Positions 1-64,000 of a stretch of 64,000 nt of DNA are shown one piece after another. Source of the DNA: Streptomyces sp. NBC_00539 (lineage in GTDB: Bacteria > Actinomycetota > Actinomycetes > Streptomycetales > Streptomycetaceae). Numbering within the stretch: the stretch's first letter is position 1; every line of letters begins with the position of its first letter. The DNA is taken from positions 3,724,501 to 3,788,500 of the forward strand of contig NZ_CP107811.1 of assembly GCF_036346105.1 (NCBI RefSeq), written 5' to 3'. The position numbers and the translations under genes are program-made. A model generated the notes under the pieces. It was not told the origin of the DNA and did no database searches. It saw only the letters and a program-made list of their open reading frames with translations.

Positions 1-1008
1 CGCTGCAAGACCCCGTTCCACAACGTCATCAAGGACGCCGGCATCCAGCTGTCCGAGATCGACCACGTGGTCCTGGTCGGCGGCTCCACCCGCATGCCGG
101 CCGTCGCCGAGCTCGTCAAGGAGCTCACCGGCGGTCAGGACGCCAACAAGGGCGTCAACCCGGACGAGGTCGTCGCCATCGGCGCGACCCTGCAGGCCGG
201 TGTGCTCAAGGGTGAGGTCAAGGACGTCCTGCTCCTCGACGTGACCCCGCTGTCCCTCGGCATCGAGACCAAGGGCGGCATCATGACCAAGCTCATCGAG
301 CGCAACACGACCATCCCGACCAAGCGCTCCGAGATCTTCACGACGGCCGAGGACAACCAGCCGTCCGTGCAGATCCAGGTCTACCAGGGCGAGCGCGAGA
401 TCGCGGCGTACAACAAGAAGCTCGGCATGTTCGAGCTGACCGGTCTGCCGCCGGCCCCGCGTGGCGTCCCGCAGATCGAGGTCTCCTTCGACATCGACGC
501 CAACGGCATCATGCACGTCACGGCCAAGGACCTCGGCACGGGCAAGGAGCAGAAGATGACCGTCACCGGCGGCTCTTCGCTCGGCAAGGACGAGGTCGAC
601 CGCATGCGCCAGGAGGCGGAGCAGTACGCGGACGAGGACCTGCGCCGCAAGGAGGCCGCGGAGACGCGCAACCAGGCCGAGCAGCTCGTGTACCAGACGG
701 AGAAGTTCGTCAAGGACAACGAGGACAAGGTCCCGGCCGACGTCAAGAGCGAGGTCGAGGCGGCCGTCGCGGAGCTCAAGGAGAAGCTCAAGGGCGACTC
801 CGCCGAGGGCGACAACACCGCTGAGATCCGTACGGCCACGGAGAAGGTCGCCGCGGTCAGCCAGAAGCTCGGCCAGGCGATCTACGCCGACGCCCAGGCG
901 GCCCAGGCCGCGGGCGGCGCCGGTGACGCCGGCCAGGCCAAGGCCGACGACGACGTGGTCGACGCCGAGATCGTGGACGACGAGAAGCCGAAGGGTGGCG
1001 CTGCCTGA
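1..1008 (+). CDS. dnaK: Chaperone protein DnaK, C-terminal part (5' truncated)
   Basis: The frame is open from base 1, so the window starts inside the gene; about 335 C-terminal residues are present. It begins in the ATPase domain ([13 protein letters not shown] phosphate-binding segment), followed by the linker and beta-sandwich substrate-binding domain ([17 protein letters not shown]) and the helical lid, ending in an acidic tail ([13 protein letters not shown]). DnaK is the cytoplasmic Hsp70 that folds and protects proteins with GrpE and DnaJ. The TGA shares its A with the grpE ATG, so the two genes are translationally coupled. The promoter and its HspR operators lie outside the window. 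Confidence 0.98.
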
Positions 1009-1691
1009 TGTCGGAGGAGACCAAGGGTTTCGACGAGGAGCCCGAAGTCCCCACCGGTGCCGGCGCGGACGACGCGGCAGCCGAGCCGAAGGCCGCCGAC
1101 TCCTCCAAGGAGGACGAGGCGGCCCCGGCCGGGGACGCAGCAGCCGAGGCCCTCGGCAAGGAGAGCGCCCTCCTGGCGCAGCTGGACCAGGCCCGCACCG
1201 CGCTCGGTGAGCGCACCGCTGACCTCCAGCGGCTCCAGGCGGAGTACCAGAACTACCGCCGGCGGGTGGAGCGGGACCGGATCGCCGTCAAGGAGATCGC
1301 GGTCGCGTCCCTCCTGACGGAGCTGCTCCCGACGCTGGACGACATCGGCCGGGCGCGGGAGCACGGCGAGCTGGTCGGCGGCTTCAAGTCGGTGGCCGAA
1401 TCGCTGGAGACGGCGGCCGCCAAGATGGGGCTGCAGCAGTTCGGCAAGGAGGGCGAGCCCTTCGACCCGACCGTCCACGAGGCCCTGATGCACTCGTACG
1501 CGCCGGACGTCACCGAGACGACCTGCGTGGCGATCCTGCAGCCGGGCTACCGGATCGGCGAGCGCACCATCCGTCCCGCCCGGGTCGCGGTGGCCGAGCC
1601 CCAGCCGGGCGCGGCTCCCGCCGCGAAGTCCGAGTCCGCGGACGGCGACACGCCGTCTGACAAGGACACGGATGCCCCGGACAAGGGCTGA
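1008..1691 (+). CDS. grpE: Nucleotide exchange factor GrpE
   Basis: A 227-residue protein with an acidic Ala/Glu-rich N-terminus, a central coiled-coil helix (about residues 60-100, with QNYRRRVERDR) and the C-terminal beta-wing domain ending in the ATILQPGYRIG-type motif followed by a disordered tail. GrpE releases ADP from DnaK. It overlaps the dnaK stop by one base and lies 39 bases before dnaJ, consistent with one heat-shock transcript. Length and motif order fit actinobacterial GrpE. Confidence 0.96.
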   Translation: MSEETKGFDEEPEVPTGAGADDAAAEPKAADSSKEDEAAPAGDAAAEALGKESALLAQLDQARTALGERTADLQRLQAEYQNYRRRVERDRIAVKEIAVASLLTELLPTLDDIGRAREHGELVGGFKSVAESLETAAAKMGLQQFGKEGEPFDPTVHEALMHSYAPDVTETTCVAILQPGYRIGERTIRPARVAVAEPQPGAAPAAKSESADGDTPSDKDTDAPDKG

Positions 1692-1730
1692 CGTCGAACA
1701 TGTAGGTGTACGAGAGGAGGGCCACCGGGG

Positions 1731-2915
1731 ATGAGCACGAAGGACTTCGTCGAGAAGGACTACTACAAGGTCCTCGGTGTCCCCAAGGACGCCACCGAGG
1801 CCGAGATCAAGAAGGCGTACCGGAAGCTCGCCCGCGAGTTCCACCCGGACGCCAACAAGGGCGACGCCTCGGCCGAGGAGCGCTTCAAGGAGATCTCCGA
1901 GGCGAACGACATCCTCGGGGACGCGAAGAAGCGCAAGGAGTACGACGAGGCGCGCGCGCTGTTCGGGAACGGCGGCTTCCGCCCCGGGCCCGGCGGGGCC
2001 GGCGGTTCGTTCAACTTCGACCTCGGTGACCTCTTCGGCGGCACGCAGCCGGGCGGCGCGGGCGGCGGCTTCGGCGGCGGCCTCGGTGACGTCTTCGGCG
2101 GCCTGTTCAACCGCGGCGGCGCGGGCCCCGGTGCGGGAACCCGCACCCAGCCCCGCCGCGGCCAGGACATCGAGTCGGAGGTCACCCTCTCCTTCACGGA
2201 GGCGGTGGACGGGGCCACGGTCCCGCTGCGGATGTCCTCGCAGGCGCCCTGCAAGGCCTGTTCGGGCACCGGCGACAAGAACGGCACCCCCCGGGTGTGC
2301 CCGACCTGCGTCGGTACGGGCCAGGTCTCGCGGGGCAGCGGCGGCGGCTTCTCGCTGACCGACCCCTGCGCGGACTGCAAGGGCCGCGGCCTGATCGCCG
2401 AGACCCCCTGTGACGTCTGCAAGGGCAGCGGCCGGGCCCGCAGCTCCCGCACCATGCAGGTCCGGATCCCGGCGGGCGTCTTCGACGGCCAGCGGATCCG
2501 GCTGCGCGGCAAGGGCGCCCCGGGTGAGCGCGGTGGTCCCGCCGGCGACCTGTACGTGGTCGTCCACGTCGGCAGCCACCCCGTGTTCGGCCGCAAGGAC
2601 GACAACCTGACGGTGACCGTCCCGGTGACGATCGCGGAGGCGGCACTCGGCGCCGAGATCAAGGTGCCGACGCTGAACGGTCCCCCGGTCACGCTGAAGC
2701 TGCCGCCGGGCACGCCCGGCGGCCGTACGATGCGCGCCCGGGGCAAGGGTGCGGTCCGCAAGGACGGCACCCGCGGAGACCTGCTGGTGACGGTCGAGGT
2801 GGCCGTCCCGGCGGAACTGTCGGACAAGGCCCGCGAGGCGCTGGAGATGTACCGCGACGCGACCGGGTCCGAGGACCCGCGTGCCGCGCTGTTCGAGTCC
2901 GCGAAGGGAGCATGA
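1731..2915 (+). CDS. dnaJ: Molecular chaperone DnaJ (DnaJ1, operon copy)
   Basis: A 394-residue type I Hsp40. The J domain (residues about 10-75) carries the HPD motif in REFHPDANKG; a Gly/Phe-rich stretch follows (about 80-145); then four CxxCxGxG zinc repeats (CKACSGTG, CPTCVGTG, CADCKGRG, CDVCKGSG) and the C-terminal client-binding domain. It delivers substrates to DnaK and stimulates its ATPase. A GAGAGGAGG ribosome site precedes the ATG. The next gene, hspR, starts one base after the stop. Confidence 0.97.
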   Translation: MSTKDFVEKDYYKVLGVPKDATEAEIKKAYRKLAREFHPDANKGDASAEERFKEISEANDILGDAKKRKEYDEARALFGNGGFRPGPGGAGGSFNFDLGDLFGGTQPGGAGGGFGGGLGDVFGGLFNRGGAGPGAGTRTQPRRGQDIESEVTLSFTEAVDGATVPLRMSSQAPCKACSGTGDKNGTPRVCPTCVGTGQVSRGSGGGFSLTDPCADCKGRGLIAETPCDVCKGSGRARSSRTMQVRIPAGVFDGQRIRLRGKGAPGERGGPAGDLYVVVHVGSHPVFGRKDDNLTVTVPVTIAEAALGAEIKVPTLNGPPVTLKLPPGTPGGRTMRARGKGAVRKDGTRGDLLVTVEVAVPAELSDKAREALEMYRDATGSEDPRAALFESAKGA

Positions 2916-2916
2916 G

Positions 2917-3363
2917 ATGGACGGCCGCCGCAGGAACCCGTACCAACTGACCGATGAGACACCGGTCTACGTGATCTCGGTGGCCGCCCAGCTCTCGGGT
3001 CTGCATCCGCAGACCCTGCGCCAGTACGACCGCCTCGGGCTGGTCTCACCGGACCGGACGGCGGGCCGCGGACGTCGGTATTCGGCCAGGGACATCGAGC
3101 TGCTCCGCACCGTGCAGGCGCTGTCCCAGGACGAGGGCATCAACCTGGCGGGGATCAAGCGGATCATCGAGCTCGAGAACCAGGTCGCGGCGCTCCAGCA
3201 GCGCGTGGCCGAGCTGTCCACCGCTGTGGACGGCGCGGCCGCCGCCCTGCGGGCAAGGGAAGCGCAGGTCCACGCCTCGTACCGGCGTGACCTGGTGCCG
3301 TACCAGCCGCCGCAGCCCGGCAGCGCCCTGGTCGTCTGGCGCCCCAAGCGCCCGAAGGACTGA
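2917..3363 (+). CDS. hspR: Heat-shock repressor HspR (MerR-type)
   Basis: A 148-residue MerR-family regulator. The N-terminal winged helix reads YVISVAAQLSGLHPQTLRQYDRLGL with the GRRYSARDIELL wing; a short coiled coil (NQVAALQQRVAEL) and a basic tail follow. HspR represses dnaK, clpB and related genes by binding HAIR operators, with DnaK as co-repressor, which gives feedback control. The ATG at 2917 is chosen because it begins the conserved sequence and sits one base after the dnaJ TGA; an upstream in-frame ATG lies inside dnaJ. A HAIR site is visible before clpB in this window. Confidence 0.95.
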   Translation: MDGRRRNPYQLTDETPVYVISVAAQLSGLHPQTLRQYDRLGLVSPDRTAGRGRRYSARDIELLRTVQALSQDEGINLAGIKRIIELENQVAALQQRVAELSTAVDGAAAALRAREAQVHASYRRDLVPYQPPQPGSALVVWRPKRPKD

Positions 3364-3386
3364 GGGCGCAGCCGGCGCACAGCACG

Positions 3387-3426
3387 GGGAAGGCCCCGCC
3401 CGGATGGTTCCGGGCGGGGCCTTCCC
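3387..3426 (+). terminator. Terminator after the dnaK operon
   Basis: A perfect 17-bp inverted repeat (GGGAAGGCCCCGCCCGG and its complement) around the six-base loop ATGGTT, starting 23 bases after hspR. It lacks a strong T-tract, as is usual in Streptomyces, and lies between convergent genes, so it may serve both directions. Confidence 0.85.
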
Positions 3427-3440
3427 GCTTCTTCGCGGCG

Positions 3441-4400
3441 TCAGACGTGGCCCGGGGGCAGTGGTGGGGCCGCGCTGTGCAGGATGCCCGACTGGGCGAT
3501 GAGGAAGCCGAGTTGGGCGCGGCTGCCGCTGCCCAGGGCGGTCGCCAGCTTCGCGATGTGCGCGCGGCAGGTGCGGACGTTCATTCCCAGCCGGCGTGCG
3601 ATCGCCTCGTCCACGTGCCCTTCTATGAGCAGCTGGGCTATGGAGCGCTGCACGCCGGAGATACCATCCGGCGTGTGCGTGTACGTCACCTCGTCGCCCA
3701 ACGGCACGGCTCTGCGCCAGAGTTGCTCGAAGACCTTGATGAGGTAGTCGACCAGCCCCGGGTGCCGCAGCTCCAGGGCCACCCGGCGGTCGTCGCTCGC
3801 GGGGATGAACGCCACCGTGCGGTCGAAGATCATGAGGCGCTCTATCAGCTCTTCGAGCGTGCGGATCTCCACCTTCCCCGTGGAGATGCGGTCCACGTAG
3901 GCGAGCGTGCCCTGGCTGTGCCGCACCGTGTGCTGGTAGAGCGTCCTGATGCTCACCCCGCGGTCTATCAGCGGCGCGGCGCGCTCCAGGGCCTCGCTGA
4001 GGATGAACGTGGGCCTGGCGCCGCCCGGCTGGACCGTCAGGGCCTCGGTGTGGCACTCGGCGGTGGCGAGGTCCAGGGCGGCGTTGATCTGGTCGATGCC
4101 CTCGAGCACGGTGATGGCATGGGTGTTGGCGGGACTCTGGGCGCTGATGGCCAGGAACGGCTCGAATGCATCGGTGAGATCTACAGCGGTGCGTCTGCGG
4201 TCCTGGATCTCGCGTTCGATGGGGTGGAGCCGTTGGGCGAGTGCGACGGACGGGGGAACCGCGCGGAGCTGGTTCGCGTCATCGGGGTCGGGTCTCAGTA
4301 GAGCGAATTCGAGCAGGCAGGGGGCGTTCCTGACCTCACCGCGGGCGACGCGGCCGCTGCTGAGCGCGGCCGCGTAGAGGCGTGCTCCCTCGGCGCACAT
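3441..4400 (-). CDS. LuxR-type HTH transcriptional regulator, divergent from a small peptide gene
   Basis: About 319 residues. The C-terminal 60 residues form a LuxR/NarL-type helix-turn-helix (LLIEGHVDEAIARRLGMNVRTCRAHIAKL). The long N-terminal region (APCLLEFALL, PPSVALAQRL, a HPIEREIQDRR coiled helix, FDRTVAFIPA) matches my memory of a common Streptomyces family of stand-alone regulators. The frame is open upstream to an ATG at 4475, but I prefer the ATG at 4400: it begins the family-like sequence, and a TTGACA hexamer lies just upstream of it inside the longer frame. Neither start has a clear ribosome site. It is divergent from the peptide gene at 4579 and is probably its regulator (inference). 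Confidence 0.8.
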   Translation of the reverse strand: MCAEGARLYAAALSSGRVARGEVRNAPCLLEFALLRPDPDDANQLRAVPPSVALAQRLHPIEREIQDRRRTAVDLTDAFEPFLAISAQSPANTHAITVLEGIDQINAALDLATAECHTEALTVQPGGARPTFILSEALERAAPLIDRGVSIRTLYQHTVRHSQGTLAYVDRISTGKVEIRTLEELIERLMIFDRTVAFIPASDDRRVALELRHPGLVDYLIKVFEQLWRRAVPLGDEVTYTHTPDGISGVQRSIAQLLIEGHVDEAIARRLGMNVRTCRAHIAKLATALGSGSRAQLGFLIAQSGILHSAAPPLPPGHV

Positions 4401-4469
4401 CGCCGTGACGGGGTGGGGATGTGTCGGGTTTGTCTCGCTTCTTGTCAAATCTCCACCCCCCAGGGTCCT

Positions 4470-4486
4470 GAACATGTAAGAACATG
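4470..4486. promoter_or_regulatory. Direct repeat GAACATG, 10-bp period, between divergent genes
   Basis: GAACATG occurs at 4470-4476 and again at 4480-4486, one helical turn apart, in the spacer between the LuxR-type regulator and the DLGW peptide gene. It is a candidate operator for the regulator. No binding data support this; it is inferred from position and spacing. Confidence 0.35.
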
Positions 4487-4578
4487 ATGCATCGTCCCTG
4501 TGGCACTGACGTGCCTGAATGAGCCATCGTCTGTCACTGCGGGGGAGAGGATTCCATCAAGTGAGGACGAAGCCGACC

Positions 4579-4788
4579 ATGTATAAGAGAATGCTTCGCT
4601 CGGCGCTTGCCGTTGTTTTCTCCGCCGTTGCGGTCTTCGGAGCAGTCGTCGCCGTGGGCGGGGACGCGGGAAGCGTTCAGGCCAGTGCCGGTGCGCCCGT
4701 CGAGTCGGTAGGCAAGCACGATCTCGGCTGGAACACCGCTCCGCAAGACCTCGGCTGGGACACCGCGCCTGCGCAGGTTTCCCGGTGA
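4579..4788 (+). CDS. Small secreted or membrane peptide with tandem DLGW(N/D)TAP repeat
   Basis: A 69-residue protein. Basic start (MYKRMLRSA), a hydrophobic segment at residues 10-27 that could be a signal peptide or anchor, then a short polar region and two nine-residue repeats, DLGWNTAPQ (48-56) and DLGWDTAPA (57-65). The matching 27-bp DNA repeat spans 4720-4773. A GTGAGGA ribosome site lies about 11 bases before the ATG; a second ATG at 4591 is possible. The stop overlaps the GTG of the next gene (GTGA). I do not recognise a named family. Position beside a LuxR-type regulator suggests a signal or precursor peptide, but that is inference. Confidence 0.75.
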   Translation: MYKRMLRSALAVVFSAVAVFGAVVAVGGDAGSVQASAGAPVESVGKHDLGWNTAPQDLGWDTAPAQVSR

Positions 4789-5099
4789 CCCCCGACGACC
4801 GTGACTTCCGTCGCGAGATGGCTTCGGCGTACCGGTCCGGATGGCAGTTCATCGACCTCGCCACGGCGATCCCCCACGCCGGCGACTCGCTGATGGTCAC
4901 CCTGTTCGGCCAGCCGATCGTCGTAGTACGAGAAGAGGACGAAGACGTCCGGGCCTACCGCTGTCTGCGCCGCCCCCGGGGCGCACCGCAGCCCGTCCGC
5001 TGCGAAGTGCGGTACGGAATGGTCTTCGTCAACCTCGACCAGCGTGACCACCAGCTGTTCGAGCCCGATATCACCGCCGCCACCCCCCGAAGTGCCTGA
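4785..5099 (+). CDS. Rieske-fold-like small protein lacking cluster ligands
   Basis: A 104-residue protein coupled to the peptide gene by a GTGA overlap. Segments resemble the N-terminal Rieske region of ring-hydroxylating oxygenases: GWQFIDLATAIPHAGD, GQPIVVVREEDEDVRAYRC, then RYGMVFVNLDQ. The expected CxH...CxxH iron-sulfur ligands are missing: only CLRRPRG remains where CPHRG would be, and no second His pair follows. It therefore probably cannot hold a 2Fe-2S cluster. It is too short for a full oxygenase. Role unknown; it may act on, or serve as partner to, the coupled peptide. Confidence 0.65.
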   Translation: MTPDDRDFRREMASAYRSGWQFIDLATAIPHAGDSLMVTLFGQPIVVVREEDEDVRAYRCLRRPRGAPQPVRCEVRYGMVFVNLDQRDHQLFEPDITAATPRSA

Positions 5100-5141
5100 A
5101 GCGATTCCCCCTCGTTGCACATCGCTCAGGCGCTACCCCCA

Positions 5142-5185
5142 CACAACGGCGCCATCGTGGACCTGACCACGATGGCGCCGTTGTG
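5142..5185. terminator. Bidirectional terminator hairpin
   Basis: Perfect 19-bp arms (CACAACGGCGCCATCGTGG and its complement) around the loop ACCTGA, lying between the convergent Rieske-like gene and the PPOX gene. Confidence 0.85.
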
Positions 5186-5196
5186 ATGTCGGCGCC

Positions 5197-5601
5197 TCAG
5201 GCGCGGCCCATCGCCCGGTCCAGGGTGATCTCCAGGACGACCCGGTCCGGATTCGGCGAGGGCATCCGTCCGTACCGCTGCGCGTAGCGCTCCACCGCGT
5301 CGGCCACCGACGCCTCGTCCGTAACGACCGTGGCGCGCCCCTCCAGGGTGGCCCAGCGCCGGCCCTCCATCTGGCACACCGCGACCCTCGCGACGCCGTT
5401 CGGCGCGGCCAGCACGTTGCGGACCTTCTTGCTGTGCTTGTTGCTGATCACCCGGGCCAGCCCGGCCTCGGGGTCGTACGTGACACCGACCGGCACCACG
5501 TGCGGGCTGCCGTCCGGGCGGGGGGTGGTGAGGGTGCACACGTGCCGTTCCCGCCAGAAGGCGAGGTATGCGGGCGTGGGGTGGCGTACGTCGTGGGGCA
5601 T
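5197..5601 (-). CDS. PPOX-class F420-dependent oxidoreductase
   Basis: A 134-residue split-barrel flavin/F420-binding protein. Typical features are TPAYLAFWRERHVCTLTTPRPDGSPHVVPVG at the N-terminus (an active-site loop after the first strands), the SNKHSKKVRNV segment that contacts the cofactor phosphate, and the VAVCQMEGRRWATLEG strand pair. In actinobacteria this group usually uses F420 rather than FMN, and the substrate is unknown. It is a single gene facing away from clpB. Confidence 0.85.
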   Translation of the reverse strand: MPHDVRHPTPAYLAFWRERHVCTLTTPRPDGSPHVVPVGVTYDPEAGLARVISNKHSKKVRNVLAAPNGVARVAVCQMEGRRWATLEGRATVVTDEASVADAVERYAQRYGRMPSPNPDRVVLEITLDRAMGRA

Positions 5602-5660
5602 GTGCCGAGCGTACGTCCGCGGCCGCCCGTGTCTTTGGCCGGTGGCCGTCGAAAAACTGC

Positions 5661-5681
5661 CTTGAGTGGAATAGACTCAAC
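5661..5681 (+). promoter_or_regulatory. HAIR operator (HspR binding site) upstream of clpB
   Basis: CTTGAGT-N7-ACTCAAC matches the HAIR consensus CTTGAGT-N7-ACTCAAG at 13 of 14 fixed bases. It lies 69 bases before the clpB start and next to a possible -10 region, so HspR bound here would block clpB transcription. The hspR gene is in the same window. Confidence 0.9.
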
Positions 5682-5749
5682 TTTGTATCCGCTGTATCTA
5701 TCAGACCAGGGGATCCGGATCAGAACCTGCCAGGGAGAGGAGAGCGGCG

Positions 5750-8365
<2,616 letters not shown>

Positions 8366-8419
8366 GGCCGCAGGTGCGGCCGCAGGTGTGGGGCAGGCGC
8401 CGTGAGGCAGGAGCCGCAA

Positions 8420-8460
8420 GGCCGGACCGGGCCCCGGGCGACCGGGACCCCGGTCCGGCC
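8420..8460 (+). terminator. Probable clpB terminator
   Basis: A 12-bp perfect inverted repeat (GGCCGGACCGGG and its complement) with a 17-base loop, 54 bases after the clpB stop. No T-tract follows. Confidence 0.65.
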
Positions 8461-8576
8461 AGGCCCTTACCCGAGCCCTACTCGTGTCCGCCCGGAGCGG
8501 ATCGGACGTGCGGGGCTGGACACGGGGTAGGACCGATGGGGGAGGATGACACCATCCGCACGAAGGGAAGTACACG

Positions 8577-9119
8577 GTGAGCATCGACCCGGCCTCGATT
8601 CCGAATTTCGGAGGGCAGCAGCCCGATCCGCAGGCCACGGGACCGGCGGGCCCCGTCGTCCCCGACCAGGATTTGGTCAAGCAGCTGCTGGAGCAGATGG
8701 AGCTCAAGTACGTCGTCGACGACGAGGGTGACCTCGCGGCGCCGTGGGAGGAGTTCCGGACCTACTTCATGTTCCGCGGCGACGGCGACCAGCAGGTCTT
8801 CTCGGTGCGGACCTTCTACGACCGTCCGCACGGCATCGAAGACAAGCCGCAGCTCCTGGAGACGATCGACGACTGGAACCGTCGCACCCTGTGGCCGAAG
8901 GTCTACAGCCACACGCACGACGACGGCTCCGTCCGCCTGATCGGCGAAGCGCAGATGCTGGTCGGCACCGGCGTCAGCCTGGAGCACTTCGTGTCCTCCA
9001 CCGTCAGCTGGGTCCGCGCCTCGATCGAGTTCGACAAGTGGCTCGTCGAGCAGCTCGGCCTGGAGCAGGACGTCGAATCCGCCGAGGGCGGGGACGACAA
9101 GGACGACGAGGACAACTGA
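8577..9119 (+). CDS. YbjN domain-containing protein
   Basis: A 180-residue cytoplasmic protein. The central region (VDDEGDLAAPWEEFRTYFMFRGDGDQQVFSVRTFY, then WNRRTLWPKVYSHTHDDGSVRLIGEAQM) fits the YbjN fold, which resembles type III secretion chaperones; the C-terminus is acidic (EGGDDKDDEDN). Function in actinobacteria is not established; related proteins are called sensory transduction regulators. The GTG at 8577 follows AAGGGAAG. It is convergent with the next gene with only four bases between the stops. Confidence 0.8.
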   Translation: MSIDPASIPNFGGQQPDPQATGPAGPVVPDQDLVKQLLEQMELKYVVDDEGDLAAPWEEFRTYFMFRGDGDQQVFSVRTFYDRPHGIEDKPQLLETIDDWNRRTLWPKVYSHTHDDGSVRLIGEAQMLVGTGVSLEHFVSSTVSWVRASIEFDKWLVEQLGLEQDVESAEGGDDKDDEDN

Positions 9120-9123
9120 CCCG

Positions 9124-10275
9124 TCACAGCGGTACCCGCGCCACGAGGAGCAGGTACACCCCGTAGCCGTACGAGAGCCCGGCCAGCCCCGCGGTCACCA
9201 CGACCGCGGTGCGGGGCCGGGCTTTGGCCATCACGGCGGCGGGCGCCAGCAGCAGCGGGAACGCGGGCAGCAGGAAGCGCGGCTTCGACTCGAAGAAGCC
9301 GCTGCCGCCGTAGGTGATCAGCATCAGCACCCCGGTGTACACGAGCAGCGCCAGCGGGGCCCGGTCCAGCACCAGCGGCACCGCCAGCAGCGCCGCCACG
9401 ACCAGCACCGCCACGGTGACGGTGGTGGCGAGCGGTACCGGGCCGCCGGTCAGCACCTTCTCGGCGTCGCGCAGTGTGCCCACGCCGAAGTCGAAGCGGG
9501 ACCCCCAGCGCCGCTGGACGGTGAAGTACCCGCCGACGGGATGCCCCGTGCGCGCCCCCACCGCCAGGACGTACGCGGCCCAGCCGGCCGGGGCCAGCAG
9601 CGCGGCCGCCCACACCTCGGGCGCGCGGGGGCCCCGTATCGCCAGCGCGTGCAGGGCCGTCAGGGACACGGCGGCGGCGACGGCGATCCCGGTGGGCCGG
9701 GTCAGTCCGGCAAGGACGGCCAGGGCGGCGGCCCACAGCCAGCGCTCCCGCAGCACCGCGTACAGGGCCCAGGCGGCGAGCGCGGCCAGCAGCGCCTCGG
9801 TGTAGCCGGCGCTGAGCACCACGGAGTGCGGCAGCGTGGCCCACAGCGCGACCAGCAGCACCCCGCCCCGGGCCCCCAGCAGCCGCTGCCCGACCCGGTG
9901 GACCCCGAGGGCGGCCGCGGCCGCGGCGGCCCACGCGACGGCCAGCGCGGCGAGGGCGGTGCCGCCCGCGAGGCGCACCAGTACGGGGTAGAGCGGGAAG
10001 AACGCGTAATCGCTCTGTACGGAGCCGTTCGCCCACATCTGGGTCCGCCCGTACCCGTGGGCGGCGATGCCGAGGTACCAGACGGAGTCCCAGGACCCGC
10101 CGAGCACCCGCACCGGGTCCCGGCCGGCCCACCAGGCGCCGGCGGCGATGATCAGCGCCCCCGCCCCGCGTACGACGGCGAACACCCCGAGCGCGAGCAG
10201 GGCCGGCGACGGGCCGTCCGTGCCCGTCTGCGGCGGCCGCAGGGACACCGTCGGACCCGTCGAAACCGCAGCCAT
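9124..10275 (-). CDS. Membrane glycosyltransferase (PIG-V/mannosyltransferase-like)
   Basis: About 383 residues with many hydrophobic helices and the loop GSWDSVWYLGIAAHGYG, typical of GT-C enzymes that use lipid-linked sugars (WD near the first membrane exit, then an IA.xGY motif). Such proteins transfer mannose or similar sugars outside the membrane. The ATG at 10275 is chosen because GGGAGA precedes it and the upstream extension is low-complexity. Acceptor and sugar cannot be read from sequence. Confidence 0.75.
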   Translation of the reverse strand: MAAVSTGPTVSLRPPQTGTDGPSPALLALGVFAVVRGAGALIIAAGAWWAGRDPVRVLGGSWDSVWYLGIAAHGYGRTQMWANGSVQSDYAFFPLYPVLVRLAGGTALAALAVAWAAAAAAALGVHRVGQRLLGARGGVLLVALWATLPHSVVLSAGYTEALLAALAAWALYAVLRERWLWAAALAVLAGLTRPTGIAVAAAVSLTALHALAIRGPRAPEVWAAALLAPAGWAAYVLAVGARTGHPVGGYFTVQRRWGSRFDFGVGTLRDAEKVLTGGPVPLATTVTVAVLVVAALLAVPLVLDRAPLALLVYTGVLMLITYGGSGFFESKPRFLLPAFPLLLAPAAVMAKARPRTAVVVTAGLAGLSYGYGVYLLLVARVPL

Positions 10276-10489
10276 GTCTCCCGGTCTTCCCGCCGGCGCT
10301 TCCGGCGCGTTCGCGTGCGTCAGCCTCACTCCGGCGCCGATACCCCGGAGCCCGCGGTGGAACGGGCTCCCGGCCGGCCTCCCCACGACGGGCAAACCCT
10401 ACGAGCCCGACCCCCGCCCCGGCTTGTGCCCGACACCCGCCCGGCACCCGCCCGGTCACCGTTTCCCCAGGTGGCACCCGCGAACGCCG

Positions 10490-10514
10490 CCCCCGCGACA
10501 AAGTCTTTCGGGGG
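10490..10514 (-). terminator. Possible terminator after the aminotransferase gene
   Basis: CCCCCG and CGGGGG arms separated by 13 bases, in the 279-base gap between two minus-strand genes. The stem is short, so this is tentative. The rest of the gap holds C-rich low-complexity sequence and no gene that I can see. Confidence 0.3.
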
Positions 10515-10554
10515 ACCCGCACACACCCGTTCGGGCGCCTGCGCAGCCCCGGCC

Positions 10555-11739
10555 CTACAGCCGGCCGAGGCGGGCGACGGCCTCGTGGAGGACCTCGTCG
10601 CGTTTGCAGAAGGCCCAGCGGACCTGGGTGGCACCGGCCGACCGGTCGTCGTAGAAGACCTGGTTCGGGATGGCGACCACGCCGCAGCGGGCGGGCAGGG
10701 CGCGGCAGAAGGCCAGGCCGTCCTTCTCGCCGAGGGGGGTGATGTCGGTGGTGATGAAGTACGTGCCCTGGGGGCGGAACACCTCGAAGCCCGCCGCCAC
10801 GAGCCCGTCGGCGAGGAGGTCGCGCTTGGCCAGGTGCTCCGTGCGGAAGGTCTCGTAGAACGGGTCCGGCAGGGCCAGGGCCTCGGCGATCGCGTGCTGG
10901 AAGGGGCCCGAGGAGACGTAGGTGAGGAACTGCTTCGTCGAACGGACGGCCGAGACCAGCGCGGGCGGGGCGGTGATCCAGCCGACCTTCCACCCGGTGA
11001 ACGAGAACGTCTTGCCCGCGGAGGAGATGGTGACCGTGCGCTCGCGCATGCCGGGCAGCGAGGCGAGCGGGGTGTGCGAGCCCTCGAAGACCAGGTGCTC
11101 GTAGACCTCGTCGGTGACCACCAGCAGGTCCCGCTCGACCGCCAGCTCGGCGACGGCCGCCAGTTCCGCCGGGGTCAGGACCGTGCCCGTGGGGTTGTGC
11201 GGGGTGTTCAGCAGGAGCAGCCGGGTGCGCGGGGTGACGGCGGCGCGCAGGGCGTCCGCGTCGAGGCGGAAGTCCGGGGCGCGCAGCGTCAGCGGGACGC
11301 GGACCGCGCCGGCCATGGCGATGCAGGCGGCGTAGGAGTCGTAGTAGGGCTCGAGGGCGATGACCTCGTCACCCGGTTCGAGCAGGGCGAGGAGGGAGGC
11401 CGCGATGGCCTCTGTGGCCCCGGCCGTGACCAGGACCTCCGTGTCGGGGTCGTACGTCAGCCCGTAGAAGCGCTGCTGGTGCGCGGCGATCGCGAGGCGC
11501 AGCTCCGGGACGCCCGGGCCCGGCGGGTACTGGTTGCCCCTGCCGTCCCGGATCGCCCGTACGGCCGCTTCGGCGATCTCGGCGGGCCCGTCGGTGTCGG
11601 GGAACCCCTGGCCGAGGTTGATCGACCCGGTGGCGGTGGCCAGCGCCGACATCTCCGCGAAGATCGTGGTGCCGAAGGCCGCCAGACGGCGGTTCAGGAA
11701 GGGGCGGCTGCCGCCCGCGGGTGCGTTCATGGCGGCCAT
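10555..11739 (-). CDS. PLP-dependent aminotransferase, class I/II
   Basis: A 394-residue fold-type I aminotransferase. It has SINLGQGFPDTDGP near the N-terminus, the NTPHNPTGTVL motif, DEVYEHLVFEG, and the PLP lysine in SSAGKTFSFTGWKVGWI. This signature is shared by kynurenine/glutamine transaminases, methionine aminotransferase YbdL and actinobacterial DapC-type enzymes, so the substrate is uncertain. A kynurenine pathway lies 13 kb away, but adjacency does not support a link. Confidence 0.85.
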   Translation of the reverse strand: MAAMNAPAGGSRPFLNRRLAAFGTTIFAEMSALATATGSINLGQGFPDTDGPAEIAEAAVRAIRDGRGNQYPPGPGVPELRLAIAAHQQRFYGLTYDPDTEVLVTAGATEAIAASLLALLEPGDEVIALEPYYDSYAACIAMAGAVRVPLTLRAPDFRLDADALRAAVTPRTRLLLLNTPHNPTGTVLTPAELAAVAELAVERDLLVVTDEVYEHLVFEGSHTPLASLPGMRERTVTISSAGKTFSFTGWKVGWITAPPALVSAVRSTKQFLTYVSSGPFQHAIAEALALPDPFYETFRTEHLAKRDLLADGLVAAGFEVFRPQGTYFITTDITPLGEKDGLAFCRALPARCGVVAIPNQVFYDDRSAGATQVRWAFCKRDEVLHEAVARLGRL

Positions 11740-11867
11740 CCTGCGGGCAACCTCTGGAGTTGCTCAAGTGTGCTTTGGCGCGGGTGGCCTGCGGGCATCT
11801 CCCCGGCACACGGGACACGGGGGTCCCGGCACCCCGGGGATCCGGGGGTTCAGAGAGGGGCGAGGCG

Positions 11868-12110
11868 ATGGTTCTTGCCGTAGTGCTCTTGGGTGTCTTC
11901 GTCGTCGGGGTCGTCGTGGTGGCCGTCAAGGCCGCCTCGGTCGGGAGCGGCGGCAGCGGAAGCCGTAGTGGCAGCAGCTGGTGGGCCGGGGGAGGGGACG
12001 GTTCCTCCGGCGGGTGCTCCAGCAGCTCGTCGTGCGGGTCCTCGTCCTCCTGCGGGTCCTCGTCCTCGTGCGGGTCCTCGTGCGGTGGCGGTGGCTGCGG
12101 ATCCAGTTGA
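11868..12110 (+). CDS. Small membrane protein with Ser/Cys/Gly repeat tail
   Basis: An 80-residue protein: an N-terminal hydrophobic helix (MVLAVVLLGVFVVGVVVVAV) then a tail rich in Ser, Gly and Cys, with repeated SSSCG units and a final CGGGGCGSS. A GAGGGGCGAGG ribosome site precedes the ATG. The tail is encoded by near-repeats of TCCTCGTCCTCCTGCGGG type. The cysteine spacing could bind metal or form disulfides outside the membrane. I do not know a function. Confidence 0.6.
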   Translation: MVLAVVLLGVFVVGVVVVAVKAASVGSGGSGSRSGSSWWAGGGDGSSGGCSSSSSCGSSSSCGSSSSCGSSCGGGGCGSS

Positions 12111-12446
12111 CGACCGGTACGGCCGGTACCGCGTAAACGGGGTGTCCGGCGGGGACAACTTCCCTTGTGCACCACCTTGTTAGCACCCGCGTCCGCCTGC
12201 GCGTTACGACGTACGGGCGGCATGCGGTTGAACACGTGAACCGGGTAGCCCCCGGGGGGATGTAAACCCCTTCAACTTGGGTAAAAACGCTGTGAGTGCC
12301 GTGCCTTTCATGATTCCCTCGGTTGAGTAGACCAGTCCTCGGACCTCCCTGGACTTTCTGTGGACCCGTGCCGGTGTCCCCCACCCGTTGACCAACCGCT
12401 GGCGGTTCCCCGGCCCACCTACCTCGCGCGTTTGCGGAGCCGACTC
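12111..12446. other. 336-base intergenic region without a clear gene
   Basis: I see no convincing coding frame. It contains the motif CCGGGGGGATGTAAACCCC at 12252-12270, related to one upstream of the butyrolactone-receptor homologue, and a relatively AT-rich stretch near 12271-12340 that could hold the DUF2617 promoter. Nothing else stands out. Confidence 0.5.
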
Positions 12447-12998
12447 ATGCTCACGACCCTCCAGACCACCTACACCGACACGCGTGCCGCCGATCTCGCC
12501 TGGGCCCTGGGACGGGACCGGCTGCCCGCCCTCGCCGTACTGAACCTCCAGCTCGCGGGCGCGAAGGTGGAGCTGCGCCTGCTCGGTGCCTCCCATCAGG
12601 TGCTCCTGGAGGAAGGCGAGGTCCTCTGCTCGGAGACGGTCGCCTGCATGCCCGGCAGCAGTACCCCGCTGCCGCTGGGGGTGGCCGAGCGGTGGGGCGA
12701 CTGGGAGTACGAGTTCGCCGCGCGCGTCGAGACCCTTTCGCGCGGCTCGTTCGCCGGGCGCGCCCAGGAACTGCTCGCGCTGGTCGCGGATCACCCGAAC
12801 GGGCTCGCCGGGACCTTCCCGGGCAGCCCGCACGCCTTCACCGCGCTGCTGGCGCAGCGTCACGAGGGGCAGGTGCGGTGGCGGACCTGGCACGCGTACC
12901 CGCAGGAAGGCCAGTTGGTCGCCACTCGTACGCGGGTCGGCGTACGGAGCGGCACGGGCGCGGAGACGCCGGCTTCGGTGGCCGTGGCATCGCTGTAA
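12447..12998 (+). CDS. DUF2617 family protein
   Basis: A 183-residue protein beginning MLTTLQTTYTDTRAADLAWALGR, with VELRLLGASHQVLLEE and a C-terminal WRTWHAYPQEGQLVATRTRV, which I recognise as the actinobacterial DUF2617 family. The family is often next to membrane spermidine-synthase-like genes, as here (110 bases downstream). Biochemical role is unknown. The ATG at 12447 follows a GCGGAG site; upstream residues in the same frame look non-coding. Confidence 0.75.
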   Translation: MLTTLQTTYTDTRAADLAWALGRDRLPALAVLNLQLAGAKVELRLLGASHQVLLEEGEVLCSETVACMPGSSTPLPLGVAERWGDWEYEFAARVETLSRGSFAGRAQELLALVADHPNGLAGTFPGSPHAFTALLAQRHEGQVRWRTWHAYPQEGQLVATRTRVGVRSGTGAETPASVAVASL

Positions 12999-13050
12999 CG
13001 GGTGACACGGCGCGGCCCGGGGGGTTACTCCAATTGGCTGGATCGGTGCA

Positions 13051-13086
13051 CCACTTGCACCCATGTGAGTGACGGGGTGCAAGTGG
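13051..13086. promoter_or_regulatory. 12-bp perfect inverted repeat before the spermidine-synthase-like gene
   Basis: CCACTTGCACCC at 13051-13062 and its exact complement at 13075-13086, separated by 12 bases and ending 22 bases before the next start codon. It may be an operator, a 5' leader hairpin or the terminator of the DUF2617 gene; position close to the start favours regulation. Confidence 0.45.
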
Positions 13087-13108
13087 GCGGTGACGTACGG
13101 TTCGCTGC

Positions 13109-14743
13109 ATGATCGACCGTTCCGTACCGCGTCGGGTGCTGCCGGCTCCGGGGCCCGTGGCGACCCTCCCGGCCGCCCTGCCCGTACGGCCCCGGACCGG
13201 GCGGCTCCTCGTACTGGCCACCGTCTTCGTCTGCGCCGCCTGCGGTCTCGTGTACGAATTGGAGCTGCTCGCGCTCGGCTCCTACCTCATCGGAGACTCC
13301 GTCACCCAGGCGTCGGTGGTGCTGTCCGTCATGGTTTTCGCCATGGGCGTCGGCTCCCTGCTCGCCAAACGGCTCCGCAGACGGCCCGCGTTCGGCTTCG
13401 CCGCCGTCGAGGCGGCCCTGGCCCTGCTCGGCGGACTCTCCGCCATGGCCCTGTACGCGAGCTTCGCCTGGCTGGGGGAATCACGGCCCGCGCTCGTCGC
13501 GTTCTCCTTCACCATCGGCGTGCTCATCGGCGCCGAGATCCCGCTGCTGATGGTGCTGATCCAGCGCATCCACCGGCAGGACGCGGGCGGCGCGGTGGCG
13601 GACCTGTTCGCCGCCGACTACGTGGGCGCCCTCGTCGGGGGACTCGCCTTCCCCTTCCTGCTCCTGCCGGTGCTCGGCCAGCTCACCGGGGCGGTGCTCA
13701 CCGGCACCGTCAACGCCGCCGTCGGCGGGGGGCTCGTCCTGTGGCTGTTCCGCCGCGACCTGAGCCGCCGCTGCCGCAGAACGCTGATCGCCGCAAATTT
13801 GACCGTCCTCGTCGTCCTCGCCTCGGCGACCGTGCTGGCCGACGACTTCGAACGGATCGCGCGCAGTGCCGTCTACGGGGGGGACGTGCGGGTCGCCGTC
13901 CAGAGCGAGGTGCAGGAACTGGTGCTGACCGGGCCCGCCGGCGGGTCACCGCGCTCGCTGGACCTGTACCTCGACGGGCGGCTGCGGGTCAGCGGCTACG
14001 ACGAGTACCGCTACCACGAAGCCCTCGTCCACCCGGCGATGGCCGGCCCGCACTCCCGGGTCCTGGTCCTCGGCGGCGGTGACGGGCTCGCCGCCCGCGA
14101 GGTGCTGCGCTACCGGGACGTCGCCTCCGTCACCGTCGTCGAGCTCGACCCCGGAGTGGTCCGGCTCGCCCGCACCGACCCGATGCTGTCCGAGCTGAAC
14201 GGCGCGGCGTACGAGGACCCCCGCCTCGGCGTCGTCACGCAGGACGCCTTCAACTGGCTGCGGGGCCCGGGCGCCCGGGACCGCTTCGACGTCATCGTCT
14301 CCGACCTGCCCGACCCGGGGATCACGCCCAGCACGAAGCTGTACTCGCAGGAGTTCTACGGGCTGGCCGCGCGCGCCCTGCGGCCCGGCGGCCGGATCGC
14401 GGTGCACGCGGGGCCGCTGGTCACCCGGCCGCGTACGTACTGGACGGTCGAGGCCACCCTCCGGGCGGCCGGCCTGCGGACCGCGCCCTACAGTGCGGGC
14501 GGCCGCCTCTCCGGCTTCGCCGCCGGGCCCGACCGCGGCCAGGGCGGCTCCGGCGCGCGGCCGCAGGACTGGGGCTTCGTCCTCGCCGCCCGGGACGCCG
14601 TACCGCAGCTGCGGGTCGACCTCGACACGCCGGAGCTGCGCTCGGTGTCCACGCCGGCCCTCCAGGACGGGGCCCGGGAGGCGGAACGCACCCGCGTGCC
14701 GGGCCTGCCGCCGTCGACGCTCCCGCACCCGAGGTACACGTAG
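13109..14743 (+). CDS. Membrane polyamine aminopropyltransferase-like protein (spermidine synthase family)
   Basis: A 544-residue protein in two parts. The N-terminal 230 residues hold about seven hydrophobic helices (from [21 protein letters not shown] onward); the C-terminal part is a spermidine-synthase Rossmann domain with [30 protein letters not shown] and [12 protein letters not shown]. The soluble enzyme moves aminopropyl groups from decarboxylated SAM to putrescine; membrane-fused versions are common in actinobacteria and their substrate is uncertain. It pairs with the DUF2617 gene. Confidence 0.85.
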
Positions 14744-14801
14744 GGCCCGGGTCGGCGCAGGACCGGGTACAGGAAGCGGTCTCGTCGGTAGGCTCGTCCG
14801 C

Positions 14802-15689
14802 ATGGAGCATCAGCTGTTCGTTCCGGTACCGGCAGACGACCTGCGCGCCGTGCTGCGCGATCCCGCCCGGGTGGCCCGTTGCGTACCCGGGCTCCAGCAG
14901 GACGCCGACACTGCGTCCGGGCCGCTGGCGGGCCGGCTCAAGGTGCGGGTCGGCGGGCACACGGTGACCTACCGGGGGGCGCTGGCCGTCACGGAGCGGG
15001 ACCCCGATCACTTCGCCGTCGAAGGGGAGGGCGTCGAGGTGCGGGGCAGCGGGACCGTCAAGCTCGCGCTGACGCTGCGGCTCACCGCCGAGGGGAACGG
15101 CACCCGGCTGGAGCTCTCGGGCGGGGGCGCGGCCGACGGGCGGGCCGCCGGTTTCCCGCCGGAGGCCACCGCCGCGGCCGTGCAGCGGCTGCTGGACCGT
15201 ACCGCCGACAACCTCGCCGCCGCGGTGGCCGCGGAGCCGGAGCCGGCGGCCGAGCCGGCCGGGGCCGCGGAGCCGGTGGCCGAGCCGGTCGCGGATCCCG
15301 TCGCGGACGCCGAGGACGCCGAGGACGCCGACCCGGGCTTCGACGACGTCGAGGACGGCATCACCGAGATCACCGAGTCCGTATTCGACGCCGAGGTCCC
15401 GCCCCCGTCCCTCGACCCCCTCGCCGGAGGCGGCTTCGAGGACCGTGGCGAACCGGGTGCGCTCGACGGACCCGCCCTGCCCCCCGCCGAAGCCGCCCAC
15501 GCCCGCCGCACGATGATCGGCCGCAGCGCCGAGGAAGTCGACCACGCACCCCCGCGCGGGCGCTACGCCCCCGTCCCGGCCCCCTCCTCCGTCACGGCCG
15601 GGGCCGGCCTGCGCTGGATCGCCCCGGCGGCCGCCGTGGCCGTCGCCTCGGCCGTCGTTCTCGGCCGCGTCCTGCGCCGCCGCCGCTAG
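14802..15689 (+). CDS. SRPBCC (CoxG-like) protein with C-terminal membrane anchor
   Basis: A 295-residue protein. Residues 1-145 form a CoxG-type SRPBCC domain (MEHQLFVPVPADDLRAVLRD, VARCVPGLQ). A low-complexity acidic Ala/Glu/Pro stretch with AEP and EDA repeats follows, then a single hydrophobic helix (WIAPAAAVAVASAVVLG) and a RRRR end, making it a likely tail-anchored protein. CoxG homologues help mature or anchor CO-dehydrogenase-type molybdenum enzymes, but no such genes are adjacent. The ATG at 14802 begins the conserved domain. Confidence 0.75.
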   Translation: MEHQLFVPVPADDLRAVLRDPARVARCVPGLQQDADTASGPLAGRLKVRVGGHTVTYRGALAVTERDPDHFAVEGEGVEVRGSGTVKLALTLRLTAEGNGTRLELSGGGAADGRAAGFPPEATAAAVQRLLDRTADNLAAAVAAEPEPAAEPAGAAEPVAEPVADPVADAEDAEDADPGFDDVEDGITEITESVFDAEVPPPSLDPLAGGGFEDRGEPGALDGPALPPAEAAHARRTMIGRSAEEVDHAPPRGRYAPVPAPSSVTAGAGLRWIAPAAAVAVASAVVLGRVLRRRR

Positions 15690-15696
15690 GCCTTCT

Positions 15697-15748
15697 CTTC
15701 CGGATCTTGCCTGACCCGCGCCGCCGGCTTGACCGGCGAGATCCGAAG
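15697..15748 (+). terminator. Probable terminator with nested hairpin
   Basis: CGGATCT and AGATCCG arms (extended by CTTC and GAAG with a one-base bulge) enclose an inner GCCGG-CTTGA-CCGGC hairpin, directly after the SRPBCC gene. Confidence 0.5.
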
Positions 15749-15804
15749 GAGACGGCCCAGGCCGTGTCGTAGAAACAGCCCGGCCGCGGTTTAGGGTCGG
15801 CCGT

Positions 15805-16593
15805 ATGAGTACGCGACTGAGCGCCGGCGGCGCCGAGCTGACGATCGACCAGGAGAACGGCTGCCGGATCAGCAGTCTGCGCGTCGACGGGACGGAGCTC
15901 CTGCTCCAGGGCCCCAAGTACGGTGCCTTCCCGATGGTCCCGTGGTGCGGGCGCACCGCGGACGGCCGGTTCCGCGACGGGGCGACCGTCCACCAGCTGC
16001 CGCTCAATCACCCCCCGCACGCCATCCACGGCTTCGGCCGGGAGGCGGCCTGGAGCCCGGCCCACAGCACCGGCACCGAGGCCGTGTTCACCTACGACCT
16101 CGCCGACCCGTGGCCCTACCCGGGCCGGGTGACCCAGGTCTTCCAGCTCGGCGAGGACGCGCTGACGCTCACCATGGGCGTGGAGACGTACGGGGACTCC
16201 TTCCCGGCCCAGGCCGGCTGGCACCCCTGGTTCCACCGCAGCCTCACGCCGGGCGGCCCCGAGGCGCAGCTGGACTTCGCCCCCGCCTGGCAGGAGGAGC
16301 GCGGCCCCGACCACATCCCCACCGGCCACCGCATCGACCCGAAGCCCGGGCCGTGGGACGACTGCTTCGGGATGCCCGAGGGGGTGGACGTCACCCTCAC
16401 CTGGCCCGGCGCGCTGGAACTGAAGATCACCAGCCGGGCCGAGTGGGTGGTCGTCTACGACGAGCAGCCGCAGGCGGTCTGCGTCGAGCCCCAGTCCGGT
16501 CCGCCGAACGGTCTGAACACTCTGCCGCGGCTGGTCACGCCGGTGGACCCGCTGGAGGTCTCCACGACCTGGGCCTGGCGGCGCCTGCCCTAG
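15805..16593 (+). CDS. Aldose 1-epimerase family protein
   Basis: A 262-residue galactose-mutarotase-like beta-sandwich protein. It has GAFPMVPWCGRTADGRFRDG, HAIHGFGREAAW (substrate-site His), and AGWHPWFHR, with the C-terminal VCVEPQSGPPNG carrying the likely catalytic Glu. It would interconvert alpha and beta anomers of a hexose or sugar phosphate. It sits 21 bases before pyrE, so the two may share a transcript without sharing a pathway. Confidence 0.85.
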   Translation: MSTRLSAGGAELTIDQENGCRISSLRVDGTELLLQGPKYGAFPMVPWCGRTADGRFRDGATVHQLPLNHPPHAIHGFGREAAWSPAHSTGTEAVFTYDLADPWPYPGRVTQVFQLGEDALTLTMGVETYGDSFPAQAGWHPWFHRSLTPGGPEAQLDFAPAWQEERGPDHIPTGHRIDPKPGPWDDCFGMPEGVDVTLTWPGALELKITSRAEWVVVYDEQPQAVCVEPQSGPPNGLNTLPRLVTPVDPLEVSTTWAWRRLP

Positions 16594-16614
16594 TCCCCCT
16601 TTAAGCTCAGAGCC

Positions 16615-17154
16615 ATGAGTGACGTACGCGATGCGCTTCTGCAGCAGATCAAGGACAAGGCCGTCGTGCACGGCAAGGTGACCCTGTCGTCCGGGCGGGA
16701 GGCCGACTACTACATCGACCTCCGCCGGATCACCCTCGACGGCGAGGCCGCGCCGCTGGTCGGTCAGGTCATGCTCGACCTGACCGCCGACCTCGACTAC
16801 GACTGCGTCGGCGGTCTGACCCTGGGCGCCGACCCGGTGGCCACCTCGATGCTGCACGCCTCCGCCGCGCGCGGCGCGCGCCTGGACGCCTTCGTCGTCC
16901 GCAAGGCGCAGAAGGCGCACGGTATGCAGCGCCGGATCGAGGGCACCGACGTCAAGGGCAAGCGCTGCCTGGTGGTCGAGGACACCTCCACCACCGGCGG
17001 CTCCCCGCTGACCGCCGTCGAGGCGGTCCGCGAGGCCGGCGGCGAGGTCGTGGCAGTGGCGACGATCGTGGACCGCGGCGCGGCCGACGCGATCGCCGCG
17101 GCGGGCCTGCCCTACCTCACCGGCTACCAGCTCGGGGACCTGGGCCTGTCCTAG
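16615..17154 (+). CDS. pyrE: Orotate phosphoribosyltransferase
   Basis: A 179-residue type I phosphoribosyltransferase. The PRPP-binding motif is CLVVEDTSTTGGSPLTAVE, and the upstream GGLTLGADPVATSM and FVVRKAQKAHG segments are typical of PyrE. It converts orotate and PRPP to OMP in pyrimidine synthesis. The order epimerase-pyrE-fba is familiar from Streptomyces chromosomes. Confidence 0.95.
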   Translation: MSDVRDALLQQIKDKAVVHGKVTLSSGREADYYIDLRRITLDGEAAPLVGQVMLDLTADLDYDCVGGLTLGADPVATSMLHASAARGARLDAFVVRKAQKAHGMQRRIEGTDVKGKRCLVVEDTSTTGGSPLTAVEAVREAGGEVVAVATIVDRGAADAIAAAGLPYLTGYQLGDLGLS

Positions 17155-17282
17155 ATCCACAGGGGCTCGTCGCGGTTGCGGAGGCCGGGCGTCCACGGGG
17201 CGAGACGCCCGGCGGAACCGGGCCGTCCGGGCGCCGCGGTCGCTGACCTGCTGTTTTCTCACCACTCCCGGGCCCCGCGGAA

Positions 17283-17298
17283 TGTTTCACGTGAAACG
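17283..17298. other. parS: parS-like centromere site (ParB binding)
   Basis: TGTTTCACGTGAAACG contains the perfect palindrome GTTTCACGTGAAAC at 17284-17297, identical to the Streptomyces parS core and one end base away from the 16-bp consensus TGTTTCACGTGAAACA. It lies in the pyrE-fba gap, upstream of the fba promoter region. parS sites cluster around oriC, which fits my recollection that the pyrE-fba region is within a few hundred kb of oriC. Confidence 0.85.
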
Positions 17299-17415
17299 TC
17301 CACCCGGCCCGGGTAGAGGCGGGTACCGAGTCTGGAAAGATAGGCGCGACGGCAACGTCGCCCCCAGGTCAGGGCCAGCAATCGCACACTCCCCGCACAT
17401 CCAAGGAGCGGACAG

Positions 17416-18438
17416 ATGCCCATCGCAACCCCCGAGGTCTACAACGAGATGCTGGACCGGGCGAAGGCAGGCAAGTTCGCCTACCCCGCCATCAACGTGA
17501 CCTCGTCCCAGACCCTGCACGCTGCGCTTCGCGGCTTCGCGGAGGCCGAGAGCGACGGCATCATCCAGATCTCCACCGGTGGTGCCGAGTTCCTGGGCGG
17601 CCAGTACAACAAGGACATGGTCACCGGCGCCGTCGCCCTGGCGGAGTTCGCGCACGTCGTGGCCGCCAAGTACGACATCACGGTCGCGCTGCACACGGAC
17701 CACTGCCCGAAGGACAAGCTGGACGGCTACGTACGTCCGCTGCTGGACATCTCGGCCGAGCGCGTGGGCCGCGGTCTGAACCCGCTCTTCCAGTCGCACA
17801 TGTGGGACGGCTCCGCCGAGACCCTGGCCGACAACCTGGCCATCGGCCAGGAGCTGCTCGCCAAGGCCGCCGCCGCGAAGATCATCCTTGAGGTCGAGAT
17901 CACCCCGACCGGCGGCGAGGAGGACGGCGTCAGCCACGAGATCAACGACGAGCTGTACACCACCGTCGAGGACGCGATCCGCACCGCCGAGGCCCTCGGT
18001 CTCGGTGAGAAGGGCCGCTACCTGCTGGCCGCCTCCTTCGGCAACGTGCACGGCGTCTACAAGCCGGGCAACGTCGTGCTGCGCCCCGAGCTCCTCAAGG
18101 ACCTCCAGGCCGGTGTCGGCGAGAAGTTCGGCAAGCCCTCCCCGTTCGACTTCGTCTTCCACGGCGGTTCGGGCTCCACGGCGGAGGAGATCGCCACCGC
18201 CCTGGAGAACGGCGTCGTGAAGATGAACCTGGACACCGACACCCAGTACGCCTTCACCCGCCCGGTCGCGGACCACATGTTCCGCAACTACGACGGCGTC
18301 CTGAAGGTCGACGGCGAGGTCGGCACGAAGTCCAAGTACGACCCCCGCACCTGGGGCAAGGCCGCCGAGGCCGGCATGGCCGCCCGCGTCACCGAGGCCT
18401 GCGCGAACCTGCGCTCCACGGGTACCAGGCTGAAGTAG
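17416..18438 (+). CDS. fba: Class II fructose-bisphosphate aldolase
   Basis: A 340-residue zinc aldolase. It shows YPAINVTSSQTLHAAL, LHTDHCPKDKLDG (zinc and catalytic residues), ILEVEITPTGGEEDGV, FGNVHGVYKPGN and FHGGSGST. It splits fructose-1,6-bisphosphate in glycolysis and works in reverse in gluconeogenesis. An AAGGAG site precedes the ATG, and a strong hairpin follows the stop. Confidence 0.97.
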   Translation: MPIATPEVYNEMLDRAKAGKFAYPAINVTSSQTLHAALRGFAEAESDGIIQISTGGAEFLGGQYNKDMVTGAVALAEFAHVVAAKYDITVALHTDHCPKDKLDGYVRPLLDISAERVGRGLNPLFQSHMWDGSAETLADNLAIGQELLAKAAAAKIILEVEITPTGGEEDGVSHEINDELYTTVEDAIRTAEALGLGEKGRYLLAASFGNVHGVYKPGNVVLRPELLKDLQAGVGEKFGKPSPFDFVFHGGSGSTAEEIATALENGVVKMNLDTDTQYAFTRPVADHMFRNYDGVLKVDGEVGTKSKYDPRTWGKAAEAGMAARVTEACANLRSTGTRLK

Positions 18439-18474
18439 CCCTTCCGTCACGGCAGTGTCCGTGACCGGGGCCCA

Positions 18475-18519
18475 CGGCAGGGGCCTGTCCGTCCATCAGG
18501 GACGGGCAGGCCCCTGCCG
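18475..18519 (+). terminator. Terminator after fba
   Basis: A long hairpin with 19-bp arms (beginning CGGCAGGGGCC) and a single G-T wobble, 36 bases downstream of the fba stop. Confidence 0.8.
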
Positions 18520-18610
18520 CATGTCCGCGGGCGCCGGTTCCGCCGGAGGTGACACACGGCGGTGGACTGCGGCTCCGCGATGGTGTGGAATCACCTCACA
18601 AGAACGTACT

Positions 18611-18632
18611 CCCGGGGATGTAAATCCGGGGG
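18611..18632. promoter_or_regulatory. Inverted-repeat motif upstream of the butyrolactone-receptor homologue
   Basis: CCCGGGGATGTAAATCCGGG reads as near-symmetric arms around GTAA (GGAT-GTAA-ATCC at the core) and ends about 18 bases before the start codon. A similar motif lies at 12252-12270. It could be an autoregulatory operator of the TetR-type gene. Confidence 0.35.
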
Positions 18633-18649
18633 TCAGGAGAGGCCCACCC

Positions 18650-19399
18650 ATGAGAACAGAGCGCCCCCCGGTAAAACAGGACCGGGCGGTACGAACCCGG
18701 CAGGCCATATTGGTGGCGGCCGCGACGGTGTTCGAGGAGTGCGGCTACGACGCCGCCAAGCTCTCCGACATCGTCAACATCGCCAAGGTCACCAAGGGCG
18801 CCCTGTACTTCCACTTCGGTTCGAAGGAGGCCCTGGCCCAGGCCGTCATCGACGCCCAGAACCAGGGGCAGCCGGAGGCCCTGCCGCAGGACTACAAGGC
18901 GCAGGAGTTCCTCGACATGGGGATGATCTTCTGCCACCAGCTGCGGCACGACGTGCTCATGCGGGCCAGCGCCCGGCTCACCCTGGACCGGGCCGGACAG
19001 ACCCTCGACAAGGCAGCCCCCTATCAAGCCTGGATCGCCCTGCACACCGAAGTGCTGGCGGAGGCCAAGCGGCGCGGCGAGCTGCTCCCGGGCGTCGACC
19101 CCGCGACCCCCTCGCAGCTGATCGTCGGCGCGTACGCCGGTCTCAACACGATGTCCCACACGCTCGGCCTGGACATGGACCGGCAGGTCTCGGAGCTGTA
19201 CGCGCACGTCATGCCGAGCGTGGTCGTCCCGGCCGTGGCGATCCGCCTGGACACCGCACCGGGGCGGGGCGCGCGGGCCCTCTTCGGCGGGCGGGGAACC
19301 CATGAGTGCCGAGAGGGCTGTGCGGTGGGCGTGGCGCCGGACGAGGACGGCGCGGTGACCCGGCCCGATATCAACCTGCCGGAGGCGCTGGGAGCCTGA
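18650..19399 (+). CDS. Gamma-butyrolactone receptor-like TetR regulator (ScbR/ArpA family)
   Basis: A 249-residue TetR protein. The helix-turn-helix is in the segment from KLSDIVNIAKV to TKGALYFHFGSKE. The ligand domain contains APYQAWIALHTEVL, with Trp128 at about the position of the pocket tryptophan of CprB and ArpA. Such receptors leave DNA when a butyrolactone or antibiotic-like ligand binds and control antibiotic regulators. A 30-residue tail rich in Gly and acidic residues is unusual. No butyrolactone synthase (AfsA-type) gene lies nearby, so it may be a pseudo-receptor. The next gene is a SARP, a typical target. Confidence 0.85.
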   Translation: MRTERPPVKQDRAVRTRQAILVAAATVFEECGYDAAKLSDIVNIAKVTKGALYFHFGSKEALAQAVIDAQNQGQPEALPQDYKAQEFLDMGMIFCHQLRHDVLMRASARLTLDRAGQTLDKAAPYQAWIALHTEVLAEAKRRGELLPGVDPATPSQLIVGAYAGLNTMSHTLGLDMDRQVSELYAHVMPSVVVPAVAIRLDTAPGRGARALFGGRGTHECREGCAVGVAPDEDGAVTRPDINLPEALGA

Positions 19400-19460
19400 C
19401 GATCCCTCATTTTCATTCGGGAGCCGCCTCATCCGTCACACGGTTTCCCTTCCTCCCCTT

Positions 19461-19493
19461 CCAAAAAAGATGCTTCCGGGTATTATTTTTTGG
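19461..19493 (+). promoter_or_regulatory. AT-rich inverted repeat overlapping the likely SARP promoter
   Basis: CCAAAAAA at 19461-19468 and TTTTTTGG at 19486-19493 form an eight-base inverted repeat with a 17-base spacer. The hexamer TATTAT at 19481-19486 looks like a -10 box and lies between the arms, so a bound regulator would block it. A run of eight G residues follows. The adjacent TetR-type receptor homologue is the obvious candidate ligand-responsive repressor. Confidence 0.5.
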
Positions 19494-19528
19494 GGGGGGC
19501 GTAGCCTCCTGGTCAGGGGGAGAAAACT

Positions 19529-20233
19529 GTGGACATTCAGGTGCTCGGCGTGCCGCGCGTCACCGAGAACGGCGTGCCCATCAAGGCAGCCACGCCCGAG
19601 GCGGGGCACTTACTGGCGGCGCTGGCCGTCTCTCCCGACCGGGTCGTCCCGGAGGCCGTCCTCGCGGACGAGCTCGCACACCGTACTTCGACCCGCTACC
19701 ACCACGCCGTCCTGCACGCCGCCGTGCGCCGCCTGCGCGAACGGCTGGCGGAGGCCCTGGGGGCCGGTTCGGTACGGACCCCCGAGACCGTGCTCTCCGC
19801 GAGGCCCGGCGGGTATGTTCTCGACACCGGCGGCGGCCGGTCCGACGTCCGGCAGTTCGAGCGCGAGGCCGGAGCCGGCTACCGGGCCATGGGCCGGGGC
19901 GACTTCGAGCAGGCCGCCCGCCGACTGCGCCGCGCCCTCGCCCTGTGGACCGGCCCCGCCCTGGACGGCATCGACGCCGGGCCCTGGCTCCGCTCCCGCA
20001 TCGCGGTGCTCGACGCCGACCGGTGCTCGGTGCTGGAGCAGTGGGTCGAAGCCGAACTCGCCCTGGGACGGCGCCGGGAACTGCGGCTGGAACTGGCCGG
20101 ACTGCGCGGCGCCGGCGGAGGGGAACGGGCCGCGAGCCCCTTCCTGGAAGGGGTCCGCCGCGCCGAGGAACGCCTCGATGCCCTCCGCCTCGCCCGCCCC
20201 CTCCTCGACGCGCCCGTGCCCTGCGGCGCTTGA
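19529..20233 (+). CDS. SARP-family regulator (small AfsR-like, BTAD domain), contains a TTA codon
   Basis: A 234-residue activator: an OmpR-type winged helix at residues about 5-95 (MDIQVLGVPRVTENG, HAAVRRLRERLAEALG, ARPGGYVLD) and a bacterial transcriptional activation domain (FEREAGAGYRAMGRGDFEQAARRLRRALALW). SARPs switch on secondary-metabolite clusters. Codon 28 (19610-19612) is TTA, which in Streptomyces needs the bldA tRNA, so expression is likely limited to late growth. The GTG follows GGGGGAG. No biosynthetic cluster adjoins it. Confidence 0.85.
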   Translation: MDIQVLGVPRVTENGVPIKAATPEAGHLLAALAVSPDRVVPEAVLADELAHRTSTRYHHAVLHAAVRRLRERLAEALGAGSVRTPETVLSARPGGYVLDTGGGRSDVRQFEREAGAGYRAMGRGDFEQAARRLRRALALWTGPALDGIDAGPWLRSRIAVLDADRCSVLEQWVEAELALGRRRELRLELAGLRGAGGGERAASPFLEGVRRAEERLDALRLARPLLDAPVPCGA

Positions 20234-20303
20234 CCCTCCGCCGCGCGGAACCTAGGTTCGGGATCCGGGCTGAAAACAGCAGGTCGGACGGGGGAAACGT
20301 CCT

Positions 20304-22256
20304 ATGGGGGACAGCGGGTCGCGGGACGGGGACGCCGACGGGGGCGTGCTCGCGGTACTGGAACTGCTCGCGGAAGAAGCGCCTCAGAGCGCTTACGAAG
20401 CCCTCCTGGACGAAGCCCGGCGCGGGGACGCGGACCCCGCCCGGCTCGCCGCACTCACCCACGCCGTGGCGCTGGCCCGCTCCGTCCGGGCGAGCGCGAG
20501 CCGCCGCAAGCAGCGCGAGGCCGCGCTGACCGCCCTCGTGGACACGGCGCACGACCTCACCTCCCCCTACGACATCGACGGCCTGCTGCGCCTGATCACC
20601 CGCCGGGCCCGGCGCCTCCTCGGCTTCGACATGGCGTGGCTGTCCCTGAGCCGTCCGGACGGGTCCGCGTACGTACGGACCTCCGAGGGCGAGACCACCG
20701 CCCTGAACATCGGCCTCGAACTGGGCACCGGCAACGGCCTGGGCAGCATCGCCCAGGAGCGCCGTTCCCCGGTCTGGACCGCCGACTACCTGAACGACGA
20801 CGCCCTCACGCACGAGCCCGGCATCGACGCCGTCGTCCGCGCCGAAGGACTGCACGCGATCATCGCCGTACCGCTGCGGCGCGGGGACTCCACTCTCGGC
20901 GCGCTCTACGGGGCCGACCGCCGCGTGCGCCGCTTCACCCCCGACGAGATCGGCCTGCTGCTCTCGCTCGCCGACCTGGCCGCCGTCGCCCTGGAGAAGG
21001 CCCGGCTGCTGGAACAGACCCGCGACGAGGTGACCGAGCTGGCCGCCTTCGGCACGCGCACCAACACCGCCCTCACCCGGGTCCGTTACCTGTGGGAGTG
21101 CCACGCCCGGCTGGCCGGGCTGGTCCTGGACGGAGCCGGGCTGCTGACCCTGGCCCGGGCCACCGCCGACGCGCTGGACGGAGTGCTCCAGGTCCGGGAC
21201 CCCGGCGGGCGGGTGCTGACCGTCACCGGTGAACTCCCCGAGCTGGACGAGGAGTCGGTGACCAAGGCGTCGCTCCAGGCGCTGACCGGGCGGCGCCCCG
21301 TCCGACTGCCGGGGGAGGTGTGGCTGGCGCCGGTGCTGGCGGGCGCCGAGGACCTCGGGGTGCTGCTGCTCAGCGCGTCCGCGCCGCTCGCGGAGGAGGA
21401 CGTACGGCTGCTGCGGCTGGCGGCGCAGTCGGTGGCCTCGCTGATGCTGATCCAGCGGGGTACGGCGGCCGCGGAAGGGCCCGTGCACGACGAACTGCTG
21501 GCCGATCTGCTGGATCGGCCCCACTCGTTCGACCTGCGCCTCTCGGAGCGCACCCGGCGGCTCGGCGTCGACCTCGACCGCCCGCACGTGGTGGTCGTGG
21601 CCCGGCCCGAGGGCGGCGAACTGGGCCGGGCGGTGGCCTGGGCGTCCTCGTACGCGTACCGCATGGGCGGTCTCAAGGGCGTCCGCCGAGGCTGCATCGT
21701 GCTGCTGCTGCCGGGTACGGACGCCTCGGACGCCGCGCACCGGGCCTCCGGGGAGCTGTCGCCGCTGCTGGGCCACGCGGTGTCGACGGGAGCCGCCGGA
21801 CCGGCCGAGGGGCCGGGGGAAGTGCCGCGCGTGTACGCGGAGGCGGTGCGTTGCCTGGACGCGCTGACCGCGCTCGACGGGGCGGGGGGTACGGCTTCGC
21901 TGCGCGAGCTGGGTTTCGTGGGGCTGCTGTTGTCCGCGGACCACGACGTGGAGGCCTACATCGCCTCGACGATCGGCCCGGTGCTGGAGTACGACGCGGA
22001 CCGGCTGACGGACCTGACGCGGACGCTGGACGCGTACTTCGCCTCGGGCGGCAGCCCCACGCACGCGGCGGAGGCGTTGCACGTCCACCCGAACACGGTC
22101 TCGCGGAGACTGGAGCGGATCACGGACCTGCTGGGCGAGGGCTGGCAGAAACCGGGGCGGGCCCTGGAGATCCAGATGGCGCTCCGGCTGCGCAAGACCC
22201 GCGCGGTCCTGCACGCCCGCCGCTTGACGGAACCCGTCCCGTCCCACTCCCCCTGA
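20304..22256 (+). CDS. GAF-domain PucR/CdaR-type transcriptional regulator
   Basis: A 650-residue protein. A GAF sensor domain occupies about residues 75-235 (DLTSPYDIDGLLRLITRRARRLLG to LSLADLAAVALEKA), a long middle region follows, and the C-terminus holds the PucR-type helix-turn-helix (YFASGGSPTHAAEALHVHPNTVSRRLERI). The ligand is unknown. It follows the SARP by 70 bases and may be co-transcribed with it, making a three-regulator block. Confidence 0.85.
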   Translation: MGDSGSRDGDADGGVLAVLELLAEEAPQSAYEALLDEARRGDADPARLAALTHAVALARSVRASASRRKQREAALTALVDTAHDLTSPYDIDGLLRLITRRARRLLGFDMAWLSLSRPDGSAYVRTSEGETTALNIGLELGTGNGLGSIAQERRSPVWTADYLNDDALTHEPGIDAVVRAEGLHAIIAVPLRRGDSTLGALYGADRRVRRFTPDEIGLLLSLADLAAVALEKARLLEQTRDEVTELAAFGTRTNTALTRVRYLWECHARLAGLVLDGAGLLTLARATADALDGVLQVRDPGGRVLTVTGELPELDEESVTKASLQALTGRRPVRLPGEVWLAPVLAGAEDLGVLLLSASAPLAEEDVRLLRLAAQSVASLMLIQRGTAAAEGPVHDELLADLLDRPHSFDLRLSERTRRLGVDLDRPHVVVVARPEGGELGRAVAWASSYAYRMGGLKGVRRGCIVLLLPGTDASDAAHRASGELSPLLGHAVSTGAAGPAEGPGEVPRVYAEAVRCLDALTALDGAGGTASLRELGFVGLLLSADHDVEAYIASTIGPVLEYDADRLTDLTRTLDAYFASGGSPTHAAEALHVHPNTVSRRLERITDLLGEGWQKPGRALEIQMALRLRKTRAVLHARRLTEPVPSHSP

Positions 22257-22331
22257 CACGGCGCCGGCAGGGGCGATCCCCCGGGACGGGCCCGGCCGCC
22301 CCACCAGGGGCGCGTCGTCGGCTCGGCCGGG

Positions 22332-23546
22332 TCAGCAGCCCGCCAGGGCGGGGCAGGGGCGGCGGTGCAGGCGGGCGCCCGGGTCGCCCGGGTCGAGGCC
22401 CGGTGAGGAGACCGGCAGGCGGCCGCCCAGCCACAGCCCCGCGTGCGCCACCGAAGCCAGCGTCACGTGCCGGTGCCACCCCGACAACGACCGCCCCGCG
22501 AAGTCCCGCAGCCCCACCCGGTCCATGCTCGCCCCGGCCGCCCGGGACACCGTCCCCGCCTCCTTCGTCAGCCGCACCAGCGCCCCCGGCGCGACCCGCG
22601 TCATGTCGGTCACCCACATCCGCCCCGGCAGCCGCCGCGCATCGGACCACTCCCCGAACAGCAGCATCTCCCGCCCCGCGAGCAACACCCGTACCGCCGC
22701 CACGAGCGAGCTGCGCCGCGCCCCGGCCCGCTCGGGGTCCGCCCACTCCACCGGCATCCGCATGCCCCGCACGTTCTGCAGGATGTCCCGCGCCGCCATG
22801 GGCAACGCCCCGTAACTCGGCAGACGCTGGTCCGCCACCCCCAGCCGCGCCCCCGGGCTGATGCGCGCCACCACCGGCACCCCGGCCTGCGCGAAGCGGG
22901 CCAGCGTGGCCCGGGTCGCGATGTCGGGGACGTCGAGCACGACCGGCCGTACGCCCGCCGCGGAACCCCGTGCGAGCTCGGCCGCCCCCGCGACCGCGCA
23001 GGCCTCGTAGGAGTCCGCGGACTCCACCGGCCCCGCGCCGCCGAGGAACAGCCGCCACTGCACCGGCGTCGCCGCACCGCCCGAGGTGAACCACGTGGCG
23101 AAGGCCTGCTGCCCCCGGAACATCTGCCCCTGGTGCGGGTCGAAACGGTTGCCGATGCCCACCGAGTGCTCCCCGCCGCGCGGGATCGCCATCGGCTGCA
23201 CCACCCACGCGCTCAGCGGCGCCGACCGGGCGAGGTACTGCGCCAGCGCGGTACGGATCGGCTGCCAGTCCCAGGTCGAGCCGGCGATGAAGTGGTGCAG
23301 CGCCTGCTCCTCGGCGGCCCCGCCGGAGCCGGTCTGCAGCGCCATGTTGCGGATCGACTTGCGCCCCTGCGCGGCGAGCAGGCCCCGTACGTACTGGCGT
23401 CCCCGCTCGCGCTGGTCGCGGCGCCGCAGTGGCGCGAACACCGCGGCGCACAGTTCCTCGACGACCTCTCCCATGGCGGCCTCCCCCCTCGCGGCCTCCC
23501 CCATGCGGTCGGGCCGGCCGGTCCCCATGCCGGTGCCGGTGTCCAC
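22332..23546 (-). CDS. IS701-like transposase-derived protein, DDE residues apparently lost
   Basis: A 404-residue intact frame related to IS701 transposases: RRRDQRERGRQYVRGLLAAQ, RKSIRNMA, STWDWQPIR, GEHSVGI, PVQWRLFL and GWHRHVTLASVAHA all fit that family. The catalytic positions do not: the usual VVDD motif reads VVQP (residues 115-118), the second Asp region (VADAGYG type) reads LDVPDIA, and the Glu-containing segment before GWxRHVTL has no aligned Glu. The GTG at 23546 follows GGAGGGGG. No terminal inverted repeats or target duplication were seen. It is probably a domesticated protein; function unknown. Confidence 0.75.
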   Translation of the reverse strand: MDTGTGMGTGRPDRMGEAARGEAAMGEVVEELCAAVFAPLRRRDQRERGRQYVRGLLAAQGRKSIRNMALQTGSGGAAEEQALHHFIAGSTWDWQPIRTALAQYLARSAPLSAWVVQPMAIPRGGEHSVGIGNRFDPHQGQMFRGQQAFATWFTSGGAATPVQWRLFLGGAGPVESADSYEACAVAGAAELARGSAAGVRPVVLDVPDIATRATLARFAQAGVPVVARISPGARLGVADQRLPSYGALPMAARDILQNVRGMRMPVEWADPERAGARRSSLVAAVRVLLAGREMLLFGEWSDARRLPGRMWVTDMTRVAPGALVRLTKEAGTVSRAAGASMDRVGLRDFAGRSLSGWHRHVTLASVAHAGLWLGGRLPVSSPGLDPGDPGARLHRRPCPALAGC

Positions 23547-23664
23547 GCGCTTCCCCCTCCGTCGACTACCCCCCTACCGTCCGCCCCAGGGCCTCCTCGC
23601 GGGGAGGTGCGCCGGCCACACCCCTGCCGCCCGCCGTGGTGGGGCGCCCACCACCGGCCCGCCA

Positions 23665-23710
23665 CCGGCTCACCTCCGGTCACCCCCCGGCTCACCTCCG
23701 GTCACCCCCC
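23665..23710. repeat. 22-bp tandem repeat, two copies
   Basis: CCGGCTCACCTCCGGTCACC plus CC occurs twice in tandem (23665-23686 and 23687-23708), with a partial third copy, in the gap between the transposase-like gene and the DUF3151 gene. Confidence 0.75.
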
Positions 23711-23760
23711 GGCCCGGCTCCGGGCGGCGTGGAGCGGGCCCGATACCCCAGACTGGGCGC

Positions 23761-24174
23761 ATGTCGATTCACCAGAACCTGCTCGGGGGCCCCGCCCCCA
23801 CCCACCTGCCCGACGAGCCCGGCCCGCGCGAGGCCCTCGCCGCCGGCACCCCGGCCGCCGAGGTGGCCGCCGCCCACCCGACGTCCTCGCTCGCCTGGGC
23901 CACCCTGGCCGACGAGGCGTTCGCCGCCGGCCGCACCATCGAGTCGTACGCGTACGCCCGTACGGGCTACCACCGCGGCCTGGACGCCCTGCGCCGCGCA
24001 GGCTGGAAGGGCCACGGCCCGGTGCCGTGGGAGCACGAGCCGAACCGCGGTTTCCTGCGTGCCCTGCACGCACTGGCGCGCGCCGCCGGGGCCATCGGTG
24101 AGAAGGACGAGTACGAGCGCTGCTCGACCTTCCTGCGGGACTCCTCCGCGACGGCTGCGGACACGCTCGCGTAA
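23761..24174 (+). CDS. DUF3151 family protein
   Basis: A 137-residue protein starting MSIHQNLLGGPAPTHLPDEP, with PTSSLAWATLADEAF, SYAYARTGYHRGLDALRRAGWKG and EHEPNRGFLRALHALARAA, which I recognise as the actinobacterial DUF3151 family. It is alpha-helical and probably cytoplasmic; function is unknown. The ATG at 23761 begins the conserved sequence. Confidence 0.8.
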   Translation: MSIHQNLLGGPAPTHLPDEPGPREALAAGTPAAEVAAAHPTSSLAWATLADEAFAAGRTIESYAYARTGYHRGLDALRRAGWKGHGPVPWEHEPNRGFLRALHALARAAGAIGEKDEYERCSTFLRDSSATAADTLA

Positions 24175-24216
24175 CGCCCTGGCCTGCAGGCCTAGAGGGG
24201 CCCCGGAACCTCTGTT

Positions 24217-24222
24217 TATGAT
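24217..24222 (+). promoter_or_regulatory. Possible -10 box of the kynurenine genes
   Basis: TATGAT in a locally AT-richer stretch (TCTGTTTATGATGCG) 81 bases before the tryptophan dioxygenase start; no clear -35 is visible. The palindrome GGCCTGCAGGCC lies upstream at 24181-24192. Confidence 0.35.
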
Positions 24223-24302
24223 GCGAACAGGGGACCGGGGCTCCACTTACCTCACCGGAAGGAGCGGACCGCTACCCGGAAGCAAGTGTCGAGGAGACAG
24301 AG

Positions 24303-25148
24303 ATGTCGCAAGCCCTTGATGCCTCCGGAGCCGGTTCGGACGCCCCGAACCTCGACTTCGCCGGCACCACCCCCTACGAGGACTACGTCCAGGCGGACGT
24401 CCTCACCCACCTCCAGCACCTCCGCTCGGACGACCCCGGCGAGATGGTCTTCCTGGTGACGACCCAGGTCATGGAGCTGTGGTTCACGGTGATCGTCCAC
24501 GAGTGGGAGACGGCCGCCAAGGCCCTGCGCGAGGACCGGATCCCGGTTGCGATGGACGCGCTGAAACGATCCCTCCGTGAGCTGGAGGCCCTCAACGCCT
24601 CCTGGCGCCCGCTGGCGCAGTTGACCCCCGCGCAGTTCAACTCGTACCGCTCCGCGCTCGGCGAGGGGTCCGGCTTCCAGTCGGCGATGTACCGCCGGAT
24701 GGAGTTCCTGCTCGGCGACAAGTCGGCGTCGATGCTGGTGCCCCACCGGGGCGCCCCGCGCGTCCACGCCGAGCTGGAGAAGGCCCTCCAGGAGCCGAGC
24801 CTCTACGACGAGGTGCTGCGGCTCCTCGCGCGCCGCGGCCTGCCGGTTCCCGCGTCCGTGCTGGACCGTGACCTGTCGCGGCGCTACGAGCCCTCGCCGC
24901 AGGTCGAGGCCGTCTGGACGGAGTTGTACGCCGACCCGGACGGGCAGCCGGACCTGCACCGGCTCGGCGAGGTGCTGACGGACGTGGCGGAGCTGGTGTG
25001 GCGCTGGCGCAACGACCACCTGGTGGCCACCCGCCGGGCGATGGGCGCGAAGACGGGCACGGGCGGCTCCGCGGGCGTGACCTGGCTGGAGAAGCGCGCG
25101 CAGAAGAACGTGTTCCCCGAGCTGTGGACGGCGCGCAGCCATGTCTGA
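24303..25148 (+). CDS. kynA: Tryptophan 2,3-dioxygenase
   Basis: A 281-residue heme dioxygenase of normal length. It contains LDFAGTTPYEDYVQADVLTHLQ, EMVFLVTTQVMELWFTVIVHEW, FNSYRSALGEGSGFQSAMYRRMEFLLGDK and WRNDHLVATRRAMGAKTGTGGSAG near the C-terminus. It opens the indole ring of tryptophan to N-formylkynurenine. Its last eight bases overlap the start of the kynureninase gene, so the two are coupled. Confidence 0.96.
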   Translation: MSQALDASGAGSDAPNLDFAGTTPYEDYVQADVLTHLQHLRSDDPGEMVFLVTTQVMELWFTVIVHEWETAAKALREDRIPVAMDALKRSLRELEALNASWRPLAQLTPAQFNSYRSALGEGSGFQSAMYRRMEFLLGDKSASMLVPHRGAPRVHAELEKALQEPSLYDEVLRLLARRGLPVPASVLDRDLSRRYEPSPQVEAVWTELYADPDGQPDLHRLGEVLTDVAELVWRWRNDHLVATRRAMGAKTGTGGSAGVTWLEKRAQKNVFPELWTARSHV

Positions 25149-26394
25149 GCCGACGCCCACCATGACCGACCCGTCCGTCACCGACCCGTCCGTCGTCCGG
25201 CCGTCCGCCGGTGGACTCGCGCAGCGCGCCGCCGCGCTGGACGCCGCCGACGAACTCGGCAAGCTCCGCGAGCGCTTCACCCTCCCCGAGGGCGTCGTCT
25301 ACCTCGACGGCAACTCCCTGGGAGCCCTCCCCTCCGGCGTCGCCGCCACCACCGCCGATGTGGTGGGCCGCCAGTGGGGCGAGCTCCTCATCCGCTCGTG
25401 GGACGAGTCCGGGTGGTGGACCGCCCCCGAGCGCATCGGGGACAAGATCGCCCCCCTGATCGGCGCGGCACCCGGCCAGGTGACGGTCGGCGACTCCACC
25501 AGCGTCAACCTCTTCAAGGTCCTGGTCGGTGCGGCCCGCCTCGCGGACCCCTCCCGGACCCGGCTGCTGGTCGACGCCTCCACCTTCCCCACCGACGGTT
25601 ACATCGCCGCGTCGGCCGCCCGGATGACCGGCCTGACGGTCGAGCCGGTCGACCCCGCGGGAGCCGCGGCGGCGATGGGCGCGGACACCGCCGTCGTCCT
25701 GCTCAACCACGTCGACTACCGCACCGGGCGTCTGCACGACCTGCCGGCCCTCACCGGTGCGGCCCGCGCCGCCGGCGCCGTCATGGTCTGGGACCTGTGC
25801 CACTCCGCCGGGGCGCTGCCCGTGGGCCTGGACGAGAACGGGGTCGACCTCGCGGTGGGCTGTACGTACAAGTACCTCAACGGCGGACCCGGTTCGCCCG
25901 CGTACCTGTACATCGCCGAACGCCACCAGGCCGCCTTCGACTCGCCGCTCCCCGGCTGGAACGGGCACGCGGACCCGTTCGCGATGACCACGGAGTACGT
26001 CCCGGCGGCGGGCGCGGCGCGCGCCCGGGTGGGGACCCCGGACATCCTGTCGATGCTGGCGCTGGAGTCGGCACTCGACGCCTGGGACGGGGTCGCGATC
26101 GAGTCCGTGCGGGCCAAGTCCCTCGCGTTGACGGACTTCTTCCTGGAGTGCGTCGCCGCGTACGTCCCGGCGGGCTCCGTGGAACCGGTGACCCCCGAGG
26201 AGCACGCCCGCCGCGGCAGTCAGGTCTCGCTGCGGACCGCGAACGCCCGCGAGGTCATGACCGAACTCATCGCGCGGGGCGTGATCGGGGACTTCCGGGC
26301 GCCCGACGTCCTGCGCTTCGGGTTCACCCCGCTCTACGTCGGATTCGCCGACGTGGAGCGCGCGGCCCGGACGCTGGGTCACATCTTCGGGTGA
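25141..26394 (+). CDS. kynU: Kynureninase
   Basis: A 417-residue PLP enzyme. YLDGNSLGALP near the N-terminus, WDLCHSAGALPVGLDENGVDLAVG and CTYKYLNGGPGSPAYLY, with the PLP lysine at Lys244, identify kynureninase. It cleaves kynurenine to anthranilate and alanine (or the 3-hydroxy form to 3-hydroxyanthranilate). It is translated with the dioxygenase gene, and a probable formamidase follows. Confidence 0.95.
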   Translation: MSEPTPTMTDPSVTDPSVVRPSAGGLAQRAAALDAADELGKLRERFTLPEGVVYLDGNSLGALPSGVAATTADVVGRQWGELLIRSWDESGWWTAPERIGDKIAPLIGAAPGQVTVGDSTSVNLFKVLVGAARLADPSRTRLLVDASTFPTDGYIAASAARMTGLTVEPVDPAGAAAAMGADTAVVLLNHVDYRTGRLHDLPALTGAARAAGAVMVWDLCHSAGALPVGLDENGVDLAVGCTYKYLNGGPGSPAYLYIAERHQAAFDSPLPGWNGHADPFAMTTEYVPAAGAARARVGTPDILSMLALESALDAWDGVAIESVRAKSLALTDFFLECVAAYVPAGSVEPVTPEEHARRGSQVSLRTANAREVMTELIARGVIGDFRAPDVLRFGFTPLYVGFADVERAARTLGHIFG

Positions 26395-26434
26395 TGTAGC
26401 GGAGAAACGTCACATCGCGAGGCGCATCACTGGG

Positions 26435-26458
26435 CGGGCGGAGCTTCGGCTCCGCCCG
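26435..26458 (+). terminator. Terminator with UUCG tetraloop
   Basis: CGGGCGGAGC-TTCG-GCTCCGCCCG: ten-bp perfect stem with a stable UUCG tetraloop, 40 bases after kynU. It separates kynU from the formamidase gene, which may have its own promoter. Confidence 0.8.
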
Positions 26459-26604
26459 CGTCCACATTGCCTCGGGCCGCCGCCTGACGGCGTGTTCAGG
26501 CCTGATACGGTCCCGCTCTGCCGGAGCACCGGAACACGTGTCCCTGCCGTAACTCCTGCTGCAGTGTTCTCCCTTGCCCCATGCGTTACCGAGAGGTTGA
26601 GCCG

Positions 26605-27477
26605 ATGACGGACCCCGCAGTCGAACGGGACGCCGCCGAGTCCGCTTCGGCCTTCTCCCATCCGCCGGTCGAGCCCGACGTGAGCTCCGCGTACGGTGAA
26701 CACCCGGACCAGGTGGTCGACTTCTACGCCCCGCGCGGCGGCGCCCCGGGCCCGGCGCCGCTGGTCGTGGTCCTGCACGGCGGCGCCTGGCGGGCCCCGT
26801 ACGACCGCGGCCACGTCACCCCCTTGGCGGACTTCCTGGCCCGGCGGGGCTTCGCCGTCGCCAACGTCGAGTACCGGCGCGGGAGTTCGCTGCCGCATCA
26901 GGGGGGCGGCCCCATCGCGGGACGCTGGCCCGAGACCTTCGACGACGTCGCCGCCGCCATGGACGCGCTGCCCAGGCTCGCCGCCGAGGCGCTGCCGCAG
27001 GCCGACGTGCGCCGGATCGTGGTGACGGGTCACTCTGCCGGGGGCCACCTCGCCCTGTGGGCCGCCGCCCGTCACGTGCTGCCGGAGGGGAGTCCCTGGC
27101 GGCTGCCGGCCCCGCCGCTGCTGCGCGGGGTGGTGGCGTTGGCCCCGATCGCGGACTTCGCGGTCGCGGAGGAACTGGGTGTCTGCGGCGGGGCGTCGGC
27201 GCAGCTGCTGGGCGGGGAACGGTACTGGGACGAGCGGCTGCCGTACGCGGACCCGGCCGCGCTCCTCCCGACGGGCATCGCGACGGCCGTGGTGCAGGGC
27301 CGGGACGACATCGTGGTCCCCGAACAGGTGGCGGAGGCGTACGTCGCGGCGGCCGCCAAGGCGGGCGAGCTGGTCGGCCTGACCCTCCTGGACGGCGTCG
27401 GCCACTTCCCGCTCATCGACCCGGCCGCCGACGCCTGCGCGGTGGTCGCCGAGGAGATCTCGCAGCTCGCCTGGTGA
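26605..27477 (+). CDS. Alpha/beta hydrolase, probable N-formylkynurenine formamidase
   Basis: About 290 residues. It has the oxyanion motif LHGGAWRAPYDRG and the nucleophile elbow VVTGHSAGGHLALW (Ser144); the acid is likely in GRDDIVVPEQ and the His in GVGHFPLIDP. HGGAW with GHSAGG is characteristic of the esterase-like kynurenine formamidases. It would supply the step between the adjacent dioxygenase and kynureninase; that assignment rests partly on context. I chose the ATG at 26605 because GAGAGG lies eight bases before it; the ATG at 26581 is also in frame. Confidence 0.75.
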   Translation: MTDPAVERDAAESASAFSHPPVEPDVSSAYGEHPDQVVDFYAPRGGAPGPAPLVVVLHGGAWRAPYDRGHVTPLADFLARRGFAVANVEYRRGSSLPHQGGGPIAGRWPETFDDVAAAMDALPRLAAEALPQADVRRIVVTGHSAGGHLALWAAARHVLPEGSPWRLPAPPLLRGVVALAPIADFAVAEELGVCGGASAQLLGGERYWDERLPYADPAALLPTGIATAVVQGRDDIVVPEQVAEAYVAAAAKAGELVGLTLLDGVGHFPLIDPAADACAVVAEEISQLAW

Positions 27478-27548
27478 TCAGCGGTCAGGGGTCAGGTTGG
27501 ACAAAAGCGGCCCAAGGGGACTGGTTCTGGCCTTGTTGATCATTCAAC

Positions 27549-28613
27549 GTGGCCGGTTTCCCACAGGTGGGTTGGCTGAGGATGCCCGCCTGGCTACGGT
27601 CGATCGCGGCGTGGGACATCGCGCCGTTGCCCTCCGGACGGGCCCGGTTTCCCCTCCGGTCGAGCGAAGGGGAGCATGCATTGGCCGAGGACGAGCGGCG
27701 GCTCTGGCTTTCCGTCTACAGCACGGCAGGCGGCTGGCAGGCCGACCAGGTGTTCGCCGACCGGACGAGCGCGGCCGCGCCCGCGATCGCGGTCGACGGG
27801 GGCGAGCTGTACTGCGCCCACCGGGGCGCGCGGCAGGAGGACGGGCGCTACCTGCCGCTGCGGGTGACCACGTACGCGCCGGAACTGCTGGACGTACTGC
27901 GCGGCGAGGTCACGGAGGACCGGCTGCTCGGCGAGGCGGTCGAGACCCCGGTCCTGGCCGTCCACCGGGGTGGGGTCCACTGCGCCCACACCCTCGCGGA
28001 GCCCTCGGGCCGCACGCGGATCGCCGTCACCCCGCTCGCCGGGGACGGGTCGTCCGCGGCCGCCCTGGAGGACGCGATCGCCCCGGCGCTGGTCTCGTAC
28101 GGGGACGCACTGCACCTCTTCGCCGTCGCACCGCTGTACGGGAAGATCATCCATCGGGTGGCGCGCACGGCGCGCGGACCGTGGGAGAAGCCGGCCGGGG
28201 GCGACGGCGCGTACGGGATGCTGCGCGTCTGGAACAAGAACGGCCCTTACCCCGCGAACCTGTCCGCCACCGTCCACGACGGCAGCATCCACCTCGTCTA
28301 CCGCTTCGGTACGGACGACGCCCGACTGATGCACGCGGTCTACGACGGCGGCACCTGGCACAAGCCCGTCCCGCTGGGCGAGGGCCACACGAGCCGGCGC
28401 GGGGCGGCCGTGGCCTCGTACGACGGCAGGCTGCACGCGGTGTACCCGTCCTCGCACGCGGACCGGCTGCGCCACGCGGTCTTCGACGGCAGGAGCTGGG
28501 ACGAGGGCACGGACCTCGACGAGCACGACAGCCGCAACACCCCGGCGTTGGCCCCGGTCCACGACACGGCCACGGGGACCTACACCCTCCTGCTGGTCCA
28601 CCGCTCCACCTGA
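27549..28613 (+). CDS. Protein of unknown function, beta-propeller-like
   Basis: About 354 residues with repeated short strands (WLSVYSTAGGWQADQVF, IHLVYRFGTDDARLMHAVYDGGTW, LHAVYPSSHADRLRHAVFDGRSW). The repeated xHAVxDGxxW pattern every 45-50 residues suggests a sialidase-like or lectin-like propeller. No signal peptide is evident. The start is uncertain: GTG at 27549 or ATG at 27582, which has a CTGAGG site. I cannot assign a function. A hairpin shared with purA follows. Confidence 0.65.
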   Translation: MAGFPQVGWLRMPAWLRSIAAWDIAPLPSGRARFPLRSSEGEHALAEDERRLWLSVYSTAGGWQADQVFADRTSAAAPAIAVDGGELYCAHRGARQEDGRYLPLRVTTYAPELLDVLRGEVTEDRLLGEAVETPVLAVHRGGVHCAHTLAEPSGRTRIAVTPLAGDGSSAAALEDAIAPALVSYGDALHLFAVAPLYGKIIHRVARTARGPWEKPAGGDGAYGMLRVWNKNGPYPANLSATVHDGSIHLVYRFGTDDARLMHAVYDGGTWHKPVPLGEGHTSRRGAAVASYDGRLHAVYPSSHADRLRHAVFDGRSWDEGTDLDEHDSRNTPALAPVHDTATGTYTLLLVHRST

Positions 28614-28670
28614 CCGGCCGGCCTCGGCACCGCCCCGGCCGGACGGCCGGAGGGGCCGGGCATGCAGAAG

Positions 28671-28755
28671 GGGCCGGGGGCCCAAGACGCGGGAGGGGCC
28701 GGGGGCCCAAGACGCGGGAGGGGCCGGGCTGCCCAAGACGCGGGAGGGGCCGGGG
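28671..28755. repeat. GC-rich tandem repeat, about 25 bp, three copies
   Basis: Units GGGCCGGGGGCCCAAGACGC-like recur with periods of 25 and 26 bases between two convergent genes. The repeated GGGAGGGGCCGGG element is complementary to the right arm of the hairpin at 28768-28780, so each copy repeats one arm of the terminator. Confidence 0.8.
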
Positions 28756-28780
28756 TGCCCACCGGCGCCCGGCCCCTCCC
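28742..28780. terminator. Bidirectional terminator between the unknown gene and purA
   Basis: GGGAGGGGCCGGG (28742-28754) and CCCGGCCCCTCCC (28768-28780) form a perfect 13-bp stem with a 13-base loop, 17 bases from the purA stop. Confidence 0.8.
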
Positions 28781-28797
28781 GGCACTTCCCGGTTCCC

Positions 28798-30081
28798 CTA
28801 GAGGAACGAGTTGATCTCGATCGTCTCGGTCCGGCCCGGGCCGACACCGATCGCCGAGATCGGGGCGCCCGACATCTCCTCCAGGGCCTTGACGTACGCC
28901 TGGGCGTTCTTCGGGAGGTCCGCGAAGGTCTTGGCCTTGGTGATGTCCTCGGACCAGCCGGGGAGGTTTTCGTAGATCGGCTTCGCGTGGTGGAAGTCCG
29001 ACTGCGAGTACGGCAGCTCCTCGACGCGCTTGCCGTCGATCTCGTACGCGACGCAGACCGGGATCTGCTCCCAGCCGGTCAGCACGTCCAGCTTGGTGAG
29101 GAAGAAGTCCGTCAGGCCGTTCACGCGGGTGGCGTAACGGGCGATCGGGGCGTCGAACCAGCCGCAGCGGCGGTCGCGGCCGGTGGTCACGCCGCGCTCG
29201 CCGCCGATGCGGCGCAGGTCCTCGCCGTCCTGGTCGAACAGCTCGGTCGGGAACGGGCCCGCGCCGACGCGCGTCGTGTAGGCCTTGAGGATGCCGATGA
29301 CGCGGCTGATCTTCGTCGGGCCGACACCGGTACCGGTGCAGGCGCCGCCCGCGGTCGGGTTGGAGGAGGTCACGAAGGGGTACGTGCCGTGGTCGACGTC
29401 GAGCAGCGTGCCCTGGCCGCCCTCGAACAGCACGACCTTGTCCTCGTCCAGCGCGTTGTTGAGGATCAGGGTGGTGTCGGCGACGTACGGCTTGATCTGC
29501 TCCGCGTACTGGAGCATCTCCTCCACGATCGCGGCGGCGTCGATCGCGCGGCGGTTGTAGAGCTTCGCGAGGAGCTGGTTCTTGCCCTCCAGCGCCGCTT
29601 CGACCTTCTGCTGGAGGATCGACTCGTCGTAGAGGTCCTGGACGCGGATGCCGATGCGGTTGATCTTGTCGGCGTACGTCGGGCCGATGCCGCGGCCGGT
29701 CGTACCGATCTTGCGCTTGCCGAGGAAGCGCTCGCCGACCTTGTCGAGGGTGACGTTGTACGGGGTGATCAGGTGCGCGTTACCGCTGATCAGCAGCTTC
29801 GAGGTGTCGATGCCGCGCTCGTTGAGCCCGCGCAGCTCGGAGAGGAGTACGGCCGGGTCGACGACGACGCCGTTGCCGATGACCGGGGTGCATCCGGGGG
29901 AGAGGATGCCGGAAGGGAGAAGGTGCAGCGCGTACTTCTGGTCGCCTACGACGACCGTGTGGCCGGCGTTGTTGCCGCCCTGGTAGCGCACCACATAATC
30001 AACGGATCCACCGAGCAGGTCGGTGGCCTTTCCCTTGCCCTCGTCACCCCACTGAGCTCCGAGCAGCACAAGAGCGGGCAC
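28798..30081 (-). CDS. purA: Adenylosuccinate synthetase
   Basis: A 427-residue GTPase-type enzyme. It has [19 protein letters not shown] (P-loop with catalytic Asp), GNNAGHTVV, the [23 protein letters not shown] motif and [13 protein letters not shown]. It makes adenylosuccinate from IMP and aspartate, the first committed step to AMP. It is monocistronic, divergent from the next gene across a 163-base gap. Confidence 0.97.
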
Positions 30082-30182
30082 AGGCGTACACCTCTTCCGG
30101 ATGGGGCATGTCCAAGGTCAGGGGGCGTACGACGATGTACACCGCAGGCTGAGCCGTCGGACCGGTACCCCGGAATAGACGA

Positions 30183-30210
30183 AGGCCCTGGCGCAATAGC
30201 GCAAGGGCCT
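30183..30210. promoter_or_regulatory. Hairpin in the purA divergent region
   Basis: AGGCCCT-g-GCGC-AATA-GCGC-a-AGGGCCT: an 11-bp stem with one opposed mismatch and a four-base loop, 35 bases before the GTG of the kinase-like gene. It may be a 5' leader structure or block antisense read-through. Confidence 0.45.
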
Positions 30211-30244
30211 CTTGCACAAAGATGCTACCCGAGGAAGGACCGAG

Positions 30245-31081
30245 GTGTCGGCTCCAGAGCCCACCATGAGCCATGCGGGCGCGCCGGTAGGCGGCCTGCT
30301 CGTGCTCGTCGACCCGGTCGCCCGCCGTCTTGACGGCGAGTCCGTACGGATCGCGAAAGATGTGTTGTGCGCCGGTGCCACGGCGAAAGTTTCTCTCCCC
30401 GACTCGCCGGAGGAGTTTGCGCGGGCACTCGCCCGCCGGGGCCATCGGCGCCCCGTGATCGTCGGGGACGACCGGGCGCTGCTACGCACGGTGACGCTGT
30501 TGCACCGCTCCCGTGACCTGCCGGGGGAGCCGTTGTCGCTGATCCCGGTGGGGCCGGTGGGGTCCCTCACGCTGGCGGGGTCCCTGGGCGTGCCGCTGTC
30601 GGCGGTGATGGCGGCCCGGGCGGCGCTGGACGGGGCGGTGCAGGCGCGTGACCTGCTGGTCGACGACAGCGACGGGGTGGTACTGGGCGGCCTGCGGATC
30701 CCGCCGCCGGTGCGGACGCAGGTTCCACCCGTACGGAGCTACCGGTCGTTGCTCCGGATGCTGCTGCCGGGACCGCCGGGGGTCGGGCCGGCGCCGGCGG
30801 GGCCGGTGCACCGGCTGAGGGTGGAGGCGGACGGGGTGGTGCTGGCGGATGTGGACCACCCGGTGCAGGACGTCGCGGTGGTCACGCGGGAGGCGGGCGG
30901 CCTGGCGGAGGTGGTGGTCCGGCTGATGGGGTGCGCGGCGCTGACGGAGCGGGCCGCGACGGTGACGGTGTCGGGCGCGGACTTCCGCTACCGCGCCGAC
31001 CACGCGGCCGTGTCGGGCCCGCTCCGGCGCCGCACCTGGACCCTGCGTCCCGCCGCCTGGTCCCTGACCGTGCCGCGCTGA
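30245..31081 (+). CDS. Diacylglycerol kinase-like protein with degenerate nucleotide site
   Basis: About 278 residues resembling the DAGK/NAD-kinase catalytic fold: VDPVARR at the N-terminus, then VIVGDDRALLRTVTLLH where GGDGT is expected and IPVGPVGSLTLAGSLGVP where PLGTxNDxAxxLG is expected. The Gly-rich ATP-binding motifs are thus altered, so kinase activity is doubtful. The C-terminal half has the expected beta-sandwich (LRVEADGVVLADVD). The GTG at 30245 follows GAGGAAGGACCGAG. It may be a lipid-binding or inactive homologue. Confidence 0.65.
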   Translation: MSAPEPTMSHAGAPVGGLLVLVDPVARRLDGESVRIAKDVLCAGATAKVSLPDSPEEFARALARRGHRRPVIVGDDRALLRTVTLLHRSRDLPGEPLSLIPVGPVGSLTLAGSLGVPLSAVMAARAALDGAVQARDLLVDDSDGVVLGGLRIPPPVRTQVPPVRSYRSLLRMLLPGPPGVGPAPAGPVHRLRVEADGVVLADVDHPVQDVAVVTREAGGLAEVVVRLMGCAALTERAATVTVSGADFRYRADHAAVSGPLRRRTWTLRPAAWSLTVPR

Positions 31082-31099
31082 CGGCCGTGCCTGCCGTTC

Positions 31100-32302
31100 T
31101 CAGCAGGCGACCAGCAGTTCCCGCAGCCCTCGGATGATGTACCCGTCCCGCCACTGCGGCTCCTCCACGAGCCGCAGCGGCGGCGCGCCGGCTGCCAGCA
31201 GGGCGCCGAACGACGCCCTGAGTTCCAGCCGCGCCAGCGGGGCGCCCAGGCAGTAGTGGATCCCCGCCCCGAAGCTCAGGTGCGGGTTGTCGCCGCGTAC
31301 GAGGTCCAGCGCGTCGGGGTTCTCGAAGCGCGCGGGATCCCGGTTGGCGGACCCGAAGAGCAGCGCGACCTCGGCGCCCCGCGGGATGACCGAGTCCCCG
31401 ATCCGGATCTCGTCCAGCACCCAGCGTTCGAACATTTGTAGGGGTGTGTCGTATCGCATGAGTTCATCCACAGCTGTGGACAACTTTTCGGGATGGCGGC
31501 GGAGGTCGTCGAGCTGGGCGGGATTGCGGAACAGCGCCCACCAGCCGTTGACGGTCGTGTTGACCGTCGCCTCGTGGCCCGCGTTCAGCAGCAGCACGCA
31601 GGTGGAGATCATTTCCTGCTCGCTGAGCCGGCCCTCCTCGTCATGGGCGGCGATCAGTCCGGAGATCAGATCCGCCCCGGGGCGCCGGCGCCGCTCGGCG
31701 ATCAGGGCGCGCAGGTAATCGCTGAACTCGACGCTCGCCCTGACGGCCCGTCGCGCCGTCTCCTCGTCCGGCCGGAGCTCGAACATCCCGCAGATATCCG
31801 CCGACCAGGGCCGCAGCAGCGCGCGGTCCGACTCCGGGATCCCGAGCAGCTCCGCGATCACCGCGACCGGGAGCGGCTCCGCGACGGCGGTCAGCAGATC
31901 ACCGCCCCCGTCGGCCAGCAGCGCGCCCGCGAGATCCCCGGCCAGCCGCTCGACGGCGGGCGCGAGACGCTCCACGGTGCGCGGGGTGAAGGCCTTCGCC
32001 ACCAGCCGCCGCACCCGCGCGTGCGCGGGGTCCTCCAGGTCCAGGAGACCGTTGCCGTTGAGGACGTGGAAGGGCTCGTGCTCCGGCGGCGGCGCCTGCT
32101 GCCCGAACTCCTCGTGGGTGAACCGGTGCAGGTACGTGCGTCCCAGCTTGCGGTCACGCAGCAGCGCGCTCACATCGGCGTAGTGCGGCACCAGCCACTG
32201 CCCCGTAGCCTGCGACCACACCGCCCGCCCCTGTTCGCGCAACTCCCGATAAGCGGGGTACGGATCGGCGACGAACGCGGCGTCCCACGGATCAAAGCGC
32301 AT
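31100..32302 (-). CDS. Cytochrome P450
   Basis: A 400-residue class I P450. The heme-binding loop reads FGAGIHYCLGAPLARLE with the ligand Cys351; the I-helix has LLNAGHEATVN; the K-helix has DELMRYDTPLQ (ExxR as ELMR). It is a soluble monooxygenase that needs ferredoxin and reductase partners, neither of which is adjacent. Substrate cannot be read. Only 18 bases separate its stop from the convergent kinase-like gene. Confidence 0.95.
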   Translation of the reverse strand: MRFDPWDAAFVADPYPAYRELREQGRAVWSQATGQWLVPHYADVSALLRDRKLGRTYLHRFTHEEFGQQAPPPEHEPFHVLNGNGLLDLEDPAHARVRRLVAKAFTPRTVERLAPAVERLAGDLAGALLADGGGDLLTAVAEPLPVAVIAELLGIPESDRALLRPWSADICGMFELRPDEETARRAVRASVEFSDYLRALIAERRRRPGADLISGLIAAHDEEGRLSEQEMISTCVLLLNAGHEATVNTTVNGWWALFRNPAQLDDLRRHPEKLSTAVDELMRYDTPLQMFERWVLDEIRIGDSVIPRGAEVALLFGSANRDPARFENPDALDLVRGDNPHLSFGAGIHYCLGAPLARLELRASFGALLAAGAPPLRLVEEPQWRDGYIIRGLRELLVAC

Positions 32303-32394
32303 TCCCGAAGCCTAGATCGGCCTCCCACCCCCTCACCCCCTTCGCCGCGAACCGCATCCTCTCCCGCTCCGAGGCCCCCTCCCCCTCATCCCCT

Positions 32395-33054
32395 TCACGC
32401 AGGGGTCACCAGCCGCGTCTCGTACGCGAACACCGCCGCCTGTGTGCGGTCCCGCAGGCCCAACTTGACCAGGATCCGGCTCACATGCGTCTTGATGGTG
32501 GACTCCGCCACGACCAGCCGGTCGGCTATCTCCGCGTTGGCCAGCCCCTGGGCGATCAGGATCAGCACCTCCGTCTCCCGCTCCGTCAGCTGCGACACCC
32601 CGGCCGGGTCCGCGAGCTTCGGCGCCTCCGCGAGCTTCGAGAACTCGCAGATCAGCCGCTTGGTCACCGAGGGGGCCAGCAGCGCCTCACCGCCCGCCAC
32701 CACCCGTACCCCCTCCGCCAGTTGCCTCGCCGACGCGTCCTTGAGCAGGAACCCGGACGCCCCCGCCCGCAGCGCCTGGTACACGTACTCGTCCAGGTCG
32801 AAGGTGGTCAGGACCAGTACCTTCGCATCGGTGTCGGCGGCCACGATCCGCCGCGTCGCCTCCAGCCCGTTCATCTCCGGCATCCGGATGTCCATCAGCA
32901 CCACGTCCGGCCGCAGGGCGTTCACCTGAGCGATGGCCTGGCGGCCGTCCACCGCTTCGCCGACCACCTCGATGCCTTCCATGGCGTTCAGCAGGACGGA
33001 GAAACCCTCGCGGACCATCATCTGGTCATCGACGATCAGCACCTTGATCGTCAT
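32395..33054 (-). CDS. LuxR/NarL-type response regulator (second pair)
   Basis: A 219-residue regulator: receiver domain (MTIKVLIVDDQMMVREGF, phospho-Asp in VVLMDIRMPEMNG, Lys in KDASARQLAEG) and a C-terminal NarL-type helix-turn-helix (TERETEVLILIAQGLANAEIADRLVVAESTIKTHVSRIL). The ATG at 33054 overlaps the kinase stop by four bases (ATGA). It is closely similar to the regulator at 34500, so the two pairs look like a tandem duplication. Confidence 0.93.
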   Translation of the reverse strand: MTIKVLIVDDQMMVREGFSVLLNAMEGIEVVGEAVDGRQAIAQVNALRPDVVLMDIRMPEMNGLEATRRIVAADTDAKVLVLTTFDLDEYVYQALRAGASGFLLKDASARQLAEGVRVVAGGEALLAPSVTKRLICEFSKLAEAPKLADPAGVSQLTERETEVLILIAQGLANAEIADRLVVAESTIKTHVSRILVKLGLRDRTQAAVFAYETRLVTPA

Positions 33055-34412
33055 ACCGGCCGCTCCTGCGAGGGCGACGGCGAGGACGACGGCGAGGACG
33101 ACGCCGAAGGCTCCGCCGTCCGGCGCACCGGTATGAACACGGCTACCTCGTATCCGCCGGCCGCCGTCTCCCCGGCCGTCATCTCCCCCTCCAGCATGGC
33201 CACCCGCTCCCGCATCCCGGTGATCCCGTGCCCCGCGCCCGGTGACGGCAGGACCTTCTCCGTCGGCGGTCCGTTGACGACCCGTATCCCCAGACCGCCC
33301 AGCACGTACGACACCTCCACTCCGGCCGCCGCGCCCGGCGCGTGCCGCAGCGAGTTGCTCAGCGCCTCCTGGATGATCCGGTACGCCGACAGCTCCACGC
33401 CCTGCGGCAGTTCCCGCACCGCTCCGGTGACCGTCTTCTCCACGCTCAGCCCGGCCTCGCGCACATTGGCCAGCAGCCCGTCCAGCGAGGCCAGCGTCGG
33501 CTGCGGCGCGTCCGGCGCCTCGTAGTCCGCCGAGCGCACCACTCCCAGCACCCGCCGCAGCTCCGTCAGCGCCGCCACCGCGTTCTCCCGGATGGTGACG
33601 AACGCCGCCTCCAGTTCGGCCGGCGGGTTCTTCACCCGGTACGGCGCCGCCTCCGCCTGGATCGCCACCACCGACATGTGGTGCGCCACCACGTCGTGCA
33701 GCTCGCGCGCGATCGTCGTCCGCTCCTCCAGGAGCGTGCGCCGGTCCCGCTCGACGGCGGTCACCTGCTGCTGCGCGACGACCTCCCGCTCCGCCTGTCG
33801 GCGGGTGTTGCGGACCGTGACCGTCAGCAGGACGAGGGCGGAGGCGAACGCCATGGGTGCCACGTTCGACTCGTAGCTGCCCACGAGCACCGGTATCGCC
33901 GCCCCGAACACCAGGGTGATCGCCCACAGCCAGCAGGCCACCCGGGGCCGGCTCCGCATGGCCACGACGGCCATCACCCCGAGGTAGGCGATGAAGGTCG
34001 CCGGGGACCACGGCCAGGTGAGGTCCCGGCCCTGGACGAGCGAGAGGCCCGTCGTCACACCCAAGGCCACCCAGAACGCCCCCACGGGGCGCACCAGCGT
34101 CATCAGGACCGGCATCGCCGCCACCAGGCCCATGAACAGCCGCACTGCCTGCGGCATCCCGTGGGAGTCGGCGGTGGTGGCCAGCACGACGATCAACGCC
34201 ACGACCCCCACCAGCGCGTGCGGCAGGTAGCCGGCCTTCGCGCGTATGCCCGCCGGCAGCAGGCGCAGCAGCGGCCCGTCCACGCGCATCGGCGCCAGCG
34301 GCCGGTAGGCGAACGCGCCGCTGATCAGGTCCTGGCGCAGGATCTCGAAGAGCCCCGAAGCCATCCGCAATTCCGGTGTCCGGGCTGTCCCCCCGGTGGT
34401 CGTCTCGGTCAT
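33051..34412 (-). CDS. NarL-family sensor histidine kinase (second pair)
   Basis: About 453 residues. Several hydrophobic helices in the N-terminal 200 residues, then a HisKA_3 dimerisation helix with the phospho-His in ELHDVVAHHMSVVAIQAEAAPY, and the ATPase domain (YRIIQEALSNSLRHAPGA, GLGIRVVNG, GHGITGMRERVAML). It phosphorylates the coupled regulator. I chose the ATG at 34412 (MTETTTGG); the frame extends to a GTG at 34454, and neither start has a strong ribosome site. Signal unknown. Confidence 0.9.
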   Translation of the reverse strand: MTETTTGGTARTPELRMASGLFEILRQDLISGAFAYRPLAPMRVDGPLLRLLPAGIRAKAGYLPHALVGVVALIVVLATTADSHGMPQAVRLFMGLVAAMPVLMTLVRPVGAFWVALGVTTGLSLVQGRDLTWPWSPATFIAYLGVMAVVAMRSRPRVACWLWAITLVFGAAIPVLVGSYESNVAPMAFASALVLLTVTVRNTRRQAEREVVAQQQVTAVERDRRTLLEERTTIARELHDVVAHHMSVVAIQAEAAPYRVKNPPAELEAAFVTIRENAVAALTELRRVLGVVRSADYEAPDAPQPTLASLDGLLANVREAGLSVEKTVTGAVRELPQGVELSAYRIIQEALSNSLRHAPGAAAGVEVSYVLGGLGIRVVNGPPTEKVLPSPGAGHGITGMRERVAMLEGEMTAGETAAGGYEVAVFIPVRRTAEPSASSSPSSSPSPSQERPV

Positions 34413-34499
34413 ATGAGAACCGTAGGTCCGCGCCCCCGTCGTCCGCGTCGCCACCGATGGGGATATCCGCAGCTCCCCCTCAAGTACTACCGGGGTGTA

Positions 34500-35171
34500 T
34501 CAGTAGCCCGTCGGACGGATCAGTCCCGTCTCGTACGCGAACACCGCGGCCTGCGTCCGATCGCGCAGGCCCAGCTTCACCAGGATGCGGCTGACGTGCG
34601 TCTTGACGGTCTGCTCGGCCAGGACGAGGTGCTGGGCGATCTCCGCGTTCGACAGGCCCTGCGCGATCAGGGACAGCACTTCCGTCTCCCGCTCCGTCAG
34701 CTCGTCGATCCGGGCCCGGGAGGGTGCACGGGGCGCCCCCAGCCGGGAGAACTCGGTGATCAGCCGCTTGGTGATGTTCGGCGAGAGCAGAGCCTCACCG
34801 GCCGCCACCACCCGTACCGCCTCAGCGAGCTGGTCGGCGGAGGCGTCCTTGAGCATGAAGCCGCAGGCCCCGGCGCGCAGGGCCTCGTACACGTACTCGT
34901 CCAGGTCGAAGGTGGTCAGGACGAGCACCTTCACGGCGGCCGCGCGGTCGGCGGTGATCACGGACGTCGCCTCGATGCCGCCCATGCCGGGCATGCGGAT
35001 GTCCATCAGCACCACGTCGGGGCGGAGTTCGGCCGCCTTCGTGATCGCCTCGGCGCCGTCCACGGCCTGCCCTACGACCTCTATGTCGGGCTGGGCGTTC
35101 AACAGCACGGTGAACCCCTGCCGGACCATCATCTGGTCGTCGGCGATCATCACCTTGATCGGGGCGGTCAT
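34500..35171 (-). CDS. LuxR/NarL-type response regulator (first pair)
   Basis: A 223-residue regulator: receiver domain (KVMIADDQMMVRQGFTVLLNAQPD, VVLMDIRMPGMGG, KDASADQLAEAV) and NarL-type helix-turn-helix (LTERETEVLSLIAQGLSNAEIAQHLVLAEQTVKTHVSRIL). It overlaps the upstream kinase by four bases (ATGA). It shares long blocks with the regulator at 32395, including most of both domains, but the recognition-helix flank differs slightly (AEQTVKT versus AESTIKT). Confidence 0.93.
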   Translation of the reverse strand: MTAPIKVMIADDQMMVRQGFTVLLNAQPDIEVVGQAVDGAEAITKAAELRPDVVLMDIRMPGMGGIEATSVITADRAAAVKVLVLTTFDLDEYVYEALRAGACGFMLKDASADQLAEAVRVVAAGEALLSPNITKRLITEFSRLGAPRAPSRARIDELTERETEVLSLIAQGLSNAEIAQHLVLAEQTVKTHVSRILVKLGLRDRTQAAVFAYETGLIRPTGY

Positions 35172-36493
35172 GAGGCCTTCTCCGTCTTCTCGGTCCCGGG
35201 CACCGCGCCCCCGGGCAGGTCCATGGGCAGTACGGCGCTCACCTCGTACCCGCCGTCGGGACGCGGGCCGGCGGCCAGTTCACCGCCCAGCATGCCCGCC
35301 CTTTCGCGCATCCCCAGCAACCCGTGCCCGGTGCCGGGCGACGGCGCGGCCACCCGGGTCGGGGCGCTGTTGGCGATGCACAGGTGCAACTCGCGCGGAC
35401 CGTAGGCGATCCCCACCTCCACCCGGGAGCCCGGGGCGTGGCGCAGGCAGTTGCTCAGCGCCTCCTGCACGATCCGGTACGCGGTGAGCTCGACGCCCGG
35501 CGTCAGGGGCCGGCGTATGCCGGCCGTCTCGGTGGTGACCTCCAGCCCGGCTCCGCGCACGTTGTCCACGAGGCCGTCGAGTTCGGCGAGGGTGGGCTGC
35601 GGGTGGTGCGGGTTGGCCGGATCGTCGGGTCGCTCCGAGCGCAGCACGCCGAGGACGCGCCGCAGTTCGGTCAGGGCTTCCAGGGCGTTCTCCCGAATGC
35701 CCGCCAGGTTCTCCTTGAGCTCCTGCGACGGGTTCTCCACCAGGTGCGGGGCGACCTGCGCCTGGATGGAGATCACCGACATGTGGTGCGCGACGACGTC
35801 GTGCAGCTCCCGGGCGATGCGGCTGCGTTCCTCCAGCAGCGTCCGCCGGGCCCGCTCCTCCTCGGTCAGGGTCTCCTGCGCGACGAGCTGGCCACGGGCC
35901 AGCCGCATCGCCCGCAGCGCATAACCGAGGAGTCCGGCGAACCCGAAGACGAGGAGGGCCACGAGGAGGCTGCTCCGGCTCTTCTCCGGCTTGAAGACAC
36001 CCTCGGCCACGGCGCCGGCGGCGACCGAGACGCTGATGACGGCGATGGTCACCCGGGGCGGTACGCGCAGGGCCACCAGCAGGATCAGCGGGGCGAAGGA
36101 GAACGGCCCGATGGCCGTCCACGGCCACGCCTGTCCCTGCCCGACGTGGTCGCGGATCACCCAGGCGATGAAGCCGGCGTTCAGCAGGCCGAGCCACCAG
36201 GCGGCGATCGGCCGGAACAGCGCGCTGATGATGGCGAAGCCGGTGAAGAGCGACAGCAGGACGATGCTCGGGTCGTGGATGTCGTAGTGGTCCTGGAGTT
36301 GCACGGAAGTGAGGGAGCCGAAGAACACCGCCGCGTAGACGACCAGGGTGTGAGGCAGCCGGGCCAGCCAACGGGGCCGCGCCATCGGAGGCAGCGGATC
36401 CTTCTTCAAGGTGAACAACTCCCGGACCAGGCCCCGCAGGGCGTGGCCGGCTGCCGCGGGGGCCGGATCCGGGGACGCGTTCTGGGCATTCAC
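35168..36493 (-). CDS. NarL-family sensor histidine kinase (first pair)
   Basis: About 441 residues. Several hydrophobic helices (residues about 40-200), a HisKA_3 helix with ELHDVVAHHMSVISIQAQVAPHL, and an ATPase domain (YRIVQEALSNCLRHAPGSRVEVG, GTGHGLLGMRERAGML). The GTG at 36493 is preferred because upstream residues overlap the neighbouring gene. It starts ten bases after the acyltransferase stop, so hydrolase, acyltransferase, kinase and regulator probably form one operon. Confidence 0.88.
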   Translation of the reverse strand: MNAQNASPDPAPAAAGHALRGLVRELFTLKKDPLPPMARPRWLARLPHTLVVYAAVFFGSLTSVQLQDHYDIHDPSIVLLSLFTGFAIISALFRPIAAWWLGLLNAGFIAWVIRDHVGQGQAWPWTAIGPFSFAPLILLVALRVPPRVTIAVISVSVAAGAVAEGVFKPEKSRSSLLVALLVFGFAGLLGYALRAMRLARGQLVAQETLTEEERARRTLLEERSRIARELHDVVAHHMSVISIQAQVAPHLVENPSQELKENLAGIRENALEALTELRRVLGVLRSERPDDPANPHHPQPTLAELDGLVDNVRGAGLEVTTETAGIRRPLTPGVELTAYRIVQEALSNCLRHAPGSRVEVGIAYGPRELHLCIANSAPTRVAAPSPGTGHGLLGMRERAGMLGGELAAGPRPDGGYEVSAVLPMDLPGGAVPGTEKTEKAS

Positions 36494-36503
36494 ACCGGTC
36501 AGC

Positions 36504-37706
36504 CTAGGCACGGGTGACCTCCATGGCCGGAGCCCCTCGGTGGTCACGGGGCACAGGCGAGGCTCGGACGGCGGGGTCACGGCGCCGGGACGCGCCCTGC
36601 TCGTGCGTGTGGAACGTAGCCCAGCAGACGGCGAGCGCGGCGGCGAACAGCGGCAGCCACAGCAGCCGGCACGCTATCCAGCCCGGGGAGCCGGGCACGG
36701 TGTGCAGCCCGGGCAAGTCCGGTGAAACGAGGAGCCCGAGGGCGGTGACGGCCATCATCGCGGTCTGGTGCCAGAGGAAGACGGTCATCGCGGACAGGTT
36801 CAGCAGTGCCACCTTCGCCCAGGTCCTGGGCCTTCGCACGGCGCGGGCGAGCGGTTCACGGAGCAGCAGGGCCAGCCCGCACTGGGCCAGGCCGAAGCTC
36901 ACGGCGGCGAGGGTGGGCGGGTTCAGGTTGGAGACCGCTGCGCCCGGAACACCCACCATCGACGCGGGATAGCCGCCCCACAGGACGAGCGAGGCGGTGG
37001 CGACGGCACCCGCCACGAGCAGCGCCACCGCCGATCCGCGGCGGGCGAACGCGCCGCGGGACCAGGCCGCGCCCAGAGTGAAGGGGACGAGCCAGCCGGC
37101 GGCGACATTGCCCCAGCCGACCCAACCCGGGCCCCCGAAGCCGAATCGCCAGACATCCACGCCCGCGACCACGGCCAGCGGCACCGCGGGGTGGAGCCGA
37201 GCCACCAGCGGCGTCGCGGCGGTCAGCACGGCGAACACGAGCAGGAACCACAGCGGGGAAAGGACGAGCCTGAGCAGGGTGTGGAGGGTGTCCGGTGCCA
37301 CCCCGCCCAGCAGCATCCCGGCGGAGGCGACGCCCCACAGCGTGAGCACCGCCGCCACCGGCCGGAACAGCCGGCCCAGCCGCTGCCCGACCCAGATGCG
37401 GTACGGAACTCCGCGCGCCCGGGCCGAGGCGTACCCCTGGGCGGCGACATGGCCGCCGACCAGGAAGAACACCGCCAGCGTCTGGAACACCCAGGAGACC
37501 GGGGCCAGCCAGGGCATGCGCGCCAGCGGGCTCGTGCTGCTCAGGCCGCCCTCGGCCGTGGTCAGCGCGGTGACGAGCCAGTGGCCCAGCACCACGCCGA
37601 GGATGGCCAGGGCCCGCAACGCGTCCACGCAGCGGTCCCTGGAGGCCGGAGTCCCGGCATCGACACGGTCCGCGAGCCGGGACCAACGGGCGTGGGCACT
37701 ACGCAT
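36504..37706 (-). CDS. Acyltransferase family 3 membrane protein
   Basis: About 400 residues with roughly ten hydrophobic helices. RDRCVDALRALAILGVVLGHW near the N-terminus matches the acyltransferase-3 (OafA/YrhL) signature, with the catalytic His in GHW, and FLVGGHVAA follows. These proteins acetylate or acylate surface polysaccharides, lipids or drugs. The ATG at 37706 overlaps the hydrolase stop by eight bases. The downstream kinase may sense the envelope change; that is inference. Confidence 0.85.
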   Translation of the reverse strand: MRSAHARWSRLADRVDAGTPASRDRCVDALRALAILGVVLGHWLVTALTTAEGGLSSTSPLARMPWLAPVSWVFQTLAVFFLVGGHVAAQGYASARARGVPYRIWVGQRLGRLFRPVAAVLTLWGVASAGMLLGGVAPDTLHTLLRLVLSPLWFLLVFAVLTAATPLVARLHPAVPLAVVAGVDVWRFGFGGPGWVGWGNVAAGWLVPFTLGAAWSRGAFARRGSAVALLVAGAVATASLVLWGGYPASMVGVPGAAVSNLNPPTLAAVSFGLAQCGLALLLREPLARAVRRPRTWAKVALLNLSAMTVFLWHQTAMMAVTALGLLVSPDLPGLHTVPGSPGWIACRLLWLPLFAAALAVCWATFHTHEQGASRRRDPAVRASPVPRDHRGAPAMEVTRA

Positions 37707-38673
37707 GAGGGACCTCCGGCGTGGCGGCGGGAGCGGCGGTGGCGGCAGGCCCGATGACGATGCGGGCCAGGGCGTCGAGGGACGCGGTGCCGGGCCCCAG
37801 GTAGTCGCTGTGGCCGACCCGGCCGGCGGCGAAGACCCGTGCGCCGAAGGCCGGATCGACAGGATCGGTGCCGAACCCGACACCGCCGAGCCGTACGTGT
37901 GGGACGTTGCCGATCCAGTCATCGCTTCCCCGCCCGGCCCACACCTGGGCCCGGGTGGGCAGCTCGGAGACGGAGCCGGCCCCGGTCCCAGGACTCCCGT
38001 AGAGCACCAGGTCGGTCACCTTGGGGCCGGTACCCGTACGGGCGCAGACCACCGAACCGTAGGAGTGGCAGAGCAGCGAGATCCGGGTGTCGGGGCGGGT
38101 GCGGGCTTCCAAGCCGGCCAGCAACGGGCCCAGTTCGGCGGCCGCGGCGTCGGCGCGGGCGGTCGTCAGGACGGTGGTGCTGACCGTGCCGGGGGTGTCG
38201 TACCCGAGCCAGGCGACCACGGCGGAGTTCGGGTGCTCGGCCTGGAGGCGCTGCTCAAGGGCGACCGCCCCGGCACGGAACCTCTGGTAGGTGTCCAGCG
38301 TGGTGTCGGACCCCGGCACAAGAACGGTGACCCGGTCAGCACCCTCCAGATCGCCGAACACCTCCACGGCCCGGCCCCCGCCCCGGCCGTCGAAGGCGAG
38401 GAAATGGGGGCCGGAGCCGCCCGACCCCCGCGCCATGGCCTGCAACTTCACGGCCCGGCCGGTACGGCCCGCGTCCCGCGCCATCCGGGCCGCCTCGGCG
38501 ATGTTGCCGAGGTTCGCGGCGTACCGGCTCTCCGGGGTGGCCGTACCGGCGAAGGCGACGGGCCTGGGCGCCGGTACGTCGGGGGACGCGGCGGCGGAGA
38601 GGGGGAGCACCACGGCCGCCGCGATGAGGCCGGCCAGCAGGGTGCGGCGCAGGCGGCTGCCAGTGGCGTTCAT
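37699..38673 (-). CDS. Secreted alpha/beta hydrolase (DUF1023-like)
   Basis: A 324-residue protein. It has a signal peptide (MNATGSRLRRTLLAGLIAAAVVLP, likely cleaved near AAASPDV), VTVLVPGSDTTLDTYQRF, the nucleophile motif LLCHSYGSVV and a late VGHSDYLGPG with the probable catalytic His. This fits the actinobacterial DUF1023 group of esterase-like proteins. It is the first gene of a probable envelope operon with acyltransferase and two-component genes. Substrate unknown. Confidence 0.8.
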   Translation of the reverse strand: MNATGSRLRRTLLAGLIAAAVVLPLSAAASPDVPAPRPVAFAGTATPESRYAANLGNIAEAARMARDAGRTGRAVKLQAMARGSGGSGPHFLAFDGRGGGRAVEVFGDLEGADRVTVLVPGSDTTLDTYQRFRAGAVALEQRLQAEHPNSAVVAWLGYDTPGTVSTTVLTTARADAAAAELGPLLAGLEARTRPDTRISLLCHSYGSVVCARTGTGPKVTDLVLYGSPGTGAGSVSELPTRAQVWAGRGSDDWIGNVPHVRLGGVGFGTDPVDPAFGARVFAAGRVGHSDYLGPGTASLDALARIVIGPAATAAPAATPEVPHA

Positions 38674-38878
38674 GAGGGGGCCCTTCGGTCCGGGAGAGCG
38701 TTGCGCTCTTCTCTGGTTCCGAAGTTATGGATCAGCCCCCCTCGTCGGCGTCCCGCTGAGGAGCGGCCTTCGCTGGTAGCTCTCAGGTATCACGCCCCCT
38801 ACTTCCGAGCCACCGCGCGCCATCGGCGGACGCAGGTGCGACAGCCCGCGGTTGACGAAGCGTCAGGCCCACGGGCGT

Positions 38879-39496
38879 TCAGGAGGCCGCCGTCGCCACC
38901 CGGACGCCGAAGGCGATCAGGACCGTGCCCGTCACCCGGTCCAGGGCGCGGCGGACGCGCGGGCGGGTGAAGAGGAGCCGGGCGCGGGAGAGGACGTGGA
39001 CGTACGTGCCCAGCCAGAGCAGCGTCAGCAGTACGTGGACCGCCACGAGCAGCGCCATGCCCACCGCCGGGCGCAGACCGGCCGGGGCGAGGGTGGGGAG
39101 CAGGCCCGTGTAGAAGACGGCGATCTTCGGGTTCAGCGCGTTGCTGACCAGGCCGGTGCGCCAGGCGCTCGTCCCGCGCCGTTCCGCCCGTTCGCCCCGT
39201 ACGGCCGGCTCGGCGCCGGCGTGACGCAGCGACTGGACGCCGAGGAAGCAGAGGTAGCCGGCACCCGCGAGCTTGACCACCAGGTACACCTCGGCGGACG
39301 CGGCGAGCAGGGCCGCGAGTCCGGCGACGGTGAGGGCGCCCCAGAGGAGCAGACCGACGCAGATCCCGCCGACCGTGCGCAGCCCGTCGGCGCGGCCGCG
39401 CGAGACGGCCCGCTTCGTCACGATCGCCATGTCCGGCCCCGGAACCAGGGTCAGCAAGGTCAGCACGCCCGTCGCGGCGAGGAGGTGGGTGTACAC
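38879..39496 (-). CDS. LysE-family amino acid exporter
   Basis: A 205-residue membrane protein with about six hydrophobic helices. It has LVPGPDMAIVTKRAVSRGRADGL at the N-terminus (LysE/RhtB signature) and NALNPKIAVFYTGLLP in the middle. LysE-type proteins export amino acids or small metabolites. The GTG at 39496 starts the family sequence; the longer frame upstream is low-complexity. The exported substrate is unknown. Confidence 0.88.
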   Translation of the reverse strand: MYTHLLAATGVLTLLTLVPGPDMAIVTKRAVSRGRADGLRTVGGICVGLLLWGALTVAGLAALLAASAEVYLVVKLAGAGYLCFLGVQSLRHAGAEPAVRGERAERRGTSAWRTGLVSNALNPKIAVFYTGLLPTLAPAGLRPAVGMALLVAVHVLLTLLWLGTYVHVLSRARLLFTRPRVRRALDRVTGTVLIAFGVRVATAAS

Positions 39497-39591
39497 GCGG
39501 CCCAGTCTGGCAGCCGCACCTCGACCGCGGCTCGGGGCGACCGCGCCCCGGCCGACCCGGTCCACGACCGGCGGCTCAGGGCAACCGCGAC

Positions 39592-39655
39592 CCCCGACCG
39601 CGACCGCAACCCCGCCGCGACCACAACCCCCGACCGCGACCGCGACGCGGCTCAG
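39592..39655. repeat. Low-complexity CCCCGACCGCGACCGC repeat
   Basis: Imperfect copies of CGACCGCGACCGC occur in the 155-base gap between the LysE and SnoaL-like genes. No gene is visible here. Confidence 0.6.
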
Positions 39656-40041
39656 TCCGCCGCCAACGGCTCGACGTACCCCGCCCGCCAGCGGGGCGCC
39701 GGGTCCTGGCCCGGGCTGGTCCAGTACTCCCTGGCTCCGACGACCACCCCGTCCCGCACCGTCCACAGCGAGACGGCCCGGTAGACCACGTGCTCCTGGG
39801 GTACCTCCACCTCCGTGACGACGAGGTCCCCGTCGGCGAGTATCCGCAGCACCTCCACGGGCACCTCGTCCACGTCGTCGTCCTCGGCGAGGACGGCGAC
39901 GAAGTTGGCCCGGCCCACGATCCGCTCACCGCTGACCGGCCACTCGATCACGGCGTCCTCGGCGACCAGCTTGGCGACGCCGTCCCAGTCGCGCGCCTCG
40001 ATCCGCTCCCACAGTCGTGCCACTACGTCCAACGGCTCCAT
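39652..40041 (-). CDS. SnoaL/NTF2-like fold protein
   Basis: A 129-residue protein. MEPLDVVARLWERIEARDWDGVAKLVAEDAVIEWPVSGE followed by VGRANFVAVLAED and SLWTVRDGVVVGAREYW is typical of NTF2-like polyketide-cyclase-type folds, which bind small hydrophobic ligands. No biosynthetic neighbours point to a substrate. It may be transcribed separately, since 81 bases lie between it and the MarR gene. Confidence 0.8.
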   Translation of the reverse strand: MEPLDVVARLWERIEARDWDGVAKLVAEDAVIEWPVSGERIVGRANFVAVLAEDDDVDEVPVEVLRILADGDLVVTEVEVPQEHVVYRAVSLWTVRDGVVVGAREYWTSPGQDPAPRWRAGYVEPLAAD

Positions 40042-40122
40042 GTGCGGCAGTCTGCGACGCGGTCACGGGACGCAACAAGCTTTGCCCGCAGGCTTATTGA
40101 CTTCGACACAATCGGTGCGGCC

Positions 40123-40764
40123 CTACCCTTCCCGGGGCTCCGCCGAAGACGGGTCCGCCAGCGCGCCGAGGGCGCAGGACAGCCTTTCCAGGGTCCGGAC
40201 CGTCTCCGCGAAGGCCTCCTCGCCCAGTTCCGCGGCCAGCCGGTGTGCCAGCGCCGCATGCCCGGGAGCGATGCGGGCGATCGCCGCGCGCCCCTCCTCC
40301 GTGGGCCGCAGGAGCTTGGCGCGCCGGTGGGCGGGGTTCGGTACGTACTCGGCGAGACCGTTCGCGGCCAGCAGGTCGGCGATGCGCTGGACGCTCTGGC
40401 GGGTGATGCCCATGACGCGCGCGATGCCCGCGACCGACAGGGGTTCGCGGAGCACCGCGCCCAGCACCTGCCAGCGCGCCGCCGTCAGCCCGGCCGGGCG
40501 GGCCAGCTCCTCGGAGACGGCGAGGAACTGGCCGTTCAGCCGGAAGACGCCGAGGGCGGTACGGCTCAGCAGGTCCTGGCGCGCCCGCGCCGACGGCTCC
40601 GGAGCCTGCCCGGCCGCGAGCCCCGCTTCCGTCACCGCCCCATGCCCCGTCTCCGCCGCGAGCCCCGCTTCCGTCACCGCCTCCGTCACCGCCTCGGCCA
40701 TCACCGCCCCGGGCCCCGCCTCCGTCACCGCCCCGGGCGTCGCCGCCTGCCCCGCCTCAGGCAT
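40123..40764 (-). CDS. MarR-family regulator with repetitive N-terminal extension
   Basis: A 213-residue protein. The winged helix is typical of MarR (LTAARWQVLGAVLREPLSVAGIARVMGITRQSVQRIADLLAANGLAEYVPNPAHRRAKLLRPTEEG). The first 50 residues are a low-complexity extension with VTEAG and VTEAV repeats; the true start could be later, though the ATG at 40764 overlaps the DJ-1 stop by eight bases. It probably represses the operon it belongs to. Confidence 0.82.
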   Translation of the reverse strand: MPEAGQAATPGAVTEAGPGAVMAEAVTEAVTEAGLAAETGHGAVTEAGLAAGQAPEPSARARQDLLSRTALGVFRLNGQFLAVSEELARPAGLTAARWQVLGAVLREPLSVAGIARVMGITRQSVQRIADLLAANGLAEYVPNPAHRRAKLLRPTEEGRAAIARIAPGHAALAHRLAAELGEEAFAETVRTLERLSCALGALADPSSAEPREG

Positions 40765-41398
40765 CGTCAGAGTCCGTCGCGGCCGCCAGCACCGGGTACG
40801 CGGTGGCGTCCGAGTCGTGGAAGAGGCGGTACCAGGCGTCCAGGACGACCGGCTCGTACACGCCCAGCCGGGCGAACACCTCGCGGGCGAACGCCACCGG
40901 CTCCGTCGGCCCCGCCGTGATGAGGTCGCCGTCCGTGACCGCGTCCGTCTCGACGTAGTCGGGGCCGCCCGCGTATCCGGGCTGCGCCGCCAGGTACGGG
41001 GCGGCGGCGCTCGTGTGCCGGCGCCCGTCCAGCAGGCCCTCGCGGGCGAGGCCGGCCGTCGCGCCGCAGATCGCGGCCACGGGCACCCCCGCCGCCAGGA
41101 ACTCGCGGGCCTTCGCCGCGAACGGCGCCAGCGTGTCCCCGGTGTCCCAGAGCGCGGCGCCGGTGAGGATCAGCAGGGACGAGTCCTCGGGGCGCAGCCC
41201 GGCCAGGGCGAGGTCGGGCCGGATCCGGACGCCGCCCATCGTGGTGACGGGCTCTTCGGCGGCGAAGGCGACCGTGCGGACCCGGTGGCCGCGCCGGGTG
41301 AGGTGCGCCGTGGTGTGGCCGGTCTCCCAGTCCGCGTACGTGTCGTAGACGGCGAGGTGGACCGGCTTGCGGGACGGTTCCCGCGCGGTGTCGCTCAT
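40757..41398 (-). CDS. DJ-1/PfpI family protein
   Basis: A 213-residue class I glutamine-amidotransferase-like protein: VHLAVYDTYADWETGHTTAHL near the N-terminus and the nucleophile elbow AAICGATAGLA with the reactive Cys. Family members act as chaperones, deglycases or hydratases; role here is unknown. The MarR gene is coupled downstream, which suggests control by a reactive compound. Confidence 0.85.
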   Translation of the reverse strand: MSDTAREPSRKPVHLAVYDTYADWETGHTTAHLTRRGHRVRTVAFAAEEPVTTMGGVRIRPDLALAGLRPEDSSLLILTGAALWDTGDTLAPFAAKAREFLAAGVPVAAICGATAGLAREGLLDGRRHTSAAAPYLAAQPGYAGGPDYVETDAVTDGDLITAGPTEPVAFAREVFARLGVYEPVVLDAWYRLFHDSDATAYPVLAAATDSDDA

Positions 41399-41458
41399 GG
41401 TGCTCGCCTCCTCGTGGGGGCAGGTCCCGGGCCCCGCCCGGAAGGACTCGGCCCGCTA

Positions 41459-41474
41459 TGACAACATGCTGTCA
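41459..41474. promoter_or_regulatory. Candidate MarR operator 1
   Basis: TGACA-ACATGC-TGTCA: a five-base inverted repeat 60 bases upstream of the DJ-1/MarR operon. It lies immediately beside a second inverted repeat. Confidence 0.4.
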
Positions 41475-41475
41475 T

Positions 41476-41495
41476 CTTGGCAGGAAGCTGCCAAG
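41476..41495. promoter_or_regulatory. Candidate MarR operator 2
   Basis: CTTGGCA-GGAAGC-TGCCAAG: a seven-bp perfect inverted repeat, one base from operator 1. The spacing of roughly two helical turns between centres fits cooperative dimers. Confidence 0.45.
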
Positions 41496-41593
41496 TCTTC
41501 GGCCCGATCGCATACAGACTGCCGAGGGCGGGCCCCCACCCGCATACAGTCCGCCGATGTACCTCCGGGCCCGGGCCCTCCTAGCGTGACCGC

Positions 41594-42946
41594 ATGACCC
41601 CTCATGTCACCGGCGCGGCGGTCAAGGCCGCCGATCGCGCCCACGTCTTCCACTCATGGTCCGCCCAGGCCCTGATCGATCCCCTGGCCATCGCCGGTGC
41701 CGAGGGGTCGTACTTCTGGGACTACGACGGGAACCGCTTCCTCGACTTCGCCTCCCAGCTGGTCAACACCAACATCGGTCACCAGCACCCCAAGGTCGTC
41801 GCCGCGATCCAGGAGCAGGCCGCCCGGCTCTGCACCCTCGCCCCCGGCTTCGCCGTCGACGTCCGCTCCGAGGCCGCACGCCTCATCGCCGAGCGGACCC
41901 CCGGCGACCTCGACAAGGTCTTCTTCACCAACGGCGGCGCCGAGGCCGTGGAGAACGCCGTACGGATGGCCCGGCTGCACACCGGCCGCCAGAAGGTGCT
42001 CTCCACCTACCGCTCGTACCACGGCGCCACCGCCGCCGCGATCAACCTCACCGGCGACCCGCGCCGCTGGCCCTCCGACACGGCCGCCGCCGGTGTCGTG
42101 CACTTCTGGGGACCCTTCCTCTACCGCTCGCCCTTCCACGCGACCACCGAGGCCGAGGAGTGCGCCCGCGCCCTCACCCACCTCGCCGACACCATCGCCT
42201 TCGAGGGGCCGGCGACCATCGCGGCGATCATCCTGGAGACCGTGCCGGGCACGGCCGGCATCATGACCCCGCCGCCCGGCTACCTCGCCGGCGTCCGCGA
42301 GCTGTGCGACCGGTACGGCATCGTCTTCATCCTGGACGAGGTCATGTCCGGGTTCGGCAGGACCGGCAAGTGGTTCGCGGCCGAGCACTGGGACGTCACC
42401 CCCGACCTGATCACCTTCGCCAAGGGCGTCAACAGCGGCTACGTCCCGCTCGGCGGCGTCGCCATCTCCGGCGCGATCGCCGAGACGTTCGCCACCCGCC
42501 CCTACCCGGGCGGACTGACGTACTCCGGCCACCCCCTCGCCTGCGCCGCCGCCGTCGCGACGATCAACGCGATGGAGGAGGAGGGCATCGTCGAGAACGC
42601 CGCCCGCATCGGGGAGGACGTGATCGGCCCCGGCCTCGCTGCGATCGCCGAGCGGCACCCGTCGGTCGGGGAGGTCCGGGGCCTCGGTGCCTTCTGGGCC
42701 GTCGAACTCGTACGGGACGGGGAGACGCGCGAGCCGCTCGTCCCGTACAACGCGGCCGGCGCCGACAACGGGCCGATGGCCGAGTTCGCGGCCGCCTGCA
42801 AGGCCTCCGGCCTGTGGCCCTTCGTCAACATGAACCGGACCCACGTGGTCCCGCCCTGCACCGTCACGGAGGCGGAGGCCAAGGAGGGCCTGGCCCTGCT
42901 GGACGCGGCGCTCGACGTGGCCGACCGCCACACCACGGCCGGCTGA
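41594..42946 (+). CDS. Class III aminotransferase (omega/beta-alanine type)
   Basis: A 450-residue PLP enzyme. GSYFWDYDGNRFLDFASQLVNTNIGHQHPKV, FTNGGAEAVENAVRMAR, FILDEVMSGFGRTGKWFA and FAKGVNSGYVPLGG (PLP lysine Lys277) are typical of the class. The family covers GABA, beta-alanine-pyruvate and taurine transaminases, so the amino donor is uncertain. A GntR regulator follows in the same direction. Confidence 0.9.
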   Translation: MTPHVTGAAVKAADRAHVFHSWSAQALIDPLAIAGAEGSYFWDYDGNRFLDFASQLVNTNIGHQHPKVVAAIQEQAARLCTLAPGFAVDVRSEAARLIAERTPGDLDKVFFTNGGAEAVENAVRMARLHTGRQKVLSTYRSYHGATAAAINLTGDPRRWPSDTAAAGVVHFWGPFLYRSPFHATTEAEECARALTHLADTIAFEGPATIAAIILETVPGTAGIMTPPPGYLAGVRELCDRYGIVFILDEVMSGFGRTGKWFAAEHWDVTPDLITFAKGVNSGYVPLGGVAISGAIAETFATRPYPGGLTYSGHPLACAAAVATINAMEEEGIVENAARIGEDVIGPGLAAIAERHPSVGEVRGLGAFWAVELVRDGETREPLVPYNAAGADNGPMAEFAAACKASGLWPFVNMNRTHVVPPCTVTEAEAKEGLALLDAALDVADRHTTAG

Positions 42947-43008
42947 CGACCGCAGGTCCCCTCCCGCGAGCGACAGCACACGCGGCATCCCAGGCGGCAT
43001 CCCACGCG

Positions 43009-43037
43009 ACATAGCGCCCGAATATCGGGCGCTATGT
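43009..43037. terminator. 12-bp perfect hairpin between aminotransferase and GntR genes
   Basis: ACATAGCGCCCG and its complement with the loop AATAT, 62 bases after the aminotransferase stop and followed by a T-rich stretch (CTGTTTAATT). It is either a terminator or an operator of the GntR regulator 84 bases downstream. Confidence 0.65.
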
Positions 43038-43121
43038 CTGTTTAATTCCTGTGTACCGATCGGTTTCGGCCGGATCGGCTGGCCTAAGGTGTCCGAAGTC
43101 CTACCGAGGAGACGGGCCCCT

Positions 43122-43793
43122 ATGCCAGGCAGCGGAGCTGTCACCCGCAACACACTCCGCCGGCAGATAGCGGACGCACTGCGCGACGAGGTGCTCGCGG
43201 CGCGCCTGCCTCCCGGCACCGAGTTCACGGTCAAGCAGATCGCCGAGACGTACGAGGTGTCCGCGACCCCCGTGCGCGAGGCGCTGGTGGACCTCTCCGC
43301 CCAGGGCCTCCTGGAGTCGGTGCAGCACCGCGGGTTCCGGGTGCGCACCTACAGCGTCGAGGACTACCGGGGCATGGTGGAAGCCCGCATCCTGGTCGTG
43401 GACGGGATCTTCCGCCGGCTCGTCGAACGCGGCACGGCGATCGGGTCGGGCGAGCTGCTGGTCTCCGTGCGGCGCCGGGCCGAGGAGGCGCGGCGGGCCG
43501 CGCAGAGCGGTTCCCTCGAAGTGCTGATCGGCTACGACCTGCGGTTCTGGCGGGAGCTGAGCGGGCTGGTCGGGAACACGTACATCTCCGAGTTCCTGCA
43601 CCGGATCCGGATCCAGTGCTGGGTCTTCTCCGTGCCCCACCTCCAGAAGGCGACGGCGGCGGAGATGCGGCGGGCGCTGTGGGACGGCCACGGCGAGCTG
43701 GTGGACGCGGTGACGCGGGCGGACGCCGGGGAGGTGCGCCGCATCGTGCACGCGTACAACCAGCACGGCCTGGACTGGGCCGCCGGCCTCTAG
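43122..43793 (+). CDS. GntR-family (FCD) transcriptional regulator
   Basis: A 223-residue regulator. The N-terminal winged helix (LRRQIADALRDEVLAARLPPGTEFTVKQIAETYEVSATPVREALVDLSAQGLL) and an all-helical FCD ligand domain (ARILVVDGIFRRLVERG, WDGHGELVDAVTRADAGEVRRIVHAYNQHG) place it in the FadR subgroup. The ATG at 43122 follows GAGGAGACG. It may control the upstream aminotransferase gene. Ligand unknown. Confidence 0.88.
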   Translation: MPGSGAVTRNTLRRQIADALRDEVLAARLPPGTEFTVKQIAETYEVSATPVREALVDLSAQGLLESVQHRGFRVRTYSVEDYRGMVEARILVVDGIFRRLVERGTAIGSGELLVSVRRRAEEARRAAQSGSLEVLIGYDLRFWRELSGLVGNTYISEFLHRIRIQCWVFSVPHLQKATAAEMRRALWDGHGELVDAVTRADAGEVRRIVHAYNQHGLDWAAGL

Positions 43794-43799
43794 CGACGC

Positions 43800-43885
43800 C
43801 CGACCGTCCCGCCACGGCCTGTGGCGACGGCCGACCGCCCCGCCACGGCGCGTGGTCCGGCGGCTACCGCCCCGCCACGGCCCGG
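43800..43885. repeat. Imperfect GC-rich repeat (CCGCCCCGCCACGGC units)
   Basis: Three imperfect copies of CCGCCCCGCCACGGC or CCGTCCCGCCACGGC lie in the 247-base gap after the GntR gene. No gene is visible in the gap. Confidence 0.6.
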
Positions 43886-44040
43886 TAGCAGTCGTCCAGC
43901 CACGGCCCGCTGTCCTGATGACCGGCCGTCACCGGCCGGGTCGGCCGCCGTCCGCGGGCCGGTGTCCGCCGACCCCTTCGCGGAGCGTGTCCGGCGCATT
44001 ACGCTGGCCCGATCGGCGGCAACGACTGATCGGAGCCCGC

Positions 44041-44691
44041 GTGGCCTGTGACCTGTGGCTGGTCCCCCTTGTCGACGTGCTGTGCCACAGCCCCGACAAC
44101 CCCTTCGCGGAAGAGATCGCCTCGTACGACAAGGCGCTGGGCGAGGCGGGCCTGCCGTCCGTCCCGGTGTTCGCCTACATGCCGGGCCTGAGCGGCGACG
44201 TCGCTCCGGTGGCCGGCTTCGACTACGACGCCCTGCACTTCCTGCGCCGGGCGTACCTGCTCCAGATCTGCGGGCTGCCGGTGACGCCGGTGGACGAGCT
44301 GGGCGGTGACTACGAGCAGCTGCTGGAGATGTTCGAGTCCACGGCCCAGCAGTCGCACCTCGTATGGCACTACGACCACGCGGGGGCCTACGTCCCGGTG
44401 GACTTCCCCGTTCCGCTGGCCAACGAGGAGCTGCTGGCGGGGGGCGGGCCGCTGGGCTCCGCGCAGGGGCTGCTGCGGGAGCTGGCCTTCGTGGCGCCCG
44501 CGATCGGGATAGACCCGGGCAATCCGCCGGCCGCCCCCGCGCCGCCGGGCCGTCCGACCTCGCTGGAGGAGCCGGCGGGGCCGATCCCGTACGACGACAG
44601 CCCCTTCGCGCGGGAGCGGCACGTGTGGCTCGGACTGCACGCGGCGGCGACCCGCAGCCTCGGCCAGGGGTCGATGATCATTTTCAGCTGA
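44041..44691 (+). CDS. Protein of unknown function
   Basis: About 216 residues: ACDLWLVPLVDVLCHSPDNPFAEEIASYDKALGEAGLPSVPVFAYMPG, then DYDALHFLRRAYLLQICGLPVTPVDELGGDYEQLLEMFESTAQQSHLVWHYDHAGAYVPVDFP, and a short Pro-rich linker before the C-terminus. No membrane segment or signal is evident. I do not recognise the family. The GTG at 44041 starts the well-structured part. It is convergent with the SLATT gene. Confidence 0.6.
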   Translation: MACDLWLVPLVDVLCHSPDNPFAEEIASYDKALGEAGLPSVPVFAYMPGLSGDVAPVAGFDYDALHFLRRAYLLQICGLPVTPVDELGGDYEQLLEMFESTAQQSHLVWHYDHAGAYVPVDFPVPLANEELLAGGGPLGSAQGLLRELAFVAPAIGIDPGNPPAAPAPPGRPTSLEEPAGPIPYDDSPFARERHVWLGLHAAATRSLGQGSMIIFS

Positions 44692-44724
44692 GTGCACCGA
44701 CCGCGCCGCGCCCCCGGTCCGGTC

Positions 44725-45450
44725 TCAGCGGGGCTGCTCCGGGGGCCGCTGGCGCGGCATGTTCGGGCGGGTGCCCGGCGGGAGGGCGAAGCGTGCCGGG
44801 GGGACGCCCGGGTCCGGCCGGGAGGCCGCAGAGCCCAGGGACTGCATGACCAGCGGGGCCGGTCCGGCCCGGAACTCGACCATCCAGTCCGCCGTCTCGG
44901 AGCGCACGAGCTCCGTGATGTCCTCCGAGAACCGCCGCAGGACGGTCAGGCAGCGCTCCGCCGCCTCGCTCGCCGTGCCCTCGGTCGGGCCCAGCACCTC
45001 CCGCACGTTCTCCGAGGCCCAGTCGAACTGGAGGGTCTGGAGCCGGCGCTGCACCGCCTGCGCCGTGGCCACGTCCCGCATCCACCCGGAGGTCAGCCCG
45101 AAGAACCGGTCGCAGGCCAGGCAGGCCGCGCCGAGCAGCAGGCACAGGTAGCCGTACGAGGCTGCCCCCGGGGCGGAGCCCGTCAGCTCCAGCAGCGGCA
45201 TCGAGGCACCCACGACGGCGCCGGCCGCCGCCCCCACCCGCAGCGTGCGCGCCCCGCGCCGCTTCCACGCCCGGTCGGCCAGGTACCACTCCGCGGTGCG
45301 CAGGGCGTCGGCCTCGACCCGCCGGTAGAGCTCGTCGAGCCGCTCGGCGGGCTCGCCCCAGTCCCCGAGAGGAAACGGCCGGCCGGTCAGGTCGCCGTCC
45401 TCTGCGGGATCCCGGGGTGGCCCCTCGGGCTGCATCTCCGGCTGACTCAC
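44725..45450 (-). CDS. SLATT-domain membrane protein
   Basis: About 241 residues. A helix with RRVEADALRTAEWYLADRAWKRRGARTLRVG leads into two hydrophobic helices (AAGAVVGASMPLLEL and YGYLCLLLGAACLACDRFFG), then a long helical region (QRRLQTLQFDWASENVREVLG) and a Pro-rich tail. This fits the SLATT family (SMODS/SLOG-associated two-TM), proposed pore-forming effectors linked to nucleotide signalling. The GTG at 45450 follows AGGGAG. No cyclase or SLOG partner is visible next to it, so a defence role is only a possibility. Confidence 0.75.
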   Translation of the reverse strand: MSQPEMQPEGPPRDPAEDGDLTGRPFPLGDWGEPAERLDELYRRVEADALRTAEWYLADRAWKRRGARTLRVGAAAGAVVGASMPLLELTGSAPGAASYGYLCLLLGAACLACDRFFGLTSGWMRDVATAQAVQRRLQTLQFDWASENVREVLGPTEGTASEAAERCLTVLRRFSEDITELVRSETADWMVEFRAGPAPLVMQSLGSAASRPDPGVPPARFALPPGTRPNMPRQRPPEQPR

Positions 45451-45723
45451 CCGGCACTCCCTCTGCCTGCGCTGACGTGTGGTGGTGCGCGTGTGCGCAA
45501 TGGTGCGCATGCACTTCCTACCTTCGAATGACGCGCGATGGACGACGAATCCCGCGATTTCCGCTCGCAAGGAGGGCTCCAGCAGGTGCGCGCACCCCCG
45601 CTCTCTCACTCGAAAGAGTTGGTCCTCACGGCGTAGGGCGCTGCGCGCGGGGACCACGTAGGCTCGGATTGACCAAGCGTTGAGAAGTATCCGTTGTTTC
45701 CGCAGTGATGGAGTGAGTGCCCT

Positions 45724-46068
45724 GTGATTCCCGGTGGTGGCCAGCCCGACATGCAGCAGCTGCTCCAGCAGGCCCAGAAGATGCAGCAGGACCTCGCCGC
45801 GGCCCAGGAGGCACTTGCGCAGGCCGAGGTCGAGGGCCAGGCCGGCGGCGGCCTGGTCAAGGCGACCGTCACCGGTTCCGGTGAGCTGCGCGCCCTCGTG
45901 ATCGACCCCAGGGCCGTGGACCCCGAGGACACCGAGACCCTCGCCGACCTGGTGGTCGCGGCGGTCCAGGCCGCCAACGAGAACGCGCAGGCGCTCCAGC
46001 AGGAGAAGCTGGGCCCCCTGGCCCAGGGCTTCGGCGGCGGCAGCGGGATTCCCGGCCTCCCGTTCTAG
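45724..46068 (+). CDS. YbaB/EbfC-family nucleoid-associated protein
   Basis: A 114-residue protein. [38 protein letters not shown] is the coiled-coil start, and the core strand-helix [44 protein letters not shown] is typical of YbaB. It binds DNA as a dimer and is usually next to recR, as here (49 bases). Confidence 0.93.
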
Positions 46069-46117
46069 CCGACGCCCCCCGGCACCCCACATCTGAAACC
46101 CGAAAGAAGGCAGTCCG

Positions 46118-46717
46118 TTGTACGAAGGCGTGGTCCAGGACCTGATCGACGAACTGGGCAGGCTGCCCGGCGTCGGGCCCAAGAGCGCGCAGCGGATCGC
46201 CTTCCACATCCTGCAGACCGAGCCCACCGACGTCCGCCGCCTCGCGCACGCGCTGCTCGAAGTGAAGGACAAGGTCCGGTTCTGCGCGGTGTGCGGGAAC
46301 GTGGCGCAGGAGGAGCGGTGCGGGATCTGCCGCGACCCGCGCCGCGACCCGACGGTCGTCTGTGTCGTGGAGGAGCCCAAGGACGTGGTCGCGATCGAGC
46401 GGACGCGCGAGTTCCGGGGGAAGTACCACGTCCTCGGCGGCGCGATCAGCCCGATCGAGGGCGTCGGCCCGGACGATCTGCGCATCCGTGAGCTGCTGGC
46501 GCGCCTCGCGGACGGCACGGTCACCGAGCTGATCCTCGCCACCGACCCGAACCTGGAGGGCGAGGCGACCGCCACCTACCTCGCCCGCATGATCAAGCCG
46601 ATGGGCCTGAAAGTCACCCGCCTGGCCAGCGGACTCCCCGTCGGGGGAGATCTGGAGTACGCGGACGAGGTCACGCTCGGGCGGGCCTTTGAAGGAAGGC
46701 GACTTCTCGATGTCTGA
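46118..46717 (+). CDS. recR: Recombination mediator RecR
   Basis: A 199-residue protein: an N-terminal helix-hairpin-helix ([19 protein letters not shown]), a zinc finger with Cys56, Cys59, Cys68 and Cys71, a Toprim domain ([35 protein letters not shown]) and a C-terminal [17 protein letters not shown]. With RecFO it loads RecA on gapped DNA. The start is TTG after GAAAGAAGG. The next gene overlaps its last eight bases. Confidence 0.95.
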
Positions 46718-47357
46718 CGCAACGCTGCACGCGATCGGCCAGGATCCGGACGACTTCGCCGTCCAGATCGCGGACCAGATCGAGTCCTTCATCGTCGCGG
46801 TCACCGAGGTGGCCAAGGGCGAGGACCCGGACAGCGCGGTGCCCTTCCTCCTGCTGGAGGTTTCGCAGCTGCTGCTGGCGGGCGGTCGGCTGGGCGCCTA
46901 CCAGGACGTCCTGCCGGACGAGCGCTACGAGCCGGACCTGGGACCGGAGCCGGATGTGGACGAGCTGCGCGAGCGGTTCGCTTACATGCTCGACCCCGTC
47001 GACGTGTACTCGGAGGTCTTCGACCCCTACGAGCCGCGGAAGGCGCCGGTCGCGCACCGGATCTCCGACGACCTCGCCGACGTCGTCGCCGACCTGCGGC
47101 ACGGGCTCGCGCACTACCGGGCGGGCCGGACCACCGAGGCGCTGTGGTGGTGGCAGTTCTCCTACTTCTCCAACTGGGGCTCGACGGCCTCGGCCACCTT
47201 GCGCGCGCTCCAGTCGCTGGTGGCCCACGTGCGCCTCGACCAGCCGCTGGACGCCCTCGACGGCCTGGACACGGACGAGGACCTGGCCGAGGACGACCTC
47301 GCGGAGCAGGCGGGCGAGGTCATGGCGCAGGAACTGGGCGGCATCGGCCGCGCGTAG
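46710..47357 (+). CDS. DUF5063 domain protein
   Basis: A 215-residue mostly helical acidic protein ([56 protein letters not shown]). It matches my recollection of DUF5063, a family encoded after recR in Streptomyces. The ATG at 46710 follows GAAGGAAGG and overlaps recR, so it is coupled with recombination genes. Function is unknown. Confidence 0.75.
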
Positions 47358-47540
47358 CCGGGGCGGGCGGGGTCGTGCCGGCAGGCGGCCGGGGACGTGC
47401 ACGGCAGGCGTACGCGGACGTGCCGGCAGGTGATTCTGGGATGAACGCAACATCTCATGATGTGGTACGTGCCGGTCGGATTCCGGGCGCTCGTTAGACT
47501 GCGTCACTGACCGCAGTACTGGATTGAGCGAGGAGCGCAC

Positions 47541-48811
<1,271 letters not shown>

Positions 48812-48815
<4 letters not shown>

Positions 48816-49888
48816 CCGGCACCCGGTCCGCCCCGGCCCCGGCGCTCGCCGTGGTGGGGGCGACCGGAGCGGTCGGCTCCGTCGTCCTGCGGATACTGTC
48901 CCAGCGCGCCGACGTCTGGGGTGACATCCGCCTGATCGCCTCTCCGCGCTCCGCCGGCCGCGTGCTGGCCGTGCGCGGCCGGGAGACCGAGGTGCTCGCC
49001 CTCAACGAGGACGCCTTCGACGGCCTCGGGGCGGGCGACGTGGTGCTGTTCCTGACCCCGCCCGGGGTGTCCGCGCAATGGGCCCCCGTCGTGACGGCGC
49101 GCGGAGCCGTGGCCGTGGACCAGTCGGCGGCCTTCCGGGAGGACCCCGAGGTGCCGGTGGTGGTGCCCGAGGTGAACCGGCACGCCGTACGGGTCCGGCC
49201 GCGCGGCATCGTCGCGGGCCCCGACTGCGTGACCGCCACCATGATCGCCGCCCTGGGCGCGCTGCACGCCGACTACGGGCTGGCCGACCTGGCCGTGTCC
49301 TCGTACCAGGCCGCGAGCGCGGCCGGCCGGGCCGGTACGGAGGCACTGCGCCGCCAGCTCTCGCTGGTCGCCGGGACCTCCCTCGGGGAGCAGCCCGGGG
49401 ACGTACGGCGGGTCGTGGGCGAGGACACCGGCCCCTTCGCGGCCCCGCTCGCACTGAACGTGGTGCCCTGGTCCGGGGAGCTGCGCGAGGGCGGCTGGTC
49501 CTCGCACGAGCTGGCGGTGCGGTCGCAGACCCGGCGGATCCTGGAGCTGGCGGAGCTGCCGATCGCGGTGACCTGCGTACAGGTTCCCGTGCTGGAGGGG
49601 CACTCGCTGACCGTACGGGCCCGGTTCGACCGCGAAGTGGACGCCGGACAGGCCCGCAAGACGCTCGAGGCGGCGCCCGGCGTGGTCCTCGTGGACGATC
49701 CGGCGGCGGGGGAGTTCCCCACGCCGGTGGACGCGGCCGGGACGGATCCGGCCTGGGTGGGCCGGGTGCGGGCGTCGCTCGACGACAGCCGTGCCCTGGA
49801 GTTCTTCGTCTGTGCGGACAATCTGCGCAAGGGAGCGGCGCTGAACGCGACCCAGATCGCGGAACTGATCGCGGGTGAATTCGCGTAG
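48812..49888 (+). CDS. asd: Aspartate-semialdehyde dehydrogenase
   Basis: A 358-residue enzyme. [16 protein letters not shown] is the NADP-binding loop, and the catalytic Cys139 lies in [13 protein letters not shown]; the C-terminal half has [17 protein letters not shown]. It reduces aspartyl phosphate from the adjacent kinase to the semialdehyde. The ATG overlaps the kinase stop by four bases, so the two enzymes are made together. Confidence 0.93.
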
Positions 49889-49899
49889 TTCACTTTGTA

Positions 49900-49915
49900 G
49901 GATCGGTGGCGATCC
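49900..49915 (+). terminator. Short hairpin after asd
   Basis: GGATCG-GTGG-CGATCC: six-bp stem with four-base loop, 11 bases after the asd stop. The stem is short, so this is tentative. Confidence 0.4.
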
Positions 49916-49997
49916 CTCGATCAAGGTGATGGCCCGACTGCCGCCTGGATAAACGGGGCGAACGGGAAGATCAGGTGCGCATGAGGGCAACGGGGAC

Positions 49998-50903
49998 ATG
50001 GCCGGCCGGTCCGCCCGGTGCGTACAACCCCGACGGGGCGGCGTGCGTCCAACGGGCGTGGCAGAGGCATTGCTCGACTTCACGCTCGCTCCGGCACGAA
50101 CCGCTGCGGCACGAACCGCTGCGGCGGTCGTCCCGGCCCGCGTCGCTCCGGCGCGCCGCCGCGTCCCGGCTTCCGCGTCGGGCGGGTTCCCGGTGATCCT
50201 TCCCGTCCCGCCGACCGGCGTACCGGCGGCGGCCCTGCCGACCCGCGGCGGCCGCGTCCCCGCGCCCCGCGACAGCGCGGAAACCACCCACGGCCCGCGG
50301 GCCGTGGGGGAACCCGCCGCGCGCACGCGGAACGTCGGGGAACCCGCCGGGAGCACGCGGGCCGCCGGGGAGCCCGCCGAGCCCCCCTACGACAAGGCCG
50401 TCGTCGCCGGCACCACCGTCGACCACCTCACCCAGACCTACCAGGCCCACTACCGTTCCCTCCTCGGGCTCGCCGCGCTGCTCCTGGACGACACCGCCTC
50501 CTGCGAGGACGTGGTCCAGGAGGCCTTCATCCGCGTCCACTCCGCCCGCAACCGGGTCCGGGACCGCGACAAGACGCTGGCGTACCTCCGCCAGACCGTC
50601 GTCAACCTGTCGCGCTCGGCGCTGCGGCGCCGCATCCTCGGCCTGAAACTGCTCTCGAAGCCGATGCCGGACATGGCGAGCGCGGAGGAGGGCGCGTACG
50701 ACCGGCTGGAGCGCGACGACCTGATCAAGGCGATGCGAGGGCTCCAGCGACGGCAGCGCGAGGTGCTGGTGCTGCGGTACTTCGCGGACATGACCGAAGC
50801 CCAGGTCGCCGAGACGCTCGGCGTGTCGCTCGGCTCGGTGAAGGCGTACGGTTCGCGGGGCATTGCCGCGCTGCGGGTGGCGATGGAGGCTGCGCAGTCA
50901 TGA
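49998..50903 (+). CDS. ECF-type RNA polymerase sigma factor (SigE-like) with long N-terminus
   Basis: Up to 301 residues. Sigma region 2 (LTQTYQAHYRSLLGLAALLLDDTASCEDVVQEAFIRVH) and region 4 (LQRRQREVLVLRYFADMTEAQVAETLGVSLGSVKAYGSRG) fit the ECF/SigE-like class. The N-terminal 130 residues are low-complexity, with a 10-residue GEPA repeat. The start is uncertain: ATG at 49998 or a GTG at 50058. The last bases overlap the next gene (ATGA), a membrane protein that may control it. Confidence 0.85.
   Translation: MAGRSARCVQPRRGGVRPTGVAEALLDFTLAPARTAAARTAAAVVPARVAPARRRVPASASGGFPVILPVPPTGVPAAALPTRGGRVPAPRDSAETTHGPRAVGEPAARTRNVGEPAGSTRAAGEPAEPPYDKAVVAGTTVDHLTQTYQAHYRSLLGLAALLLDDTASCEDVVQEAFIRVHSARNRVRDRDKTLAYLRQTVVNLSRSALRRRILGLKLLSKPMPDMASAEEGAYDRLERDDLIKAMRGLQRRQREVLVLRYFADMTEAQVAETLGVSLGSVKAYGSRGIAALRVAMEAAQS
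50093..50122. repeat. 15-bp tandem repeat in sigma factor N-terminus
   Basis: GGCACGAACCGCTGC occurs twice in tandem, in the low-complexity start of the sigma factor gene. Confidence 0.8.
50304..50393. repeat. 30-bp tandem repeat in sigma factor gene, three copies
   Basis: Three copies encode VGEPAARTRN, VGEPAGSTRA and AGEPAEPPYD, giving a ten-residue repeat just before sigma region 2. Confidence 0.75.
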
Positions 50904-51985
50904 AGGACGACCACACCACGCCCCGGACGCTGGACGAGCAGCGGCTGCGCCACCTGCTCAGCGGGGCCGTGCAGGGCCTGGAGCCCTCCGACCACGCCCT
51001 GGAGCGGCTGCGCCACGCGGTCCCCGCCCGCCGGACCCGCAAGCGCCGGGCCCTCGTCGGCGCGGCCGCGGCCGTACTCCTCGCCGGGGCCGCCGTGCCG
51101 ACGGCCCTGCGCATGACCGGCACCGCGAGCAGCAGCGCCGCCGGACACCCCGCCATGGCCGGACACGGCGAGCCGCGGGGAGGCAGGACCGGCGGTCCCT
51201 CCGACCCGCACCAGAACGGCTCCGGGGCCTACTCCAAGTCCACGGGCCCCGCCGGCGGGCACCCCGAGCCGGGCGGCACCGGCCCCGCCCCCGCCCCCCG
51301 CCCGAGCGGCTCCCCCTCGGGCGGTACGGTCGCGGACCCGACGGCCGGCAGTACCTCGACCGGCACCCCCGGCACCCAAAACCCCCAGCTGCCCCCGCTC
51401 GGAGCGGTACGGGGCGTCCCCGAGTGCACCGCCGGGCAGCTCGGCGTGCTGGGCAGCGCCCGCGCCCCCGGCGCCGACGGTGCGGTGTACGGCAGCTTCA
51501 AGGTCACCAACGTCTCGGACCGGGGCTGCCTCGCCGCGGGCCCGGACACCGTGACGGCGGCCCCCGCGGCCGACTCCCCGCCGCCCGCGAAGAGCCCGGC
51601 GGTCACCGTGGTCGGCCACACCGCGGGTGACCCGGCGAGCGCGCTGCTCCCCGACCCGTCCGCGGAGTCCCGGTCGGTAGTCCTCCAGCCGAACGCGGCG
51701 TACGAGGTCCGGTTCGCCTGGGTGCCCTCGGACCGCTCCTGTCCCGCGGGTACCGCCGACCCGTCGGCGAAGCCCGCACAGGGCGGCAGCGGCGCGCCGG
51801 GCGCCACCGGCCCGGCCGCGGCCGCCGACCCGCTGGGCGGCACCACGGCCCCGGCCCCCACCGGGGTCGAGGTGTCGCACACCCCGGCGGCGGGCGCCCC
51901 GACGACCCAGGCGACGATCCCGGCGGCCTGCGGGGGCACGGTCTACCGGACGGGGGTCATTCCCCTGACGCAGCCGACGCGGTAG
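50900..51985 (+). CDS. Membrane-anchored protein coupled to the sigma factor (DUF4232-like)
   Basis: A 361-residue protein: a short cytoplasmic start (KDDHTTPRTLDEQRLRHLLSG), a single hydrophobic helix at about residues 52-72 (RALVGAAAAVLLAGAAVPTAL), a Ser/Gly/Pro-rich linker, then an extracellular domain (ECTAGQLGVLGSARAP, VYGSFKVTNVSDRGCL) resembling DUF4232. Starts within the sigma stop codon (ATGA), so it is likely its partner or anti-sigma factor, though no zinc-type anti-sigma motif is seen. Its 3' end overlaps the convergent SURF1 gene by 29 bases. Confidence 0.65.
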   Translation: MKDDHTTPRTLDEQRLRHLLSGAVQGLEPSDHALERLRHAVPARRTRKRRALVGAAAAVLLAGAAVPTALRMTGTASSSAAGHPAMAGHGEPRGGRTGGPSDPHQNGSGAYSKSTGPAGGHPEPGGTGPAPAPRPSGSPSGGTVADPTAGSTSTGTPGTQNPQLPPLGAVRGVPECTAGQLGVLGSARAPGADGAVYGSFKVTNVSDRGCLAAGPDTVTAAPAADSPPPAKSPAVTVVGHTAGDPASALLPDPSAESRSVVLQPNAAYEVRFAWVPSDRSCPAGTADPSAKPAQGGSGAPGATGPAAAADPLGGTTAPAPTGVEVSHTPAAGAPTTQATIPAACGGTVYRTGVIPLTQPTR

Positions 51986-52754
51986 CGGCCGGCCGCGGCT
52001 GCTGCGGCACCAGGCCCGCCTGCGCGTCGCGCAGGGTCTCCACCTCGCGCCGGTAGAAGCGGAACCACATGAACAGCACGAAGGCGGCGAAGACGAACCA
52101 CTCGCCCGTGTAGCCGAGGTTCTGGAAGGCCTTCAAGTCGAGACCGGTGTTGTCCGGGGCCTTCGCGGGCACCGGAAGCATCCCGTCCACCGAGGTCTGC
52201 ACCGTCAGCCACGCGTCGTACAGCGGCTCCTGCACCAGGTTCACCAGCGTCGCCGCGCCGATCACCCCGAGCTGCCCGGCCGGCAGGCCGCCCTGGGCGT
52301 GCACGCCCTTCGTACCCGAGTTCTCGGACGCCTGGAGCGCGCCGGTGACCTCCACCCGGCCACCCGGCGCGGCCGGAGCCTTCGCCGGGTCCGCCGCGCC
52401 CGGCAGCCACCCCCGGACCACGGGGAGGACCTTGCCGGAGTCGGTCCGCAGCAGGCCCAGCACGTAGAAGCCGCTCCTGCCGTCGAGGTCCCGCTCGGGG
52501 ACCAGCAGCTGCTCGCCGTACACCCCGGCCGTGGACGCCAGCCTCCCGGACGTCTTCTTGTCCACCGGGAGCAGCGAGTCCAGCGGCGCGGCGGCCCGGT
52601 CGGCGGTCTGCCTCCCGATGGCCTCCCGGTGGTCGCCGACGCGGTCCTCGAAGCGGCCGAGCTGCCAGGTCCCCATGAACAGGCAGAAGGGGATGGCGAG
52701 CGCGACGAAGACGTTGATCCCCCACCAGCGCGGGGTCAGGAGAAACCGGTGCAC
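51957..52754 (-). CDS. SURF1 family protein (cytochrome oxidase assembly)
   Basis: About 265 residues. VHRFLLTPRWWGINVFVALAIPFCLFMGTWQLGRFEDR is the first membrane helix with the WQLGR motif, and a second helix (FVFAAFVLFMWFRFYRREV) lies near the C-terminus, with the domain GVYGEQLLVPERDLDGRSGFYVLGLLR between. SURF1 proteins help insert heme a into cytochrome c oxidase. The GTG at 52754 starts the family sequence; the frame extends to a GTG at 52778. Confidence 0.88.
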   Translation of the reverse strand: MHRFLLTPRWWGINVFVALAIPFCLFMGTWQLGRFEDRVGDHREAIGRQTADRAAAPLDSLLPVDKKTSGRLASTAGVYGEQLLVPERDLDGRSGFYVLGLLRTDSGKVLPVVRGWLPGAADPAKAPAAPGGRVEVTGALQASENSGTKGVHAQGGLPAGQLGVIGAATLVNLVQEPLYDAWLTVQTSVDGMLPVPAKAPDNTGLDLKAFQNLGYTGEWFVFAAFVLFMWFRFYRREVETLRDAQAGLVPQQPRPAATASAASGE

Positions 52755-52796
52755 CCCACCACGGTACGGGGGGTGCACCGGGTCACCGGTGCCGGG

Positions 52797-54614
52797 TCAG
52801 GCGGGAAGGTGCTTGAGGGCGAACTCCAGATCCATCCGGACCTGCTTGATCCGCTCCTCCACCACGAGCGATCCGTGCCCCGCGTCGTACCGGTACACCT
52901 CGTGCACCGCTCCGCGCGCCGCGAGCCGCTCCACGTAATTGTCGATCTGCCGGATCGGGCAGCGCGGGTCGTTCACGCCCGCCGCGATGTGGACCGGAGC
53001 CTTCACCGCGTCCACGTACGTCAGCGGCGAGGACGCCTCGAACCGCTCCGGGACCTCCTCGGGAGTCCCGCCGAAGAGGGTGCGGTCCAGGGACTTCAGC
53101 GCCTCCATCTCGTCGTGGTACGCCGTCACGTAGTCCGCGACCGGCACGGCGGCCAGGCCCACCGCCCAGGCGTCGGGCTGCGTGCCCAGGCCCAGCAACG
53201 TCAGGTACCCGCCCCAGGAGCCGCCCGACAGGACGAGCCGCTGCGGGTCGGCGAGACCGCTGCCGACGGCCCACTCGCGGACCGCCGCGATGTCCTCCAG
53301 CTCGATCAGGCCGACGCGGTGCTTGAGGGCGTCGGTCCACTCCCGCCCGTACCCGGTCGAACCGCGGTAGTTGACGCGGACGACCGCGAAGCCGTGGTCC
53401 AGCCAGGCCGCCGGGGTCGCGGCGAAGGCGTCGCTGTCGTGCCAGGTGGGCCCGCCGTGGATCTCGAAGACCGTCGGGAAGGGGCCTTCGCCGTGGCCGA
53501 CGGGCCGCTGCGCCAGCGCGTGGACGCGCCCGCCCGGGCCCTGGACCCACACGTCCTCCACCGGGACCGAACCCGGGGGCCGGAAGCCGGGCGCATCGAG
53601 CACGACCCCGCCCGCCGTGGACCGGATCGCGGACGGTTCGGCGGCCGAGGACCACTGGTACTCGACCGTGCCGTCGGGCCGGGCGCTCGCGCCGGAGACG
53701 GTGCCCGGCGGGGTGTCGACCTTGACGAGCTCGCGCGCGGCCAGGTCGTAGCGCCAGAGTTCGCTGCGCGCCTCGAAGCCGTGCTCGATCAGCAGCGCGG
53801 TGCCGTCCGGGTACCACTCGGCGCTGACGTCGCCCGGCAGATCGACCGCCAGGTCCTGCTCGGACCCGGTGGCCACGTCCCAGATCATCGGCTCCCAGCG
53901 GCCGCGCCGCTGGTGCCCGACGAGCAGCCGGGTGTCTCCCGCGACCGGCGCGAAGCCGAGCACCTCCAGGCCGAGCTCCACCGTCCCGTCCCGGGAGTCG
54001 TCGAGCTCGGCGACGGTGCTCCCGTCGAGGGTGACCACGCGCAGCGCCGAGTGCATGGCGTCGCCGTGCTCGGTGTGCTCGATCGCGATCAGGGTCCCGT
54101 CCCGGGAAAGGTCCCCGACGCCCGCCGACTCCCGGTGGCGGTAGATGACGGCCGGGGCGCTGCCGTCGGGCCGTACGACGTGGATGGTCGTGCCGTCCTC
54201 GTCGGTGGAGCGGCCCACGACCGCCGTGCCGTCCCGGCCGATGGCCAGCCCGGCCGGGTAGGAGGGCGCGAGGCCCGGGGTCGCCGGTTCGTCGGGTCCG
54301 CCCGCGAAGGGCTGGCGCACCCAGGTGCCGAACTCGTCGCCGTCGGTGTCGGAGAACCACCAGATCCACTCGCCGTCGGGGGAGAGGGTGCCGTCGGTGG
54401 TGCCGTTGGGGCGGTCCGTGGCCTGCCGCTGGGCGCCGGTGGCGCGGTCCCACGCGTACAGCTCGTACGTTCCGGTCGCGTTGGAGACGAAGAGCGAGCG
54501 GTCCGGGGCGTCCTCGGCCCATTCGGGCAGCCCGACGCGCGGGGCCCGGAAGCGCTTCTCCCAGTCGGGCATCTCGGGGGACGGTGCGGAGGTCACATCG
54601 GTGTCGCTGGTCAT
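52797..54614 (-). CDS. S9-family serine peptidase (prolyl oligopeptidase type)
   Basis: About 605 residues. The N-terminal half is a WD-like propeller (WSDTDGDEFGTWVRQPF type repeats, IYRHRESAGVGDLSRDGTLI), and the C-terminal half is an alpha/beta hydrolase with the nucleophile GGSWGGYLTLLGLG (Ser466), probable Asp in GVNDPRCPI and His in YDAGHGSLV. It cleaves short peptides or acyl-peptides in the cytoplasm. The ATG at 54614 begins the charged N-terminus. Confidence 0.88.
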   Translation of the reverse strand: MTSDTDVTSAPSPEMPDWEKRFRAPRVGLPEWAEDAPDRSLFVSNATGTYELYAWDRATGAQRQATDRPNGTTDGTLSPDGEWIWWFSDTDGDEFGTWVRQPFAGGPDEPATPGLAPSYPAGLAIGRDGTAVVGRSTDEDGTTIHVVRPDGSAPAVIYRHRESAGVGDLSRDGTLIAIEHTEHGDAMHSALRVVTLDGSTVAELDDSRDGTVELGLEVLGFAPVAGDTRLLVGHQRRGRWEPMIWDVATGSEQDLAVDLPGDVSAEWYPDGTALLIEHGFEARSELWRYDLAARELVKVDTPPGTVSGASARPDGTVEYQWSSAAEPSAIRSTAGGVVLDAPGFRPPGSVPVEDVWVQGPGGRVHALAQRPVGHGEGPFPTVFEIHGGPTWHDSDAFAATPAAWLDHGFAVVRVNYRGSTGYGREWTDALKHRVGLIELEDIAAVREWAVGSGLADPQRLVLSGGSWGGYLTLLGLGTQPDAWAVGLAAVPVADYVTAYHDEMEALKSLDRTLFGGTPEEVPERFEASSPLTYVDAVKAPVHIAAGVNDPRCPIRQIDNYVERLAARGAVHEVYRYDAGHGSLVVEERIKQVRMDLEFALKHLPA

Positions 54615-54771
54615 GGCCCCACCTTGCCGTACCGGGCGCCGGTGTGCCGAGTACGCCGAACGGGCGGCCGCCGAGGGCGGCGGACCCGGGCGTGCGGCCG
54701 GTCGCCGCGAAACGCGGCGCATGCGGCCCGGGGCCCGGGCACGGCACGGCCGCCGGCCCTACGCTGACCGC

Positions 54772-56073
54772 ATGCGGATGATCGTCCGGGGTGCCCGGCT
54801 GCTGCACGCACACGGCCTGTCCGATGTGGAGGTGTCCGAGGACGGGCGCATCGCGCGCGTCGTCCCGTACGACGACCAGAAGGAACCACCGGCGACCGGT
54901 GTGCTGATCGAGGCGCACGGCGCGCTGCTCACGCCGCCCTTCGTCGAACCGCACATCCACCTCGACACCGCCCTGACCGCGGGCGAGCCCCGCCCCAACG
55001 CGTCCGGCACCCTCTGGGAGGGCATCGCCTGCTGGAGCGAGCGCAAGAAGACGCTGACCCGCGAGGACGTGATCGCCCGGGCCACGCAGGTGCTGCGCTG
55101 GCAGGCCGCCCAGGGGGTGCTGCACGTACGGACCCACTGCGACACCACCGATCCGGCGCTGACCGCGCTGGATGCGCTGCTGGAGGTCCGCGACCGGGTG
55201 CGGGACGTGATGACCCTCCAGATCGTGGCCTTCCCGCAGGAGGGCATCGTCTCCTTCCCGGACGGCGGGGCGCTGCTGCGCGAGGCGGTCCGGCGCGGGG
55301 CGGACGTCGTCGGCGCGATCCCGCACTTCGAGGACACCCGCGAGGACGGGGTGGCCTCGCTGGGAACCGCCTTCGCGCTGGCCGAGGAGCACGGGCTGCG
55401 CGTCGACGCGCACTGCGACGAGATCGACGACGAGCAGTCCCGCTTCGTGGAGGTACTGGCCACGCTCGCGCTGCGGTCGGGCCTGCGGGAGCGGGCGACG
55501 GCCTCCCACACGACGGCGATGGGTTCCTATGGCGGCGGGTACAGCTTCAAACTCCGACGGCTGCTGGCGCGTTCGGGCATCAACCTGGTCGCGAACCCGT
55601 TCGCCAACCTCAACCTCCAGGGCCGCTTCGACGCCTACCCCAAGCGGCGGGGCCTCACCCAGGTCAAGGAGATGCTGGCGGCGGGCGTGAACGTGGCCTT
55701 CGGCCATGACGACGTGATGGACCCGTGGAACGCGCTCGGGACCGCGAACCCGCTGCAGACCGCCCTGGTCGGCCTGTACGCCGCCCAGCTGACCGGCGCC
55801 GACGAGATCCCGGTGGCCTTCTCGATGGTGACGGACCGTGCGGCGCGGGTGCTCGGCCTGTCCGGCACGGAGTACGGCATCGCACCGGGCGCGCCGGCCT
55901 CGTTCCTGCTGCTGCCGGCCGACTCCCCCGAGGAGGCCGTCCGCCGCCAGGTCCGCCCCCGCTACGTCGTCTCGCGCGGCACCGTCCTCGCCGAAACCCC
56001 GCCCGCGCCGACGCGCCTGCTGTCCTGGCCGGGTGAAGCCGGCCCGACGGAAGTGGACTTCACCCGGAAGTAG
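54772..56073 (+). CDS. codA: Cytosine deaminase-type amidohydrolase
   Basis: A 433-residue metal-dependent hydrolase, close to E. coli CodA in length. PPFVEPHIHLDTALTAGEPRPNASGTLWEGI, HVRTHCDTTDP, VDAHCDEIDDEQSRFVE and FGHDDVMDPWNALG carry the metal and catalytic residues. It deaminates cytosine to uracil; some relatives act on isoguanine or creatinine. A second ATG six bases downstream is possible. Divergent from the S9 peptidase. Confidence 0.85.
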   Translation: MRMIVRGARLLHAHGLSDVEVSEDGRIARVVPYDDQKEPPATGVLIEAHGALLTPPFVEPHIHLDTALTAGEPRPNASGTLWEGIACWSERKKTLTREDVIARATQVLRWQAAQGVLHVRTHCDTTDPALTALDALLEVRDRVRDVMTLQIVAFPQEGIVSFPDGGALLREAVRRGADVVGAIPHFEDTREDGVASLGTAFALAEEHGLRVDAHCDEIDDEQSRFVEVLATLALRSGLRERATASHTTAMGSYGGGYSFKLRRLLARSGINLVANPFANLNLQGRFDAYPKRRGLTQVKEMLAAGVNVAFGHDDVMDPWNALGTANPLQTALVGLYAAQLTGADEIPVAFSMVTDRAARVLGLSGTEYGIAPGAPASFLLLPADSPEEAVRRQVRPRYVVSRGTVLAETPPAPTRLLSWPGEAGPTEVDFTRK

Positions 56074-56088
56074 CCCGGCCGGCCGGGC
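56073..56088. repeat. 16-bp perfect palindrome
   Basis: GCCCGGCCGGCCGGGC immediately after the codA stop, in the gap before the convergent TetR gene. It may act as a weak terminator. Confidence 0.6.
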
Positions 56089-56125
56089 AGTCGGCCGCCG
56101 GGCCGGGGCGGGTCCCGCGGGCCGC

Positions 56126-56788
56126 TCAGATCCCCCTCTCGATCATGGCGATCACGTCCTGGCCGGCGTCGTGCGCCTGCTCCGGGGTCACCCCGCGCAG
56201 CGGTCCGTCGATGACCAGGACCGCCAGCCCGTGCACCGCCGACCAGGCGAGGAACTCCGCCCCGGGCCGGCGCTCGGGCGGCAGGACGCCCGTCTCCACG
56301 AGGGCGTCCAGCGCGGCTCCGAGCAGCTCGAACGGGGTGAGCCCGCCGGCCCCGGCGGCCGTGGCGTCGGTGGCGTAGGTCATGTCGGCCGGGACGTGGA
56401 AGGCCGTACGGAACCAGCCCGGCTCCTCGACGGCGAAGCGGATGTACCCCGTCCCCACGGCGCGGAAGCGGGCCCGCGCGCGTGCGACGGGGTCCCCGGT
56501 CGGTGCGAGGCCGGCGATCTCGGCCTCCATGGCGAGGGCCACCCGCGCCATGGCCGCCTGCGAGACCCCGTGCACCAGCGCCCCGCGGTCGGCGAAGTGC
56601 CGGTAGGCGGCGTTGGGCGAAACCCCGGCGCGCCGGGTCACCTCGCGCAACGACACGGCGTCCGGCCCGCCTTCCCGCGCCAGTTCCAGCGCGGTGTCGA
56701 GCAGGGCGTTGCGCAGGTTCCCGTGCCGGTAGGTACTGCGTTTCGGCGACGGTTCCGGCGGCGGTGGTCCGGTGTCCGGTGGAGCCAT
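56126..56788 (-). CDS. TetR/AcrR-family regulator with WHG C-terminal domain
   Basis: A 220-residue regulator. The helix-turn-helix (ALDTALELAREGGPDAVSLREVTRRAGVSPNAAYRHFADRGALV) is typical, and the C-terminal part (RFRAVGTGYIRFAVEEPGWFRTAFH, FLAWSAVHGLAVLVIDG with the WHG-like motif) fits the WHG-domain group. A candidate operator lies just upstream. Ligand unknown. It may control the divergent side of its own gene or the nearby SulP gene. Confidence 0.88.
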   Translation of the reverse strand: MAPPDTGPPPPEPSPKRSTYRHGNLRNALLDTALELAREGGPDAVSLREVTRRAGVSPNAAYRHFADRGALVHGVSQAAMARVALAMEAEIAGLAPTGDPVARARARFRAVGTGYIRFAVEEPGWFRTAFHVPADMTYATDATAAGAGGLTPFELLGAALDALVETGVLPPERRPGAEFLAWSAVHGLAVLVIDGPLRGVTPEQAHDAGQDVIAMIERGI

Positions 56789-56804
56789 GTGGATCTCCGA
56801 TCCC

Positions 56805-56823
56805 TAGATGTGGACACCGTCTA
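56805..56823. promoter_or_regulatory. Candidate TetR operator
   Basis: TAGATGTGGACACCGTCTA shows dyad symmetry at 11 of 19 positions, strongest at the outer four bases, 17 bases upstream of the TetR start and next to TACTTTAT, a possible -10 region. Confidence 0.45.
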
Positions 56824-56900
56824 CTTTATAGCGCCGGCCGGCGCGCGAGCCGTGGCGACCGTCGACTGCTCCGCTCACGGCCGGCGCAGGGGTGTGCGGC

Positions 56901-58532
56901 TCACGCCGACAGCCGGCCGCTGAGCGTCCCGTGCAGCCGGGCGCTGCGCTCGTTCAGGCCGACGATCTCCACGTCCTTGCCGCGCTGGCGGTACTTGGCC
57001 TCTATGGCGTCGAGGGCGGCGACGGACGAGGCGTCCCAGATGTGGGCGGACGACAGGTCGATGACGACCCGTTGCGGGTCCCCGGCGTAGTCGAACCGGC
57101 CGACGAGGTCGTTGGAGGAGGCGAAGAAGAGCTCGCCGGCCACGCGGTAGACGACCTCCCCGCCACCCGGGTCCGTCACGGAGGTGACGGTGGCCAGGTG
57201 CGCGACGCGCTTGGCGAAGATGACCATCGCGGTGACCGACCCGGCGACGACGCCGACGGCGAGGTTGTGGGTGACGACCACGCAGACGACGGTGAGCACC
57301 ATGACGGTGATCTCGCCCGCCGGCATCCGCCTGAGCGTCCCCGGGGCCACCGAGTGCCAGTCGAAGGTCGCGAAGCAGACCATCACCATGACGGCGACCA
57401 GCGCGGCCATCGGAATGCGCGAAACGACGGGCCCGCACACGATGCACAGGACCATCAGGAAGACGCCCGCGAGGAAGGTCGACAACCGGGTACGGGCGCC
57501 GGACACCTTCACGTTGATCATCGTCTGGCCGATCATCGCGCAGCCGCCCATACCGCCGAAGAAGCCGGTGACGATGTTCGCGACGCCCTGGCCGACGGAC
57601 TCGCGCGTCTTGTCGGAGCGGGTGTCGGTGATCTCGTCGACCAGCTTCGCCGTCATCAGCGACTCCATCAGCCCGACCACCGCCATGGCGAGGGCGTACG
57701 GGGCGACGAGGACCAGGGTGTCGAGGGTGAAGGGCACGTCCGGCAGGCCCGGCACGGGCAGGGAGGAGGGCAGCGCGCCCTTGTCCCCGACGGTGGGCAC
57801 CGCGATGCCTGCGGCGACGGTGATCGCCGTGAGGATCGCGATGGACACCAGCGGGGCCGGGACCACCCTGCTGATCTTCGGGAAGAACACCATCAGGGCG
57901 AGCCCGCCGGCGACCAGCGGATACACCGCCCACGGCACGTCCCGCAGCTGGGGGACCTGGGCCATGAAGACGAGGATGGCGAGGGAGTTGACGAAGCCGA
58001 CCATCACCGAACGGGGAACGAACCGGATCAGCTTCGCCACCCCGAGCGCGCCCAGCACGATCTGGAAGACGCCGGCCAGGATCACCGCGGCGACCAGGTA
58101 GCCGAAGCCGTGCTCGCGGTTGAGCGGTGCGATCACGAGCGCGACGGCTCCCGTCGCCGCGGAGATCATCGCCGGCCGCCCGCCGACGATCGAGATCACC
58201 ACCGCCATGGTGAACGAGGCGAACAAACCGATGGCCGGGTCGACCCCGGCGATGATCGAGAAGGAGATGGCCTCGGGGACCAGCGCCAGCGCGACCACCA
58301 GGCCGCCGAGCACCTCGGTCCGCAGCACCTTCGGCGACGACAGCCATGCCGGTCGCACGGGACGGAACGGGCCGCGCGGGCGCGAGGGCACGCGGGCGGG
58401 TGAGGAAGACAAGACGGCACTGACCTCGGGCTCGGGCACGCACCGACCCGCGGCCGGGCGCGCGGGGAAGACACGCGTGAACGGAGTCGCCCGGATTCCG
58501 GTGAGGAGCCGGCCGGGGCGCCCCCGATGCAT
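56901..58532 (-). CDS. SulP-family anion transporter with STAS domain
   Basis: A 543-residue protein with about 11-12 hydrophobic helices (from VLGGLVVALALVPEAISFSIIAGVDP onward) and a C-terminal STAS domain (VVIDLSSAHIWDASSVAALDAIEAKYRQRGKDVEIVGL). SulP proteins carry sulfate, bicarbonate or dicarboxylates. The ATG at 58532 has a GGAG site about ten bases before it; about 60 N-terminal residues precede the first helix, so a later start is possible. Substrate unknown. Confidence 0.9.
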   Translation of the reverse strand: MHRGRPGRLLTGIRATPFTRVFPARPAAGRCVPEPEVSAVLSSSPARVPSRPRGPFRPVRPAWLSSPKVLRTEVLGGLVVALALVPEAISFSIIAGVDPAIGLFASFTMAVVISIVGGRPAMISAATGAVALVIAPLNREHGFGYLVAAVILAGVFQIVLGALGVAKLIRFVPRSVMVGFVNSLAILVFMAQVPQLRDVPWAVYPLVAGGLALMVFFPKISRVVPAPLVSIAILTAITVAAGIAVPTVGDKGALPSSLPVPGLPDVPFTLDTLVLVAPYALAMAVVGLMESLMTAKLVDEITDTRSDKTRESVGQGVANIVTGFFGGMGGCAMIGQTMINVKVSGARTRLSTFLAGVFLMVLCIVCGPVVSRIPMAALVAVMVMVCFATFDWHSVAPGTLRRMPAGEITVMVLTVVCVVVTHNLAVGVVAGSVTAMVIFAKRVAHLATVTSVTDPGGGEVVYRVAGELFFASSNDLVGRFDYAGDPQRVVIDLSSAHIWDASSVAALDAIEAKYRQRGKDVEIVGLNERSARLHGTLSGRLSA

Positions 58533-58557
58533 CCCGAGCGGTCTCCGCAGACGCAGG

Positions 58558-58590
58558 AAGGGCTTGATCCGCGATGCGGATCAAGCCCTT
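58558..58590 (-). terminator. Terminator after tRNA-Pro
   Basis: AAGGGCTTGATCCGC-GAT-GCGGATCAAGCCCTT: 15-bp perfect stem with a three-base loop, downstream of the tRNA on the minus strand and upstream of the SulP gene. Confidence 0.8.
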
Positions 58591-58607
58591 TTCTGATCTT
58601 GCGAAGT

Positions 58608-58680
58608 CGGGGTGGCGGGATTTGAACCCACGACCTCTTCGTCCCGAACGAAGCGCGCTGCCAAGCTGCGCTACACCCCG
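58608..58680 (-). tRNA. tRNA-Pro (anticodon CGG)
   Basis: 73 bases on the minus strand fold as a cloverleaf: acceptor CGGGGTG/CACCCCG, D stem GCGC/GCGC, anticodon stem CTTCG/CGAAG with loop TTCGGGA, variable AGGTC, T stem GTGGG/CCCGC with loop TTCAAAT. The anticodon is CGG, reading CCG. CCA is not encoded. No integrase gene lies next to it, so I see no sign of an integrated element. Confidence 0.97.
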
Positions 58681-58781
58681 ATCGTCACCCGTGCAGCGTG
58701 TGCTGTCCTGGCGACATCGATTACTTTAGCGGACCCTCGGCCGGAGACGAAATCCGGTTTTCGCGGGGCGCTCGCGAGCCG

Positions 58782-59726
58782 TCAGGCCGGGCCTGCCGGG
58801 GTCAGGGTCAAGAGGGTGGCCTCAGGGGGGCAGGCGAAGCGGACCGGGGTGAAGCGGTTCGTGCCGCAGCCGGCCGAGACGTGGAGGTACGCGCGGTTGC
58901 CGTTCGCCGTGTGCGTGGAGAGGCCCTTGACCCGGTCGGTGTCCAGGTCGCAGTTGGTCACCAGCGCCCCGTAGAACGGGACGCACAACTGCCCGCCGTG
59001 CGTGTGGCCGGCCAGGATCAGCGGGTAGCGGTCGGCGGTGAACGCTTCCAGGACGCGCAGGTACGGGGCGTGGACCACCGCCATGGAGAAGTCGGCGTCC
59101 GCATCCGGTCCGCCCGCGACCCTCTCGTAGCGGTCCCGCTTGATGTGCGGGTCGTCCAGGCCGGTGAAGGCGATCTCCAGACCGTCCAGCTTCATCCGTG
59201 CCCGCGTGTTGGTCAGGTTCAGCCAGCCGGCCGCGTCGAAGGCGTCCCGCATCTCTTCCCACGGGTTGTGCACGGCGCCGACGACCGGCTTGTTGCCGTT
59301 CAGCCCGTGCCGGCCCTGCGCCTTCTCGATCAGGTAGCGGCCGGGATTGCGCAGCCGGGGCCCGTAGTAGTCGTTCGAGCCGAAGACGTAGGCGCCGGGG
59401 AAGGACATCAGCGGCCCGAGGGCGTCCAGCACCTCCGGCACGCCCTCCGTGTCCGAGAGGTTGTCGCCCGTGTTCACCACGAAGTCCGGGCGCAGCCCCG
59501 CGAGCGACTGGAGCCAGGCGCGCTTCTTGCGCTGGCCGCTCACCATGTGGATGTCCGACACCTGCAGTATCCGCAGGGGCCGCATGCCGGCGGGCAGGAC
59601 GGGAACCGTCACCCGGCGCAGCCGGAACGACCGGGCCTCGAATCCGGCGGCATAGGCCACACCCGCGGCCCCCACCGCCGCGATACCGGCGGTGACCTTC
59701 AGAGGTACTCCGTAACGCGCACGCAT
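58782..59726 (-). CDS. Metallophosphoesterase with N-terminal membrane anchor
   Basis: A 314-residue protein. A hydrophobic segment at residues about 8-28 (PLKVTAGIAAVGAAGVAYAAG) anchors it, and the phosphoesterase motifs VSDIHM, NTGDNL, FGSNDYY and AGHTHGGQL follow. Such proteins cleave phosphoesters, often of UDP-sugar lipids or nucleotides. The ATG at 59726 follows the membrane start. Upstream frame extends but is shadow. Confidence 0.88.
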   Translation of the reverse strand: MRARYGVPLKVTAGIAAVGAAGVAYAAGFEARSFRLRRVTVPVLPAGMRPLRILQVSDIHMVSGQRKKRAWLQSLAGLRPDFVVNTGDNLSDTEGVPEVLDALGPLMSFPGAYVFGSNDYYGPRLRNPGRYLIEKAQGRHGLNGNKPVVGAVHNPWEEMRDAFDAAGWLNLTNTRARMKLDGLEIAFTGLDDPHIKRDRYERVAGGPDADADFSMAVVHAPYLRVLEAFTADRYPLILAGHTHGGQLCVPFYGALVTNCDLDTDRVKGLSTHTANGNRAYLHVSAGCGTNRFTPVRFACPPEATLLTLTPAGPA

Positions 59727-59805
59727 GACCCCATCGTCGCACCCCGCGTCACCCCCGCGGAAAACCGGCGGGCGCGGGCGCCGCCGCACCTGGCAGACTC
59801 GGGGC

Positions 59806-60267
59806 ATGACCACGCTCAAGGCCAAGCTCCAGGAAGACCTCACCGCTGCCATCAAGGCGCGCGACGAGCTCAGCTCGTCCACGCTGCGACTGACCCTCGC
59901 CGCCATCACCAAGGAGGAGGTCGCGGGCAAGGAAGCGCGCGTGCTCTCCGACGACGAAGTCCTCAAGGTGATCGCCAAGGAGGCGAAGAAGCGCCGTGAG
60001 GCCGCGGAGGCGTTCGGCCAGGGCGGTCGCGCCGAGTCGGCCGCGCGGGAGCTCGCGGAGGGTGAGTTCCTCGACAAGTACCTGCCCAAGCAGCTGACGG
60101 ACGAGGAGCTCGGCGAGATCGTCGCGCAGGCCGTCGCCGAGGCGAAGGCCGCCGGTGCCGAGGGGCCGCGGGCCATGGGCGCCGTCATGAAGATCGTGAA
60201 CCCGAAGGTCGCCGGGCTGGCGGAGGGCGGCCGCGTCGCCGCCGTCGTCAAGCAGCAGCTCTCGTAA
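59806..60267 (+). CDS. GatB/YqeY domain protein
   Basis: A 153-residue protein starting MTTLKAKLQEDLTAAIKARDELSSSTLRLTLAAITKEEV, with EGEFLDKYLPKQLTDEELGEIVAQAV and the C-terminal GAVMKIVNPKVAGLAEGGRVAAVVKQQL, which is the YqeY signature (tRNA-amidotransferase-like helical domain). Function is not established. The ATG at 59806 begins the family sequence. Confidence 0.9.
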   Translation: MTTLKAKLQEDLTAAIKARDELSSSTLRLTLAAITKEEVAGKEARVLSDDEVLKVIAKEAKKRREAAEAFGQGGRAESAARELAEGEFLDKYLPKQLTDEELGEIVAQAVAEAKAAGAEGPRAMGAVMKIVNPKVAGLAEGGRVAAVVKQQLS

Positions 60268-60275
60268 GCACCGCC

Positions 60276-60329
60276 CGTACGAAAGGGGAGGCCCCCGCCG
60301 GATCCGGCGGGGGCCTCCCCTTTCGTACG
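60276..60329. terminator. 54-bp perfect palindrome between convergent genes
   Basis: Two exactly complementary 27-base arms meet at GGATCC with no spacer, starting CGTACGAAAGGGGAGG. It lies between the YqeY gene and the class A PBP gene and likely terminates both transcripts. Confidence 0.85.
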
Positions 60330-60359
60330 CGGGCTACTGGGACGTCTTTCGTGCACGGG

Positions 60360-62663
60360 CTACTGGACGTCGCCGCCGATCGTGCCCGGCGGCAGGGGGA
60401 TCTCGGGGAAGGGATCGACGGGGACGCCGCCGCCGGTGGTTCCGGCGATCGTCGTCCCGCCCGGATCGCCGTCACCCGGCTTGCCGTCCCGCCCGGGCTT
60501 GCCGGGCTTGCCCGGCTTGGCCGGCTTGGCCGGGGTGGGGTTGCCCGGCTGCGTCGGCGGCCGGTTGCCGCGTGCGCCGCCGGACGGGGTGGAGGAGTCC
60601 CCGACGAACACCGTCGAGAAGGGCAGGTTCTCCCGGCCCGCCAGCGCGCCCGTCACCGCCTGCTTCCAGATCGGGCCGGGCAGCCCGCCACCGTAGACCT
60701 TGTCGTAGAACTCGCCGCCGATGGTGATGTTCTCCATCGACACCTGCTTGAGGCCCGCGGAGCCGACCCACGTCGCACCGGCCATGTTCGGGGTGTACCC
60801 GACGAACCAGGCGTTGTAGCGGTTCTCCGTGGTACCCGTCTTGCCCGCGCTCTGCCGGTCGGTCAGACCCGCCTGGGCGCCGGTACCGGAGTCGACCACG
60901 CCGAGCAGCAGGGTATTGATGGTGTCGGCCGTCTTCTCCGACATCACCCGCTCGCACTGCGACTTCGGGACGGCCAGCGCCTTGCCGTGCGCGTCGGTGA
61001 TCGACTCTATGGCGACCGGCGTGCAGCGCACGCCCCGGTTGGCGAAGGTCGCGTACGCGTTGGCCATGGTCAGCGGGGACATGCCCTGCGTACCGAGCGC
61101 GATGGCGGGGACCTCCGGCAGCTTGGCGCCGTCGGCCGGGATGACGCCGAGCTTGGTGGTCATCTCGGTGACCGGGCACAGCCCGATGTCGCTGATCATC
61201 TCGACGAAGTAGGTGTTGACCGACTTGGCCATCGCCTCCCTCATCCCGTACGGCCCGTTCTCGGACTCGGACTCGTTCTCCACCCGGTCCTTGGGCTTGC
61301 TGTCGTTGACCCACAGCTTGTCGCCGCAGGTCTGCACGCCGCTCGGGTACTCCATGTCGTGCGGGGAGGCGTACACCTTGGTCGCCGGCACGCCCTGCTC
61401 GATGGCCGCGGCCGCGACGAACGGCTTGAAGGTCGAGCCGGTCGGGAAGCCGAAGTTCGATCCGCCCATCCGCTTGTCGACGGAGTAGTTGATCTGCGTC
61501 TCGTTCTTGCCGAAGCCGTACGGCCTGGACTGGCCCATCCCGAGGACGCGCCCGGTGCCGGGCTGCACGAGGGTGACGGCCGTCGCGACCTTGTCGTCCT
61601 GGTGGACGTGGTCCTTGATGGACTCGTTGACCGAGTCCTGCGACTGCGGGTCGAGCGTCGTGCGGACCGTCAGGCCGCCCTGGTTCCAGAGCTTGGCGCG
61701 CTCCTCGCGCGTCTTGCCGAACACCGGGTCGGTCAGGAACGTGTTGCGCACGTAGTCACAGAAGAAGCCGGCGCCCTTGACGGCGGTGATGCAGCCGTTC
61801 TTGGGCCGGGTCACCTTGAGCGTGACGGGCTTCTGCTTCGCCTCCTCGGCTTCCGCCTGGGAGATGTCCTTCATGTCGGCCATCCGCTGGAGGACGACGT
61901 TGCGGCGCTTCATCGCCTCCTGCGAGTCGTTGACCGGGTCGTAGCGGGTCGGCGACTGCACCACGCCGGCCAGCAGCGCGGACTCCTCCAGCGTCAGGTC
62001 CTTGGCCGGCTTGCTGAAGTAGCGCTGGGAGGCGGATTCGATTCCGTACGCCTGCTGCCCGAAGTAGGTGATGTTGAGGTAGTTCTCGAGGATCTTCTTC
62101 TTCCCGAGCTCCTCCTCGACCTGGATCGAGTACTTCAGCTCGCGGATCTTTCGCCCGAGGCTCTTCTCCTGCGCCTCGCGCACCTTCGACTCGTCGTCAC
62201 CGGCTTCCTCGACGAAGACGTTCTTCACGTACTGCTGCGTGAGCGTGGAAGCGCCCTGCGCCGCGCCGCCTTCCTGCGCGTTGCGGTTGACCGCGCGGAG
62301 GATGCCCTTGAGGTCGACCGCGCCGTGTTCGTAGAAACGCGAGTCCTCGATGGCGACGATCGCCTTCTGCATGTACGGGGAGATGGCCGTCAACGGCACG
62401 ACCTGGCGGTCGCGCGAATAGACCGTGGCGATCAAGCCACCCTCCGCGTCCAGGATCGTGGTGCGCTGGCTCAACGGAGGCGTCTTGAGATTGGCCGGGA
62501 TCTCGTCGAATCCCTCGACCGTCCCCTTGGCCGCGAGGCCCAGGGCGCCGGCGCCCGGGATCGCGATGCCGGCCAGTACGACTCCGGAGAGAACCGACAC
62601 CCCGAGGAACTTGGCGGCCTGTTGCGGCCCCGTGAGCCCGCCGCCCGAGCGCTTCTTTCCCAT
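60360..62663 (-). CDS. Class A penicillin-binding protein (transglycosylase/transpeptidase)
   Basis: A 767-residue bifunctional cell-wall enzyme: a membrane helix at residues about 17-45, a GT51 transglycosylase domain (IVAIEDSRFYEHGAVDLKGI, GASTLTQQYVKN), and a transpeptidase with STFKP (active-site Ser), SVN and SGKTGTT. A Pro/Gly/Lys-rich tail (AKPAKPGKPGKPGRDG) ends it. It builds peptidoglycan at the membrane. The ATG at 62663 is well placed. Divergent from wblA. Confidence 0.95.
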   Translation of the reverse strand: MGKKRSGGGLTGPQQAAKFLGVSVLSGVVLAGIAIPGAGALGLAAKGTVEGFDEIPANLKTPPLSQRTTILDAEGGLIATVYSRDRQVVPLTAISPYMQKAIVAIEDSRFYEHGAVDLKGILRAVNRNAQEGGAAQGASTLTQQYVKNVFVEEAGDDESKVREAQEKSLGRKIRELKYSIQVEEELGKKKILENYLNITYFGQQAYGIESASQRYFSKPAKDLTLEESALLAGVVQSPTRYDPVNDSQEAMKRRNVVLQRMADMKDISQAEAEEAKQKPVTLKVTRPKNGCITAVKGAGFFCDYVRNTFLTDPVFGKTREERAKLWNQGGLTVRTTLDPQSQDSVNESIKDHVHQDDKVATAVTLVQPGTGRVLGMGQSRPYGFGKNETQINYSVDKRMGGSNFGFPTGSTFKPFVAAAAIEQGVPATKVYASPHDMEYPSGVQTCGDKLWVNDSKPKDRVENESESENGPYGMREAMAKSVNTYFVEMISDIGLCPVTEMTTKLGVIPADGAKLPEVPAIALGTQGMSPLTMANAYATFANRGVRCTPVAIESITDAHGKALAVPKSQCERVMSEKTADTINTLLLGVVDSGTGAQAGLTDRQSAGKTGTTENRYNAWFVGYTPNMAGATWVGSAGLKQVSMENITIGGEFYDKVYGGGLPGPIWKQAVTGALAGRENLPFSTVFVGDSSTPSGGARGNRPPTQPGNPTPAKPAKPGKPGKPGRDGKPGDGDPGGTTIAGTTGGGVPVDPFPEIPLPPGTIGGDVQ

Positions 62664-63059
62664 GGAGGGCAGCCTACGTTCTCATTCGCCGGACACGCGC
62701 GAATGCCTTGGCCTAAGCTGGCCCCAACTGTCACAGCAGCGCGGCGCGACATCAACCCCTCGGCTTGATTTTCACCCTTGCCGAATGCGGTGGACTGATG
62801 TCCGAATCCCGCCGTTCACTCGGACGGCACCCGGCGGTGATTCTCCGATTTCATCCGAATCGCCGGAATGGCCGGGCATGTCGTCCGATCACTCCGTCGG
62901 GTGATCTGCCGCTTACCCATAGTCCGTTCGGACCATTCAAGATTGGGCCCGTCGGGGGTGTTGCGCTGTGCTCGCCTTCCGTAACGTCCTCAACTGGCAG
63001 CGGTGAATATGCCGCTACCGCCGTGGGGGAGCCTCGATTCGGGAGAGGACGGCGCCGGG
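62664..63059. other. 396-base divergent region between the PBP gene and wblA
   Basis: No convincing coding frame. It is AT-richer than its surroundings near 62760-62960 and should hold the promoters of both genes; a short inverted repeat GTCCG-TT-CGGAC lies at 62922-62933. The long gap is consistent with complex control of wblA. Confidence 0.5.
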
Positions 63060-63410
63060 ATGGGCTGGGTTACCGACTGGAGTGCGCAGGCAGCCTGCCG
63101 CACTACCGATCCGGATGAACTGTTTGTTCAAGGAGCGGCACAGAACAGGGCCAAGGCGGTGTGCACCGGGTGTCCGGTGCGGACCGAGTGTCTGGCCGAC
63201 GCGCTCGACAACCGTGTCGAGTTCGGAGTATGGGGCGGAATGACCGAGCGGGAGCGTCGCGCGTTGCTGCGCCGGCGTCCCACCGTCACCTCGTGGCGAC
63301 GGCTGCTCGAAACCGCCCGCACGGAGTACGAACGCAGTACGGGCATCCTCACCATGGATGTCGACGCGGCGATCGACGTTCCGTACGAGACGTACGCGGC
63401 AGCCGGGTAA
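63060..63410 (+). CDS. wblA: WhiB-family regulator WblA
   Basis: About 116 residues: WDWSAQAACRTTD, CTGCPVRTECLADAL, GVWGGMTERERR and basic segment RRLLETARTEYERS. Cys13, Cys35, Cys38 and Cys44 should bind a 4Fe-4S cluster. The sequence from MGWVTDWS matches my memory of S. coelicolor WblA, a global regulator that lowers antibiotic production and is needed for sporulation. The ATG at 63060 is preferred; an in-frame ATG at 63009 is upstream. It is next to the PBP gene, as I recall from S. coelicolor. Confidence 0.93.
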   Translation: MGWVTDWSAQAACRTTDPDELFVQGAAQNRAKAVCTGCPVRTECLADALDNRVEFGVWGGMTERERRALLRRRPTVTSWRRLLETARTEYERSTGILTMDVDAAIDVPYETYAAAG

Positions 63411-63490
63411 ACCCCGCCCGCACCGTACGCTGTAGCCGGGTCAACCGCCCGCGCCTACACGGCAGCCGGGCGACCCGCCCGCGACCCGTC
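63397..63490. repeat. Degenerate ~31-bp repeats at the 3' end of wblA
   Basis: Copies of GCAGCCGGGTAAACCCCGCC or GTAGCCGGGTCAACCGCC-like sequence recur about three times from the last codons of wblA into the gap before the ArsA-type gene. Confidence 0.5.
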
Positions 63491-63503
63491 CTCGTACGAA
63501 CGC

Positions 63504-64000
63504 CTACGCTCCGGCCGGAACCCCGGTCGCGAGCCGCTCTCCGATGGCCCGTAGCCCGGCGAGGTCGTGCACATCGCCGGGCAGGGCGGCCACTTCGGCC
63601 ACCGCCACCTCAGGGTGCAACGAGGTGAAGCGGTCCCGCGTGCGTCGTTCGCGCGCGATCACCTGCATCCGCTCGGCATGCAGGCGCAGCAGTCCCGCGG
63701 TGATCTCGTCCACACCGGCGTCGTCCACGTCGGCGCTGGGGGAGCCGGTGTCGGAGGTGCCTGTGTCGGTGGTGCCCTTCTCGGGCGTGCCGGTCTCGGT
63801 GGTGCCGGTGTCCGCGTCCGAGTCACGAAGTCCAGCTTTCCCGGACTCCTGATCGACAATGCCGGCGTCCTCAAGATTCTCTGCGGCGGCCAACGCCCGC
63901 TCCGCGGAGAGCTGTCCGGCGTCACTGCCGTGGACCCGGTTCAGTACCAGGCCGGCCAGCGGCATCCGTTCCGCCGCCAGCCGCTCCACGAAGTACGCCG
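63504..64000 (-). CDS. ArsA-type ATPase, C-terminal part (5' end outside the window)
   Basis: The frame is open to the window end, giving about 165 C-terminal residues. FVERLAAERMPLAGLVLNRVHGS and RLHAERMQVIARERRTRDRFTSLHPEVAVAEVAALPGDVHDLAGLRAIGERLA fit the end of actinobacterial ArsA-family ATPases, which I recall next to wblA in S. coelicolor. Walker A lies outside. A Thr/Gly/Asp-rich insert (DTGTTETGTPEKGTTDTG) is unusual. The function of this family in Streptomyces is uncertain. Confidence 0.8.
   Translation of the reverse strand, partial: AYFVERLAAERMPLAGLVLNRVHGSDAGQLSAERALAAAENLEDAGIVDQESGKAGLRDSDADTGTTETGTPEKGTTDTGTSDTGSPSADVDDAGVDEITAGLLRLHAERMQVIARERRTRDRFTSLHPEVAVAEVAALPGDVHDLAGLRAIGERLATGVPAGA

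Follow-up and report, generated by a model that had tools for sequence, protein, structure and literature searches.

The window is a stretch of 64,000 nucleotides from Streptomyces sp. NBC_00539, whose genome consists of a 7.07 Mb and a 0.44 Mb contig. Between hspR and clpB on this Streptomyces chromosome – dnaJ and hspR upstream, clpB downstream, all named by eye from their translations – lie a regulator gene, a divergent gene for a short peptide and a gene for a Rieske-like protein. The earlier note had placed and described these three genes, and their setting among heat-shock genes, correctly. The regulator (3441..4475, minus strand; 344 aa) is a putative peptide receptor, made of an N-terminal winged helix, a helical linker, a TrmB/PLD-like sensor and a C-terminal GerE/LuxR-type helix-turn-helix (HTH). 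The sensor domain (residues 117–261; 3693..4127, minus strand) has the fold of NucT, TrmBL2 and TrmB, while the HTH covers residues 269–332 (3480..3671, minus strand). The codon of residue 145, an alanine in the window that covaries with the second residue of the peptide core, is at 4041..4043 on the same strand. The peptide precursor (4579..4788, plus strand; 69 aa) looks secreted. It has a basic N-terminus and a hydrophobic core, followed by DLGWNTAP and DLGWDTAP; the signal-peptide-like leader (MYKRMLRSALAVVFSAVAVFGAVVAV...VQA; 4579..4683, plus strand; cleavage site predicted) is conserved in orthologues, and the two DLGW core copies stand at 4720..4731 and 4747..4758, both on the plus strand. 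The gene for the degenerate Rieske-like protein (4785..5099, plus strand; 104 aa) starts on a GTG inside the peptide stop, a 4-nt overlap reading GTGA.

Two repeats accompany the divergent genes. A conserved direct repeat, TGAACATG-N3-GAACATGATGCA, covers the start of the regulator (4469..4491, plus strand) and is a possible autoregulatory site; an inverted repeat noted by eye between the two genes, GGCAC-TGAC-GTGCC (4502..4515, plus strand), is partly conserved and might be an operator. When the genome was searched with the 23-bp direct repeat, allowing at most three mismatches, the sole match was the window's own, so that no regulon targets can be named from the motif. Behind the Rieske-like gene comes a PPOX-class F420-dependent oxidoreductase (5197..5601, minus strand; Pfam), a conserved neighbour and a candidate member of the system, which may be a mere neighbour. 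It keeps this place, on the opposite strand, in 29 of the 30 loci that were fetched with the peptide.

Those 30 loci were obtained by searching 150 Streptomyces genomes, the window precursor serving as query. Of these, 29 show a divergent regulator with the Rieske-like and PPOX genes coming next, the thirtieth (L047) being a paralogue at another place in its genome; clpB falls within reach in 27, hspR in 12. Because this search had used the peptide, a second one took the Rieske-like protein as query. The protein is present in 51 of the 63 Streptomyces (63 by listing order) among 200 genomes of the family, and the other genera gave just two weak matches (E about 4e-6). A precursor was found in all 29 loci fetched in this way (27 by script, 2 by eye), which include 24 genomes that had not been in the earlier sample. 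To widen the sample, a scan of named genomes was seeded with the most divergent Rieske-like protein, which gave 557 relatives and 80 loci kept; here again 80 of 80 have a precursor (75 by script, 5 by eye), all in genomes titled Streptomyces except one, Actinobacteria bacterium OV450. The two sets share four loci, hence 105 distinct ones, and neither was chosen by the peptide, while most of the 84-locus set used below was fetched with it. The adjacency of peptide, regulator and Rieske-like gene, on which the earlier note had built its idea of a system, is thus the rule at this locus; the finding that the note had named as fatal to it, peptide homologues with neither gene ever beside them, is not what the loci show. 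For the counts that follow, 216 loci with a Rieske-like gene were reduced to 176 distinct ones. Among the 40 dropped, three (L179, L241, L242) have precursors that the script pattern missed yet are visible otherwise, and the remaining 37 are duplicates or otherwise unusable rows. A full regulator is available in 163 of the 176, PPOX as well in 142, and both PPOX and ClpB in 112. That the window peptide might be a chance open reading frame is ruled out by the conservation of its leader and of its variable tryptophan cores: the putative peptide-receptor family is real and conserved.

The precursors share a simple anatomy. A filter on charge and hydropathy recognised a signal-like leader in 154 of 186 loci of the clpB type, the leader being otherwise judged by eye. 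In the 176 loci the mature region then carries 1 to 10 copies of a core, [D/N/E]-x-x-W, with two or more copies in 146, and 561 of the 566 tryptophans beyond residue 20 lie inside cores. By their first copy the loci fall into 41 core types, such as DSGW, DTGW, DIGW, DSTW, DSSW, EPTW, DPGW and DSKW. Within one precursor the x-x pair is identical in 976 of 994 pairs of cores, against 624 of 10,585 pairs of first cores (5.9%) taken from different multi-copy precursors; the 84-locus set gives the same picture (444 of 445 within, 2008 of 27,050 between). Cores are thus kept uniform inside each gene yet differ from species to species, the pattern expected of a species-specific signal. A structural repeat would not need this combination.

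The regulator varies in length from 320 to 389 aa in the 163 loci. The winged helix and the PLD-like sensor, which matches the TrmBL2/TrmB fold, are those of the TrmB family, and Pfam recognises the GerE HTH at the C-terminus. TPR domains are absent among the 13 Pfam families listed for 44 members, and no Pfam match to an autoinducer-binding (AHL) domain was obtained in the regulator, although the absence of a match does not exclude one. At E<=1e-20, 14 regulators of the TrmB-LuxR family are encoded in the window genome, several of them with secreted-looking tryptophan peptides of their own (EDDRWG, three copies of DVGWN, two of TTVWE).

Covariation between receptor and peptide is the strongest result of this work. 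Across the 163 loci, residue 145 of the regulator follows core residue 2 closely: serine goes with methionine (64/64), threonine with valine (37/37) and proline with leucine (16/16). Isoleucine goes with valine in 29 loci and with isoleucine in one; the 14 leucine cores, which include the window pair, have valine in nine, alanine in three (the window combination) and isoleucine in two; single loci pair phenylalanine with alanine and valine with valine. Permutation z-scores were inflated by relatedness in all regions, columns of the N-terminal region, the HTH and the Rieske-like protein also beating the null, and we therefore relied on tree tests. A tree of 142 loci was built without the sensor domain, from the Rieske-like protein, PPOX, ClpB and the HTH. 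On this tree 38 branches carry a change of core residue 2 and 31 a change of residue 145; the two coincide on 26, where 4.2 are expected (hypergeometric p 9.5e-23, the next column reaching 1.2e-7). The change from Thr/Val to Ser/Met occurred 11 times and its reverse six times. A tree of PPOX and ClpB (112 loci) has 23 of 28 branches shared (p 2e-18; next column 2e-8). The third residue of the core has its highest mutual information with regulator residues 152 and 154 (Gly with Arg154 in 64/64, Lys with Ser154 in 7/7), while the tree test for that residue ranked the N-terminal columns 55, 44 and 17 first. Mantel correlations with the core are 0.53 for the sensor (partial 0.22) and 0.52 for the N-terminal region of the regulator (partial 0.17). 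The N-terminal region is encoded beside the peptide, and linkage under recombination may explain its correlation. Only for residue 145, then, do we firmly argue, from these alignments, that it tracks the core.

The same pairs mostly recur among paralogous regulators, 37–53% identical where measured. DSxW occurs with Met145 in 9 of 9 and DTxW with Val145 in 5 of 5, with Fisher p of 1e-6 and 5e-4 respectively, computed on 34 rows that were tabulated by hand and are partly related. Indeed, four rows (L002, L358, L359, L360) are orthologues; two of the five Thr rows (L364, L053) were added in a second look, after their valine had been seen; and L370 was entered as DSGW despite an additional DNGW. 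It counts, with DDQW (Met or Val), among the exceptions or unclear cases. Peptides of the types TTVW, VIGW, DGFGW, STIW, WGDxW, GNYW, TFxW, GLAW, NMGW (Val) and DAGW (Phe) were excluded from the table. The Pro-Leu pair holds in L077 and in a phage, and fails in L080, where DPGW stands with serine; leucine cores have Val145 in three paralogues and Leu145 in two (DLGW with Leu, L136 and L137). Under a strict filter, a divergent secreted-looking peptide with a tryptophan core lies beside 20 of 108 paralogous regulators, compared with 23 of 1298 control reading frames; the tandem regulators found at the clpB locus are counted among the 108. L030, included in the 20, proved to be an orthologue from the clpB locus that had been sorted into the wrong set, which corrects the count to 19 of 107; beside the other 88 this filter shows no such peptide. 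The filter misses true precursors, since only 154 of the 186 clpB-locus precursors passed it. In the family of L002, a first look showed a [D/N/E]xxW peptide at 16 of 30 loci and a looser second one added three, none being seen at the remaining 11; at several loci of this family the peptide sits beyond the regulator rather than divergent from it, and was attributed to it because of its proximity.

The family also extends to viruses. Among phage records, a regulator of the family turned up in Streptomyces phage Chymera, at 30.5% identity. The precursor (gp30, 59 aa; 1855–2034 of the fetched segment 18693–24301 of KU958700) has a leader that ends in AQA, directly followed by DPGWG, with a second DPGWG at its end. 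The divergent TrmB-LuxR regulator (gp29; 2180–3130 of the same segment) has leucine at the position of residue 145, as read by eye from an LT-x-QP motif, and the integrase gene, gp32, is near the pair. Three viral contigs are related to it: one is identical, the regulators of the other two show 88% and 68% identity, and the DPGWG pair and the aligned leucine are preserved in every one, the most distant reading GLYTVQP there. No copy of the window regulator itself was confirmed in viral contigs.

The role of the Rieske-like protein is less easily grasped. It aligns with the N-terminal part of the alpha subunits of Rieske oxygenases (E 4.8e-5 with 5xbp), it is strongly conserved, W20 included, and C60, C73 and H89 are kept in 83, 82 and 84 of 84 loci. 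As the earlier note had seen, the iron-sulfur ligands are lacking: in the first pair arginine (Arg62) replaces cysteine and proline (Pro64) replaces histidine, and about 50 residues bearing the second pair are missing. With both ligand pairs gone, a functional Rieske enzyme that would modify the peptide is rejected at the level of sequence, and no dedicated modification enzyme of the RiPP kind was recognised beside the window pair. Thus, of the two options once put forward for this locus, signalling is strongly supported by precursor anatomy and covariation, and a modified peptide is not. Neither is the protein the reader of specificity: with Mantel 0.16 and partial –0.06, where the sensor reaches 0.53 and 0.22, its distances show hardly any relation to the core. 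It was met at this Streptomyces locus alone, apart from the two weak matches in other genera. The overlap with the peptide gene had been taken to mean coupled translation, hence equal amounts and a shared task. Present in the window, it is common rather than universal, the in-frame start standing at –4 in 44 of 83 loci examined, and there is a single Rieske-like gene in the window genome against several peptide-regulator pairs, so that this deduction is weak. A binding or scaffold role is possible.

Taken together, gene pairing, repeat anatomy, concerted change of the cores, covariation and sensor fold, all computed, make it probable that the locus belongs to a peptide-receptor signalling family resembling RRNPP quorum sensing without its TPR receptor. 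From these we infer the course of the signal. The precursor would be exported and the propeptide cleaved to short peptides with [D/N/E]-x-x-W as their core, DLGW in the window; these would be imported, probably by an oligopeptide permease, and bind the TrmB/PLD-like sensor of the cytoplasmic regulator, whose gene is divergent from theirs, altering its binding to DNA at the genes that it would regulate. Residue 145, on a strand of the sensor, would contact core residue 2 and set specificity, residues 152 and 154 may read core residue 3, and the Rieske-like protein would be an accessory at this locus.

Other explanations must be weighed against this one. Up to ten copies of the core in a precursor would fit a bulk product, and no regulon was identified by the genome motif search: the peptide might then be an effector – antimicrobial, envelope or developmental – sensed by the regulator for autoregulation or self-recognition. 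Yet core residue 2 tracks one residue of the sensor, so that the regulator appears to read the core itself, and the annotated neighbours of the Chymera pair include no export or modification gene; we consider an effector unlikely. It is just as doubtful, in our opinion, that the regulator binds its precursor while this is still in the cell and awaiting export, sensing secretion or heat stress and not its neighbours, with the Rieske-like protein as the chaperone of the pair. The company of clpB (in reach in 27 of 30 loci) and of hspR (in 12 of 30), together with the 4 nt shared with the Rieske-like gene in 44 of 83 loci, would suit such an intracellular sensor. But near-identical tandem copies that differ between species fit a released signal better, paralogous pairs live elsewhere in the genome or in a phage, and the window genome has a single Rieske-like gene.

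The covariation itself could be a by-product of the exchange of DNA blocks between species, carrying peptide and regulator together without any contact between them. Several columns of the regulator, some of them N-terminal, indeed change with the core at p 1e-7 to 1e-11, and the N-terminal Mantel correlation is close to that of the sensor. Such exchange would not explain why, for core residue 2, column 145 beats all others by at least 10 orders of magnitude, nor why paralogues show S-M and T-V again and a phage P-L. Residue volumes at the two positions are also complementary, column 145 being the most negative of all (Spearman –0.73, 163 loci), although over the 10 distinct combinations the trend is not significant (p 0.22). 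We regard this account as very improbable.

How does such a family compare with known systems? The criteria in use for RRNPP systems (Rap, Rgg, NprR, PlcR, PrgX) include a small Sec-secreted propeptide beside a receptor of 250–500 aa with a TPR domain (PMC10075063). Here, too, a small secreted-looking propeptide, from which a short linear peptide would derive, lies beside a receptor of that size, and pairs occur in chromosomes, on plasmids and in phages. By contrast, the receptor is TrmB/PLD-like with a GerE HTH, and it is because no TPR was found in it that we place the family outside RRNPP; moreover, the core ends in tryptophan and comes in tandem copies, and the hosts are Actinomycetota rather than Bacillota. 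The Chymera pair is a candidate for an arbitrium-like system: like AimR-AimP of Bacillus phages, a temperate phage has a secreted-looking peptide and a regulator near its integrase. AimR, however, is a TPR protein (PMC10075063), and the Chymera regulator belongs to the TrmB-LuxR family. Archaeal TrmB and TrmBL2 share the winged helix and PLD-like sensor of the window regulator, but they lack its extra C-terminal GerE HTH, and the ligand proposed here is a peptide, not a sugar. With the LuxR solos of actinomycetes the regulator has the GerE-type HTH in common; it differs by its TrmB/PLD-like sensor, its dedicated peptide and the lack of any match to AHL-binding or ATPase domains. The 104-aa protein likewise aligns with the N-terminal part of the alpha subunits of Rieske non-haem oxygenases (nitrotoluene and naphthalene dioxygenases), from which it differs in missing both ligand pairs and the catalytic domain. 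Outside bacteria, the yeast alpha-factor precursor also holds several pheromone copies in one secreted precursor, although its sequence is unrelated and its receptor is a GPCR.

The earlier note named no described system with these parts; among the open-licence papers listed in our searches we found no description of the peptide-receptor family, which is no proof of absence, and as far as these searches reach the family is undescribed. Some probable members have been met. In Streptomyces coelicolor clpB is SCO3661 and hspR is SCO3668 (PMC2631018), and SCO3664, a regulator, falls in the interval between them, which matches that of the window; by gene order it is probably the orthologue of the window regulator. 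Insertions in SCO3664 are reported among those raising actinorhodin more than 50-fold, some mutants exceeding 200-fold, and a complementing plasmid was constructed for the SCO3664 mutant (PMC6585502). SCO3665 (327 aa) and SCO3666 (394 aa) are likewise catalogued as regulators of the LuxR family (PMC3282765). By this indirect route, the peptide-receptor system is likely to be linked to antibiotic control. For the phylum, PMC10075063 describes signals as typically small, enzymatically made molecules. A broader reading, which we put forward tentatively and hold somewhat short of probable, is that Trp-ended peptides make up a large, undescribed family of signals in Streptomyces and in certain temperate phages of theirs, each released as tandem copies and recognised by its TrmB-LuxR receptor under an almost one-to-one code (Ser-Met, Thr-Val, Pro-Leu). 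Switching of cores would create private channels for species, the clpB-locus channel would repress antibiotic production, and phages would use theirs for lysogeny decisions or for listening to the host. If true, many orphan LuxR-type regulators would find their explanation in a peptide family that spans the genus and whose specificity can be read from sequence; such a family would also provide cheap synthetic inducers for silent antibiotic clusters and offer a natural series of orthogonal peptide-receptor pairs. Chymera is reported as an integrated prophage of S. venezuelae (PMC10117723), a laboratory strain, and this copy makes the idea of a peptide signal directly testable.

A few further observations deserve mention. 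At some loci of the clpB-hspR interval (L116–L125, L246, L305, L311) two to five regulators of the family stand together, as they do in 36 of 89 loci of related genomes at that place; the extra ones often differ at position 145, and most have no peptide of their own by the filters used. The plasmid relatives of the regulator are annotated as LuxR C-terminal-related or helix-turn-helix regulators. On a Kitasatospora plasmid (NZ_CP108290; positions 2010–2180 of locus L054) a DDTSWGG peptide, annotated as a hypothetical protein, is divergent from its own regulator, which has valine at 145; the window peptide itself, searched on plasmids, gave no match. Two paralogous loci (L382, L383) combine a DDKW core with arginine at position 145, which suggests a charge-pair version of the code. 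Repeat precursors with the cores VIGWDSxxA, GAGWD and TTVWE lie near related regulators at L134, L135, L155, L008 and L066. Finally, at L005 and L007, secreted-looking peptides upstream of related regulators end in TTAWGDxWCPxKPLD and, with their two cysteines, possibly form a disulfide-bearing branch.
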